A DNA stretch of 44,798 nucleotides, taken from NCBI GenBank assembly GCA_016212855.1, contig JACRDP010000013.1, positions 1 to 44,798 on the forward strand, given 5' to 3'. Each line of letters starts with the position of its first letter. Positions within the stretch are counted from its first letter, which is position 1. The notes below the pieces were generated by a model, which saw only the letters and a program-made list of their open reading frames with translations, searched no databases and was not told where the DNA came from. Below, piece by piece: positions 1 through 44,798 of this stretch. The DNA comes from Elusimicrobiota bacterium. Its GTDB lineage: Bacteria; Elusimicrobiota; Elusimicrobia; UBA1565; UBA9628. A program made the translations under genes and the position numbers.

Positions 1-56
1 CTTCACTATTCGAACAATTCTCTAAGAGAATTGTTCGAATAGTGAAGCCTGACCCC
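1..56. repeat. Long inverted repeat E1 (cut by window start)
   Basis: Bases 1-47 are a perfect palindrome: 23-base arms (1-23 and 25-47) around a single A at 24. The right arm continues into CCTGACCCC (48-56), so the left partner GGGGTCAGG should lie just outside the window. The element ends 3 bases before the stop codon (59-61, minus strand) of the first gene. It shares its outer tip with the elements at 8374-8452 and 35743-35821, but its interior sequence is unrelated to theirs. It may act as a transcript-end hairpin or be a mobile or REP-like repeat; function is unknown. Confidence 0.85.
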
Positions 57-58
57 TC

Positions 59-490
59 TCATATCAGCCTCTTATAAGCCTCTTCGATGGCCAACGCCGC
101 GCGTTTGACTTGGCCGGCGCGCACGCCGCGCCAGTCACCGGAGTCGGGCGGGAGCCATTCTAGGGTCAGCATGGCCTTGCCGGTCTCTTCGTCGCCGGTG
201 AGCTTGACCGCGGGCTCGGGCTCGCCCGGGGCCGCGAAGGACAAGCCGGTGAGAAGCTTGTCCTTCCACAGGGCCAAGTTCACGACCGACATCCCGGACG
301 GGCCTTTCAGCGGGTGGTCGAAAAGGAGCATCGCGAAGATCATCAGCTCGGCGTCGGGCAGGGCCAGGCCCGCGGCGGGCACGCTCACGATCGCGAGGTT
401 GTTCTCGAGCAGGCCCCCGGCGCGGAGGTCTTCGACCGTGCGCAGGGCCTCCGGACCGAAAATGACGATCGCGCCGTCGGAGAGGCTCAT
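59..490 (-). CDS. Hypothetical protein, 143 aa
   Basis: I do not recognise this protein. It is soluble-looking, with no signal peptide or membrane segment. The start chosen is the ATG at 490, because it overlaps the upstream stop codon in an ATGA junction, the arrangement used by nearly every gene pair here; the reading frame stays open further upstream. The first half is a hydrophobic alpha/beta-like stretch (IVIFGPEAL, NLAIVSVPAAG, ELMIFAMLLFD). The C-terminal third is acidic and then basic (KRAALAIEEAYKRLI), probably a helix. It is the last gene of the murA-folC-ROK-lptD run, and the inverted repeat at 1-56 follows its stop directly. Its position after lptD may hint at an envelope role, but nothing in the sequence shows one. 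Confidence 0.6.
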   Translation of the reverse strand: MSLSDGAIVIFGPEALRTVEDLRAGGLLENNLAIVSVPAAGLALPDAELMIFAMLLFDHPLKGPSGMSVVNLALWKDKLLTGLSFAAPGEPEPAVKLTGDEETGKAMLTLEWLPPDSGDWRGVRAGQVKRAALAIEEAYKRLI

Positions 491-870
491 GAGGGCTTGA
501 CCGTCGACAGATAGCCCGCGTGAAGCGACCAAGCCGCCATGACGCCCAGGGTCGCGTAAACGGCCCAGCGCCACGGCGAGCGGCGCAGACGGTCGGCGAG
601 CCCCGCGCCCGCGCCCCAGAACGCGGCCGCGCCGATGACCGACCACACGCGCACCGGGATGCCGTCCTCGCCTCCGCCGGAGCCGCCCCCTCTCAGGCCC
701 GCGGCCAGGTGGGCCGGGAAGGTCAGCGCCCCGTCGAGCGCGTACAGGATCAGATAGCCGAGCCCGTAGCGCTTCCACTCCCAGATCGTGAAGCCGTTGA
801 TCGCCAGGAAGGCGGACATCGAGAGCCCGACGAAGAGCGCGACGACGGCGACAAGTGCGCCTCTCTTCAT
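487..870 (-). CDS. Small membrane protein, 127 aa, unknown function
   Basis: An unrecognised inner-membrane protein with about three hydrophobic segments: residues ~4-24 (GALVAVVALFVGLSMSAFLA), ~38-58 and a C-terminal pair around 78-120. A glycine-rich linker (GLRGGGSGGGEDG) lies between the second and third segments. The ATG at 868-870 overlaps the lptD stop codon (ATGA), which fixes the start and suggests translational coupling to lptD. Its own stop overlaps the start of the next gene in the same way. The position directly after lptD could mean a role in envelope assembly, but no motif supports a specific function. A longer open frame reaching 1215 is only the lptD shadow and was not used. 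Confidence 0.65.
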   Translation of the reverse strand: MKRGALVAVVALFVGLSMSAFLAINGFTIWEWKRYGLGYLILYALDGALTFPAHLAAGLRGGGSGGGEDGIPVRVWSVIGAAAFWGAGAGLADRLRRSPWRWAVYATLGVMAAWSLHAGYLSTVKPS

Positions 871-2945
871 GGCCGCAGGTCGTCCTGGGTGGCGCGCTCG
901 GGGAACAGTTCGGTCTCCCAGTCGCGGCGCGGGGCGTTCTTCGGGTCGAAAGCCCCGAACTTGAGGTCGATGCGGATCGACGCCTCGCCCACGCCGCCCG
1001 GGCGGAAGCGCCCGGCGACCTTGGTGTAGAAGTCGTGCCAGCGCTTGGTCCAGGAGAACTCCTTCTCGAAGATGCGCAGGCCGTGCAGGCCGCCGACGCC
1101 GCGCGCGCTCTCGGCCTGGCCGCGGATGCCGAAGGCCAGGCGCCAGGTCGGCGACGACGGCGCGATCGCGAAATCGAAGCTCGCCACATATTTGCGGGAA
1201 TCGGCGGCGTTCCACGCGAAGCCGCCGCCGAGCGCGGCCCCTTCCTCGTCGCCCCAGCGCGCGTCGAAGATCGAGGCTTGATTGCCGAGGTCGAGCGCGT
1301 ACTCGTCGCGCACGGTCAGGTTCAGGCGCGAGGTCGGCGCCCAGCTCGCGTCGGCCGTGATCGGCTGCACGCGGCGCCGGAAGCCGATCGTGCGGTCGCG
1401 GAAGGTGCGGAAATCGTAGCCGGAGGAGAGACGCGCGTACATCTTCGGCGCCGGAATGAACACGTCGGACACGGTGAGGAGGTTCTCCTCGACGCCCTTG
1501 TCGATCGCGGGGCGGTCCCGTTTGAAGGAGCCGGATTGCAGGCGCTCGCGGTAGGACTGGGTCACATCCACGCCGCCCAGCGGCGTGTCGAAGCGCAAGG
1601 TCCCGGACGCCGCGGGGCGTCCAACGGCCGCATCGAGGACGGTGGTCGTGGCGGCCATCACCGTCGCCCGGTCGAAGCGGTTGTAGTAGGTCTCGCGCAG
1701 GGCGACCTTCGGGGCGAAGCTGACGCCGCGCATGACGGCGAAGGTGCGCGTGCCCTCCCAGCCGGCGCCGACGGTCTTCTCGATGTAAGGCCGGCCTTTC
1801 AAGTAGGTGTTGTCGGCGAACCCGTCGAGCGTGTTCAGCCAGGGCAGGCGGCCGAAGCGCAGCGGCTGGCTGATCACGTCCAGGCGCGGATAGCTCTCGG
1901 TCGTCTTGTCGAAGTCGCGGCGGTCGAGCGTCGCCGTGTCGAGCCGCGAGTACGACAGACGCGCCGTCGCCTGGGAGAAGCGGTGCGTGAGCGCGCCGCT
2001 GTTGACGAGCTCGGGCGTGACGCGGAACGTGCTCGAACGAGCGTAATTATTATTGAAGTCGGAGTCGGATTGCACCTGCAGGCGGCCCTGGAACGACGAG
2101 GAGGAGGGCAAGGACTGGTACTGCTGGCCGAGGACGGCCCAGCGCCGGTCGCCGGTCGAGGTTTCCTTGATCGTGTAGCCGAACAGCGCGCCGCGTGACT
2201 CTTCGCCGTCGCGGCGATGCAGTTCGCCGCCGAGGCCGGTACCCTGCTTCATGTAGTAGTCGGCGTACAGCTTGCTGTAGACCGTCTCGCCGTGCTCGGT
2301 GGTGAGCGTGTTCTTCACGAACGGGCCGTTGCGGTGATCGAAGCCCGGCTGGGTCTTCCAGCGCAGCCAGTGGCGCGGCGACAGAGACTTGTAAAGCAAC
2401 GGAAGATAGAAGACCGGCACGTCGCCCAGATAGAACAGCACGTTGCGCGCGAGCATGCTCTTCTTGGGCTTGACCGTGATGCTCGACGCGCGGAAGTGGT
2501 AGTGGGGCTTCTTGTTCGAGCAGCTCGTGAACACCGCGCCCTTATAATCGAGCCGCCGGTTCTCGCCGACGTTCGCCGCGTCGGCGCGGATGCGCCAGTC
2601 CGCGTGGCCGGCGCTGGTGCGCTCGAGCCGGCCGGTGTGCTTGGCGAAGTCGAACTCGCCCGACTCGCCGTACACGGCGGAGATCCCGTCCTCGACGAGC
2701 AGGGGGCCCGCGGAGCGCCCGCGCCGGTGCTCGGTGTCGATCCACAGCTCCTTGCCCTTCACCGTCCAGGTGGACTCGTGGAGCACCACCTGGCCCTGCA
2801 GGTGCAGCTGCTGCCGGTCGGCGTCGAACTCGACCTGGTCGGCGGAGTAATCCAGGCGCGGCCCCGGAGGCGGCGCGGGCAGGACGTAGTCCTCGGCGCG
2901 CGCGGCGGCGCCGAGGGCGAGGACGAGGAAAGCGGCTCGGATCAA
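867..2945 (-). CDS. lptD: LPS-assembly outer membrane protein LptD
   Basis: LptD forms, with LptE, the outer-membrane translocon that places lipopolysaccharide in the outer leaflet. The protein has 692 residues, at the short end of the usual range. Residues 1-17 are a signal peptide (MIRAAFLVLALGAAARA, then ED). Residues ~30-130 match the OstA/LptA-like beta-jellyroll, with repeating strands such as LHLQGQVVLHE and GISAVYGESGEFDF. Then comes the family's conserved block FTSCSNKKPHYHF followed by the segment ending DVPVFYLPLLY. The rest is the beta-barrel, with alternating aromatic strands. I noticed only one Cys in the plug region, so the multi-disulfide pattern of E. coli LptD is not evident. 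The start overlaps the ROK gene stop by 4 bases. Its presence implies LPS or a similar glycolipid, consistent with the heptose genes at 29275-37492. Confidence 0.88.
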   Translation of the reverse strand: MIRAAFLVLALGAAARAEDYVLPAPPPGPRLDYSADQVEFDADRQQLHLQGQVVLHESTWTVKGKELWIDTEHRRGRSAGPLLVEDGISAVYGESGEFDFAKHTGRLERTSAGHADWRIRADAANVGENRRLDYKGAVFTSCSNKKPHYHFRASSITVKPKKSMLARNVLFYLGDVPVFYLPLLYKSLSPRHWLRWKTQPGFDHRNGPFVKNTLTTEHGETVYSKLYADYYMKQGTGLGGELHRRDGEESRGALFGYTIKETSTGDRRWAVLGQQYQSLPSSSSFQGRLQVQSDSDFNNNYARSSTFRVTPELVNSGALTHRFSQATARLSYSRLDTATLDRRDFDKTTESYPRLDVISQPLRFGRLPWLNTLDGFADNTYLKGRPYIEKTVGAGWEGTRTFAVMRGVSFAPKVALRETYYNRFDRATVMAATTTVLDAAVGRPAASGTLRFDTPLGGVDVTQSYRERLQSGSFKRDRPAIDKGVEENLLTVSDVFIPAPKMYARLSSGYDFRTFRDRTIGFRRRVQPITADASWAPTSRLNLTVRDEYALDLGNQASIFDARWGDEEGAALGGGFAWNAADSRKYVASFDFAIAPSSPTWRLAFGIRGQAESARGVGGLHGLRIFEKEFSWTKRWHDFYTKVAGRFRPGGVGEASIRIDLKFGAFDPKNAPRRDWETELFPERATQDDLRP

Positions 2946-3823
2946 CGCCGCTCCCGGGACAGCAGGGCCGCGCCGACGACGCCCCAGTCGCGGTCAAGCG
3001 GGGCGGCGAGGACGACCTTGCGGAACGGCTCGCGGAAGGGCTGAGCCGCGAACACCCGGCGCACGGGGCCCAGCACGAGATCGCCCGCGCGCGCGACGCC
3101 GCCGAGGATGAGGACGGCGTCGGGATTGAGCACGAGGATCAGGCTCGCGAGCCCTTGGCCCAGGCGCGTGCCGACTTCGTTCCATACCGGCCCGGCGGTC
3201 CGGTCGGCCGCCAGAGCCTTGGGCGTCAGCGGGGACGGAAGCCGCTTCATCTTCGCCCGCGCCAGGCGCAGGATCCCGGCGGTGCCCGCGTACGCCTCCA
3301 GGCAGCCGCGGCGGCCGCAATGGCACAGCGGGCCGTCGAGCTCGAGGGTCATGTGGCCGATCTCGCCGGCCGAGCCGGTGGCGCCGCGGTGCAGGACGCC
3401 GTCGATGACGAGGCCGCCGCCGACGCCGGTGCCGAGGGTGACGCCGATGACGGTGCGGGGTATCTTTTTGAGAGCGACGACGTAACCGCCCCAGACGGCG
3501 ACGTTGGCGTCGTTATCCACATGCACGGAAACACCTAACGACTTAGAAAAAGCTTTTTTGAACGAAAAGCCGGTCCAGCCCTTGAGATTCGGAACGAACA
3601 GAAGAGTACCGGTCTCGGCGTCAACGCCGCCCGCCAGGCCCAGTCCAACAGAATCAAACTTCCAATCCCTAATTATCTCCATAGCGCGGCGTACGAAGCT
3701 GAGCGGACCGGCGGACGGATTGGTGGGCAACTCAACCGAGCGAACGACATGACCCTTCGGGTCCACCAAACCGATTTTGGTGAATGTGCCCCCGACATCC
3801 ATACCGACGGAAAAGTTTTTCAT
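2942..3823 (-). CDS. ROK-family sugar kinase (glucokinase-like)
   Basis: A cytoplasmic ATP-dependent hexose kinase of the ROK family, 293 residues, the usual length for bacterial ROK glucokinases. The N-terminal phosphate-binding motif is GMDVGGTFTKIGLVD, and a second one lies at VTLGTGVGGGLVIDG. The ROK zinc site follows as GHMTLELDG...CHCGRRGCLEAYAG (His plus three Cys). DNDANV supplies the catalytic-base region. The start at 3823 (MKNFSVGMDVGG) overlaps the folC stop in an ATGA; the frame extends upstream, but the added residues are unlike the family. No helix-turn-helix is present, so it is a kinase rather than a ROK repressor. The exact sugar (glucose, N-acetylglucosamine or N-acetylmannosamine) cannot be read from sequence; the murA neighbour makes an amino sugar possible. 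Bases 3530-3830 are noticeably less GC-rich than the flanks. Confidence 0.88.
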   Translation of the reverse strand: MKNFSVGMDVGGTFTKIGLVDPKGHVVRSVELPTNPSAGPLSFVRRAMEIIRDWKFDSVGLGLAGGVDAETGTLLFVPNLKGWTGFSFKKAFSKSLGVSVHVDNDANVAVWGGYVVALKKIPRTVIGVTLGTGVGGGLVIDGVLHRGATGSAGEIGHMTLELDGPLCHCGRRGCLEAYAGTAGILRLARAKMKRLPSPLTPKALAADRTAGPVWNEVGTRLGQGLASLILVLNPDAVLILGGVARAGDLVLGPVRRVFAAQPFREPFRKVVLAAPLDRDWGVVGAALLSRERR

Positions 3824-5067
3824 CTTCGCCCCGCCGCTCTTAATGCCGCTCCGGCCAAATACAACGAGCCGGCGCAAACGGCGACGGCCGGACTTCTCTT
3901 GTCGCGCTTCCAAGCATCGATCGCCTTGCGCGGATCGCTTTCGATCGTGATACGCGCTTCCGGCGCGACGCGTTTGACGACGTCGGCGAACTCCATCGGC
4001 TCCATCGCGCGCGGGCTCGGCGGACGCACGATCACGACGTCGCGCAGATAGGGCGCGAGCGGCTTGAGCACGCCGCGCGTGTCCTTGTCCTTCATGATGC
4101 CCATGATCCAGCGCGCGGGACGGCGCGAGAATGAAGACGACTTCCAGGTGGCCGCCAGGGCGCGCGCGGCCTCGGGGTTGTGGGCGCCGTCGACGATCAT
4201 GGTCTTGGCGCCCATCTTAATCGGCTCGAAGCGGCCGGGCCAGACGACGTTCGCGAAGCCTTTCGTCCAAGCCGCCTCCGCCACGATCAAGCCGGAGGCG
4301 TCCACGGCGGCGAACGCGAGCGCCGCGTTCCAGCCCTGGCGCGAGCCGAGCAAAGACAACGCGTAAGTTTTGCCCGACGGCGCGCGTAAACTCTGACGGC
4401 CGCGCGACCAGTCCGTGCTCGCCGTCGTCCAGGGACGACGCACGACGAACGGAATCCCGCGCAAGGCGGCGCGGCGCAGCACGGGAAGGTCGGGGTACAC
4501 GGCGGGGCGCCCGGGCTTGAAGATACCCGTCTTCTGCCGCGCGATGGCGGGCAAGGTGTCGCCCAAAAAGGCCTGATGGTCGAAGTCCACCGAGGTCACG
4601 ATCGCGGCCAGCGGCGCGGGCACGACGTTGGTCGCGTCGAGCAGGCCGCCGAGGCCGGTCTCGAGGACCATCACGTCGCATCTTTCTTCGGCGAAGTGCT
4701 GAAACGCGATCGAGGTGAGCAGTTCGAAGTAGGTGAGCTTCTTCTTCGGATCGGCGACGAGCGCCTTGTCCATCAGCCGCGAGAAGGCCTCCTCCGAAAT
4801 CGCTTTGCCGCCGACCGAGACGCGCTCACGCACGCTCAGCAGGTGCGGCGACACGTATAGACCCGTCTTGCGTCCCGAAGCCTTAAGCACCGCGGCCAGC
4901 ATCGCGCACGTCGAGCCCTTGCCGTTGGTGCCGGCCACGTGGAAGGCCGGGACCTTCAGCTGCGGGTTGTCCAGCCGCGCGAGATGCGCGAGCACGCGGT
5001 CCAGGCCCAGCACGATCTTCGTCTCCTGACGCTCCTCGAGGACGGCGAGCGCGGAGGCGTAGGTCAT
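3820..5067 (-). CDS. folC: Bifunctional folylpolyglutamate/dihydrofolate synthase
   Basis: A Mur-ligase-fold enzyme that adds glutamate to folates and, in many bacteria, to dihydropteroate. It has 415 residues, a normal length. The P-loop is VAGTNGKGST (residues ~44-53). The FolC signatures LYVSPHLLSVRERVSVGG, VLETGLGGLLDATNVV and ITSVDFDHQAFLGDTLPAIARQKTGIFK (here with V before TSVDFDH) are present in order. The C-terminal domain carries IVDGAHNPEAARAL and RWIMGIMKDKD. The start at 5067 (MTYASALAVLEERQE) overlaps the murA stop by 4 bases, and its own stop overlaps the ROK start. Accompanying accD is common elsewhere but absent here. Confidence in the family is high. Whether it also has dihydrofolate synthase activity is assumed from the usual bifunctional form. 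Confidence 0.92.
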   Translation of the reverse strand: MTYASALAVLEERQETKIVLGLDRVLAHLARLDNPQLKVPAFHVAGTNGKGSTCAMLAAVLKASGRKTGLYVSPHLLSVRERVSVGGKAISEEAFSRLMDKALVADPKKKLTYFELLTSIAFQHFAEERCDVMVLETGLGGLLDATNVVPAPLAAIVTSVDFDHQAFLGDTLPAIARQKTGIFKPGRPAVYPDLPVLRRAALRGIPFVVRRPWTTASTDWSRGRQSLRAPSGKTYALSLLGSRQGWNAALAFAAVDASGLIVAEAAWTKGFANVVWPGRFEPIKMGAKTMIVDGAHNPEAARALAATWKSSSFSRRPARWIMGIMKDKDTRGVLKPLAPYLRDVVIVRPPSPRAMEPMEFADVVKRVAPEARITIESDPRKAIDAWKRDKRSPAVAVCAGSLYLAGAALRAAGRR

Positions 5068-6317
5068 TTCTGGCGCTCGAGCCGGGCGCCGGCCCCGGCC
5101 AGCTTCTTCTCGACGAACTCGTAGCCGCGGTCGATGTGATACACGCGCTGGATGGTGGTGCGTCCCTTCGCGGCGAGCCCCGCGACGAGCAAGGCCGCGC
5201 CCGCGCGGATGTCGGAGGCCATGATCGGCGCTCCGGAGAGCGACTCCTGGCCGGCCACGACCGCCGCGCGGCCCGACACCGCGATCTGCGCGCCCATGCG
5301 GCCGAGCTCGGCCGCGTGCAGGAACCGGTTCTCGAACACGGTCTCCGTCACCTTGGCGAAGCCGGTGCACAAGGTCATTAGGGCCATCCAAGGCGCCTGC
5401 AGGTCGGTCGGAAAGCCGGGATGCGGCTTGGTGACGACCGAGACGGCCTTCGGGCGGCGGTCCATCGAGAGCTCGATCCAGCCCTTGCCGGATTTAATTT
5501 TGGCGCCGGCTTTCTTCAGAGCGCCGATCAAATCGGTCAGGTGAGCGGCCTCCGCGCCGAGCAGCTTCACGCGCCCGCGCGCGGCCGCGCAGGCGAGCAG
5601 GAAGGTCCCCGCCTCGATGCGGTCGGGAATGACGCGGTGCGTCGCGCCGTGCAGCTTGGATTGGCCCTCCACCGTCACCGTCGCCGTGCCCACGCCGTGG
5701 ACCTTGGCGCCCAGGCGCGACAGGAACACGCCCAGGTCCTCCATCTCCGGCTCGCGCGCGGCGTTCTTGATCGTGGTCTTGCCCGGCGTCGCGGCGGCGG
5801 CCATCATCAGATTTTGGGTGGCGCCGACGCTCGGAAAACGCAGCTTGATCGTCGTCGCCTTCAGCCGCGGCGCGGACATGATGATGTCGCCCTGATCGGC
5901 GATGCGCCGCGCGCCCATGGTCTCGAAGCCTTTGAGGTGAATGTCGATGGGGCGCAGGCCGATCGCGCAGCCTCCGGGGATCGGCACCCGCACCAGCCCG
6001 AACCGCGCCAACAGCGGCCCCGCGGCGAGAACGGAGGCGCGCATCTGTTTGACGATCTCGTAGGGAGCCTGAGTCTTAAGCGATCCCGTGGAAAGAACTT
6101 TGACCGTCGAGCCGTCGACGACCACTTTCTTACCCAGGCTTTCCAGAAGTCGGAATGTGGTGCGCAAATCGCGCAAGGTCGACGGAACGTTTTCGATCAC
6201 GCAGGGCTCGTCCGTGAGGAGCGTCGCGATCAATATAGGTAGCGCCGCATTCTTCGCCCCACTAACCTTGATCGAGCCGTTGAGCGGCTTGCCGCCGTCG
6301 ATGACAAGTTTATCCAT
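5064..6317 (-). CDS. murA: UDP-N-acetylglucosamine 1-carboxyvinyltransferase
   Basis: The first committed enzyme of peptidoglycan synthesis: it transfers enolpyruvate from PEP to UDP-GlcNAc in the cytoplasm. It has 417 residues, standard length. The N terminus GGKPLNGSIKVSGAKNAALPI contains the conserved Lys-Asn substrate pair. The catalytic Cys is present as C117 in PIPGGCAIG with the following RPIDIH, so fosfomycin sensitivity would be expected from this residue alone. Further signatures are HPGFPTDLQAPWMAL and EMEDLGVFL. The start is an ATG with no obvious Shine-Dalgarno. A 136-base gap with hairpins separates it from prmC upstream, so it probably begins its own transcript. Downstream it is coupled to folC. 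Confidence 0.95.
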   Translation of the reverse strand: MDKLVIDGGKPLNGSIKVSGAKNAALPILIATLLTDEPCVIENVPSTLRDLRTTFRLLESLGKKVVVDGSTVKVLSTGSLKTQAPYEIVKQMRASVLAAGPLLARFGLVRVPIPGGCAIGLRPIDIHLKGFETMGARRIADQGDIIMSAPRLKATTIKLRFPSVGATQNLMMAAAATPGKTTIKNAAREPEMEDLGVFLSRLGAKVHGVGTATVTVEGQSKLHGATHRVIPDRIEAGTFLLACAAARGRVKLLGAEAAHLTDLIGALKKAGAKIKSGKGWIELSMDRRPKAVSVVTKPHPGFPTDLQAPWMALMTLCTGFAKVTETVFENRFLHAAELGRMGAQIAVSGRAAVVAGQESLSGAPIMASDIRAGAALLVAGLAAKGRTTIQRVYHIDRGYEFVEKKLAGAGARLERQK

Positions 6318-6399
6318 GTTTTTTCGGCCGGGACGGTATTAAAGCAATCCCAGACGCTCCGCCTCCACTACTCATCCGGCCGGGAGGACCTTTCCTCCA

Positions 6400-6429
6400 T
6401 TGGTTCTTTGTTTTAAAGCAAAGAACCAA
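6400..6429. repeat. 30-base palindrome beginning TTGGTTCTTTG
   Basis: The arms are TTGGTTCTTTGTTTT (6400-6414) and AAAGCAAAGAACCAA (6415-6429). They pair along their whole length with one G-T type mismatch and no spacer. Its low GC content contrasts with the surroundings. It lies directly beside the prmC terminator, and its AACCAAAAAG end supplies that terminator's T tract on the minus strand. From memory, hairpins built on TTGGTTCTTTG occur near gene ends in many proteobacterial genomes; I could not check this. Confidence 0.75.
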
Positions 6430-6450
6430 AAAGGGAGACGGTCGTCCCCC
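6428..6450 (-). terminator. Rho-independent terminator of the prfA-prmC transcript
   Basis: On the minus strand, GGGGGACG and CGTCTCCC (6450-6433) pair over 8 positions with one G-T wobble, around a two-base loop. They are followed at once by TTTTT (6432-6428). The stem begins only 3 bases after the prmC stop codon (6454-6456). This is a classical intrinsic terminator. Confidence 0.75.
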
Positions 6451-6453
6451 TGG

Positions 6454-7317
6454 TCAGGCGGGCAGGAAGCCGATCGCGAAGCGGTCGAGGCCCTGGGCGT
6501 CCTTCTTGATCGAGATGTCGCGGAAACCGAGGTGAGCGAAGAGCTTGGTGACGGCCGGACCTTGCTTGGAGTGAATCTCCATGGCGAGCACGCCGCCGGG
6601 CTTGAGCATCTTGGGCGCCATCGCGGCGATCGCGCGGATCGCGTCGAGGCCGTCCTTGCCGCCGTCGAGAGCCATGCGCGGCTCGCGCTGAACCTCGGGC
6701 TCAAGATCGTCGAGCTCTTTCGTCGGGATGTAGGGCGGGTTCGAGACCAGCAGGTCGGCCCAGCCGCGCAGGCCCGGGCGGTCGGAGAATAGGTCTTCCC
6801 GGACGAAACGAATCCGGTTCCCGACGTGCTGGGCGATCGCGTTTTTCTGGGCGAGGTCGAGCGCCGCCTTCGAGAGATCGGTCGCGAAGATCGTCGCCGT
6901 CGGCAGCAGCTGGGCGAGCGCGATCGCGATGCAGCCCGTGCCGGTGCCGATCTCGAGGACCTTGGGCGTCGGCGTCTTCTTGAGCAGGCGCTCGCACTCG
7001 ATGACGAGCTCCTCGGTCTCCGGGCGCGGCACGAGCGAGTCGCGCGTCACCTCGATCTTGATGCCGAGGAAGGGCTGATGTCCCAAAATGTAGGCGACCG
7101 GCAGGCGCTTGCCGCGCCACTTGATCCAGTCCCAGAATTGATGCTGTTCCTTGACCGTCAGCGCACGCCCGCTTTGCAGGAGCGCCGCGGGACGCGAGAC
7201 CCCGAACATCTCCGCCATCAGGAACTCGGCGCTGGCGCGCGCCTCCGGGACGCCGCGGTCGTCGAGGTACTTCTCGCCCTTACCGAGCCAATCGCCGACC
7301 GTCGCTCCGGCGCTCAC
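6454..7317 (-). CDS. prmC: Peptide chain release factor N5-glutamine methyltransferase
   Basis: PrmC methylates the glutamine of the GGQ loop in release factors, using S-adenosylmethionine. It has 287 residues, full length. The N-terminal helical recognition domain (residues 1-~75) is followed by a class I methyltransferase fold. The SAM-binding glycine loop is [14 protein letters not shown] (~121-134), the acidic end of strand 2 is ATDLSKAAL, and the catalytic motif is NPPY at 193-196. [10 protein letters not shown], typical of PrmC, is at ~96-105. It overlaps prfA by 4 bases, so the enzyme is made together with its substrate, the usual arrangement. A terminator follows directly at 6428-6450. 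Confidence 0.94.
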
Positions 7318-8366
7318 TTCGCTTCCGCCATCAAGAGGCGGCGCTGCTCGTCGCGCAGGGCCTCGAACACCTGGCCCAGGTCGCCTTCCATGATCCCGGC
7401 CAGGTTGTGCCAGGAGCGCTCGAGGCGGTGGTCGGTCACGCGCGACTGCGGGAAATTGTAGGTGCGGATCTTCTCCGAGCGGTCGCCCGTGCCGACCTGG
7501 GTTTTACGGGCGGACGCGTTAGCGGCCGCGGCCTTTTCGCGCTCGGCGTTGGCGAGCATCGAGTACAGTCGCTTCATCGCCTTGTCGCGGTTGCGGCCCT
7601 GCGAGCGCTCCTCCTGGCACTCGACGATGATGCCAGAGGGGATGTGCGTGATGCGCACCGCCGTCTCGACCTTGTTGACGTTTTGGCCGCCGGCGCCGCC
7701 GGCGCGGTAGGTGTCCACCTTGAGGTCGTCGGACTTGATGACGATCTCCGCGCTTTCCTCGACCTCGGGCATGACCGCGACGGTCACCGTCGAGGTGTGG
7801 ATGCGGCCCGCGGCCTCGGTGGCGGGCACGCGCTGGACGCGGTGCACGCCGCCCTCGTAGCGCAGCCAGGAATAGACGTCTTTTCCGGCCACGTAAATGA
7901 CCGCGCCCTTGACGCCTTTGCCGGCCGAGGACATCTCCTGCACTTCCACCGACCAGCGCTTCGTCTCGCAGTAGCGCATGTAGGCGCGCAGCAGCTCGCC
8001 GGCAAACAGGCCCGCCTCGTCTCCGCCGGCGCCGGCGCGGATCTCGAGGTAGCAGTTCTTCGAATCGTTGGGATCCTTGGGCAGGAGGTCGGCGGCGATA
8101 TCGGCGGACAGCGCGGTCCAGCGGGCCTGGAGCGCCGGGCGCTCCTCGTCGGCCATGGCCTTCATATCCGGGTCGCTTTCCATCGCCTTGAGATCCTCGA
8201 GCTCGCCCTCCACGCGCAGCAGCTCGCGAACCTTGGCCATCAGCGGACCGAGCTGACTGTGCTTGACCGCCAGCTCCTTGAGCTCGGCGGACGACAGCCC
8301 CCCCGCCGCGAGCTTTCCTTCGAGCTCGCGGTAGTCGGCGTCCAGCTTGGCGATTTTAGGGTCCAT
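7314..8366 (-). CDS. prfA: Peptide chain release factor 1
   Basis: RF1 reads UAA and UAG stop codons on the ribosome and triggers peptide release. It has 350 residues, standard length. The codon-reading motif is PAT (181-183, in [14 protein letters not shown]); the PxT form identifies RF1 rather than RF2, which has SPF. The catalytic GGQ is at 226-228, within [28 protein letters not shown] is also typical. The ATG at 8364-8366 is preceded by CAGGAAAAC, a usable ribosome binding site. The inverted repeat E2 (8374-8452) begins only 7 bases upstream, so its hairpin would sit in the leader or between rpmE and prfA. prmC follows with a 4-base overlap. Confidence 0.96.
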
Positions 8367-8373
8367 GTTTTCC

Positions 8374-8452
8374 TGGTGTCAGGCTTTCGGTTTTAACTTT
8401 TTCTTCGAAATCCGACCTCGAGAAAAAAGTTAAAACCGAAAGCCTGACACCA
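8374..8452. repeat. Long inverted repeat E2 with GGTGTCAGGC tips
   Basis: The left arm, about 30 bases from 8374, starts TGGTGTCAGGCTTTCGG. The right arm (8422-8452) ends CCGAAAGCCTGACACCA. They match exactly except for one extra A/T pair in the inner A/T run. The loop (~8404-8421) contains a second short TCGA/TCGA pairing. The element fills the space between the rpmE terminator (8467-8494) and the prfA start. The outer ten bases resemble those of the repeats at 1-56 (GCCTGACCCC) and 35743-35821 (GGTGCCTGGC), while the inner arm sequence is unique to this copy. Confidence 0.9.
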
Positions 8453-8466
8453 ACCTACAAAAGAAG

Positions 8467-8494
8467 CGGGCCCCGGCCTTTCGGCCAGGGCCCG
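8467..8494 (-). terminator. Terminator hairpin after rpmE
   Basis: CGGGCCCCGGCC (8467-8478) pairs with GGCCAGGGCCCG (8483-8494) with one mismatch, around a TTTC loop. On the minus strand the stem is followed by GCTTCTTTTG, a broken T tract, 17 bases after the rpmE stop. The plus strand also has TTTT at its end, so it could work in both directions. Confidence 0.7.
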
Positions 8495-8510
8495 TTTTGG
8501 AGTCAGTCCG

Positions 8511-8924
8511 CTAGTCCTTCTTCGCGGGCTTATCTTTCTTCGGTCCGGCCGGCTTCTTCGCGTCTTTGTCGTCCTTCTTCACGGCGGTGGAGAGAACCTT
8601 CTCTCGCTTGGCCGTATGGCCGACGTGGACGAGGCGCTTGGTCTGCGTCTTCGCGACTTTGCGGTCCTTGGTCTTGCCGTCGGTGGCGACGAAGCGCTTC
8701 TTGAAGCGGTCGATGCGGCCGGCGGTGTCGAGGACCTTCTGCTGGCCGGTGTAAAACGGGTGGGAGAGGGCCGAGATGTCGAGCTTGACCATCGGGTAGG
8801 TCTTGCCGTCTTCCCAGACGACGGTGTCCTTGGCGACGACGGCCGAGCGGGTCAGGAAGCCCTTATTGGCGGAGACGTCCTGGAAAACGACGGTGCGATA
8901 GAGGGGATGCAGGTTCTTCTTCAT
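8511..8924 (-). CDS. rpmE2: 50S ribosomal protein L31, type B, with Lys-rich tail
   Basis: L31 bridges the large and small ribosomal subunits. Residues 1-~85 match the zinc-independent B type: MKKNLHPLYRTVVFQDVSANKGFLTRS, then WEDGKTYPMVKLDISALSHPFYTGQQKVLDTAGRIDRFKKRF. The CxxC zinc site of type A is absent. The protein is 137 residues against roughly 80-90 for the family. The extra ~50 residues are very Lys-rich and end KKPAGPKKDKPAKKD, probably disordered and RNA-binding. The ATG lies 9 bases from a -10 box (8934-8939) with no Shine-Dalgarno, so the message may be leaderless. A hairpin terminator follows at 8467-8494. Confidence 0.92.
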   Translation of the reverse strand: MKKNLHPLYRTVVFQDVSANKGFLTRSAVVAKDTVVWEDGKTYPMVKLDISALSHPFYTGQQKVLDTAGRIDRFKKRFVATDGKTKDRKVAKTQTKRLVHVGHTAKREKVLSTAVKKDDKDAKKPAGPKKDKPAKKD

Positions 8925-8933
8925 AAGACCGTC

Positions 8934-8962
8934 AGTATAGCAAATATTCCCCGTCGAGGGAA
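8934..8962 (-). promoter_or_regulatory. Promoter of rpmE with extended -10 TGCTATACT
   Basis: On the minus strand TATACT (8939-8934) is preceded by TGC, an extended -10. Seventeen bases upstream, TTCCCT (8962-8957) is a poor -35. Transcription would start near 8927, 2-4 bases before the rpmE ATG (8922-8924), leaving no room for a ribosome binding site. Confidence 0.6.
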
Positions 8963-8964
8963 CC

Positions 8965-9360
8965 CTATTTCCCCTTTTCGAGGCCCCACCGGCCCGTCCC
9001 GCGGCAGGCGATCAGCAGGAAGACGAAGCAGTACACGACCGCCGGCTCGCCCTGGTTCAGGCTCGGCCAGAACATCGAGTTAAACTGGAATTTCCAGTGA
9101 AATTGCGCGTAGGCAACGGCCATGGTGCCGCTGGACAGAAAGGCCGCCTCGCGCGTCCTCAAGCCGATCGCGATCATCAAGCCGCCGATCAACTCGATCA
9201 TGCCGCCCCACCAGATCTGCGAGGGGAATGCGATGGGCGGCATGGACGGGTGCGGGTAGAGGCCCAGGATCTTCTGCGCGCCGTGGAAGGCGAACATCCA
9301 GCCCGTCATGAAGCGCAGCGCGGCGTAGGCATGGTCCTCGTACTTCTTGAGAATATTCAT
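8965..9360 (-). CDS. DoxX-family membrane protein
   Basis: A 131-residue inner-membrane protein of the DoxX/DoxD family, whose members are four-helix proteins linked to thiosulfate:quinone oxidation in archaea or to redox stress in bacteria. Helices lie at about residues 12-30 (AALRFMTGWMFAFHGAQKILG), 48-66 (WWGGMIELIGGLMIAIGL), 70-88 and 100-120. RFMTGWMFAFHGAQK and GGMIELIGGLMIAIGL are the family's usual signatures. No substrate can be assigned, and no oxidase partner gene is nearby. It follows the response-regulator gene with a 9-base gap. A TAAAAT box (9372-9367) lies 6 bases before its ATG, so it may have its own leaderless promoter. Confidence 0.85.
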   Translation of the reverse strand: MNILKKYEDHAYAALRFMTGWMFAFHGAQKILGLYPHPSMPPIAFPSQIWWGGMIELIGGLMIAIGLRTREAAFLSSGTMAVAYAQFHWKFQFNSMFWPSLNQGEPAVVYCFVFLLIACRGTGRWGLEKGK

Positions 9361-9366
9361 GTCCCG

Positions 9367-9372
9367 ATTTTA
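9367..9372 (-). promoter_or_regulatory. -10-like box TAAAAT 6 bases before the DoxX start
   Basis: On the minus strand TAAAAT is followed by CGGGAC and then the ATG at 9360. No Shine-Dalgarno is present. The box overlaps the stop codon of the upstream gene. No good -35 was seen, so the call rests on the box and its spacing, which match other starts in this window. Confidence 0.4.
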
Positions 9373-10533
9373 CAAGATCACGCGCTCGTTGAAGCGCGTG
9401 ACGCCGAAGCACAGCTCCGAGTTCTGGGCAAGCAGGCGCTCCTCAATACGGAACTGCAGGCCGTCGGTCGCGGTGTCGGGCGCCAGCGGCATCAAGGCGA
9501 TGCGCTTGACCCCGGCGGCCGCGGCGAGATCGACGACCGGCTCCCAGGCCCCGCTGCCGATCCCGTCTTTGGGCGACTCGTCGACGAGCGAGCGGCGATA
9601 GCCGTGCAGGAGCAGGTCGGCGCCTTTGAAGAAATCCCGGAACTTCGCATGCTCGTGTTTATTGAGCCGCGCCAGGTCGGGATGAATTTCGTGCGCGGGG
9701 CAGTAGACGATCGCTCGCCCCTGCAGCTCCACGCGGTAGGCGAGACAGGTGCCGGCGTGCTGAGTCAGGCGCGAGACGGCCCGGATGCCGGGAGCCAAGG
9801 CGAACTCGCCCTCGCGCTGGGGATAGAGCAAAGGCGTGGCGCGCGCGCCGTTCGGAAGCGTCGCGCACATCGCCGGCGCCAGCTGCTGCAGCTTCGACTC
9901 CGACTCGTCGGGCCCGGCGACGTTGACGCGCGCCCCCTTTTTAAGCAAGAGAGCGCCGGCCGAAATTTCGGACGAATTCTCGGGGCGGTAGCGGCTGATG
10001 AGAAACCAGGCCAGGGGCGCCGACGAGGTCTGGCGCTCGAGCAGGCCCTTCAGGCCTTTGCCGGCGTCGAAGACGATCATCATACCCGCCGTCTCCGCGA
10101 CGACCGCGCCGGGCAGTATGGTCACGACGACGGGCGGGGCCGGCGGCGCCGCCGGAGCCGGCAGATCGGGAAGTCCCAGCACGCGGCCGATGGAGCCGGC
10201 GAAGGCGCCCGGGTCGAAGGGCTTGTGCAGGAACAGGTCGGCGCCGTAGCGCATCGCCGTGGCCTGATCCTCCTCGTAATTCTTCGCGGTGAGGATCGCG
10301 ATCTTCGCGCCGCGCGTCGCGGGATTGGACTTCAAGGTCTTGCAGGCGGTGAGGCCGTCCATGCCGGGCATCATGATGTCGAGGATCACGAGCTTGGGCT
10401 TATTTTCCTGCACGAGCTGGACGACGCCGGCCCCGCTCAGAAAATGAGAGACCGTGAGCCCCCGCCCGCGCAGCAGTTCGCCCATGAGGTCGCCCACGCT
10501 CGGGTCGTCGTCGAAGATCAGGACGTCGGCCAT
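9370..10533 (-). CDS. Response regulator fused to degenerate metallo-beta-lactamase-fold domain
   Basis: A cytoplasmic protein of 387 residues. Residues 1-~120 are a CheY-like receiver: acidic pocket FDDD (7-10), phospho-acceptor D52 in LVILDIMMPGMDG, T82 and K104 (HKPF). After a Pro/Ala-rich linker (~124-135), residues ~136-387 look like the fold of MBL/PhnP-type hydrolases. The alignable blocks are HAGTCLAYRVELQGRAIVYC, GADLLLHGYRRS, GSGAWEPVVDLAAAAGVKRIAL and MPLAPDTATD. Active members have TEH, IHDAQYT, GHSTWEDA and HHDPDH at these places, so most metal ligands are gone here. It is probably a signalling or binding output rather than a hydrolase. No histidine kinase is adjacent. It follows the Tim44/TerB-like gene with a 1-base gap, so the two probably work together. 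Confidence 0.75.
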   Translation of the reverse strand: MADVLIFDDDPSVGDLMGELLRGRGLTVSHFLSGAGVVQLVQENKPKLVILDIMMPGMDGLTACKTLKSNPATRGAKIAILTAKNYEEDQATAMRYGADLFLHKPFDPGAFAGSIGRVLGLPDLPAPAAPPAPPVVVTILPGAVVAETAGMMIVFDAGKGLKGLLERQTSSAPLAWFLISRYRPENSSEISAGALLLKKGARVNVAGPDESESKLQQLAPAMCATLPNGARATPLLYPQREGEFALAPGIRAVSRLTQHAGTCLAYRVELQGRAIVYCPAHEIHPDLARLNKHEHAKFRDFFKGADLLLHGYRRSLVDESPKDGIGSGAWEPVVDLAAAAGVKRIALMPLAPDTATDGLQFRIEERLLAQNSELCFGVTRFNERVIL

Positions 10534-10534
10534 C

Positions 10535-12199
10535 TCAGCCCAGCCTCGCGATGAGGACCCGCGCTTTCGCGGCGAGGGCCGCGCGCTCCGTCTTGATCAT
10601 CTCTTTGAGCTCAAGCTCATGCAGCCCGGCACGGCGCGCCGCTTTCGACAGCAGCTCGCGCTCCGACGTCTCGATGAACCCGTCGGCGAGGCTCATGCGG
10701 ATCAAGCCGCGCAGGACGGCTTCGCCCGTCTCGTGCGTCATCGGAAAATCGAGCTTCCCGTCGCGCGCCTGCGCGATGAGCGCCTCGGCTTTCGCGGTCG
10801 GGAATCCCCTGCGCCCCGCATAGGCGGAGAGATAGGCCACCTCACGGTCGTGGACGGCGCCGTCGGCCGCGGCGAGCAGCGCCAGCGCGCCGAGCGCGGC
10901 CTCCACCGGCACCAGGTCCCCCCACTCGCAGCCGGGCAGGACGAGGGTCGCCGGCGCCTCGGCGGGCCGCTTCCACTCGCCGAACGCCTCGATGCGGGCC
11001 AAGCGCCAGCCGGTGCGCTCCCCGCAGTACGCGCACGCCGCGGCGTCCGCGCTCTCCACCGCCGCGCCGCACGCGGCGCAGCGCGTCGCGCTCAGTCCCG
11101 CCTTCCAATTCGTCGCGGACCCGGCGGCCCGGGCGAAGATGAAGTAATCCGTGCGGCGCTGCCGCCCGTCCTCCCAGCGCACCTGGACGTGCACCTCGTC
11201 CTCCTCCGGCCCCGGCTGGAACGCGACGGTCTCGACGGCGCCGAGATGCGCCTCGGCGGCGCGCCCTTCGCGGCGCCGTTGCGCAATCCAGCGCCAGAAC
11301 GCGACGGCCGTCCTGTCCTCGAGCGCTTCCAGGCTCAGATTCGGATCGTCCTCGCGCAGATCGTTCCACCCCGTGATCTCGCGGCGCGGATCCGGGAACC
11401 GCCATTCCCACGGCGCGGTCGAATCCGCCAAAATCCAGTCGAACTCGCCCGAGTTGATCCAGGCCTTGCACGCCTCGCAGCGCGCCGCGTCGGTGATGTT
11501 CAGCGGCGCCCCGCACGAGGGGCACAGGCCCTCCATCGCCCCGGGGCCCTTCAGCGTTTTCGCGGTGGGCCGGCGCAGGAAGGTCCACACTTCCTCGTAT
11601 TCCGCCTGTCCGCCGTCGAGCCTCGCCTTCGTCCTCTCATCGATGCGCTCGCGAACCGCGGCGATCTTGTAGCCCACCGAGATCGAGTCGTAATGCGCGC
11701 CCGTCGCGTAGCCGAGGGCGAGGATGTCCTTGACCTCCACGTCCTCCACCTTGTCGCGCACGCCCGCGGCCCCGGTGCGGTCGAGTTCGTCGCGCAAGCG
11801 CTCGTACATCCCGTCCGACACGCACGCCCGCACCAGTCCCGGCTGCCTCCGGCTCATCGAGCCCTGCACCTTCAGGAACATCTCCTTCGCCTTCTCGAGA
11901 AACAGCGCCTCCTCGAACCCCGGGTCCCGCGCGCGCAGTTCCCGCAACGCTCCTTCGCGCCTCAGGATGTTCTGGGCCTCGTTGCCCTTCGCGATGGTGA
12001 CGCTGTCCCGCCTCACTCCCGCCTCGCGCAGCATCACGTAAACCCAGTACGCGACGCACGCGCCCATGACGGCGAGCATATAAGAGAAGCCGGGCTTATG
12101 GACGAAGGCGCTGATCGCGGCCGCGGCGGCCTTGTCGCCGAACGGATCGGGTCCGAAGTCGAACCCGAGGTCGCGCATCGTCGTGTATTCTTCGGCCAT
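10535..12199 (-). CDS. Tim44-like / zinc ribbon / TerB-like membrane protein
   Basis: A 554-residue protein. One membrane segment lies near residues 38-55 (KPGFSYMLAVMGACVAYWVYVML). Next is a Tim44-like domain (~75-200) with FLEKAKEMFLKVQGSMSRRQPGLVRACVSDGMYERL and a VEVKDILALGYATGAHYDSISVGYK-type sheet region. Two zinc ribbons follow: CPSCGAPLN..CEAC and CAACGAAVE..CAYCG. The C-terminal ~120 residues resemble TerB, a helical domain with acidic metal-binding sites (AAADGAVHDREVAYLSAYA, SLADGFIETSERELL). The start chosen is the ATG at 12199, because an upstream TTG at 12208 lies inside the -10 box of a good promoter. The Tim44 fold suggests protein handling at the membrane; the real role is unknown. 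The next gene is the receiver-pseudohydrolase fusion. Confidence 0.75.
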   Translation of the reverse strand: MAEEYTTMRDLGFDFGPDPFGDKAAAAAISAFVHKPGFSYMLAVMGACVAYWVYVMLREAGVRRDSVTIAKGNEAQNILRREGALRELRARDPGFEEALFLEKAKEMFLKVQGSMSRRQPGLVRACVSDGMYERLRDELDRTGAAGVRDKVEDVEVKDILALGYATGAHYDSISVGYKIAAVRERIDERTKARLDGGQAEYEEVWTFLRRPTAKTLKGPGAMEGLCPSCGAPLNITDAARCEACKAWINSGEFDWILADSTAPWEWRFPDPRREITGWNDLREDDPNLSLEALEDRTAVAFWRWIAQRRREGRAAEAHLGAVETVAFQPGPEEDEVHVQVRWEDGRQRRTDYFIFARAAGSATNWKAGLSATRCAACGAAVESADAAACAYCGERTGWRLARIEAFGEWKRPAEAPATLVLPGCEWGDLVPVEAALGALALLAAADGAVHDREVAYLSAYAGRRGFPTAKAEALIAQARDGKLDFPMTHETGEAVLRGLIRMSLADGFIETSERELLSKAARRAGLHELELKEMIKTERAALAAKARVLIARLG

Positions 12200-12207
12200 A
12201 CCGAGCA

Positions 12208-12236
12208 AGCGTAGCCGGGGGCCGGGGGCCTGTCAA
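12208..12236 (-). promoter_or_regulatory. Sigma70-type promoter, leaderless, for the Tim44/TerB-like gene
   Basis: On the minus strand TTGACA (12236-12231) and TACGCT (12213-12208) are separated by exactly 17 bases. The ATG at 12199 is 8 bases past the -10 box, so transcription would start at about the start codon. No Shine-Dalgarno is possible within such a leader. This also decides the start of the gene. Confidence 0.75.
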
Positions 12237-12245
12237 GGCAAGCGT

Positions 12246-12788
12246 CTAGGGACAGGGTAAGGGCTTTCCGCCCTTGATGAACTCCTCGCGAAACCAGGTC
12301 TGGTACTGTACGGCCATGCCCTCGGCGCTGTCGTCTCCGGACAGATCCTCGAGGCCGTAGCCGAGGTATTTGACCTGGATGTGATGGACGAACTCGTGCG
12401 CGAGCGAGTCGTCGAGGGCGCGGCCCGAAGCCTCGTACCATTTCGCCTCATCGGAGAGAAACACTTCGCCGGTGTCGACCGAGTACATGTTCGAGATGAC
12501 CGTCGCGCCCGGAGCCTGGCGCCTCACCGCGCGCTGGAACTCCTCGAGCGTCGTCTCGCTCTTAAGGCGCACGCGCGGCGTCGTTTTCGCCGCGTCGGCG
12601 ATGGCCGCCGTGAACTCCGGACCTCGATAACGGCCGATGTCCGCGGCCATCTTCCCCGCCACCGCGTGCAGCACACAGCGCGGATCGAAGCGCAGCTTGG
12701 CCGGCGCCGGAGTCAGGTACACGCCGGGCAATTCGGCGGAAGCCGGCGAAACGAGGGCGAGGACGACGGCGGCAAGCAGCGCGTTCAT
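12246..12788 (-). CDS. Secreted protein with HExxH motif, putative metalloprotease
   Basis: A 180-residue exported protein. Residues 1-18 form a signal peptide (MNALLAAVVLALVSPASA), which is why the ATG at 12788 was chosen over one 14 codons upstream. The zinc motif is HEFVHH (131-136, HExxH), with D152/D153/E156 downstream (GDDSAEGMAVQYQTW), where a gluzincin would place its third ligand. Two Cys (C38 and C179) could form a disulfide in the periplasm. Length and motif resemble small HExxH proteins of unknown function (DUF6647-like, a tentative match). A CATACT box lies 6 bases upstream of the start. The target is unknown. It sits 3' of the hydrolase gene with a 90-base gap in which I see nothing else. 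Confidence 0.65.
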   Translation of the reverse strand: MNALLAAVVLALVSPASAELPGVYLTPAPAKLRFDPRCVLHAVAGKMAADIGRYRGPEFTAAIADAAKTTPRVRLKSETTLEEFQRAVRRQAPGATVISNMYSVDTGEVFLSDEAKWYEASGRALDDSLAHEFVHHIQVKYLGYGLEDLSGDDSAEGMAVQYQTWFREEFIKGGKPLPCP

Positions 12789-12878
12789 GAGCTGAGTATG
12801 CGCCGGCGCGGCGTCCATCGCATGGGGCATTCGGCCTACGGGTTACTGACCGGCCAGGTTGCTAGTCCCGGACAGCGG

Positions 12879-13616
12879 CTAGAGGCGCTTCAGGAAGGAG
12901 ACCAACCGATCGTTGAAGGCGGCGGGGTTCTCGGCGTTGGAGAAATGACCCGCATCGGGGATCACGTGCAGCTCGGCGCCGGGGATGCGCGAGCGCATCG
13001 TCTCGGACAACGGCAGGGGCGTGATCTTATCCTGGGAGCCGACGAGCACCGCGGTCGGGACCGTGATCTTCGAGAGGCCCGGAACCTGATCGGGGCGCGC
13101 CGCGAGCGCGGCCAGGGCCGCCATGACCGCCTCCGGCGAGGATTTCGCGGCGACGGCGCGCAGCATCGCCGTCGCCGACTGATTGTGGATCGCGTCTTTA
13201 AGGAACGGCGTCAGGAACGCGTCCACGCCGTTCCTACGCACGAAATCGATGGCGGCGGCGCGCTTGGCTTTGTTCTCGTTGGCGTCGGGCTCGGCGCGCG
13301 TGTCGCACAGGACCAGGCCCGAGACGCGCTCGGGCGCCGTGGCGGCGATCTGCAGCGCCACATAGCCGCCCATGGAGAGGCCGACGAAGACGGCCTTTCC
13401 CTCGAAAGTCTCGAGCACATCGGCGGCTGCGTGCTCGACGAGCCACGGCGAGGTCAAAGGCGTCCCCCCGAAGCCGCGCAGATCGGGGATGAGGACGCGA
13501 AAGGGCTTGAGCGCCGAGACCTGCGGCTCCCACATCGCGCTCGACATCGGGAAGGCGTGGAGCAGGACGACCTGGGGGCCGGACGGGGTGCCGTACTCGC
13601 GGAAAGAGAGCTTCAT
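12879..13616 (-). CDS. Alpha/beta-hydrolase
   Basis: A 245-residue cytoplasmic hydrolase of the alpha/beta fold. The oxyanion loop is LLHAFPMSSAMW, followed by DLRGFGGT. The nucleophile is S81 in VGLSMGGY (GxSxG), the acid D196 in VGSQDKITP and the base H224 in DAGHFSNAE, so the triad is complete and in the normal order. The cap is short. Sequence style is near 3-oxoadipate enol-lactonase or BioH-like esterases, but no aromatic-degradation genes are nearby, so the substrate is open. The start overlaps the M23 peptidase stop by 4 bases; it is the last gene of the polA operon. Confidence 0.85.
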   Translation of the reverse strand: MKLSFREYGTPSGPQVVLLHAFPMSSAMWEPQVSALKPFRVLIPDLRGFGGTPLTSPWLVEHAAADVLETFEGKAVFVGLSMGGYVALQIAATAPERVSGLVLCDTRAEPDANENKAKRAAAIDFVRRNGVDAFLTPFLKDAIHNQSATAMLRAVAAKSSPEAVMAALAALAARPDQVPGLSKITVPTAVLVGSQDKITPLPLSETMRSRIPGAELHVIPDAGHFSNAENPAAFNDRLVSFLKRL

Positions 13617-14533
13617 CGCTTGCCGATCTTGGCCGTCGGGTTGACGGCCTTGCCGTTCTTATCACGGACTTCGAAGTGAAGATGAGGACCGGTCGAGATG
13701 CCCGTCGAACCGACGCGGCCGATCATGGTCTTGCCGCGCTGGACGAGGTCGCCGACCTTGACCATGATCTTGGAGAGGTGGCCGTAGCGCGTGGTCTCGC
13801 CGTTGTTGTGCTTGATGATGACGATCTGGCCGTAGCCTTCGTTCCAGCCGGCGTCGGTGACGCGCCCGCTGCGCGCGGGATAGACGGGCGTGCCGTAGGG
13901 CTTGGGGATGTCGAGCCCGTCGTGCATGCGCCGACGCTTGAGCACCGGATGGTAGCGCGAGCCGAAGCGCGAGGAGATGCGCGGGAAGGCCTGGGATTCG
14001 AAGGGAAAGCGATAGGTGTCGAAGTTGATGCGCACGCCCGGGATCAGCACGCGGTCGCCGCGCTCGAACTCGTAGGACTCGAGCAAGGCGATGCCGGGCA
14101 GCATGTTGGCGCGGACGACGAGCTCCTTGAACTTCAGCCGCTCCTCGGCTCCGACCTTGAATTTGGCGACGATCGCGTCGAGCGTCTCGGAGTCCTTGCG
14201 CACCTCGTAGAGCTGACCGTCGTGGTTGTGCACGACCATGCGCATGCCCGGATACATCAGGACGAACTCGTTGTTGTTCGTGGCCTGCAAGGCGGCCAAG
14301 GTCGTGCCGTAGCTCTTGGCCAGGTTACCGACCCAACCCTCTCCCTTCTGAACCTTATGCTCGGCGTACAGCAGGCGCTTGGACTTGGCCAGGACCTCGG
14401 GATTGGACTCGTCGGGGCCGGGAGGAGTCAGCACCGAGAAGCGCTCGAAGGCGACCGCTTCCGGGGAGCCGGACGCGATCACGGCCGCCCGGGCGGTCGC
14501 CGCAAGCGCCAGCAGAAGGGCGATCGCCCTCAT
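13613..14533 (-). CDS. M23-family peptidoglycan endopeptidase with LysM-like region
   Basis: An exported murein hydrolase or hydrolase activator, 306 residues. Residues 1-16 are a signal peptide ([16 protein letters not shown]). Residues ~58-105 resemble a LysM unit (VQKGEGWVGNLAKSYGTTLAALQATNN..MYPGMRMVV). A second, looser copy follows (~110-170, ETLDAIVAKFKVG..DRVLIPGVRI). The M23 domain covers ~185-303, with zinc ligands H204 and D208 (HDGLDIP) and H286 in GPHLHFEV, plus catalytic H252 (RYGHLS) and H284. All LytM ligands are kept, so it should be active rather than an EnvC-type activator. Its ATG overlaps the rho stop by one base (TGATG). It could act in cell separation or wall growth. Confidence 0.88.
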   Translation of the reverse strand: MRAIALLLALAATARAAVIASGSPEAVAFERFSVLTPPGPDESNPEVLAKSKRLLYAEHKVQKGEGWVGNLAKSYGTTLAALQATNNNEFVLMYPGMRMVVHNHDGQLYEVRKDSETLDAIVAKFKVGAEERLKFKELVVRANMLPGIALLESYEFERGDRVLIPGVRINFDTYRFPFESQAFPRISSRFGSRYHPVLKRRRMHDGLDIPKPYGTPVYPARSGRVTDAGWNEGYGQIVIIKHNNGETTRYGHLSKIMVKVGDLVQRGKTMIGRVGSTGISTGPHLHFEVRDKNGKAVNPTAKIGKR

Positions 14534-15897
14534 CAGCCGACCATGTTGGAGAGCTCCATGGACTTGAGGAACTCTTTGTTGGATTTGGTGGAGAGAATCT
14601 TCTCGCGGAGCAGGTCCATCGCCTCGACGGACGCCAGCGGAGCGAGGACTTTGCGCAGGATCCAGATCTTGTTGATCTCGTCTTCCGACATCAACAGCTC
14701 TTCCTTGCGCGTGCCGGTGCGGTTGATCTCGACGGCCGGGAACATGCGGCGATCCGCCAATTTCCGGTCGAGATAGGCCTCGGAGTTGCCCGTGCCTTTG
14801 AACTCCTCGAAGATGACCTCGTCCATGCGCGAGCCGGTCTCGATCAGCGCGGTGGCGAGGATGGTGAGCGAGCCCCCCTCTTCGACGTTGCGGGCCGCGC
14901 CGAGGAAGCGCTTGGGGCGCTGCAAGGACGTGGCTTCAAGGCCGCCGGAGAGGACGCGTCCGGAGGACGGCGTGCAGGTGTTGTAGGCGCGCGCGAGGCG
15001 GGTGATGGAGTCGAGCAGGATGACGACGTCCTTGCCGAGCTCCACCATGCGCTTGGCCTTTTCGAGGACCATCTCGGAGACCTGGACGTGGCGCTCGGCG
15101 GGCTCGTCGAAGGTCGAGGAGATGACTTCGCCCTTGATGGTGCGCTTGCACTCGGTGACTTCTTCGGGACGCTCGTCGATCAGGAGGACGAGGATGACGG
15201 TGTCGGGATGGTTCTTGGCGATCGCGTTGGCGATCTTGCAGAGGATGATGGTCTTGCCGGTCTTGGGCGGAGCGACGATGAGGCCGCGCTGGCCTTTGCC
15301 GATGGGGCAGATGAGGTCGAGCAGGCGGCCGGTGACCTCCTCGCGCGTGGTTTCAAGCGTATACTTGGCGTCGGGATGCAGGGGCGTCAGGTTGTCGAAC
15401 AGCGGGCGCTCCTTGATGGTCTCCGCGTCGATGCCGTTGATTTTTTTGACCTGGAGCAAAGCGTAGAAGCGCTCCCCGTCCTTGGGCGGGCGCACGAAGC
15501 CCGCGACGGTGTCGCAGCGGCGCAAGCCGAACTTCTTGATCTGCGAGGGCGACATGTAGATATCGTCCGGACCGGGCAAATACGAATAGTCCGGGGAGCG
15601 CAGGAAGCCGAAGCCGTCGGGCAGGATCTCGAGGACGCCTTCGTCGTAGATCATACCGTTGGCCTTGAGCTGGCCCTCGACGATCTTGGCGATAAGCTCC
15701 TGCTTTTTCAGGCCGTTGACGCCCTCGAGCTTGAGCTCGGCCGCGATCACGTTGAGCTGGGCGATCGTCTTCTTGGCGAGCTCGGCCGTCTCCAGGGGCT
15801 TGAGCGCGGCGGCTGAAGCCGCGGTCGGCACCGGGACCGGGGCGGGCGTCGCGAGCGGCTTGGGGGTTTCGGGCATAGGCTTAGTCGGCGTGTCCAT
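14533..15897 (-). CDS. rho: Transcription termination factor Rho
   Basis: A hexameric RNA-dependent ATPase that ends transcription at non-coding RNA stretches. It has 454 residues. After a Pro/Ala/Lys-rich N terminus (1-~38, not part of the classical domain) comes the Rho N-terminal helical domain (~40-75, [25 protein letters not shown]). Then there is the RNA-binding cold-shock fold with [28 protein letters not shown]. The ATPase has Walker [10 protein letters not shown] (208-216), Walker [11 protein letters not shown], and a Q-loop and R-loop near [22 protein letters not shown]. It overlaps the coaE 3' end by 17 bases. A Rho gene fits the near absence of intrinsic terminators in this window outside the two around prfA-prmC and rpmE. 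Confidence 0.96.
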
Positions 15898-16507
15898 GAG
15901 ATGATCCTCGGTATGTCAAATCAAGACCTAAAAAATATTCGCGGATTTTGGCGGAAAGCTGATTGATGGATTTGTCGTTGTGTATGGTCAAATCGGCCAT
16001 ACTCATCTTCTTGGCCAACGGAAGCTGCGCGGCGATTCTCCGTCGTGCTTCTGACGAGCTCACTCCATCTCTGCTGATAATCCGTTGGAGTTGTTTTTGG
16101 GGCTTACACGCTATCACGATCGTCGCGTCGAAATTCTTCTGCAGCTTCTTTTCAAACAACAACGGAATGTCCACCACGACGACCCCTTTTTTCTTACCGA
16201 TCAAACGGGCCATTTCTTTCAAAATCAAAGGATGGGTCACCCGTTCTAAGCCCTCTTTCGCGCGCTTGTCGCTGAAAATCACTCGTCCGAGGAGCGCGCG
16301 GTCGATGGAACGATCCTTGTTTAAAATACATTCACCGAAATCCCTGACGATGCGCTTGTACGCCGCGCGGCCCGGCTTGGCCTGCTCGTGCGCGATTTGA
16401 TCGAGACTGACGGTCGCCGCGCCCAGACGCTTAAAAGTTTTCAATGCCGACGACTTCCCCGTCCCGATCCCGCCGGTCAAACCGACGACGAGACGCTTGG
16501 ACTTCAC
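15881..16507 (-). CDS. coaE: Dephospho-CoA kinase
   Basis: The last step of coenzyme A synthesis: it phosphorylates the 3'-hydroxyl of dephospho-CoA. It has 208 residues, the usual length. The P-loop is [12 protein letters not shown] (9-20). [13 protein letters not shown] supplies the catalytic Asp region, and [12 protein letters not shown] and [21 protein letters not shown] are typical. The start is a GTG at 16507 that overlaps the rhomboid stop (GTGA). The alternative open frame extends far upstream into the rhomboid gene and is not coding. Base composition is clearly lower in GC (bases ~15900-16450) than in rho and polA on either side, although the gene is a normal member of the operon. 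Confidence 0.93.
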
Positions 16508-17340
16508 GATGGCTTGTTCCTTTCCGAATACTTGTGCATGACGTTCTTCTCTTCGTCGGTGAGGGAGCCGAGGCCGTCGGACAGGATCTTGTCGAGGATG
16601 CGGTCCACCTCGGCCATCTCCGCGTCGGGAGCCGAGGCCTTGGGCTTGGCCGGGCGCCGGGCGACGGGGCGCGGCGGGGCTTCCTCGTCCTCGGGCTCGG
16701 CGCTGACCGCGCGACGCCACAGGGACTTGAGTTGGAGCTTGGCGACCCACCACCAGCGGATGTAGAGGTAGCCCGTGATCATCCCGCCCAGGTGCGCGAA
16801 GCGCGCGACGCCCGGAGTCGTGCCCGACGCCCCGGCGAAGAACTCGATCGCGCCGAAGAGGATCGCCATGTGGGCGGCTTTGATCGGGATCAGGAAGTAG
16901 AGGTAGACGACCGCGTCGGGGTAAAGCATCGCGAAGGCGACGAGCAGGCCGTACACGGAGCCGGACGCGCCGATGACGGGAATGGGCGAGTGCGGCGCCA
17001 GCGCCAGATGCGCTCCGGCCGCGCCGAGGCCGCATAGGAAGTAATACTTCAGGAAGTCGCGCTCGCCCCACTGCGACTCCACGGGCATGCCGAACATCCA
17101 CAGCGCGAAGAGATTGAAGATGAGATGCCACATGTTGCCGTGCAGGAAGAGGTAGGTGACCGGCTGCCAGATCCAGCGCTGGAAGACCACCTGCTGAGGC
17201 ACGAGGCCGAAGAGCTGGTTGAGCTCGGGGCCGACGACCAGGGCGGCGACGAAGCCGACGAGGTTGGCGATCATCAGCATACGGATCGCCGGGGGCAGGT
17301 TACGGAAGTCGATCGGGTCGTGGCGGAAGATGCGCGTCAC
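16504..17340 (-). CDS. Rhomboid-family intramembrane serine protease
   Basis: A 278-residue polytopic protease that cuts substrates inside the membrane. The catalytic dyad is complete: S126 in GASGSVYG and H183 in ARFAHLGGMITGY. The N-terminal half has the HGNMWHLIFNLFALWMFG segment, which carries the conserved His/Asn of the oxyanion region. About six membrane helices are visible between residues 20 and 200. The C-terminal ~80 residues are cytoplasmic, acidic then Pro/Ala/Lys-rich, ending in a predicted helix (AEVDRILDKILSDGLGSLTDEEKNVMHKYSE). This tail resembles those of other bacterial rhomboids of the DUF1751/GlpG-like type. The start overlaps polA by 4 bases. The substrate is unknown. 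Confidence 0.9.
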   Translation of the reverse strand: MTRIFRHDPIDFRNLPPAIRMLMIANLVGFVAALVVGPELNQLFGLVPQQVVFQRWIWQPVTYLFLHGNMWHLIFNLFALWMFGMPVESQWGERDFLKYYFLCGLGAAGAHLALAPHSPIPVIGASGSVYGLLVAFAMLYPDAVVYLYFLIPIKAAHMAILFGAIEFFAGASGTTPGVARFAHLGGMITGYLYIRWWWVAKLQLKSLWRRAVSAEPEDEEAPPRPVARRPAKPKASAPDAEMAEVDRILDKILSDGLGSLTDEEKNVMHKYSERNKPS

Positions 17341-19940
17341 TTTAATTTCTCCATGTCCTGCCAGTTCGGTCCGGCTTTGACGTCGGCGACGACGGGAACG
17401 CGCAGCGTGATCGCTTTCTCCATCACACCCTTGACCCAGGCGCCGAACTCGGCCGCCTCGGACTTCGCCGTCTCGAAGACGAGCTCATCGTGCACCTGCA
17501 GCAGCAGGACCGCGCCCTTCCCGTGCTTGTGCAGGTCCTTGGCGATGTGGAGCATGGCGAGCTTGATGATGTCCGCCGAGCCGCCCTGGATCGGGGTGTT
17601 GCGCGCGGCCCGCTCGGTGAACTGCCGGACGGCGGCGTTCTTGGCCGTCAGATCCGGCAGCCAGCGCACGCGGCCGAGCAAGGTACGAACCGAGCCGTCG
17701 GCCTTGGCCTTCTCGAGGTTTTTCTCCACCCACTCGGACACGCCGGGATAACGCTGAAGGTATTTCTTGATGTAGGTGGAGGCTTCCTGCTGTGAGATGC
17801 CCAGCTGATTGGACAGGCCGAACGCCGTCTGGCCGTACACGATGCCGAAGTTGATCGCCTTCGCCGCGCGGCGCTGATCGGTGGTGATCTCCGACGCCTT
17901 GACGTGAAATATCTCGGCCGCGGTGCGCAGGTGGATGTCTTCCCCGTTCGCGAACGACTCCATCAGCGTCGCGTCCTGGGATTCATGCGCCAGTACGCGC
18001 AGATCGATCTGCGAGTAGTCGGCGGAGACGAGGACCTTGCCCTTCGGGGCGATGAAGGCGCGGCGGATGCGGCGGCCGGCCTCGGTACGAATGGGAATAT
18101 TCTGTAAATTGGGGTCTAAAGACGACAAACGGCCCGTCACGCTTCCGGTCTGGTCGAACGTCGTGTGCACGCGTTCGGTCTTCGGGTCCATCCGTTCCAA
18201 AAGCCCCCGGACGTACGTGGACTCCAATTTGGCGATCTCGCGGTACTCCAGGATTTTTCCGGGGAGAGCGTGCTGCGCGGCCAGCGCCTGCAGAGTTTCT
18301 TCGTCGGTGGAGCGCCCGCCCTTGGCCGTCTTATGCAAAACCGGAAGACCCAGCTTGTCGAAGAGCACCTCGCCCAGCTGCTTGGGCGACTGCGCGTTGA
18401 GCGGCGCGCCCGCGAGCTTGTCGATGTCCTTCTGCAGCCCGGCCAACGCCGCCACGAACTCCTTGGAGAGCACCTTGAGATAGTCGCCGTCGACGAGGAT
18501 TCCAGCGCGCTCCATCCCGAGGAGGACGTCGGACAGGGGCATTTCCACATTCTTGAACAGCTCGTAAACCCCGGCTTCGTTCATCTTCTCGATCTTGTCC
18601 GCGCGGCCCGAGCAGGCGGCGGCGCGGGCGAGCACGGCCGCCTCGGCGTCGGTCTCCTTCGGGTCCTTCGCGGAGCCGGGGTCGAGGCAGTAGGCGGCGA
18701 GCTTGTAGTCGAAATCGGGGCCGCTCAGCTCGAGCCCGGCGACGTCGAGGGCGCGGCGCGCGCCCTTGAGGTCCCAGCCCGACTTGAGGGCTTTGCTCCC
18801 GAGCGCCGACGTGACCGCTTTGTCCTTCAGCGCGTGCTCGTCTAATACCGCCACACGCCCGTCCTCGAGTCCCAGGCCCAGGCGCACGCGCGAGACGGAG
18901 AGCAGCTCCCCTTCTCCCGCCGAGTCCGGCACGGCGGCGACGAGAATCGACGAGGTTTTGGCCAGTTCCTTGGCGATCGCCTTGAGCTCGACCTTTGACA
19001 CGGTCAACGTGGAAGCGGCCGGCGCGGCCTTGAGCGACGGGGCGGGCGCGGTCGCCACGCCGGCGGGCCGGGGCGGCAGCTCGGCGCCCAGGTCGCGGGC
19101 GAGCGTGCGGAACTCGAATTTCTCGAGGCCCGCGACGAGAACCCTCGGATCCGGGTCCTTCACGCGGCAGCCCTCGGTCGTGGCCTCGAGCGGCACCTTC
19201 TCGTCGAGCGCGATCAACGCCAAGGACAGGTCCGCCGTCTCTTCGCCGTCCTTCAGGGACTGCAGGAGCTTTGGGGTCAGGGCCTTGTCGCCCTTTTTCG
19301 CCGCCGCGATCGCGCCCTTGAAGGAGCCGTACGCCTTGAGCAGTTTGACCGCGCCGACCGGGCCCACGCCCTTGAGGCCGGGCACGTTGTCGGAGGAGTC
19401 GCCGACGATGGCGAGATAATCGCGCACCTGGGACGGGGCGATTCCGAACTTCTCCTCGATCTGGGGCGGATCCATGAACGCGTCCTTGGACGCGTTGAAG
19501 ACGCGGATATCTTTGTCGACGAGCTGAAGCGCGTCCTTGTCGCCGGTCACCAGCACGGCTTGCCAGCCGTCGTTGACGGCGTTGCGCGCCATGGTGGCCA
19601 TGATGTCGTCGGCCTCGAAGCCCGGCTTCTCGACGCAATGGAATCCCATCGCCTCGGCCAGGGGCTTCGCCTGTCCGAGCTGAACGATGAGATCCGGGTC
19701 GATCTCCTTTCGGGTGGCCTTGTACTTGGCGTACATCTTATCGCGGAAGGTCGGGCCCGGGGTGTCGAAGCAGACGGCGAGGCCTTCGGGCTTGTCGCGC
19801 TTGAGGATCTGGATCAAGGTCCGGGCGAAGCCGTAGAGAGCGCCCACCGGCTCCCCCTTGGAGTTCGTCAGGGGCGGCATCGCGTGATAGGCCCTATGCA
19901 GGTAAGCATGGGCGTCGACAAGGTAGAGACGGGGTTTCAT
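17337..19940 (-). CDS. polA: DNA polymerase I (proofreading site lost)
   Basis: A repair and Okazaki-fragment polymerase, 867 residues. Residues 1-~285 are the 5'-3' exonuclease, with VDAHAYLHRAYHA, CFDTPGPTFRDKMY, FEADDIMATMA, VTGDKDALQLVD and the helix-hairpin-helix GDSSDNVPGLKGVGPVGAVKLL. Residues ~310-480 correspond to the 3'-5' exonuclease fold, but the catalytic DxE at its start is missing, as in Taq polymerase. Residues ~480-867 are the polymerase: motif A DYSQIDLRVLAH, motif B RRAAKAINFGIVYGQTAFG and motif C LLQVHDELVFE. All catalytic Asp/Glu of the palm are present. It starts the operon polA-rhomboid-coaE-rho-M23-hydrolase and lies 50 bases after trxA; I found no convincing promoter in that gap, so it may be read from the trxA promoter. 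Confidence 0.95.
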   Translation of the reverse strand: MKPRLYLVDAHAYLHRAYHAMPPLTNSKGEPVGALYGFARTLIQILKRDKPEGLAVCFDTPGPTFRDKMYAKYKATRKEIDPDLIVQLGQAKPLAEAMGFHCVEKPGFEADDIMATMARNAVNDGWQAVLVTGDKDALQLVDKDIRVFNASKDAFMDPPQIEEKFGIAPSQVRDYLAIVGDSSDNVPGLKGVGPVGAVKLLKAYGSFKGAIAAAKKGDKALTPKLLQSLKDGEETADLSLALIALDEKVPLEATTEGCRVKDPDPRVLVAGLEKFEFRTLARDLGAELPPRPAGVATAPAPSLKAAPAASTLTVSKVELKAIAKELAKTSSILVAAVPDSAGEGELLSVSRVRLGLGLEDGRVAVLDEHALKDKAVTSALGSKALKSGWDLKGARRALDVAGLELSGPDFDYKLAAYCLDPGSAKDPKETDAEAAVLARAAACSGRADKIEKMNEAGVYELFKNVEMPLSDVLLGMERAGILVDGDYLKVLSKEFVAALAGLQKDIDKLAGAPLNAQSPKQLGEVLFDKLGLPVLHKTAKGGRSTDEETLQALAAQHALPGKILEYREIAKLESTYVRGLLERMDPKTERVHTTFDQTGSVTGRLSSLDPNLQNIPIRTEAGRRIRRAFIAPKGKVLVSADYSQIDLRVLAHESQDATLMESFANGEDIHLRTAAEIFHVKASEITTDQRRAAKAINFGIVYGQTAFGLSNQLGISQQEASTYIKKYLQRYPGVSEWVEKNLEKAKADGSVRTLLGRVRWLPDLTAKNAAVRQFTERAARNTPIQGGSADIIKLAMLHIAKDLHKHGKGAVLLLQVHDELVFETAKSEAAEFGAWVKGVMEKAITLRVPVVADVKAGPNWQDMEKLK

Positions 19941-19990
19941 CGACCGGAGGTCGGATTAAGGGACGACGGGGCGGCTGAACGAAACGGCGG

Positions 19991-20314
19991 TTAGGCGATC
20001 AGACCGTCGAGGAGCTTCTTGATGTCGGCCTTGGACTGCACGCCGACGCGCTGCTCGACCATCTTGCCGCCCTTGAAGAACAAAATCGTGGGGATGGCCG
20101 AGATGCGGAAGCGGCCGGGCGCGCCGGGATGCTCGTCGGTGTTGAGCTTGCCGACCTTGACCTTCCCCGCGTACTCCTTGGCGATCTCCTCGATGATGGG
20201 GGTCAGCATACGGCACGGACCGCACCAAGGCGCCCAGAAGTCGACCAGCACGGGCTGGGCGGACTCGAGGACTTCCTTGTCGAACGTGTCGTCGGTGAGC
20301 TGGATTTCGGCCAT
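19991..20314 (-). CDS. trxA: Thioredoxin
   Basis: A 107-residue cytoplasmic thiol-disulfide reductant with the active site WCGPC in VDFWAPWCGPCRM. The family's buried Asp/Pro features are kept: VGKLNTDEHPG and the cis-Pro loop AIPTILFFKGG. There is no signal peptide. The ATG at 20314 is preceded by AGGAGAC at about 10 bases, a proper ribosome binding site, unlike many starts in this window. A longer open frame upstream crosses the promoter and was discarded. A consensus promoter lies at 20355-20383. Confidence 0.95.
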   Translation of the reverse strand: MAEIQLTDDTFDKEVLESAQPVLVDFWAPWCGPCRMLTPIIEEIAKEYAGKVKVGKLNTDEHPGAPGRFRISAIPTILFFKGGKMVEQRVGVQSKADIKKLLDGLIA

Positions 20315-20354
20315 CGGGGGAAGTCTCCTATCGGGGGAAGGACGTCGTATTCCC

Positions 20355-20383
20355 ATGATAGCAGGCCCGACGGAACGTGTCAA
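20355..20383 (-). promoter_or_regulatory. Consensus sigma70 promoter of trxA
   Basis: On the minus strand TTGACA (20383-20378) and TATCAT (20360-20355) are 17 bases apart, and TGC precedes the -10 box (extended -10). Transcription should start near 20348, giving a leader of about 34 bases that contains the AGGAGAC ribosome binding site. This is the strongest promoter I can see in the window. Confidence 0.85.
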
Positions 20384-20402
20384 GCTCGACGACAGCGGCC
20401 GA

Positions 20403-23400
20403 TCAAGGCTTGACCTTCAACATCATCCCATCGGAGTGCGCGGTCATCTCCGGCGCGTACATCGATTGCAGCACGGCCGCGCCGATGCGGTAGGTCCCGG
20501 GCGTGGTCGGCCGCACGCGGTAGGAGAGCTTGTACTCGCCGTGCGGCAGCCAGTCGATGAAGAAGTTGGTCAGCGAGTCGCGCGGCTCCTCGTAGCGCGA
20601 GAGGAGGTCCCACTTCCAGCCCGAGCGCAGCTCCTCGGCCTCGAAGCCCGCGCCGCGCGGGTCCTTGAGCTGGACGTACTCGAACTGCGAGCGCGTCTTG
20701 ACGGTCAGGCGCACCTCGATGGTGTCGCCGACGGCGACCGTCTCTCCGGAGGATATCGGCTGAAGCCGATATCCCGATACGCCGGTCTTGTCGCGGCGGA
20801 AAAAGGTCCGCTCGACTTCCAGCATCCCGGCGCCGGAAGCCTTGGGGATTTGGTCGGTGCTGTAGATCCATGTTAAGGAAGCGAAAGCGAAGCCGGGACC
20901 GGTCTTATCGATGACGGCCTTGCCCTGGCCCTCGCGGACCTCGGAGCCCGTCTTCGTCCAGCGCAGGGGTGCCTCGAGCCAGTCGAGCGGCTCGACGCGG
21001 GCCGTCTCCGTGTCGGGGCCCCACTTGATCTTGAAGTCGTCGCCCTTGTCGAGCGCGCCGCGCGACTTGAGGATGTCGAGCAAGGAGTAGATCGCGGCGG
21101 CCGAGGCGCGGGTGGACTTCCACTCGTTGCCCTTACGATTGAATAACAGCCACTGGACCATGCCCGGGATGCGCGGATCCTTGGGCTTCATCGTCAGCAA
21201 GGTCCGCAGGAAGAAGGCGTGCTTCTCGACCGTGTCGTTGTACCACAACCAGGAGATTTTCTCCGGCGCCCAGTACGAGCCCGCGATCGGATCGGTGCGG
21301 AGCCCGTCGAGGGCGCGCGCCAAATAATTATCCGCCTTGTCCTTCTCGCCCAGGCGCCAGTACACGTAGGCCGCGTAGCCGCGGCCGAACGGGGTCAACG
21401 CGTCGCCGTGCTTGTCGGCGTAGTCGGCCCAGACCTTGGCGAAACGCCAGCCCTGCTCGGCGCCGGGCATGGTCTTCGGGAAGGAGGTGACGACGTAGGC
21501 CGAGTACAGGATCAAAGCGATCTCCCCTTCCTCGGGCTTCATGTGCTTGGGTATCTCATTGTTGGCGTAGGCCAGCGCGCGCGAGACCACCTCGGCGGGC
21601 GGCTGGACGCCGTAGCGTTGGGCCTCGGCGAAGCCGGCGAGCACGAGCATGGTCATGTACGGGCTCGGGCGGCCGCCGGGGAACCAGGGGAAGCTGCCGT
21701 CAGGAAGCTGGTAGGCCTTGAGCTTGCTCAGGGAGTCGTCGAGTTCGGCCTCCACGATCTTGGGATCGAACATGTCGACCAAGGGCCAGATCGTTTTACG
21801 TCCTTTCGAGATCTCTTCCCACGGCGACTCCATGAGCCGGGTCAGGCGGCGCGGGTCGTTGCGGTCCCAGGCGGGCGTGAGCGTGTCGCGCTTGGGAATC
21901 TTCTTCGTCGCGGCGGCGAGCGCCGGGTATTTCTTGTAGAAGGCGTTGACGATGGCCAAAGGCACGTAGCGGTCGAGGACCTGCTCGGTGCATTCGTACG
22001 GATAATGAATGAGCGAGGGCAGGGAATTGAGGATGATCAGCGCCAGCTGCGGGTCCACCTGCAGATGGATCGACTCGTGTTCGCGCGTCGGGTCCGGCGT
22101 CGCCCACGTGGGTAAGGTCAGAACCTTGCGCAAAGCGCCGTCGAGGACGACGAACGCCGTTTCGATGAGGCGTTCGCGAGAGGGCAAGATCGGAAGCTCA
22201 CGCTCCTCGGCGTCGGCCAAAGCCCCGGAGCGGGCGATCGCGCGGATCAGAAAGGTCGTCGTGCCGCGCGGCGCCTTCACGGTCCAGGACAGGGGCGCGA
22301 TCCCGTGCGGTTTCGCGGTGAACGAGACGGTCGTGCCGGTCAAGCCGAGCTTGGCCGCCGCGTCTTTGCCGTCCTCGGTGACCGCGAGCGTCACTTCTCC
22401 TATCAACGGAGCCCCGGTTTCGTTGTGGACGATCGCCTGAAGCAGGCCTTCATCGCCTTCGCGGTAGAAGCGCGGCATCTCGACGCGAACCATCAGCTCC
22501 TTGCGGGTGACGGACTCGGCCTCGACGGTCCCGCGCTTGACGTCGCGCGTGAGCACGACGGCGCTCGTCTTCCAGCTCGTCAGGCGCTCGGGCGCCTTGA
22601 ATTTGAAGAACGCATTTCCATCCTTAACCTTGAGGTGCGCGTCGAAGAAGGCGGTCTCGGAGAAATCCTTGCGTGACGCGACCGGCGGCTCCGCCGGCTT
22701 CGCCTCGTTTTTGGCTCCGGCGTCCTTGCGCTTGGCCATCCCCTCCTCGCGGGCCTCGCTGAGACGCGCCGGGGCCGAGGCGGGCGCAGACCGTGAAAAG
22801 GCCATGCCCGCTCCGCCGATCATGTCCATTTCCTGGTCCAGGGCGCCGGACGCCGCGCCGCGCACGGCGGCCAAACCTTTGTAGCGCCCCCCGAATCCCG
22901 GCCGGTATACCCGGCTGCGGTTGAGGCGCAGGCCGGGTTCCACGGGCTCGCGGATCGCCTCGTAATAGAGGTCCAGCATTTTCTTAACCCAGCCCGTCTC
23001 GACGGGCATCTGATGGCCGTACGGATTGAACAGCGAGCCCACGGCGGGACTGTAGGTCCAGCGCGGAACGTAAAGAGAAGAGGTCCAGTCGCCCGCGCCC
23101 GCGGCGTAATACTCGAGTGAGCGGTCGTAGACGCGCACCGCGGCTTCGCCGGAGACGGGCTTGTCGGCGCGGTCGCGCACGGACAAGGACCAGGAGACGG
23201 CCTGGCCGGGCTTCATCACCGCGTCGTGGCGCAGCTTGACCGTCAGTTCGCGATCCTTCCAGGGCACTTCCACGCGGACCTGGCCCGCTCGGATCGCGAA
23301 GTCTTTGGCTCCGAACCAGCGCACGGTGAAGCCGCCCTTGTGGTCGTCGCCCACCGGAATCTCGAGCGTCTGCACGCCGCCGCCGCGCACGACGCGGCGC

Positions 23401-26318
23401 GCGAGCAGGTTCTGGCCGCCCCAGATCTCGACGAACATGGGCTTCGAGAGGCCGGAAGAGCCGATGAGCAGGCGCGCGGTCTCGCCGCGCAGGACGGTCG
23501 CGTGTTCGGCCAAGGAGACGGACGGCAGGCGCAGGCCCGTCCGTCCGGTGCCGGCGGAGAGCACTATGACCGACTGCTCGACGTCGGCGGCCCTCACGAC
23601 GAGGCGGTACGCGCCCTCGGACAAACCGGCGAAGCGCGCGTCGACGGCCTTATCCTTGGAAAAGCGGAGCTTGCCGGCCGCGGCTTCGACGCCGTTGGGC
23701 ACGTCCTTGTAGAGTTGCTCGAGCGAAGGGCTGTCCGTGAAGTGACCGCCCCATTGCGGATCCCCGGGCGCGGCGGGCGGGTCGTTCTCCAGACGGTAGA
23801 GGGTAAACGAGCCGGCGCCGTCCTGGGTCTGCTCGTTGAGATTGAGCAGCTTGAGCGCGACCGAGTACGCTTTGCCGGCGCGGGCGAAGCCGGCCGCAGG
23901 CTCGATGGACAGCAGATATGATTTTTCACCGGCGGTGAAGGAACGCGACGCGGTGATCGTCCGGCCGCCGGGATCGCGGGACTCGACGTTGACGGTGAAG
24001 CGCGAGGGCGGGCCGTTCTTCGCCGACGGATCGTGCGGCTGAGGCGTGAAGGAGAAGGAGAATTTTCCGTCGGCCCCGGTCTTCGCATCCCCCCGCGCGA
24101 CCTCGGCGTCGCCGCGGCCGGCCCACTGCCAGCGCCACCACCAGCAGAACCAGGGGATGTACACCGAGCGCGTGATCGTCCAGCTCACCGGCGCGTCCGG
24201 CACGGCGCCGCCGAAGTAGTATTTCGCGTCGCCCGTCACCGACACGGCGCGGCCGTAGCGCCACACCCCGGTGCTCTCGTCGACCTTCACCTCGAATTCG
24301 GGACGCTTGTACTCCTCGACCGCGAACTGCAGGCCGCCGGAGAAATTGAGGTCGAAGTCGGAGATCGACGCCGACGCGGAGTACTGGCCGAGGAGGCGGC
24401 CGGTCGGAATCAGGCACGAGATCGAAGCCGAGCCCATCGCGTTGAGCTGCAGCACGGACTTGCACAGCTCCTGGCCGTTCGCGTCGCGCACAAACACCGT
24501 CGCTTTCGAGAGCCCGTCGTAGACCTTGTAGCCGCGGGGAATGCGGCGCAGGACCGTGGTCTTAACCTTGACCGTCTGACCGGGACGGTAGATCGGCCGA
24601 TCGGTTTCCAGGTGCAGCTCGATGGGAGCCGGGACCATTACGTTGAAATAGGATGGCGATTGCCAATACGCGCTGCTGTCGCCCGAGCGCGCGAGCGGAT
24701 CCAGGGAGAAGCTCCGCGAGTTGGAGTAGACCAGGCTCACCTCGACGGGGACCTCGGCGAGGCCGCCCGCGTCGGCCGTCAGCGCCAGCCGCTCGGCCTG
24801 GCTCCAATTCGTGCGCTTGAACGCGTCGATGGTGGCACCGGCCGCGGGCTCGCCGGTCAAGGCGTTCACCGCGTACAGATGGAAGCCGGGGACGTTTCTC
24901 ACCCGCGGCCCCTGGGGATCAAAAATGAATTCGCGTTCCGGGCCCTGCGGCCCGGACGTGCCGATCAAAAAAAGCTCGGTCACGTTCACGAACACCGCCG
25001 TCAGCAGCGAGGAGCCGATCTTGGGCCGCGCGTCGTTGCTGACGAGCGCCAGGTAAATTCCGGGCGTCAGCGCCGGAGGCGTCGCCTGCGTGTCGGCCTG
25101 CTGGTATGGAGCCGGAGCCTTGATTTGGACCGAATAGCTCGAGGCGGGCTCGCGCGAGAGATAGTCGGACACGAGTTCCTTGTCCGCGCCGCGCACGACC
25201 GACCACTCTCCGCCACGACGCCGCGAGTACCGTTCGAGATCCTCGGGGCTCACGCGATGCAAAGCGACGTAAGCGCGGTCCAGGTTGCGCGTCGACAGGC
25301 GCAGGATGTCCTTGCCGGGCGGCGGCGCGAAGCGCCCCGAGGCGGACAAGGTCGGCAGTTCGATCTGGGCGCGAAGCTTGGCGGCGGCCTTGGCCGCCCG
25401 GGCCGGAATTTTCTCCACGATCTTGCAAAGCTCGACGGCGTCGCCGGGAAGACCGTCCTCGTTGAGCAGGAAGGCCGCCTGATAGCCGGCCTCGCCTTTG
25501 GCCGCGTCGGTCGCGAAGGAGCCCATCCAAGCGCGCAGTTGGGCGATCGCGGCCTTGCGCGCCGCCTTCCGTTCCTCCGGAGTCTGAGCGGCGGACGGAT
25601 GGCGCACGGTCAGCAGCAGGCGCTGGATGCGCCACATCTCGCGGACCGTCTCGCGGCCCTCGCCGCCCATGCGCGCGGCTTCCTCATAAACGACCCCGGC
25701 CCGAGCGACGGGCGGATCCTGGCCCGGGTCGCTGGGCGCCTCGGTGAGAAGGAACCCGGTCCAGCGCAGGACCGCCAAGTCCCATAAAGTCGGGGCAAGA
25801 GAGGCGTCCGCGTCCTTCAAGTCCACGAAATAGGCCTCGTCCTCGATGCGGCGCGCGGACAAGGGGGCCCGGATCGCCCACAGCTGCTGATAATCGGCGC
25901 GCAGGTCGCTTTGCCATTGCGCGCGCGTGCGCTTGGTCAGATCCTCAGCCTCCTGCCCGTCTGATTCCTCCTCCGTGTCCGTGGGCGCGGCCCAGCCGTA
26001 CTGCTTCAGGTATTCGCGCGCGAGCTCGGTGCGCAGGAGCAGGAAGCGGCCGCGCCAGACCGGATCGGACGGAAGCTTTTCGGGGAATATACGCTGCGCC
26101 GCCTCGGCATAACGGAACAGAAGGGCCTGGGATTCGGCGGCGCGGTACAAAGCGGTGAGCCGCTCGTCGCCCGAGGCGGACTTCAGGACCGCCTCGTACT
26201 CCTGCAAGGCCTCCTGATAGAGCTTCTTCTCGAATTGGGCGTCCGCGGCCTCCAAGCCTGCGTAGGCGGGACGGACGGCGGACGCAAGGACGGCGAGAAC
26301 GAGGAGGATTCGTTTCAT
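20403..26318 (-). CDS. Bacterial alpha-2-macroglobulin, periplasmic, thioester type
   Basis: A 1971-residue giant that should trap or block proteases attacking from outside. Residues 1-20 are a signal peptide (MKRILLVLAVLASAVRPAYA). No lipobox Cys follows, so it is probably soluble rather than a lipoprotein like E. coli YfhM. Residues ~21-300 are helical and TPR-like (ALQEYEAVLKSASGDERLTALYRAAESQALL). Macroglobulin beta-domains follow, including LETDRPIYRPGQTVKVKTTVLRR (MG2) and the ALPHA-2-M signature block around SFTAKPHGIAPLSWTVKAP. The thioester CTEQ is intact at C1443-Q1446 (YPYECTEQ), inside the helical complement-like domain. The C terminus is the receptor-binding-like domain. The usual partner PbpC is not in the window. 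It ends the glycan gene run with a 4-base gap to the gene before it. Confidence 0.9.
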   Translation of the reverse strand: MKRILLVLAVLASAVRPAYAGLEAADAQFEKKLYQEALQEYEAVLKSASGDERLTALYRAAESQALLFRYAEAAQRIFPEKLPSDPVWRGRFLLLRTELAREYLKQYGWAAPTDTEEESDGQEAEDLTKRTRAQWQSDLRADYQQLWAIRAPLSARRIEDEAYFVDLKDADASLAPTLWDLAVLRWTGFLLTEAPSDPGQDPPVARAGVVYEEAARMGGEGRETVREMWRIQRLLLTVRHPSAAQTPEERKAARKAAIAQLRAWMGSFATDAAKGEAGYQAAFLLNEDGLPGDAVELCKIVEKIPARAAKAAAKLRAQIELPTLSASGRFAPPPGKDILRLSTRNLDRAYVALHRVSPEDLERYSRRRGGEWSVVRGADKELVSDYLSREPASSYSVQIKAPAPYQQADTQATPPALTPGIYLALVSNDARPKIGSSLLTAVFVNVTELFLIGTSGPQGPEREFIFDPQGPRVRNVPGFHLYAVNALTGEPAAGATIDAFKRTNWSQAERLALTADAGGLAEVPVEVSLVYSNSRSFSLDPLARSGDSSAYWQSPSYFNVMVPAPIELHLETDRPIYRPGQTVKVKTTVLRRIPRGYKVYDGLSKATVFVRDANGQELCKSVLQLNAMGSASISCLIPTGRLLGQYSASASISDFDLNFSGGLQFAVEEYKRPEFEVKVDESTGVWRYGRAVSVTGDAKYYFGGAVPDAPVSWTITRSVYIPWFCWWWRWQWAGRGDAEVARGDAKTGADGKFSFSFTPQPHDPSAKNGPPSRFTVNVESRDPGGRTITASRSFTAGEKSYLLSIEPAAGFARAGKAYSVALKLLNLNEQTQDGAGSFTLYRLENDPPAAPGDPQWGGHFTDSPSLEQLYKDVPNGVEAAAGKLRFSKDKAVDARFAGLSEGAYRLVVRAADVEQSVIVLSAGTGRTGLRLPSVSLAEHATVLRGETARLLIGSSGLSKPMFVEIWGGQNLLARRVVRGGGVQTLEIPVGDDHKGGFTVRWFGAKDFAIRAGQVRVEVPWKDRELTVKLRHDAVMKPGQAVSWSLSVRDRADKPVSGEAAVRVYDRSLEYYAAGAGDWTSSLYVPRWTYSPAVGSLFNPYGHQMPVETGWVKKMLDLYYEAIREPVEPGLRLNRSRVYRPGFGGRYKGLAAVRGAASGALDQEMDMIGGAGMAFSRSAPASAPARLSEAREEGMAKRKDAGAKNEAKPAEPPVASRKDFSETAFFDAHLKVKDGNAFFKFKAPERLTSWKTSAVVLTRDVKRGTVEAESVTRKELMVRVEMPRFYREGDEGLLQAIVHNETGAPLIGEVTLAVTEDGKDAAAKLGLTGTTVSFTAKPHGIAPLSWTVKAPRGTTTFLIRAIARSGALADAEERELPILPSRERLIETAFVVLDGALRKVLTLPTWATPDPTREHESIHLQVDPQLALIILNSLPSLIHYPYECTEQVLDRYVPLAIVNAFYKKYPALAAATKKIPKRDTLTPAWDRNDPRRLTRLMESPWEEISKGRKTIWPLVDMFDPKIVEAELDDSLSKLKAYQLPDGSFPWFPGGRPSPYMTMLVLAGFAEAQRYGVQPPAEVVSRALAYANNEIPKHMKPEEGEIALILYSAYVVTSFPKTMPGAEQGWRFAKVWADYADKHGDALTPFGRGYAAYVYWRLGEKDKADNYLARALDGLRTDPIAGSYWAPEKISWLWYNDTVEKHAFFLRTLLTMKPKDPRIPGMVQWLLFNRKGNEWKSTRASAAAIYSLLDILKSRGALDKGDDFKIKWGPDTETARVEPLDWLEAPLRWTKTGSEVREGQGKAVIDKTGPGFAFASLTWIYSTDQIPKASGAGMLEVERTFFRRDKTGVSGYRLQPISSGETVAVGDTIEVRLTVKTRSQFEYVQLKDPRGAGFEAEELRSGWKWDLLSRYEEPRDSLTNFFIDWLPHGEYKLSYRVRPTTPGTYRIGAAVLQSMYAPEMTAHSDGMMLKVKP

Positions 26319-26322
26319 GGTT

Positions 26323-27537
26323 TTAGGACAGCGCGCGGGTCAGCTTTGTTCCATGGCGCTTCCAAAGCTCCTCGAAGCCGGCGCCGGCCAGCATCAGCAC
26401 GATGATCACGAGGGGCACGCGGTAGCGGATCGGCGACTGGCTGATCGAGAAGGCCCCGGTCACGAGCACGACCATCGGGACGAGGAACCAGCGGACGTTG
26501 GCGTCGCGGCGCTTGAGCCACAGGCCGAACAGCGCGAGCGGGATGAGCCAGCCGTCGGAGGCCAGCGCGGCTCCCGCGACCACGAGATAGCTGTGGGTGT
26601 AGCCCCGGGTATGCGGAAGCGGGCGCCACATCTTCAGCGCGTGCTCGGCCTGGCGAGCGAGAAAGCGCGCGGGATGCGCGAGGAAGTAGTCTTTCGCCGC
26701 GGCCATATACGCCTTGTGCCGGGAGAGCTCGTCGAGCTTGGAGATGGCCTGAAACCGTTCATCGGCGCCGAGGAGACGCGTCTGCTCCTCGCTTCCGAGA
26801 AGCTCGTAGGGAATCGTCATGGCGATGTAGATTTCCCCGCCCACGTCGGAGGAGAACGGGATCACCTCGTGAAAGACGCGCCAGTTCCGCCCCGCCCACA
26901 GGCCGATGAGAAGGACGACGGGCGCGGCGAAGGCGGCGGCGCGCTTGAACTTCAGCGCCGGCTTCTCCGTCGCGTAAAGAGCGAGGACCGACCAGGCGCA
27001 GCCGAGGGCCCAGGCGCCGTTGGCGAGGCACAGCCAGCCGGCGAGCGAACCGGCGGCGGCCGCGGAGACGGCGTCTTTCCAGCGGACGAGCAGGAGGAGA
27101 ATCGAAACGAGCAGGAAAGCCAGAAGGACTTCGCGGCAGAAGTAGGCCGTATAGTAGATGAAGTAGGGGTAGAACACGCAGGACCAGAACGCGAACCGGG
27201 CGGCGACCGGAGAGAACAGACGCTTGGTCAGATCGTACAGCAAGGCCGTGGTCAAGGTGGAGAGAAGAACCTGGACGAGATACACATAAATCCGCTGATC
27301 GCCGAAGACTTTGTAGATCAGATAGATGAAGAGAATGTAGCCCGGCTCCCGGCTGGCCGTCGGCACCCCGCCGGGCGGGTTGCTGTACACGCCGGAGGCG
27401 AGCAGGCCGCGCGCGATGGGCTCGTACGCGTAGCCCATCGGCGTCGGCTGGTCCGCCTTATAGTAGGCGTGGACGGTGAAGCCCAGGCGCAGGAGCAAGG
27501 CGAGCGCCAAGCCGGCGAGAAGCTCGTTGCGTCTCAC
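26323..27537 (-). CDS. Polytopic GT-C (GT39-like) glycosyltransferase
   Basis: A 404-residue inner-membrane protein with about ten hydrophobic helices. It looks like the ArnT/PMT-type (GT-C) family that moves sugars from polyprenyl-phosphate carriers on the periplasmic side. After TM1 (ELLAGLALALLLRLGF) comes a loop with PTPMGYAYEPIARGLLASGVYSNPPGG..ASREPGYILFIYLIYKVFG, where the family has its acidic/aromatic motif and gene-typical REPGY. The start is a GTG at 27537 that overlaps the preceding stop (GTGA); the longer frame upstream is not coding. It pairs with the similar membrane protein just before it and with the DPM-like GT2 at 41451-42164, which could make the lipid-linked sugar donor. 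Acceptor unknown. Confidence 0.75.
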   Translation of the reverse strand: MRRNELLAGLALALLLRLGFTVHAYYKADQPTPMGYAYEPIARGLLASGVYSNPPGGVPTASREPGYILFIYLIYKVFGDQRIYVYLVQVLLSTLTTALLYDLTKRLFSPVAARFAFWSCVFYPYFIYYTAYFCREVLLAFLLVSILLLLVRWKDAVSAAAAGSLAGWLCLANGAWALGCAWSVLALYATEKPALKFKRAAAFAAPVVLLIGLWAGRNWRVFHEVIPFSSDVGGEIYIAMTIPYELLGSEEQTRLLGADERFQAISKLDELSRHKAYMAAAKDYFLAHPARFLARQAEHALKMWRPLPHTRGYTHSYLVVAGAALASDGWLIPLALFGLWLKRRDANVRWFLVPMVVLVTGAFSISQSPIRYRVPLVIIVLMLAGAGFEELWKRHGTKLTRALS

Positions 27538-29183
27538 GCCTTCCCCTTCAGACGGTAGATCTCGATGAGCGGGTTGGCCGGCGTCGAGGTCGGATCGAGC
27601 GCGATCCACGGGAACAGCCGCGGTCGCGGAAACGAGGCGACCAGTTCGTAGCGCGCGAGCGAGGCGCCGAGACCGGGCCGGTCGTCGTAATCCGGCATGT
27701 TCAGAGCGAGATAGGCCGGCAGCCGCTTCTCGGGCAAGGAGGCGAACGCCTTAGGCTCGGCGAAAAGCAGGCGGTAGCGGTCATAGCGGAAGAAGGGAGC
27801 GTTCGACGGCTGAGGAAAGCGCATCAACCCGATCGTCTCGCCGGCGGGCACGTTCTTCTCGATCCAGGCGCCGGACTGGAAGTGGTTCGACGCCTCTCCC
27901 TCGCCACGGCGGAAGTTGTCGGCGTAGGACAGGCCCTGGCACAGGAGGCCGGCGAGGATGACGGCCGCGGCCGCCGTGCCGAAACGCCCGGCGGGGCCTT
28001 TCAGCGCGCGCAGTTCTTGGAGAAGCCGTCCCGCCATGAGGCAGCCGACCGCGATCCAGCCGAGGAAGTAGCGCGCCTGGCCCGTCCCGGTCACGTAGGA
28101 GACGGTGGACATCGCGGCGAACGCGATCAAAAAGGAGACCGCGCACAGCCGGAGGAAGGGTTCGCGGCGGCCGCGCAGAAGCGCGAACGTCACGCCGCCG
28201 AGCATCACCGTCGCGACGGGATCGGTCACCGCGCGGCGCAGGGCGCCGCCGGCGAAGATGAACGGATGCGTTAAATCAAACCCGCCGTTGAGGCTGCCGA
28301 GAAGCCTCATCTCGAGCATCGCCTCGTTCCAGTCGACCAGCCAGTAGGGGCTGACGAGGAAGAACGCGCCGGCCGCGCACAGTCCGGAGAGAACGAGCCC
28401 TTGGAGCTCGGCCTTGGGCTTGCCCCCCCGCGCCAGGCGCATGGCGCCCGCGGCGCCGACGGCGAGGCAGGCGGGCCAGGCGCCGAGGAAGGCCGCGACG
28501 GCCAGCCCCGACGCGGCCCCGGCCGCCGCATAGTCCTTGAGCCGGCCGCGCTCGAGCACGACGGCGCAGCGCTCCAAGGTCAGCAGGATGAACACCGGCC
28601 AGAAGGCGTGATTCTTCAGCACGTGGGCCTGGGCGACGGCCGCCGGCAGCATGAGATACAAGGCGCCCGCGAAAAATCCGGCCTCGGCGCCGGCGTAGCG
28701 GCGGCCCAGACGCAGGAGCAGCAGGGCGGTGACGATGAACGAGGCGACGGAGACGAGTCGTCCCGCGAGATACATCGCGGCCATCTTCGGCGGATCGTCG
28801 AGGTAGTACCGGATCGAGCTCTTGAGCGTGACCGCCCCGGTCGCCGCGCCGAGCGCCAGCGCCGCGCCGACCGCATACAAATGGGTCGTGCTGTAGGTGA
28901 ACACGTGCGGATTGAGCTGCAGCTTGTGCGGCTTCAAGCGCGAGAGCATCAGCATCACGCTTTGCTCGTCCTCGTTCTCGGAGCGGAGGAAGAACGCGCG
29001 GTACGAACCGAGCAGCGGCTTCGGCGGCGTCTTCCAGCCGGCCGGAGTTTCGACGACGCCGAGCACGCCGTTGAACGAATTGGGATTGGCGAGAAGGTCT
29101 TCGCCCAGCTCCTTGTGCATCGCCGACCACGAGTCCGCGAGCTGCCCGCGGAACTCGGGCCCGTCGAGACCGGGCGGCATCAC
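27534..29183 (-). CDS. Polytopic GT-C-like membrane protein; start codon unclear
   Basis: A 549-residue multi-helix protein of the GT39/PMT style, with LNPHVFTYSTTHLYAVGAALALG after the first large loop and about ten hydrophobic segments. The C-terminal ~130 residues are a soluble periplasmic domain (SGAWIEKNVPAGETIGLMRFPQPSNAPFFRYDRYRLLF). The GTG at 29183 is the first standard start codon, but it leaves the protein without its first membrane helix. Upstream in the same frame, 29184-29276 reads RKPAVALIALGLVLGLWG, then IRWGLPGPERLAR, exactly the expected TM1 and luminal loop start. No ATG, GTG or TTG occurs there before the in-frame stop. A CTG at 29258 is the best non-standard candidate. 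See the finding on this gene. Confidence 0.7.
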   Translation of the reverse strand: MMPPGLDGPEFRGQLADSWSAMHKELGEDLLANPNSFNGVLGVVETPAGWKTPPKPLLGSYRAFFLRSENEDEQSVMLMLSRLKPHKLQLNPHVFTYSTTHLYAVGAALALGAATGAVTLKSSIRYYLDDPPKMAAMYLAGRLVSVASFIVTALLLLRLGRRYAGAEAGFFAGALYLMLPAAVAQAHVLKNHAFWPVFILLTLERCAVVLERGRLKDYAAAGAASGLAVAAFLGAWPACLAVGAAGAMRLARGGKPKAELQGLVLSGLCAAGAFFLVSPYWLVDWNEAMLEMRLLGSLNGGFDLTHPFIFAGGALRRAVTDPVATVMLGGVTFALLRGRREPFLRLCAVSFLIAFAAMSTVSYVTGTGQARYFLGWIAVGCLMAGRLLQELRALKGPAGRFGTAAAAVILAGLLCQGLSYADNFRRGEGEASNHFQSGAWIEKNVPAGETIGLMRFPQPSNAPFFRYDRYRLLFAEPKAFASLPEKRLPAYLALNMPDYDDRPGLGASLARYELVASFPRPRLFPWIALDPTSTPANPLIEIYRLKGKA

Positions 29184-29274
29184 GCGCGCCAGGCGCTCCG
29201 GGCCCGGCAGGCCCCAGCGGATCCCCCACAGCCCGAGAACGAGGCCGAGAGCGATCAGCGCAACCGCGGGTTTC

Positions 29275-29988
29275 CTAGAGGACGTAACCCGCCTTGACCG
29301 CGTCGTTGCGGAACATCTTCACCGTGTCGAGCGAGTACTCGCCGAGGTCCTTGTCGACGAGCTCGAGCTTCTTTATTAAGTCGTTAGTCGCCGTGATGAT
29401 ATGGCAGCCGGATTCGTCGGCTTGAAAAATATTGAGCAGTTCGCGCGGGCTGGCCCACAGCAGCTCGGCGTTGGGCGAAGGCTTGAGCAGGGCCACGGCC
29501 TCCTTCATCATCGGGACCGGGTCGCGGCCCGTGTCGGCGACGCGGCCCGCGAAGAGCGAGACGATGGAGGGCGGCCCGCCCTTCAGGGCCGCGCCGACCT
29601 CCTTGACCTGCTGGAGCGTCATGATCGCGGTCACGTTGAGCTTGATGCCGGCCTTCGCGAGCTCGGCGATCAGGGGCACCGCCGAGCGGCCGGCGGTATT
29701 GGTGATCGGTATTTTCACATTCACGTTCGAGCCCCAGGCCGCGATCAGGCGCGCCTGACGGCCCATGTCCGCGAAGTCGTCCGAGAACACCTCGAAGGAG
29801 ATCGGCCGGTCCTTGATGGCGCCGAGAATGTCGAGGGCGAAGGCCTTGAAGTCCGTGATTCCGGCCTTGCGCATCAAGGTCGGGTTGGTCGTAAAGCCCT
29901 TGATCAGCGGATGGCGGCACATCTCGAGCATCCCCGCCTTGTCGGCCCCGTCGGCGAACAGCTTGATGCGCAGGTCAGTGGCTTTCAT
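29275..29988 (-). CDS. Small transaldolase / fructose-6-phosphate aldolase-like protein
   Basis: A 237-residue TIM-barrel aldolase of the short TalC/FSA class. The Schiff-base lysine is K92 in NVNVKIPITN, and the family's GFTTNPTLMRKAGI is at 31-44. The enzyme would move dihydroxyacetone units between sugar phosphates. Sitting directly with GmhA-like, GmhB-like, HddA and HddC genes, its likely job is to make sedoheptulose-7-phosphate for heptose synthesis; this is inferred from context, since aldolase-only members look alike. The ATG at 29988 overlaps the HAD gene's 3' end by 14 bases. The TAG stop at 29275-29277 immediately precedes the membrane protein with the unclear start. Confidence 0.83.
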   Translation of the reverse strand: MKATDLRIKLFADGADKAGMLEMCRHPLIKGFTTNPTLMRKAGITDFKAFALDILGAIKDRPISFEVFSDDFADMGRQARLIAAWGSNVNVKIPITNTAGRSAVPLIAELAKAGIKLNVTAIMTLQQVKEVGAALKGGPPSIVSLFAGRVADTGRDPVPMMKEAVALLKPSPNAELLWASPRELLNIFQADESGCHIITATNDLIKKLELVDKDLGEYSLDTVKMFRNDAVKAGYVL

Positions 29989-30532
29989 GTTCGATCGTCC
30001 TCAGGATGATCTCCGCGGCCCCGGCGAGGTCGCGGGCGGTCCAGTCGGGACGGCAACGCCCGGCTTGACTGTAGCTTTTCTTGATCAGGATGCCGCGGCA
30101 CCCGGCGGCGCGCCCCGCCGCCACGTCGCTCCAGCGGTCGCCCACGATGAAGCTGCGCTTGAGATTTAAACGCCAGCGCGCCGCGGCCTTGCGTAACAGG
30201 CCCGGCTTCGGCTTCCGGCAAAGACAGCCATCGTCGTTGTCGTGAAAGCAGGTCAGCACGCCCGCGACGGGCAGCCGCGCCGACACCCGGGCGTTCATCG
30301 CCGCCACGCGGGCGCGGGTCTGCGTCCCGCGGGCGACATCGGGCTGATTCGTGACGACGACCAGCTTGAGGCCGACGCGGCGCAGCTTGCGGCACGCCGC
30401 CGCGACCTTGGGTAGGAACACGAATTCCCTCAACGCCCGAGGAGGGTGCGGGACGCCCTTCGCGACCGTGATCCGGTTGATGACCCCGTCGCGGTCCAGG
30501 AAGACCGCGGCGCTCAGCGGACGGATTCCCAT
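29975..30532 (-). CDS. gmhB: GmhB-like D,D-heptose bisphosphate phosphatase (HAD)
   Basis: A 185-residue HAD phosphatase that should remove the C7 phosphate of D-glycero-D-manno-heptose 1,7-bisphosphate. The nucleophile motif is AVFLDRDGVIN (DxD), motif II is VVVTNQP and motif III/IV are KP..FIVGDRWSDVAAG. The GmhB zinc loop is complete: CFHDNDDGCLCRKPKPG (Cys-x-His, then Cys-x-Cys). The start at 30532 (MGIRPLSAAVFLDRD) overlaps the SIS gene by 19 bases; the longer frame adds Arg-rich nonsense. Neighbouring HddA, HddC and GmhA-like genes support the heptose assignment, and the GDP branch uses the alpha-anomer. Histidinol-phosphatase is a family alternative but unlikely here. Confidence 0.85.
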   Translation of the reverse strand: MGIRPLSAAVFLDRDGVINRITVAKGVPHPPRALREFVFLPKVAAACRKLRRVGLKLVVVTNQPDVARGTQTRARVAAMNARVSARLPVAGVLTCFHDNDDGCLCRKPKPGLLRKAAARWRLNLKRSFIVGDRWSDVAAGRAAGCRGILIKKSYSQAGRCRPDWTARDLAGAAEIILRTIEHESH

Positions 30533-31110
30533 TTCGTCTGGGCGGCCTTCAGCGCGGGATGGGAGACGAGCAAATGCCAGACGACGGCCTGGAAGGCCTC
30601 GCTGTGAGGGGTGACGGTCTCGGGATTGACGGTCGGCACGATCACGCACACGTCGGCGACCGACTTGGTGTAGCCGCCGTCGCGCCCGACGATGCCGAAG
30701 ATCTTGGCGCCCACGGACTTCGCGTGCTTCAGCGCGAGGACGAGATTCGGGCTCACGTTCTTCTCGACGTTGCCGCCGCCGACCGAGAACACGAGCACCG
30801 CGTCGGCGGCGCCGAGGCGGCTGACCTTCAGCCAGCCCTCGAACACGCTCGCCCAGCCCTCGTCGTTGGTCCGGGCGGTGAGCTCGGAGACGTTGTCGGT
30901 CGGCGCGTACGCCTCGAGACCGACGATCTTGCGGAAATCGTTGACCGCGTGCGAGGCGTTGCCGGCGCTGCCGCCGACGCCGAGTATGAAGAGGCGGCCG
31001 TGCTTGGATCGGAGCTCGGCAAGTGAGGCCGCCAGGCGCTCGATCGCGTCGGCGTCGAGCTTCTCGATGATCTTGGCGGCTTCGGCCAGATGGGTCTTCG
31101 CGTAGCTCAT
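30514..31110 (-). CDS. gmhA: SIS-domain isomerase, GmhA-like (sedoheptulose-7-P isomerase)
   Basis: A 198-residue SIS-fold protein. GmhA turns sedoheptulose-7-phosphate into D-glycero-D-manno-heptose-7-phosphate. Visible signatures are LFILGVGGSAGNASHAVNDFRKIVG, where GmhA has CGNGGSxxDAxHFAxEL, the ligand segment NVSELTARTNDEGW (GmhA: DVSxxxCxxNDFGF) and VFSVGGGNVEKNVSPNLVLAL. The C terminus has PHSEAFQAVVWHLLVSHP, near the GmhA Glu/His-bearing helix. The family is clear; the exact substrate rests on neighbours gmhB, hddA and hddC. The canonical catalytic zinc residues are only partly recognisable, so a different ketose phosphate is possible. The ATG overlaps the radical SAM stop by one base. 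Confidence 0.75.
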   Translation of the reverse strand: MSYAKTHLAEAAKIIEKLDADAIERLAASLAELRSKHGRLFILGVGGSAGNASHAVNDFRKIVGLEAYAPTDNVSELTARTNDEGWASVFEGWLKVSRLGAADAVLVFSVGGGNVEKNVSPNLVLALKHAKSVGAKIFGIVGRDGGYTKSVADVCVIVPTVNPETVTPHSEAFQAVVWHLLVSHPALKAAQTKWESVR

Positions 31111-32699
31111 CAGTTTCGACCGTCCTTTTTGCGCAGGTCCTCGGGCATCGGCCCGTAGGCGAAGCCGTTGAGCAGGAACTTCAGCCCCTTGAAGTAGCGC
31201 TTGATGTCCTCGAAGCTGCGGGTGGCGAGAATCTTCTTGAGGATGTACTTCGGCCGGAAGTAGAACCGGCGGAAGGCCGCGTTGTTGATCGCGCGGACGG
31301 CTTCCTTGTCCTTGTAGCCCTCGGGCAGGAACACGATGTTCCAGCCCTGGTACTCGGAGAAATCCTCGGTCGTCAGCTTTCCCCACTTGCCGGCCTTGAT
31401 CTCGTCGTAGAGCTTCGTGCCCGGGTAGGGCGTCGTCGCGGAGAACTGGGCGTACTCGGGATCGAGCTCGAGGGCGAACTTGATCGTCTCTTCCGCCAAT
31501 TCCGGGGTTTCCCCCGGCAGGGCGACCATGAAGGAACCGCGGACCTCGATGCCGGCCGCGCGCGTGTCCTTCATGATGCCGCGGATGCGGTCTGCGTTCG
31601 TGTTCTTGCGGTCGGCGCCGATGTTCTTCATCAGCGTGGGGTTTCCGGTCTCGATGCCGTAGAAGATGTTCCAGCAGCCGGCCTTCTTCATGAGCTTGAG
31701 CAAGGGCAGGTCCACGGTGTTGACCGCGGCGTAGCAGGACCAGATCACGTCGAGGTTCTCCGCGATGAGCAGGTTGCAGAACTCCCGCATCCAGCTCTTG
31801 TTGAAGCTCATCGTGTCGTCCCAGAACGAGATCTCCTTGATGCCGTAGTCGCGCACGAGCGCCTTGATATCTTCGACCGCACGTCCCGCAGTATTCATAC
31901 GCGCGCCGGTCTCGGCCTGGTCGCAGAACGTGCAGAAATAGGGGCAGCCGCGGATGACGACCATGTGGGCCAGCGGCGTGCGCTTGTATTGATTGGGCAG
32001 AGGGATGTACTTCTCGCGCGGCAGAAGCTGCCGGGCGGGCATCGGCAGGGAATCGAGGTTCTTGATGTCGGGGCGCGCGGGCGTCTTCACGATCTTGCCC
32101 CCGTCGCGGTAGACGATCCCCTGGATCGCCTGCAAGGTCGCGGCCGCGGCGAGGAAGGACTTGCGGTCGTAGGCGGTCTTGCGGAAGGCGTCGAGGAGCT
32201 CCGCCGTCGTGTGTTCGCCTTCGCCGAACACGACCAGATCGAAGAAGGAGTATTTCTCCATCGCGTGCAGCGGCACGGCGTTGGCGTGCGCGCCGCCGAG
32301 CACGATCAGCAGGTCGGGGAAAGCGTCGCGCAGACGGCGCGCGAGCTCGACGGCCTTGGGCAGGGCGTACGTCGTCGAGGAGATGCCGATCGACTTGGGG
32401 GCTTTGCGCTTGACGATGTCGATGATCTCGTCGTATTGAAGACCGAGCGCGCAGCCGTCCAGCAGGCCGACGCCGTAGCCCTGCTTGATCAGGTAGCCGC
32501 AGATATAGGTGATGCCCAGCGGCGGCAGGTCGCCGCCGGCCTCGCCGCCGTCTTTCTTGCCGTAGCGCTCGGAGAGCGTCGTCGGCGTGAAGATGAAGAG
32601 CATGTCGACGACGCCCTTGACGGGCGCGAAGCCGCGCTCGATCAGCGCGTCGCGATCGACGGTGGGAGCGGGATGGAGGATCCGCTGCAGCAGGCTCAT
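31110..32699 (-). CDS. B12-binding radical SAM enzyme
   Basis: A 529-residue enzyme. Residues ~30-180 form a cobalamin-binding Rossmann domain (PPLGITYICGYLIKQGYGVGLLDG, LIVLGGAHANAVP, FGEGEHT). It lacks the DxHxxG motif, as many class B radical SAM proteins do. The radical SAM core follows with the cluster motif CPYFCTFC (CxxxCxxC), then EISFWDDTMSFNK and YGIETGNPTLMKNIG. The C-terminal ~110 residues are basic helices. Such proteins methylate unreactive carbons or rearrange lipids and sugars. In this gene run the target may be a glycan or a lipid carrier, which is inference. It is one base from the methyltransferase gene upstream and overlaps the SIS gene downstream. Confidence 0.88.
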   Translation of the reverse strand: MSLLQRILHPAPTVDRDALIERGFAPVKGVVDMLFIFTPTTLSERYGKKDGGEAGGDLPPLGITYICGYLIKQGYGVGLLDGCALGLQYDEIIDIVKRKAPKSIGISSTTYALPKAVELARRLRDAFPDLLIVLGGAHANAVPLHAMEKYSFFDLVVFGEGEHTTAELLDAFRKTAYDRKSFLAAAATLQAIQGIVYRDGGKIVKTPARPDIKNLDSLPMPARQLLPREKYIPLPNQYKRTPLAHMVVIRGCPYFCTFCDQAETGARMNTAGRAVEDIKALVRDYGIKEISFWDDTMSFNKSWMREFCNLLIAENLDVIWSCYAAVNTVDLPLLKLMKKAGCWNIFYGIETGNPTLMKNIGADRKNTNADRIRGIMKDTRAAGIEVRGSFMVALPGETPELAEETIKFALELDPEYAQFSATTPYPGTKLYDEIKAGKWGKLTTEDFSEYQGWNIVFLPEGYKDKEAVRAINNAAFRRFYFRPKYILKKILATRSFEDIKRYFKGLKFLLNGFAYGPMPEDLRKKDGRN

Positions 32700-32700
32700 G

Positions 32701-33552
32701 TCAGGATTGTACTCCTTCCGCCCGGGCCAGAACCACGACGTCGTCCTTGAAAAAGCGGGCCAGCCCCGCCTCGAGAAGCGGGCGCACGACGGGCACGTCG
32801 AGCAGGCGGACGAGCCAGCGCCGGGACGGCGCGAAGGACGTCGAGTACCGCATGCTCGAGATCGAGCGCTTCCGGCTCGCGCGCTCGGAGCAAAGGACCT
32901 TATAGCCCGCGGCTTCGGCGGCGAGCCGGAGGGAGCGCGTCGTGAAGTAAACCAGGTGCTCGCGCGGTTTGATCTGCAGGCGACGCGCCATGAAGCTGTC
33001 GATGTCGGGCGTGGCGACGAAGAGCAGACCGCCGGGCTTGAGCACGCGGCGCACGAGCTTCATCAGCGCGACGGGCTCGAGGACGTGCTCGATGACGTCG
33101 CCCATGTGCACGGCATCGAACTTGGGCAGGCGCGCGGCCATCTCCTCGTCGAAGAAGCCCTCGTGGACCGTGAAGCCGCGCTCGCGCGCGGTTTTGGCCG
33201 TCTGCGGGTTGGGCTCGATCCCCGCCGGGGTCCAGCCCGCGTCCTTCGCGGCCTGAAGAAAGGTGCCGACCGTGCAGCCGATGTCGAGGACGGTCCCGCG
33301 GGCGACGCCCGAGGCGGCGATGATGCGCTTCATGCGCAGGACGAAAGCGTCCAACGAGAGGGGCTCGGCCAGCTCGTAGTACTCGAGCGGCGACGTTTCA
33401 TTGTTCAAATACTGCCGTTTGGTCTCGGCCATCGAATCCGTCGGTCTGGGGAACCAGGCGAAGCCGCAGTCGGGGCAGCGATGCAGGCCCTCGTCCTGGA
33501 CGACTTTCCAGCGCGGAAGGATGTTGGCCCCCCGGCAGATCGGGCAGCTCAC
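32701..33552 (-). CDS. Zinc-ribbon class I SAM methyltransferase
   Basis: A 283-residue methyltransferase. The N terminus carries a zinc ribbon, CPICRGANIL..LHRCPDCGF. The SAM fold (~85-200) has VLDIGCTVGTFLQAAKDAGW (motif I), GIEPNP, DAVHMGDVIEHVLEP and LKPGGLLFVATPD, the Methyltransf_23 pattern found in sugar and lipid O- or C-methyltransferases. The start is a GTG at 33552 overlapping the upstream stop (GTGA); the far longer frame reads through the SPASM gene and is false. Members with this ribbon often act in surface-polysaccharide clusters. Acceptor unknown; a partner role with one of the two radical SAM enzymes is plausible. Confidence 0.85.
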   Translation of the reverse strand: MSCPICRGANILPRWKVVQDEGLHRCPDCGFAWFPRPTDSMAETKRQYLNNETSPLEYYELAEPLSLDAFVLRMKRIIAASGVARGTVLDIGCTVGTFLQAAKDAGWTPAGIEPNPQTAKTARERGFTVHEGFFDEEMAARLPKFDAVHMGDVIEHVLEPVALMKLVRRVLKPGGLLFVATPDIDSFMARRLQIKPREHLVYFTTRSLRLAAEAAGYKVLCSERASRKRSISSMRYSTSFAPSRRWLVRLLDVPVVRPLLEAGLARFFKDDVVVLARAEGVQS

Positions 33553-34706
33553 GCTTTCTCGACCTTGCTCCGGATCTCGGCCTCGCTCGGCAGGCCCGTG
33601 CCCGTGACGGTCTTGAGCAGCTCCCCCGGCTGATAGAAGATGCTCGCGATGATGGCGCACTCGAAGGTGCAGCGGCACTTGGTGTCCTTGATATACGCCG
33701 AAATCTTTCGCCCGAGCGGGCTGTCGACGGCCTTTTGCACGTCGCAGTCCCAGTCGCGCACGTTGCCGTAGGTGAAGCCGTTGTGCTCCTTGCGCACGTC
33801 CTCCGGCAGCTCGCGCGTCTCCAGGATCTCGCAGGGCGTCAGCACGCCGGTGTCGTAGAGCACCACGAGGCGGCTGCCGGCCACGCAGTTGACCTGGAAG
33901 GCCCCGTCCTTGGCCGTCTCCGCGACGATGCGCCGCGTGCGCGTGGTGAGCTTGCGCACCATGGTGCTCGTCACGTTGGCCGCCCGTTTGAAATGGAGCT
34001 GCTTCTGGTACTCGAGGTAGTCCACGCACTTCTCGTACTCGTCCGGCGGGACCTCCTTCGCCTCGAGGTCCTTGGGGATGCCGCGCGTCAGCTGCAAGGT
34101 GTAGTCGTCGGCCGGGAACTTGGCGAAGAACTCGTCGACCAGGTTCTTCATGTCGTGGATGTTGAAGCTGGAGACGACGCCGGACAGCGTGATGATGAGG
34201 TTCGGGTATTTTTCCTGCAGGCGCCGCAGCAACGCATGCGTCTTGATGATCTTCGCGTACGACTGGTCCCAGCCGCGGATGCGGTTGTGCACCTGCTCGG
34301 TGCCGTCGAGCGAGATGCCGACCTTGAAGGTGGCCGCGGGATATTTCGCGAGCACGGCGGTCATCACGCGCTCGGTCATCTCGGTGTAGGTGCCGTTGGT
34401 GGGGATCGTGAAATTACGGACGCCGGAGTTCTCGGCGAAGTAGCCGATGATCACGTCCAAGTCTTTTCTCAAGAAGGGCTCGCCGCCGGTCATCGTCAGC
34501 TGCATCAGGTTGGGCAGGCTCTTGCTGACCTTCTCCATCTCGGCCAAAGACAGGCCGTCGCCGGTCGGAGCGTTGAGCGAGTCGGCGTAGAAGCACATAT
34601 TGCACTTCAGGTTGCAGCGCGAGGTGACGTACAGGATCAGATACGACACGCTGTTGAAGCTGAGATAGCTCTTGGCGAGCGTCGAGTAGCGGTCGATGGC
34701 GCTCAC
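33549..34706 (-). CDS. Radical SAM / SPASM-like enzyme
   Basis: A 385-residue radical SAM protein with the cluster motif CNLKCNMC in YVTSRCNLKCNMCFY, followed by TMTGGEPFLRKD and SLDGTEQVHNRIRG, all standard for the MoaA/PqqE/anSME group. The C-terminal part has Cys residues spaced like a SPASM or twitch domain (VNCVAGSRLVV..TPCEI, then CRCTFECAI), which would hold auxiliary Fe-S clusters. Enzymes of this group modify peptides, sugars or nucleotides. No small precursor peptide gene is visible beside it, so a glycan or lipid substrate seems more likely here, but this is not shown. It overlaps the GT2 gene upstream and the methyltransferase downstream by 4 bases each. Confidence 0.85.
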   Translation of the reverse strand: MSAIDRYSTLAKSYLSFNSVSYLILYVTSRCNLKCNMCFYADSLNAPTGDGLSLAEMEKVSKSLPNLMQLTMTGGEPFLRKDLDVIIGYFAENSGVRNFTIPTNGTYTEMTERVMTAVLAKYPAATFKVGISLDGTEQVHNRIRGWDQSYAKIIKTHALLRRLQEKYPNLIITLSGVVSSFNIHDMKNLVDEFFAKFPADDYTLQLTRGIPKDLEAKEVPPDEYEKCVDYLEYQKQLHFKRAANVTSTMVRKLTTRTRRIVAETAKDGAFQVNCVAGSRLVVLYDTGVLTPCEILETRELPEDVRKEHNGFTYGNVRDWDCDVQKAVDSPLGRKISAYIKDTKCRCTFECAIIASIFYQPGELLKTVTGTGLPSEAEIRSKVEKA

Positions 34707-35710
34707 GGTCTTTTACCCCGGACCATGGACCAGGCCACGTCGAGCAGGCCGAGGACGATGCCGAGCGACGCCAGCCAATAAAACCAGAGGATCATCAGCG
34801 AGAACAGCAGGCCTTGAGCGGGTCCCGCGGCACGAATAAAAAATAACGTTTCCGTTATATTGAAGAGAAAGTGCGCCGCCAGAAGGACCGGGAGAAACCG
34901 GCCGACGGGGACAAACGGCGACAGAACGAGACATGCCGTCATCAAAGACGGAATGAGCACGTTCGGCACGTTCGAGACCCGCGTATGGCCCGTCTTATCC
35001 AGAGATTTTCTCCTGAACAGCAGGTGCGTCCACTGACGCGACCGTTTGAAGAAGTTCTTCGAGCTCGCCGCGAAGCCGCCGAAGTGATGCTTGATCTCCA
35101 GCGTCCTCGTGAAGACGATCGGCGTGACCTTCGCGAGGTTTTTCGAGAAGTCGTAGTCCTCGACGTCGGCCTTCCTGTAGGTCGTGTCGAAGCCGCCGAC
35201 GGCGCGGTACAGCTCCTTCGTGACGAAGCCCAGGCGGGGGTTCCAAGTCGAGGCCGCGCCGCCCTCCGGTATGAGGTTCAACGCGTAATAGGAGTATAAG
35301 GCATGAAACCGGGAAATCAAGCCCGGAGAGGCGCTGTCGGGAGAATTGATGCCCGTAAAGCAGCGAGCCGAAGGATTCTTCGTCAAATATTCACGAACCC
35401 TTTCGAATGTGTCGGGAAGGAACACGACGTCCGCGTCGAAGAACAGGAGCGCATCCGCGTTCGCGGCGTCGACGCCCATGTTGCGGGCGGTCGCGGGGCC
35501 GGAATTGACCGGGGTCTTGAGCAGCTTGATGCGTCCGGCCTTGGGATGGCGGCGGATCAGGTCGCCGGTGCCGTCGGTCGAGCAGTCGTCGATCATGATC
35601 AGCTCGAAATCCTCGCCGAGATTATCGGGGATCGAGTCGAGTACGCCGCCGAAAATGTCGGCCGCGTTGAACACAGGCATGATCACGCTGACGAAGGGCT
35701 TACCCGGCAT
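34703..35710 (-). CDS. GT2 family glycosyltransferase with C-terminal membrane helices
   Basis: A 335-residue GT-A fold enzyme. The nucleotide-binding strand is SVIMPVFNAADIFGGVLDSI, followed by LIMIDDCSTDGT, NSGPATARNMGVD and the metal site FFDADV (DxD). The acceptor side has NPRLGFVTKELYRAVGGFDTTYRKADVEDYDF, with the catalytic ED pair. From ~residue 245 there are two or three hydrophobic helices (LIPSLMTACLVLSPFVPVG; LLFSLMILWFYWLASLG), so it is membrane-anchored. It probably adds a sugar to a lipid-linked glycan. A TAAAAT box lies 6 bases before the ATG with no ribosome binding site, and inverted repeat E3 separates it from hddC, so it may start a new transcript inside the run. Confidence 0.85.
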   Translation of the reverse strand: MPGKPFVSVIMPVFNAADIFGGVLDSIPDNLGEDFELIMIDDCSTDGTGDLIRRHPKAGRIKLLKTPVNSGPATARNMGVDAANADALLFFDADVVFLPDTFERVREYLTKNPSARCFTGINSPDSASPGLISRFHALYSYYALNLIPEGGAASTWNPRLGFVTKELYRAVGGFDTTYRKADVEDYDFSKNLAKVTPIVFTRTLEIKHHFGGFAASSKNFFKRSRQWTHLLFRRKSLDKTGHTRVSNVPNVLIPSLMTACLVLSPFVPVGRFLPVLLAAHFLFNITETLFFIRAAGPAQGLLFSLMILWFYWLASLGIVLGLLDVAWSMVRGKRP

Positions 35711-35716
35711 TCTGTT

Positions 35717-35722
35717 ATTTTA
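35717..35722 (-). promoter_or_regulatory. -10-like box TAAAAT 6 bases before a GT2 start
   Basis: On the minus strand TAAAAT is followed by AACAGA and the ATG at 35710. There is no Shine-Dalgarno and no clear -35. Spacing is identical to that at the DoxX gene. The surrounding 35711-35742 stretch is AT-rich for this genome. Confidence 0.4.
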
Positions 35723-35742
35723 TTACTTTCGACGATGCTGAA

Positions 35743-35821
35743 TGGTGCCTGGCCGTTCGAAGTTGCAAAGTGCAGGCGCGTGAATGACAGGCGGCTTGCA
35801 ACTTCGAACGGCCAGGCACCA
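35743..35821. repeat. Long inverted repeat E3 with GGTGCCTGGC tips
   Basis: Arms of 26 bases match perfectly: the left arm (35743-35768) starts TGGTGCCTGGCCGTTCG and the right arm (35796-35821) ends CGAACGGCCAGGCACCA. The loop is 27 bases (35769-35795). The repeat ends 3 bases from the hddC stop codon (35824-35826). Tip sequence is shared with E1 and E2; the inner arm sequence is not. Confidence 0.9.
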
Positions 35822-35823
35822 AT

Positions 35824-36513
35824 TTAACGCAGGTGGAGGCGCGTCTCGGCGAGACCTTCCGGAGACCCGATCTCGTAAAAGCGCGTCGTCGCCTCGTAAG
35901 CCGCCAGTTCACCGCGCGAGAGCAGATCGCGGTAAACCGTTTCTAAATCGGCGCTCTCCCCCGCCTTCAAACCGGAGAAGGCCGAGCTCTTGAACACGCC
36001 TGCGCCGTAGTCGATGTGCTTCATCTCGGGCGTGCGGTTCTTCTTGTCGTAGGCGAGGATGCGTCCTCCGGCGTATTCGACGTTGCTCGCGTCGAACTGA
36101 CCGTCGTTGCGATACACGGTCATGAGGCCCGTTTTCCCCGACTTCTCGAACGCGGCCTGAACGGCGGCCATGTTGCATTCGAGGTAAGAATCGCCGTATA
36201 ACGTAAAGAAGGCGTCCCCGAGACGTCCGAGCGCGGCGCGCAGGGCGCCGGCGGTGCCCAGCAGACGCTCGCCGTCGCGGGCGTACTCGACCGCGAGCCC
36301 CAAGCGCGAGCCGTCGCCGATCGCGGCCTCGATCTGATCGCCCAGGTGGCCGACGCACAGCACGGCCTTTTTGAAACCTTGCGAGGCGAGCAAGCGCAGC
36401 TGGCGCTCCAGAAAAGGCTTGCCGTTGATGTCGACCAAGGCTTTCGGAAGCTTCGCGGCCTCGGGTCCCAGCCGCGTGCCCAAGCCGCCCATCAAGAGGG
36501 CGACGGGGAGCAT
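35824..36513 (-). CDS. hddC: Heptose-1-phosphate guanylyltransferase-like nucleotidyltransferase
   Basis: A 229-residue sugar nucleotidyltransferase. The NTP-binding signature is LLMGGLGTRLGPEAAKLPKALVDINGKPFLE (GGxGTRL..PK). GTAGALRAAL and TLYGDSYLE (D binding the metal) follow. Length and the adjacent kinase match HddC, which activates D-glycero-alpha-D-manno-heptose-1-phosphate with GTP. The GDP preference is taken from the pathway context, because related RmlA- and GalU-type short enzymes look similar. It lies 1 base after the hddA stop and is followed by the inverted repeat E3. Confidence 0.82.
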   Translation of the reverse strand: MLPVALLMGGLGTRLGPEAAKLPKALVDINGKPFLERQLRLLASQGFKKAVLCVGHLGDQIEAAIGDGSRLGLAVEYARDGERLLGTAGALRAALGRLGDAFFTLYGDSYLECNMAAVQAAFEKSGKTGLMTVYRNDGQFDASNVEYAGGRILAYDKKNRTPEMKHIDYGAGVFKSSAFSGLKAGESADLETVYRDLLSRGELAAYEATTRFYEIGSPEGLAETRLHLR

Positions 36514-36514
36514 G

Positions 36515-37492
36515 CTAGATGATCACCTTGGTGCCCTCGAAGTCGAAGCGGAAGCGCACCTCGGTGAGGCCGGCCTTGCGCATCGCCTCGCGCAGGCGCG
36601 CCTGGTCCTCGGAGTAGAGCATCAGGAAGCCGCCGCCGCCCGCGCCGATGAGCTTGCCGCCGAGCGCCCCGTTCTTGCGCGCCAGGTCGTACCACTCGTC
36701 GATCTTGCCCTGGGTCATGCCCGGCGAGCGTTTCTTCTTATGCTCCCAGTGCACGTTCATCAGCTCGGCGAAGCCGCGCAGGTCCCCGCTCTCGAGCGCC
36801 GTTTGGCTCTTGAGGCCGAGCTCCTTGATGAAGTTCAAGTTCTCGATCATCGCCTTGTCGCCGGTCTTGGTCTTATCGTCCTGGTCCTTGAGGATCGCGC
36901 TCGCCGTGCGCGAGTAGCCGGTGAAGAACAGCAATAAATTATCCTCGAGCGTGTGGACCGTTTCGTCCTTGACCTTGAGCGGCCAGGCTTCGACCTTGCC
37001 GTCGGCGTGATACCGGAAGCAGGTGAGGCCGCCGTACGCGGCGATATACTGGTCCTGCTTGCCGATGGGCTCTTTTAGGAGCTCGAGCTCGATCTTGCAG
37101 GCCTCGGCGGCCAGCTCCTGCGGGTGGATCAGGTCCTTCTTGTACGCGTGGAGCACTTTCAGGAGCGCGGTCGTGAAGCTGCCGGAGGAGCCCAGGCCCG
37201 TGCCCGCCGGAATGTCGGCCATGCTGGTCAGCTCGAGGCTCATCGTGTCGAGGCCCACGAGCTTGAGCGCCTCGCGCACGATCGGGTGCTGGATGTCGGC
37301 GATCGACTTCACGCGCTCGAGCTTCGAGTACTTGATGATCATCTCGTCGACGAAGGTCTTGTGCAAGGTCACGTACACGTACTTGTCGATGGCCGCGGCG
37401 ATGACGAAGCCGCCGTGCTCCCGGTAATACGAGGGCAGGTCGGTGCCGCCGCCGCCGAGCGAAATGCGCAGAGGACTGCGGGCGATGATCAT
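36515..37492 (-). CDS. hddA: D-glycero-alpha-D-manno-heptose-7-phosphate kinase
   Basis: A 325-residue GHMP kinase that phosphorylates C1 of the 7-phosphate heptose. The N terminus IARSPLRISLGGGGTDLPSYYREHGG is the HddA-type signature. The ATP loop is PAGTGLGSSGSFTTALLKVL, and the C-terminal motif is KLIGAGGGGFLMLYS. Length is right for HddA (about 330-350). The ATG at 37492 overlaps the Gfo/Idh stop by 4 bases; the longer frame upstream is not coding. With hddC next to it and gmhA/gmhB-like genes 4-6 kb downstream, it builds GDP-D-glycero-D-manno-heptose for surface glycan. Some homologues act on fucose, but then a fused pyrophosphorylase domain is usual. Confidence 0.88.
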   Translation of the reverse strand: MIIARSPLRISLGGGGTDLPSYYREHGGFVIAAAIDKYVYVTLHKTFVDEMIIKYSKLERVKSIADIQHPIVREALKLVGLDTMSLELTSMADIPAGTGLGSSGSFTTALLKVLHAYKKDLIHPQELAAEACKIELELLKEPIGKQDQYIAAYGGLTCFRYHADGKVEAWPLKVKDETVHTLEDNLLLFFTGYSRTASAILKDQDDKTKTGDKAMIENLNFIKELGLKSQTALESGDLRGFAELMNVHWEHKKKRSPGMTQGKIDEWYDLARKNGALGGKLIGAGGGGFLMLYSEDQARLREAMRKAGLTEVRFRFDFEGTKVII

Positions 37493-38475
37493 CGTTTTCC
37501 TCCGTAAATCCTGCTCACGACGTCGAGCATGGCCTTGGCGTCGGCGAGGCCCGCGCCCGTGCGCCGGCCCGTCTCGATCGCGCGCGCGAAAGACTCGAAC
37601 TCGAGGCGCCAGGACTCGTCTTCGCCGGGGTAGTCCCACGACGCCGTGTCGGGAGGCCCAAGCTTCGGGCGCATCTTGTACAACGTCAATTTTTCCACGC
37701 CGTAGCTGCCGCCGAGGCCCGTGATTTCGATTTTGGCGCGCTTCGTGTAGATCTCGAAGGAGAACATGTTCTTCCATTCCGTCCAGCTCGCGTGCAGCCA
37801 GGCCGCGCGGCCGGTCTTCGTGCGCAGCAGGGCGAAGCCGTTGTCCTCGACCTTCATCTTCCAGAAGTAGGTATGTACAAACCCTTCGACCATGCTGAAT
37901 TCCCCAAGGAACCAGCGTGAAAGGTCGATCAGGTGTGCTCCTTGGTCGAGCAGTTCCCCACCGCCGCTCACCTTCTTGTTCGCGCGCCACTCCTTGTCGT
38001 AGCCCGGGCGTCCGCCGTGGCCGTAGCGCCCGCGCACGTACATGAGTTCTCCGAGGCCGCCGGCGTCGATGAGCTCGCGGGCCTTGCGCAAAGCCGGGTG
38101 AAAGCGGTGATTAAAGCCGACCTGCACGATCACGCGGGCGCGCTTGGCGGCGGCCATGACCGGGACGAGTTCCTTCGGCGCGCGCGCGCCGGGCTTTTCC
38201 ACGAGCACGTGCTTGCCCGCCTTCACGGCGGCCATGGTCACGGCCGCCAGGGAGTCGTGCGTGGTCGAAACGACGACGCAGTCCACCTCTTCGCACTGGA
38301 CGAGGCGGCGCCAGTCCGCGAACACGGTCGCGCCGGGATGAGCGGATGCCAGTTCCTTGGCGCGCGCCGCGTTCGCGTCCGCGACCGCGACGAGCGAATG
38401 GCGGCCCAAGGCCTTGGCGCGCTTGCGCCCCACGAGCCCGCAGCCGACGAGGCCCACGCGAAGAGTTCTCGTCAT
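37489..38475 (-). CDS. Gfo/Idh/MocA-family sugar oxidoreductase
   Basis: A 328-residue NAD(P)-dependent dehydrogenase. The dinucleotide fold starts VGLVGCGLVGRKRAKAL, followed by VVVSTTHDSLAAVTMAAVKAGKHVLVEKPGA (EKP motif with the catalytic Lys). The second domain has GGGELLDQGAHLIDLSRWFLG, the usual DxxxHxxD helix. It likely oxidises or reduces a hydroxyl of a nucleotide- or free sugar. The ATG at 38475 (MTRTLRVGLVG) overlaps the SDR stop by 4 bases. Paired with the adjacent SDR, it could carry out two steps on one sugar or cyclitol. No aminotransferase is present, so the amino-sugar route common to such enzymes elsewhere is not evident. Confidence 0.85.
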   Translation of the reverse strand: MTRTLRVGLVGCGLVGRKRAKALGRHSLVAVADANAARAKELASAHPGATVFADWRRLVQCEEVDCVVVSTTHDSLAAVTMAAVKAGKHVLVEKPGARAPKELVPVMAAAKRARVIVQVGFNHRFHPALRKARELIDAGGLGELMYVRGRYGHGGRPGYDKEWRANKKVSGGGELLDQGAHLIDLSRWFLGEFSMVEGFVHTYFWKMKVEDNGFALLRTKTGRAAWLHASWTEWKNMFSFEIYTKRAKIEITGLGGSYGVEKLTLYKMRPKLGPPDTASWDYPGEDESWRLEFESFARAIETGRRTGAGLADAKAMLDVVSRIYGGKR

Positions 38476-39338
38476 GATCCCCACTTCAGGCCGCGGTCCT
38501 TGGGCACGATGCGCCGCAAGGCGTAAATATCGCCGCCCTCGAGGTCGGCGCGGTGCTCCCGCAAGGTTTGCCACGGATCCCATTGGGCGCTCAGCAATTT
38601 ACCCGTGATGCCGTCGCCGTCGGACGACAGAAGGTACGCGCACAGCGCCGCGCCCTTGTCCATCGGCGCGCCACCGTCCTTCTTCTGCTTGACCGACCGG
38701 GCGTAGAAATCGGGACCGACCTTATCCGGCCCGGCCTCGAGAATCTGATCGAGAAGACGCGTATTCAGAGGCCCCGGCGCCAAAGCGTTCACGTCGATGC
38801 CCGTGCCCTTGAGCTCGGTCGCCAAGGTCTCGGTGAAGTGCACGATCGCGCCCTTGCTCGTCGCGTAGGCGCTCATGCGCGGCAGGGGCCCGGAGGCGCC
38901 GCCGCCGGAGAGGTTGATGATCTTGCCGTAGCCGCGCTTGCGGAAAGCGGGCAGGACGGCGCGGCACAATGCGACCGTGCCGAACAGGTTGATCTCGAGC
39001 GTCTTGACCCACTCCGCCCAGTCCACCTCGTCGAGCGCGCCGGGAGGCCCGTAGATCCCGGCGCAGTTGACCAGGCCCTGCAGGTTGGGCAGGGCCTTCA
39101 GCGCGGCCTGGACCAGCTTCTCCACGGCATCCGGCTTCGACACGTCGGCGGCCAAGGCGTGGACCTTCTTGCCGGGCGCGGCCTTCTCCGCGATCTCGGA
39201 TTGCGCCCGTTCGAGTTCCTTGGCCCCGCGCGCGCACAGGAACACGTCGGCGCCCTCCGCGGCGCAGGCCTCGGCGATGGCCCGGCCCAGGCCCATGCTG
39301 GCGCCCGTGATCAGCACGCCGCGTCCGTCGAGTCTCAT
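38472..39338 (-). CDS. Short-chain dehydrogenase/reductase
   Basis: A 288-residue classical SDR. The cofactor motif is LITGASMGLGRAIAEA (TGxxxGxG), with VNCAGIYGP and the catalytic SGGGASGPLPRMSAYATSKGAIVHF (Ser, YxxxK). The acceptor-side tail APGPLNTRLLDQIL is typical. The C-terminal 40 residues (AQWDPWQTLREHRADLEGGDIYALRRI) are longer than in fatty-acid SDRs and resemble those of sugar-cluster members. The start at 39338 has a strong ribosome binding site (GAGGAGGCC) although it overlaps the dehydrogenase stop by 4 bases. Substrate unknown. Confidence 0.85.
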   Translation of the reverse strand: MRLDGRGVLITGASMGLGRAIAEACAAEGADVFLCARGAKELERAQSEIAEKAAPGKKVHALAADVSKPDAVEKLVQAALKALPNLQGLVNCAGIYGPPGALDEVDWAEWVKTLEINLFGTVALCRAVLPAFRKRGYGKIINLSGGGASGPLPRMSAYATSKGAIVHFTETLATELKGTGIDVNALAPGPLNTRLLDQILEAGPDKVGPDFYARSVKQKKDGGAPMDKGAALCAYLLSSDGDGITGKLLSAQWDPWQTLREHRADLEGGDIYALRRIVPKDRGLKWGS

Positions 39339-40528
39339 GAGGGCCTCCTCAGGAAGCCGCCCGCGTCGACGACGACGGGCGTCCGGACCGGGATCATGCG
39401 GAAATCCGGCCACTCGACGGCCACGACGAGCGCGTCCGCGCCGCGCAGCGCGTCGGCCGCGCCGTCGCAGAGGGTCACGGCCTTCAGCGCCGCGGGCAGA
39501 GTCCGGACCGCGGGATCGTAGGCCTGCACGCGGGCGCCGGATTTGAGCAGCCAGCGGCAAAGTTCGATCGCCGCGGATCGGCGGATGGAATTCGTTCCGG
39601 CCTTGTAGGACAGGCCCCACACGGCCACGGTCTTCCCCTTGAGAGTGCGCAGCCGTTTTTTGAGCTGCTCCCGCGGCCACAGCTTCTGCTCCTCGTTGCT
39701 CTCGTACACGGCGGCGAACAAGGTCGAGGGCGTTTTTGTTTTCTTGGCGACCGCGACGAGATAGTTGATGTCCCGGGCCAAGGTCCCGCCGGAGAACGCG
39801 CCGCCGGGGCGCAGGTACGCCTTCGGGCCGATGCGCGGCTCGCTCTTGAGCCCGCGCTCGACTTCCTTCGCGTCCGCGCCGACGCTCTCGCACAGCCGCG
39901 CCGTCTCGTTGATGAAGACCACCGAGGTCGCCAGGAAGGCGTTGAGGGCGTGCTTGGTCATCTCCGCCGATTCCGGCGACATCCTCTCGAGCCGGCTGCA
40001 GAACGGGCTGAACAAACCGGCCAGGCGATCATGAGACGCCGAGTCGCGCGCGCCGACGATGACGCGCTCAGGCCGGCGGAAGGCGTCGAGGGCGCGTCCG
40101 AGCTGAAGATTCTCCGGGGAGCAGGCGAAAGCGGCCTTCGCTTTCGGCCGCGACTTCTTGAACGCCGCCTCGGCCCAGGCCGTGAAGCCCACGGGGACCT
40201 GCGAGGAGATGAGGACGAGTCCGCCGTCCGGAACGTGCGGCAGGAGTTCCTTCATCCGCTTCTCGAGAAAGCCGACGTCGGCCGCGTCGTCTTCGCTGAC
40301 GGGCGTCTCGTGCGTGAACCAGATCAAGTCGGCGCTCTTCACGGCCTCGGCGAGACTCGTCTTAAACGACAGACGGCCCGCGGACTTGCCGGCGCTCAAA
40401 GCCTCGTCGAGGCCAGGCTCCGAAATCGTCGCGGGAGCGAGATCGTAGGCCGCGACGTCGAAGTGCGCCGCGGCGCACGCCGCCGTCACCGTGCCAAGAT
40501 GCCCGAGGCCGATCACCGCGACCTTCAT
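39335..40528 (-). CDS. UDP-glucose/GDP-mannose dehydrogenase-like protein lacking catalytic Cys
   Basis: A 397-residue protein of the nucleotide-sugar dehydrogenase family, which normally oxidises a sugar C6 alcohol to a uronic acid in two steps. The NAD fold begins VAVIGLGHLGTVTAACAA. The central helix has KHALNAFLAT (K192, N196), E139 is kept (CSPENLQLG), and the C-terminal domain has VAVWGLSYKAGTNSIRRSAA. At the catalytic site the family's GGSCFPKD reads FSGGTLARDIN, putting Thr249 where the thiolate Cys should be while keeping the following Asp. The thioester step should therefore fail. It may stop at the aldehyde, do another redox reaction, or bind only. It overlaps the epimerase and SDR genes by 4 bases each. 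Confidence 0.82.
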   Translation of the reverse strand: MKVAVIGLGHLGTVTAACAAAHFDVAAYDLAPATISEPGLDEALSAGKSAGRLSFKTSLAEAVKSADLIWFTHETPVSEDDAADVGFLEKRMKELLPHVPDGGLVLISSQVPVGFTAWAEAAFKKSRPKAKAAFACSPENLQLGRALDAFRRPERVIVGARDSASHDRLAGLFSPFCSRLERMSPESAEMTKHALNAFLATSVVFINETARLCESVGADAKEVERGLKSEPRIGPKAYLRPGGAFSGGTLARDINYLVAVAKKTKTPSTLFAAVYESNEEQKLWPREQLKKRLRTLKGKTVAVWGLSYKAGTNSIRRSAAIELCRWLLKSGARVQAYDPAVRTLPAALKAVTLCDGAADALRGADALVVAVEWPDFRMIPVRTPVVVDAGGFLRRPS

Positions 40529-41454
40529 CGCTTAAAGCCCCTCAAGGTCATCAGCACGCTCTCGCGGATCGTCCGCTTCGGCTTCCAGCCGAGCCTCCTC
40601 ATCTTGGAGCAGTCCAGCTGAATCAGCGGGCTGTCGCCGACCCAGCCGCGCTTCCCGCCGGCGTAGATCCTTTTGGGCTTCACGCCCAGCTCGGCGCAAA
40701 TCCAGCCGATCGAGTCGTTCACCGTGCAGGTCTCGTTCGTGCCGAGATTGAGAATATTCACCGGCGCATCCGCTTTCCTCGTCGCGAGCAGCACCGCGTC
40801 GAGGCAGTCGTGCACATACAGATATGACTTTCTCTGCTTGCCGTCCCCCAGAACCCGAAGTTTCTTCGGATCGGCGCGAAGCGCCCTATAAAAATCGAGC
40901 ACATGACCGTGGCTGTAGCGCTCGCCCAAAATGGAGACGAAGCGGAAGATCCACGCCTGGAACCCGTAGGACGAAACATACGCCTGAATGAGGCCTTCCG
41001 CCGCGAGCTTGGAGGCGCCGTAAAACGACGTCTGCACGGGGAACGGCGCGTCTTCCGGCGTCGGGAACGTCTCGGGCTCTCCGTAGATCGAGCCGGTCGA
41101 GGAGAACGCGATCTTCCTCACGCCGCGGGCGCGCATGGCCTCGAGCACGTTCGACGTCGCGATCACGTTCTGCTCCAGATCGCGCCGGGGGTCGTCCGCG
41201 CCGAAGCGCACGTCGGCGTTCGCGGCCAGGTGAAAAACGAAGTCGCGCCCCTTCAGCGCGCGGGCGACCGCCGCCCTGTTCAGCAGATCGGCGCGCACGA
41301 GCTTGAACTTCGGGTTATTTAACGCACCCCTGATGTGCTCCTTTTTACCGGTCGAGAAATTGTCCACGCCGACGACGTCGTGGCCTTCCTTCAACAGGCG
41401 GTCGACGAGGTGGCTCCCGACGTAGCCCGCGCAGCCGGTGACGAGGCTCCTCAT
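40525..41454 (-). CDS. NAD-dependent sugar epimerase/dehydratase (extended SDR)
   Basis: A 309-residue extended SDR of the GalE/WbpP type that acts on nucleotide sugars. The cofactor loop is VTGCAGYVGSHLVDRLL, with HLAANADVRFG. The catalytic residues are Ser/Thr in FSSTGSIYGE and YGASK (YxxxK). RFVSILGERYSHGHVLDF and the C-terminal GKQRKSYLYVHDCLDAVLLA follow the family. A 4-epimerase or a dehydratase are both possible; the Ser-Thr-Gly-Ser context favours an epimerase. The start at 41454 overlaps the GT2 stop by 4 bases; the longer open frame is not coding. Confidence 0.87.
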   Translation of the reverse strand: MRSLVTGCAGYVGSHLVDRLLKEGHDVVGVDNFSTGKKEHIRGALNNPKFKLVRADLLNRAAVARALKGRDFVFHLAANADVRFGADDPRRDLEQNVIATSNVLEAMRARGVRKIAFSSTGSIYGEPETFPTPEDAPFPVQTSFYGASKLAAEGLIQAYVSSYGFQAWIFRFVSILGERYSHGHVLDFYRALRADPKKLRVLGDGKQRKSYLYVHDCLDAVLLATRKADAPVNILNLGTNETCTVNDSIGWICAELGVKPKRIYAGGKRGWVGDSPLIQLDCSKMRRLGWKPKRTIRESVLMTLRGFKR

Positions 41455-42164
41455 GTCCCCGCCGCGATACGCATCAGATCGAGAAAATTGCGCACGTTGC
41501 CCGCGAACAGGTCGAGCCGGCTGTCGCCGTCGTCGCGCCAGCGGATCGGCACCTGCTCGATGCGGCAGCCGGACTTGCTCGCGTGGACCAGGATCTCCAC
41601 GTCGAAGATGTAGCCGTCGATCTTTTGACGCCCGAACAGATCGAGCGCGGCCTTCCTCTTGAAAAACTTGAAGCCGCACTGGGTGTCGGCGATGTCGGGC
41701 AGTCCGACCAAGGCGTGCATCGCGAGCGCGAAGCCCTTGGCGCCGACGCGCCGGTACCAGCGCTGGGGGTTCTCGGGACGCTGGCTCGCGTCCTTGCGCG
41801 AGCCGATCACGACGTCGGCGCCCTTCTTCAACAAGGGCTCGAACTTGTCGTACTCGTCGATCGGCGTCTTATTGTCCGCGTCCACGAAGCCGATGATCTC
41901 GCCCTGGGCCTGAAGGACGCCCTCGCGCACACCTCGGCCTTTGCCGCGTCGCTCGGGGCCGCCCAGGACCTTCAGCGCCGGGTCGGACTTGGCCATCTCC
42001 GCGACCTTCTCGCGCGTGCCGTCGTCGCCGTCGGCGACCACGATGATCTCGCAATTCCGGCCCCGAGACTTGAAATAGGCCCGGGCCTCACCGACGGTCT
42101 CGGCGATGCGTTTGACCTCATTAAATGCAGGTATGACCACGGTAACCTCGAAGGGAGCGGTCAT
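41451..42164 (-). CDS. GT2, dolichyl-phosphate glycosyltransferase-like (polyprenyl-P sugar synthase)
   Basis: A 237-residue GT-A enzyme like ALG5/DPM1. It has VTVVIPAFNEVKRIAETVGEA, IIVVADGDDGTRE, GKGRGVREGVLQAQGEIIGFVDADN (DxD) and DTQCGFKFFKRKAALDLF, the last being typical of the ALG5/DPM branch. These enzymes put a single glucose or mannose on polyprenyl phosphate, the donor needed by GT-C proteins such as those at 26323-27537 and 27534-29183. No membrane helix is present. It is the first gene of the long minus-strand glycan run. TATAAT at 42176-42181 lies 11 bases upstream of the ATG. Confidence 0.87.
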   Translation of the reverse strand: MTAPFEVTVVIPAFNEVKRIAETVGEARAYFKSRGRNCEIIVVADGDDGTREKVAEMAKSDPALKVLGGPERRGKGRGVREGVLQAQGEIIGFVDADNKTPIDEYDKFEPLLKKGADVVIGSRKDASQRPENPQRWYRRVGAKGFALAMHALVGLPDIADTQCGFKFFKRKAALDLFGRQKIDGYIFDVEILVHASKSGCRIEQVPIRWRDDGDSRLDLFAGNVRNFLDLMRIAAGT

Positions 42165-42208
42165 TGTATGGCGGCATTATATTAGATTATTGATAACATA
42201 GCCCCCCG
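42165..42208. promoter_or_regulatory. Divergent promoter region
   Basis: This 44-base AT-rich gap separates the minus-strand glycan run from the plus-strand membrane protein. On the minus strand a perfect TATAAT (42181-42176) would start transcription near 42169, about 5 bases before the GT2 ATG. For the plus gene, TAACAT (~42191-42196) is a possible -10 placed close to its ATG at 42209. No good -35 is seen for either. Confidence 0.55.
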
Positions 42209-43639
42209 ATGAAGAAAGCGTTTTGGTCGGACAGCGCGCAGTCCGCCGCCGTCTTCGCGGTCGTCTTTCTGCTCAACCTGTGCGTCCGTTCCTTGTACTT
42301 CAACTTCGACGGGGTCGCCTGCGCCATCGCGGTCGAGCTGGGCGACTTCAAGCACCTCGTTCACGGCAACCATCTCGGCTACGGCGTGCTGGCCTGGGCC
42401 TTCGACCGGTTGTGGCGGCTGTTCGGCTATCAGGGACACGCGGTGCTGACCCTTCAAGTATTGGATTCCGTGCTGGGGGCGGCCGGGGCCGCCGTGTTCG
42501 CCTCCCTCCTTCGGCGCCTCGGTCGCGGCGAGCGCGAGGCCGTTCTGGGAGCGGCCGCCCTCGCGGTCAGCCATGCCTGGTGGTTTTGGAGCCTCGAGGC
42601 TCAGGTGTATATGTTGGGGGCGCTGTTCATGACGTTGGCCGCACGAGAAGCGCTGTCGGATCAGCCCAAGCCTGGCTGGGTCGGACTATGGCACGCTCTC
42701 GCAGTTCTCGGCCATGTAGGGCATCTGATGGCTTTGCCCGCATTCATTTACGCTTTAACCCATAAGAAGGGCCGCCGCGAGATCTCCCCTTATTTGGTTT
42801 TTCTATCCGTCGTCGTTTGTCTTGCTTATGTCTGCGCCGGTCTCTTTGCCGTTAAGCCGTCTTCAATTCTCGAATTAAAGTTATGGCTGCTCGGTTCCGC
42901 CGCCCTCGGCGTCGATCGCAACTTCGCATGGCACGGGACATCGTTGCTCGTCGCGCTCCCGCATTGGCTCCGCATGTCGCTGCGCGTCTTCACCGAGTTC
43001 GTCGGTCAGACCGGACTGCTGTGGTCGGCCGGCGTCGTTCTGGCCGTTCTTCCCCTTCTCGCCGGCGCCCGCGCCGCCGCCGACAAGTCGAGAGAATCCC
43101 GCTTCTGGCTGACCTGGCTCGCCGGCTACGCCCTCCTCTTCCTCAACTGGGAGCCTCACACCATCGTCTACCGCGTCACCGACCTGATCGCGCTCTGGGC
43201 CTTGGCGACGCTCGGGCTTCAAAGCCTGTCGCCCCGCTGGCGTCAGGCCGCGCTCGCGTCCTGGACGGCCGCGGCCCTCGCCTACAATTACGCCTTCGTG
43301 ATCAAGCCCGCCTCCGAGTTCTCCAACAACCGCGGCCTCGTCGAGGCCGAGTGGACCAAGGTCAGCTCTCCCCCCGAGGCCTGGGTGCTCGTCAGCAACA
43401 TCGGCGCGGTGTACGTCCCCTACTTCGCCGGGCGCCGCACGTTGAACCTGCGCTACTACGCGGACGAGGCGGTTCTGCGCGCCAAACTCGACGACTTGAA
43501 CAAAGCCGGAGAGTCCGTTTATGTGAGCGGGCTCACTTTGCAGGATCCAGGCTTGCGCGCCGCGCTCGAGCGCTACGGCCTCAAGCCCGTCGCCGAGACC
43601 GCCGGGCTGTCCTTGTTCCGCGTTTCCCGCCGCAAATAG
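42209..43639 (+). CDS. Multi-pass membrane protein, GT-C/DUF2723-like
   Basis: A 476-residue protein with about ten hydrophobic segments. After TM1 (SAAVFAVVFLLNLCVRSLYF) comes DGVACAIAVELGDFKHLVHGNHLGYGVLAWAFDRLWRLFG, a first loop of the kind found in GT-C and DUF2723 proteins (acidic residue, then HxxGY). SHAWWFWSLEAQVYMLGALFM follows the same pattern. The C-terminal ~110 residues form a small soluble domain (WVLVSNIGAVYVPYFAGRRTLNLRYY). It probably transfers a sugar from a lipid carrier outside the membrane; the substrate is unknown. It is the first plus-strand gene, with no operon partner. Bases ~42690-42890 are much less GC-rich than the rest of the gene. Confidence 0.7.
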   Translation: MKKAFWSDSAQSAAVFAVVFLLNLCVRSLYFNFDGVACAIAVELGDFKHLVHGNHLGYGVLAWAFDRLWRLFGYQGHAVLTLQVLDSVLGAAGAAVFASLLRRLGRGEREAVLGAAALAVSHAWWFWSLEAQVYMLGALFMTLAAREALSDQPKPGWVGLWHALAVLGHVGHLMALPAFIYALTHKKGRREISPYLVFLSVVVCLAYVCAGLFAVKPSSILELKLWLLGSAALGVDRNFAWHGTSLLVALPHWLRMSLRVFTEFVGQTGLLWSAGVVLAVLPLLAGARAAADKSRESRFWLTWLAGYALLFLNWEPHTIVYRVTDLIALWALATLGLQSLSPRWRQAALASWTAAALAYNYAFVIKPASEFSNNRGLVEAEWTKVSSPPEAWVLVSNIGAVYVPYFAGRRTLNLRYYADEAVLRAKLDDLNKAGESVYVSGLTLQDPGLRAALERYGLKPVAETAGLSLFRVSRRK

Positions 43640-43743
43640 ACGGAACTTTTTCGGGGTCTCAATCGTCTGGTATAGATGAAGACGATGGGCCTTGACGGCG
43701 TCCAATACTCGTATTATCCTAATATATGAATCTAGGAGATAAT

Positions 43744-44019
43744 ATGAGCAAACTCGTCGCCGTATCCCCCATCGGAAAGAACGGCCAGACCGTCGTTCCC
43801 GCCAAGATCCGCCGGCTGTTCAAGCTGGAACCGGGCAGCGGCATGGTCGGCTTCTACCTCAACGCCGGACATATCGAGCTGGCGCCGATATCGGTGGTTC
43901 GGGAAAAGTTCGAATACACGGAAGCCGAACTCGACAAGGTCGAAAAGCTGGGCCGGGCCCGCGGCGGGAAGAGCTTCAAGAGCGGACGCGCCGCGAAGGC
44001 CCATCTAAAAACGCTGTAG
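43744..44019 (+). CDS. AbrB/MazE-type antitoxin
   Basis: A 91-residue DNA-binding antitoxin with a swapped-hairpin (SpoVT/AbrB) domain at residues ~3-45: VAVSPIGKNGQTVVPAKIRRLFKLEPG. The rest (EAELDKVEKLGRARGGKSFKSGRAAKAHLKTL) is basic and flexible, likely the toxin-binding tail. The start chosen is the ATG at 43744, because AGGAGA precedes it by 5 bases; an ATG six codons earlier has no ribosome binding site. It would bind its own promoter and cover the toxin. The toxin gene starts 4 bases after the stop. Confidence 0.83.
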   Translation: MSKLVAVSPIGKNGQTVVPAKIRRLFKLEPGSGMVGFYLNAGHIELAPISVVREKFEYTEAELDKVEKLGRARGGKSFKSGRAAKAHLKTL

Positions 44020-44023
44020 AGCC

Positions 44024-44299
44024 GTGCGCGTCGTCTTCACTCCGGCGTTCCTAAAGCAATTGGGCAAGTTGGATCCACAGGTGAAGGAGAGCGTGAAGGC
44101 GGCGACCGGGAAGGTCATCGACTTCTATGAGCGGCGGGGCAAGGCGCCGGGGCTTGGCGTGAAGCGGCTGCGCGGGAGTATTTGGGAAGCGCGAGCGGGC
44201 CTAAGCATCCGCATTCTCTACCTTCTGGATGGCGACGAGTTGAGGTTTGTTCTGGCCGGCACGCATGAGGATGTCAGGCGATTCTTGCTGCGAGCTTAA
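44024..44299 (+). CDS. RelE/ParE-superfamily toxin
   Basis: A 91-residue protein with the RelE/ParE fold: FTPAFLKQLGKLDPQVKESVKAAT (helices 1-2), then LRGSIWEARAGLSIRILYLLDGDELRFVLAGTHEDVRRFL (beta-sheet with the basic strand). RelE members cut mRNA on the ribosome and ParE members poison gyrase. The terminal Arg and the GlSiRILYL strand fit the RelE/HigB-like branch somewhat better, but this is not decisive. The start is a GTG 4 bases after the antitoxin stop, so translation is coupled. Its TAA stop overlaps the palindrome at 44298-44318. Confidence 0.8.
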   Translation: MRVVFTPAFLKQLGKLDPQVKESVKAATGKVIDFYERRGKAPGLGVKRLRGSIWEARAGLSIRILYLLDGDELRFVLAGTHEDVRRFLLRA

Positions 44300-44318
44300 C
44301 TCTCCCCAGGGGAGAGTT
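44298..44318. repeat. Palindrome AACTCTCCCC-A-GGGGAGAGTT
   Basis: Ten-base perfect arms around a single A, overlapping the toxin stop codon (44297-44299). No T tract follows on the plus strand, so it is not a typical intrinsic terminator, though it may protect the 3' end of the message. Confidence 0.75.
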
Positions 44319-44337
44319 CCCGTTACTATTGATAATC

Positions 44338-44355
44338 ACTATTCCCGGGAATAGT
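44338..44355. repeat. 18-base perfect palindrome ACTATTCCCGGGAATAGT
   Basis: Perfect two-fold symmetry with no spacer, 19 bases after the previous palindrome. It could be a protein-binding site or part of a cassette end. It precedes the attC-like structure. Confidence 0.7.
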
Positions 44356-44367
44356 CCCCAGCCAAGT

Positions 44368-44449
44368 CGTCAACGCCGAGGCTCAGCCGCCGCAACTCTT
44401 AGATGTCCACCCAAACGAGGTTGCGGGCGGCTGTAGCCATTGGTTAGGG
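44368..44449. repeat. attC-like recombination site (integron cassette end)
   Basis: The segment folds as attC sites do. An outer R''-like CGTCAAC (44368-44374) ends in AAC, and an R'-like GTTAGGG (44443-44449) begins with GTT. Unpaired spacers of 5 (GCCGA) and 4 (ATTG) bases follow. The stem GGCT-C-AGCCGCCGCAACTC (44380-44398) pairs with GAGGTTGCGGGCGGCTGTAGCC (44417-44438), leaving two unpaired G on one arm and an 18-base loop. Architecture and length (82 bases) fit; R'' deviates from RYYYAAC at two positions and R' from GTTRRRY at the last. No integrase gene is in the window. The upstream toxin-antitoxin pair is typical cassette cargo. Confidence 0.5.
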
Positions 44450-44488
44450 CGCAGAGCTGATTTGCGCGGGGGGCAGAAAGCTGCCAAG

Positions 44489-44662
44489 TTATCGATTGCC
44501 TTTGGCTCTGTTGTGGGTGACACAAAGCATCTGACAGTTCTTGGCCGAACTATCGCCACCCTTGCTCCAGGCAGCAACATGGTCGGCGTCCATTTCGTCG
44601 AACTTATAGATCCTGCTGTTGTTGGCGTTTTTTCCGATTGCACAAAGCGGGCAGTTACGACC
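44489..44662 (-). pseudogene. 3' remnant of an HNH endonuclease gene
   Basis: The minus-strand frame ending at TAA (44489-44491) reads 57 residues. They contain a Cys pair (NCPLCAIG), then the HNH core: DADHVAAWSKGGDSSAKNCQ and MLCVTHNRAKGNR. DH, N and H-N are the expected catalytic and metal positions. Upstream the frame meets a stop at 44663-44665, just where the sequence changes to the insertion-element end, so the N-terminal part is missing. It is therefore probably a gene cut by the insertion sequence. The full gene would have been a homing-type or restriction-type HNH nuclease. Confidence 0.7.
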
Positions 44663-44798
44663 TTACCCCCAAGAACAGGGCCAAGTGAAAGTTGAGTCCG
44701 AAGTGGTAAAACACCCAACGGAGGACTCAAAAAATGGCGAAGCGGAAGACGGAAGAGCAGATTATCGCGGTGCTGAAGGAATCAGAAGCCGGGATGAA
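44663..44798 (+). mobile_element. Left end of an IS3-family insertion sequence (cut by window end)
   Basis: The element begins somewhere between 44656 and 44690; CCCCCAAGAACAGGGCC (44666-44682) is the likeliest terminal region. It carries a ribosome binding site (GGAGGAC near 44720) and the start of orfA at 44734. A GAGTCC..GGACTC inverted pair frames 44692-44728. The right end and target duplication are outside the window. Confidence 0.6.
44734..44798 (+). CDS. IS3-family transposase OrfA, N-terminal fragment
   Basis: The partial frame reads MAKRKTEEQIIAVLKESEAGM and then leaves the window. This is the start of the helix-turn-helix protein of IS3-family elements (IS407-like group: RKFTEEQIIxILKExExG). 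OrfA binds the element's ends and, by frameshift with OrfB, makes the full transposase. The ATG has a good ribosome binding site 9 bases upstream. Confidence 0.8.
   Translation, partial: MAKRKTEEQIIAVLKESEAGM

Follow-up and report, generated by a model that had tools for sequence, protein, structure and literature searches.

The three long foldbacks of a 44,798 nt stretch of DNA from an Elusimicrobiota bacterium (contig C7, positions 1-44798; hereafter the window) are very probably non-autonomous, REPIN-like miniature elements of TIRYT/RAYT-type Y1 (HUH) transposons of subclass 2.1. Each arm would be an element end composed of a common 10-nt tip (GGKGYCWGGC) and of a family-specific stem that fits one transposase. 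The autonomous form, found in sister species, carries the transposase gene between two such arms (800-879 bp), and the miniature form retains only a short middle, from none to ~26 nt beyond the 28-nt arms. We infer that the enzyme cleaves the hairpin as single-stranded DNA, at the foot that brings the two tips together, and that it moves miniature copies in trans. The need to fit one and the same enzyme at both ends would keep the arms alike, whereas the middle of the hairpin would be free to drift. In related species a gap with a former hairpin is often filled by another one, perhaps because narrow gaps beside a stop or start codon are favoured landing places, perhaps because the resident hairpin is. 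The argument is drawn from sequence comparison: stems shared among dispersed copies, arms found on Y1 genes of sister species, co-divergence of enzyme and arm, presence or absence at orthologous positions, changes carried by both arms, and the same gap filled by different families.

Foldbacks of the window and their stem families

An inverted-repeat search of the whole window returned these foldbacks as its top three inverted repeats (Table 1). Folded as single-stranded DNA, the three elements have z values of -11.8, -12.6 and -13.4 relative to shuffles. The nearest end of a long minus-strand frame lies 2 nt (1-56), 7 nt (8374) and 2 nt (35743) away; the frame list is mechanical, and other listed frames overlap two of the three elements. 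The left tip of the 1-56 element is missing because the contig begins inside the hairpin. No Rfam family matched in the window at gathering score. The longest open frame of the window (1971 codons) is found at 20403-26318 on the minus strand.

Table 1. Coordinates of the three window foldbacks and of their parts.
Feature	Position	Strand	Details
Family B hairpin arms	1-23/25-47		23 nt per arm, 100% match
Family B hairpin element	1-56		stem CTTCACTATTCGAACAATTCTC; right tip 47-56 = GGGGTCAGGC on the minus strand
Family A hairpin arms	8374-8408/8418-8452		35 nt per arm, 94% match
Family A hairpin element	8374-8452		element proper 8375-8451; tip GGTGTCAGGC
Family A stem	8385-8400		TTTCGGTTTTAACTTT; middle ~8401-8425 not shared among copies
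Left tip, 8374 element	8375-8384	+	GGTGTCAGGC
Right tip, 8374 element	8442-8451	-	GCCTGACACC on the + strand
Family E hairpin arms	35743-35768/35796-35821		26 nt per arm, 100% match
Family E hairpin element	35743-35821		element proper 35744-35820; tip GGTGCCTGGC, stem CGTTCGAAGTTGCAA, middle 35769-35795
Left tip, 35743 element	35744-35753	+	GGTGCCTGGC
Right tip, 35743 element	35811-35820	-	GCCAGGCACC on the + strand

The window belongs to a genome of 2.5 Mb, in which the tip 10-mer (GCCWGRCMCC, that is the GGKGYCWGGC type) was counted 69+67 times, compared with 25+30 for a reversed-pattern control. The tip pair GGTGYCWGGC-N32..62-GCCWGRCMCC is found 23 times in forward and 24 times in reverse orientation, the control giving 0 and 0. 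A preliminary description of the window had reported three near-perfect foldbacks between genes that share this tip pattern; foldbacks and tip are both confirmed, far above chance. Thirty genomes were compared in all (G000 is the window's own, G001 and following are relatives). Tip-pair hairpins are present in 11 of the 19 genus genomes, own genome included, and in 2 of 11 other genomes of the order. From 13 genomes 166 elements were extracted, 25 of them from the window's genome; this number covers the elements readable in the sequence stretches used for extraction, and pattern matches left out of it amount to 2 of 17 in G001, 4 of 14 in G006, 4 of 8 in G015, 1 of 31 in G007 and 1 of 3 in G019. 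Perfect 26-nt arms characterize 119 of the 166 elements, although extraction demanded the 10-nt tips only.

Ungapped clustering of stems distributes the 25 own-genome hairpins among seven clusters with 7, 7, 4, 3, 2, 1 and 1 members. The stem of the 8374 element (TTTCGGTTTTAACTTT) belongs to a cluster of 7, the one of the 1-56 element (TTCACTATTCGAACAA) to another cluster of 7, all of them complete and the truncated window copy not counted, and the 35743 stem to the cluster of two. Members of one family have the stem in common and differ in the middle (loop). The same holds in sister species, for example in G016, which has 14 copies with stem CTCCCATTATCCCATT. The inner arms had initially been taken as unrelated and private to each element, a view that does not survive this comparison: the three window elements come from three different families and therefore looked private, and it is the middle that is.

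The 8374 element is an insertion relative to related genomes. The same two-gene spacer is short and hairpin-free in the 9 relatives compared, and neither arm nor loop of the element is found in these orthologous empty spacers. The comparison of occupied with empty sites that had been called for gives no support to the idea put forward with it, namely that the tips prime a local copy-back, and neither do the arms shared among copies. A loop captured from the target, with the arms flanking target DNA, was discarded as the 8374 loop is absent from the 9 empty spacers. Beside the 8374 element, at window positions ~8466-8497, the sequence GGGCCCCGGCC...GGCCAGGGCCCGTTTT forms a GC hairpin with a T run after it, in the manner of a terminator; similar terminator-like hairpins are seen at the empty sites in most of the 9 relatives.

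All elements combine two inverted units and a variable spacer that form one hairpin. This organization, together with the Y1 association described below, recalls an ordinary GTAG-type REP/REPIN family, an identification that we find hardly credible and that, taken strictly, is already refuted. The foot is GGTG or GGGG and not GT[AG]G (the search required GGKG; GTAG or GTGG is found in the foot region of 27 of the 166 elements), and single arms do not fold: 8 of 8 folded no better than shuffles, only the whole element forming a hairpin. Five of the 332 tips are GGGGTCAGGC and the remainder GGTG, a proportion to be read with the search patterns in mind since they favoured GGTG. Element length is bimodal (n=166), with 48 elements of 63-69 nt, 94 of 74-82 nt and only 4 of 70-73 nt; elements of 83-113 nt were found at only 7 places in 19 genomes. 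Helical phasing of the length was considered and is not claimed, the periodicity measure being flat from 10.5 to 16.

Two further repeat features were observed. Another palindromic repeat, whose arms read TTGATAA(G/T)CACT, is present in G000 and G003 (L019, L005/L006/L063, L010, L372, L236) and is apparently unrelated to the GGTG tips. In one G011 family (for example L336, L345, L057 and L108) each tip is preceded on its outer side by an additional border, CGTTANAG. This border, seen in that one family only and not taken as a general trait, complements the first stem bases CTAACG, in the manner of a guide/target pair of IS200/IS605 ends.

Y1 transposase genes and their arms

Matches to PF01797 (Y1_Tnp) were found in 25 of the 30 genomes. 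Thirty of the 42 genus Y1 matches were read with their flanks: in these sister-species loci inverted tips are present on both sides of 14 genes, on one side of 7 and on neither side of 9. The arms of the two-sided copies are 800-879 bp apart. The relation to Y1 (TnpA-REP) transposases that had been suspected at the outset is thereby borne out, as far as sister species are concerned. The Y1 HUH core motifs NH[YF]H and Y[IV]HxNP are present in the encoded proteins, and all six proteins tested match PF01797 (E 6e-13 to 4e-8). For NCBIfam NF047646 (REP-associated tyrosine transposase, cut-off 80 bits) one of the six scores above the cut-off (91.2) and five below (62.5-78.7). As to a C-terminal HTH, one of the six matched HTH_23 and HTH_28 below the curated cut-off and another gave a weak MarR match. 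A search by sequence of one transposase against solved structures gave no match. The right arm is present in 19 genes; the reading frame stops inside it in 6 and reads through it in 13 (L042, L250, L258 and ten others), to stop 3-49 nt outside the element. In the read-through genes the arm thus encodes the tail of the protein and the host supplies the stop codon.

For 14 of the 21 arm-bearing genes, their own genome contains a hairpin that differs from the arm by at most 2 of the 16 stem positions. Matched examples occur in G007 (L250, CTCCC; L252, ATGTCG; L047, CTAACGG), G016 (L258, CTCCC; L034, TCGCAAATT), G011 (L253) and G006 (L262). For the other 7 (L040, L050, L243, L257, L259, L260, L261) the sample from their own genome contains no close hairpin. 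Across all 21 genes, protein distance and arm distance are correlated (Mantel r = 0.72); none of 2000 permutations reached this value, to which common ancestry may contribute since no correction for it was applied. With many enzyme/end pairs within one genus, the code that relates a transposase to its DNA end becomes readable and testable.

Four genomes (G008, G012, G013, G014) have no match to the genus profile better than E 1e-60 and no tip-pair hairpin, and four others (G002, G004, G010, G017) have a Y1 gene and no tip-pair hairpin. The search for a Y1 gene proposed earlier was successful in sister species and not in the window's own genome, where neither PF01797 nor the genus profile found a match; since this assembly is 72.7% complete, absence of the transposase is not proven. 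The hairpins of this genome may be orphans. Two of its contigs stop at hairpins, C7 starting inside one and C22 ending with one (G000:C22:9102-9177). The assembly may thus have been interrupted by these repeats, which might account for the missing transposase genes.

The strict GGTGTCAGGC pair pattern extends beyond the genus: among the matches listed, named genomes belong to Elusimicrobiota, Pseudoduganella, Massilia, Anaerocolumna, Neobacillus, Niallia, Omnitrophota, Planctomycetota, Verrucomicrobia and others. The arms match past the tips in many of these loci and in some they do not. In the loci outside Elusimicrobiota (at most 8 kb each) a single Y1-like frame was recognised by motif (L139), with no arms at its ends, so that the link to the enzyme is established only in the window's genus.

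Two-arm changes and the filling of orthologous gaps

The preliminary description had reasoned that the arms must either be kept alike or be newly made, and this proved well founded. The 17 clusters with at least three copies comprise 133 of the 166 elements and 2128 stem cells. Departures from the cluster consensus are identical in both arms at 76 of these cells, confined to one arm at 49 and different in the two arms at 6. Independence of the arms would give 5.3 two-sided cells. When each change is counted once there are 43 distinct two-sided and 37 distinct one-sided changes. Mismatches between the arms amount to 11/996 at positions 11-16 versus 87/1660 at positions 17-26. Transversions were considered as a sign of two-arm change in one step and dropped, as their shares are too similar (27/43 two-sided, 20/37 one-sided).

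Identity of the arms could also be due to template switching or quasi-palindrome correction within the hairpin during replication, a local snap-back that owes nothing to the fit with a transposase. Two-sided changes do include neighbouring double changes, and the G000 singleton L091 resembles a variant of the TTCACTATTCGAACAA group without the same two bases in both arms; a mechanism of this kind is described for RNA hairpins in the available part of PMC8794818. We nevertheless regard snap-back as an unlikely cause. Arms that lie ~0.8 kb apart in transposase copies match as well as those of hairpins: 16-position arms are perfect in 9 of 14 transposase copies and 119 of 166 hairpins (p = 0.32, a small sample), with a mean of 0.50 mismatches in the 14 copies and 0.59 in hairpins, so that correction across a short loop is not needed. 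Furthermore, dispersed copies share their stems, which is beyond the reach of local copying. Fit of both ends to one enzyme is therefore the explanation that we prefer.

Hairpins that stay at a fixed position can be followed in 9 ortholog pairs (5 sites) with homologous loops. Gaps left out, stems agree at 315 of 322 positions (97.8%), loops at 144 of 173 (83.2%, biased upward because the pairs were picked for homologous loops) and the two near flanks at 453 of 518 (87.5%) and 455 of 499 (91.2%). Fixed copies seem to decay more slowly than their surroundings, and selection for mobility alone does not explain this stem conservation. It would agree with hairpins retained by the host for their structure, in RNA or in DNA, be it to protect 3′ ends, to terminate transcripts or to bind proteins, their mobility being incidental; the location beside stop codons and the filling of one gap by different hairpins (see below) would agree as well. 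Such a role for the host seems to us quite improbable as the main explanation: hairpin-free gaps are common (the 8374 site in 9 relatives, site B below in 9 of 16 genomes), structure alone needs no stem sequence common to a family, and the window has no match to an Rfam family.

Orthologous gaps were identified by matching 500-nt flanks between genomes, which gave 72 pairs with both flanks, corresponding to 34 sites and 85 elements; ~6 site pairs are expected by chance from 11,934 cross-genome pairs with an assumed 2000 gaps per genome, the pairs not being independent. Stems were counted as different when a pair agrees at fewer than 10 of the 16 positions; this is true of 46 of the 72 pairs, random cross-genome pairs averaging 6.8. 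At 24 of the 34 sites, filled in at least two species, at least one such pair is found. Homology of the loops at p<0.01 was detected in 9 of 16 same-stem pairs and, among different-stem pairs, in 1 of 36, a number that rises to 3 of 36 at p<0.05; for the remaining 20 pairs the loops were not comparable. The elements of different-stem pairs thus generally differ as a whole. Rewriting of the arms as a general rule was accordingly rejected, since these pairs share loops no more than chance; the exceptions that point to it are L285/L299 and, weakly, the G003/G015 pair at site B. Gaps in sister species often hold different hairpins, as if new ones had replaced old ones.

Two sites illustrate this diversity. 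A tree built from 3.4 kb beside the 8374 element groups G003 and G016 as sisters with full support, the placement of G007 being weakly supported. At site A, where 11 of the 16 genomes with a match were inspected, CTCCC hairpins are present in G016 and G007, a CTCCCGTTATCCC variant in G001 and other families in G003 and G015. In G011 a CTCCC-type piece (CAATGGGATAATGG) immediately adjoins a CTAACA hairpin, and G008 has no hairpin; G006 is uninterpretable, and G010, G005 and G017 show one flank or none. Site B lies just upstream of a conserved start codon and was inspected in 16 of 19 genomes. Hairpins with stems that are partly related and partly different are found in G016, G003, G007, G015, G000 and G006; 9 of the 16 genomes have none, and G011 shows one flank. 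Between the sisters G016 and G003 (L423 and L422) the interior is inverted, with 23 of 25 positions matching when flipped versus 15 of 25 directly, and the tip also differs on both sides (GGTG/GGGG). The G015 and G003 interiors match at 28 of 32 positions directly and at 26 of 33 when flipped, but their outer stems are unlike in both arms. With the loop taken by itself, 2000 shuffles gave a score as high 4 times (direct) and 27 times (flipped). As the inner stem is nearly symmetrical, this likeness is only suggestive.

Shared gaps could be hotspots that are hit independently, because few gaps tolerate insertion or fit a target preference, older hairpins being irrelevant. This reading has roughly an even chance of being correct. 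The junctions are AT-rich, with A at position -4 in 51% and T at -1 in 47% of 331 junctions, and elements at shared sites lie near stop or start codons (judged by eye). The non-homologous loops of different-stem pairs (see above) imply that most are separate insertions. The left and right flanks of 164 elements are no more complementary than permuted ones (mean 4.62 versus 4.61), which argues against recent nesting in most copies. Remnants beside and within elements are less easily reconciled with independent hits. Arm 12-mers are enriched in the near flanks, 10/330 compared with 1/329 and 0/326 further out, and 5 of these 10 pieces correspond to arms that are not among the elements of that genome, with two clear cases: the CTCCC-type piece in G011 at site A and GCAAAGAACGAC (ATGTCG type) beside the CTACCG element L089 in G000. 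In two G003 elements (L374 on C72 and one on C84) the outer hairpin is intact and surrounds a second, decayed hairpin. Head-to-tail tips are found at 11 places in 5 of the 19 genomes (control 0). L373 (G003:C135:57083-57157) consists of a lone left arm and, immediately after it, a complete hairpin, the outer right arm missing, and L363, L364, L365, L368 and L372 have arms of two families without right partners.

We propose only tentatively, and with more doubt than conviction, that a gap is inherited as a hairpin slot whose content is overwritten, in a succession at fixed addresses. A new hairpin would land in or beside the resident one, whose loop is single-stranded during replication, and the old arms would then be lost. 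Alternatively, both arms might be rewritten in place to follow the resident transposase, the loop being kept. Either way, sites within the genus that are empty, hold one family or another, keep a remnant or are inverted can be compared as they occur in nature, and they bear on how hairpins spread, on the likeness of their two arms and on their mutual replacement.

Comparison with known Y1-associated repeats

A search of open-licence papers with the tip 10-mers found none on these repeats among the matches listed. The element layout, an inverted doublet with a diverse spacer that forms one hairpin, is that of REPINs, which are thought to be mobilised by Y1 enzymes and for which compensatory changes have already been noted (Bertels and Rainey 2011, PMC3116915, in the part available). 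REPIN ends are, however, palindromic REPs, whereas the present elements have non-palindromic arms and fold only as a whole.

TIRYTs, or TIRtrons, are Y1 genes of a RAYT-like type that lie between long terminal inverted repeats. As presented in the accessible portion of Di Nocera et al. 2013 (PMC3733652), one genome can have several TIRYT genes with different TIRs (three in K. versatilis), there are moderately abundant TIR families that match their own gene (two in S. maltophilia), and many TIRs occur in dimers, some self-complementary, with the common motif GGGGWSAS. Many of the present genes resemble them in lying within long inverted repeats and in having gene-matched families, and the tip GGGGTCAG fits GGGGWSAS. 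Most tips, in contrast, are GGTGTCAG or GGTGCCAG and do not fit this motif at position 3. Changes in both arms and different families in orthologous gaps are absent from the description in that portion of the source.

Quentin et al. 2018 (PMC6006769) report, in the section available, no REP-like sequences near genes of TnpA-Y1 subclass 2.1 (RAYT group 1); a REP family proper to each tnpAREP gene, and coevolution of the two, are stated there for other subclasses. The transposases found here resemble subclass 2.1 in their Y1 core with NHFH and Y[IV]HxNP, in their length (mostly 238-280 aa) and perhaps in a C-terminal extension with weak HTH similarity. They differ in that many of the genes lie inside inverted arms and have dispersed miniature copies. 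The widespread enzymes of this subclass, reported in that section without REP-like partners, would thereby gain a clear candidate substrate population.

A parallel for the filling of gaps is the orthoswitch, in which the REP class beside an orthologous RAYT gene changes from one related strain to another (Nunvar et al. 2013, PMC3686654). According to the same available text, the older REP classes of a genome may be displaced in part by new ones. The orthoswitch concerns REPs that flank RAYT genes, whereas here different families are found at gaps devoid of a transposase gene, in 24 of 34 sites. A counterpart at such transposase-free gaps does not appear in the accessible part of that account.
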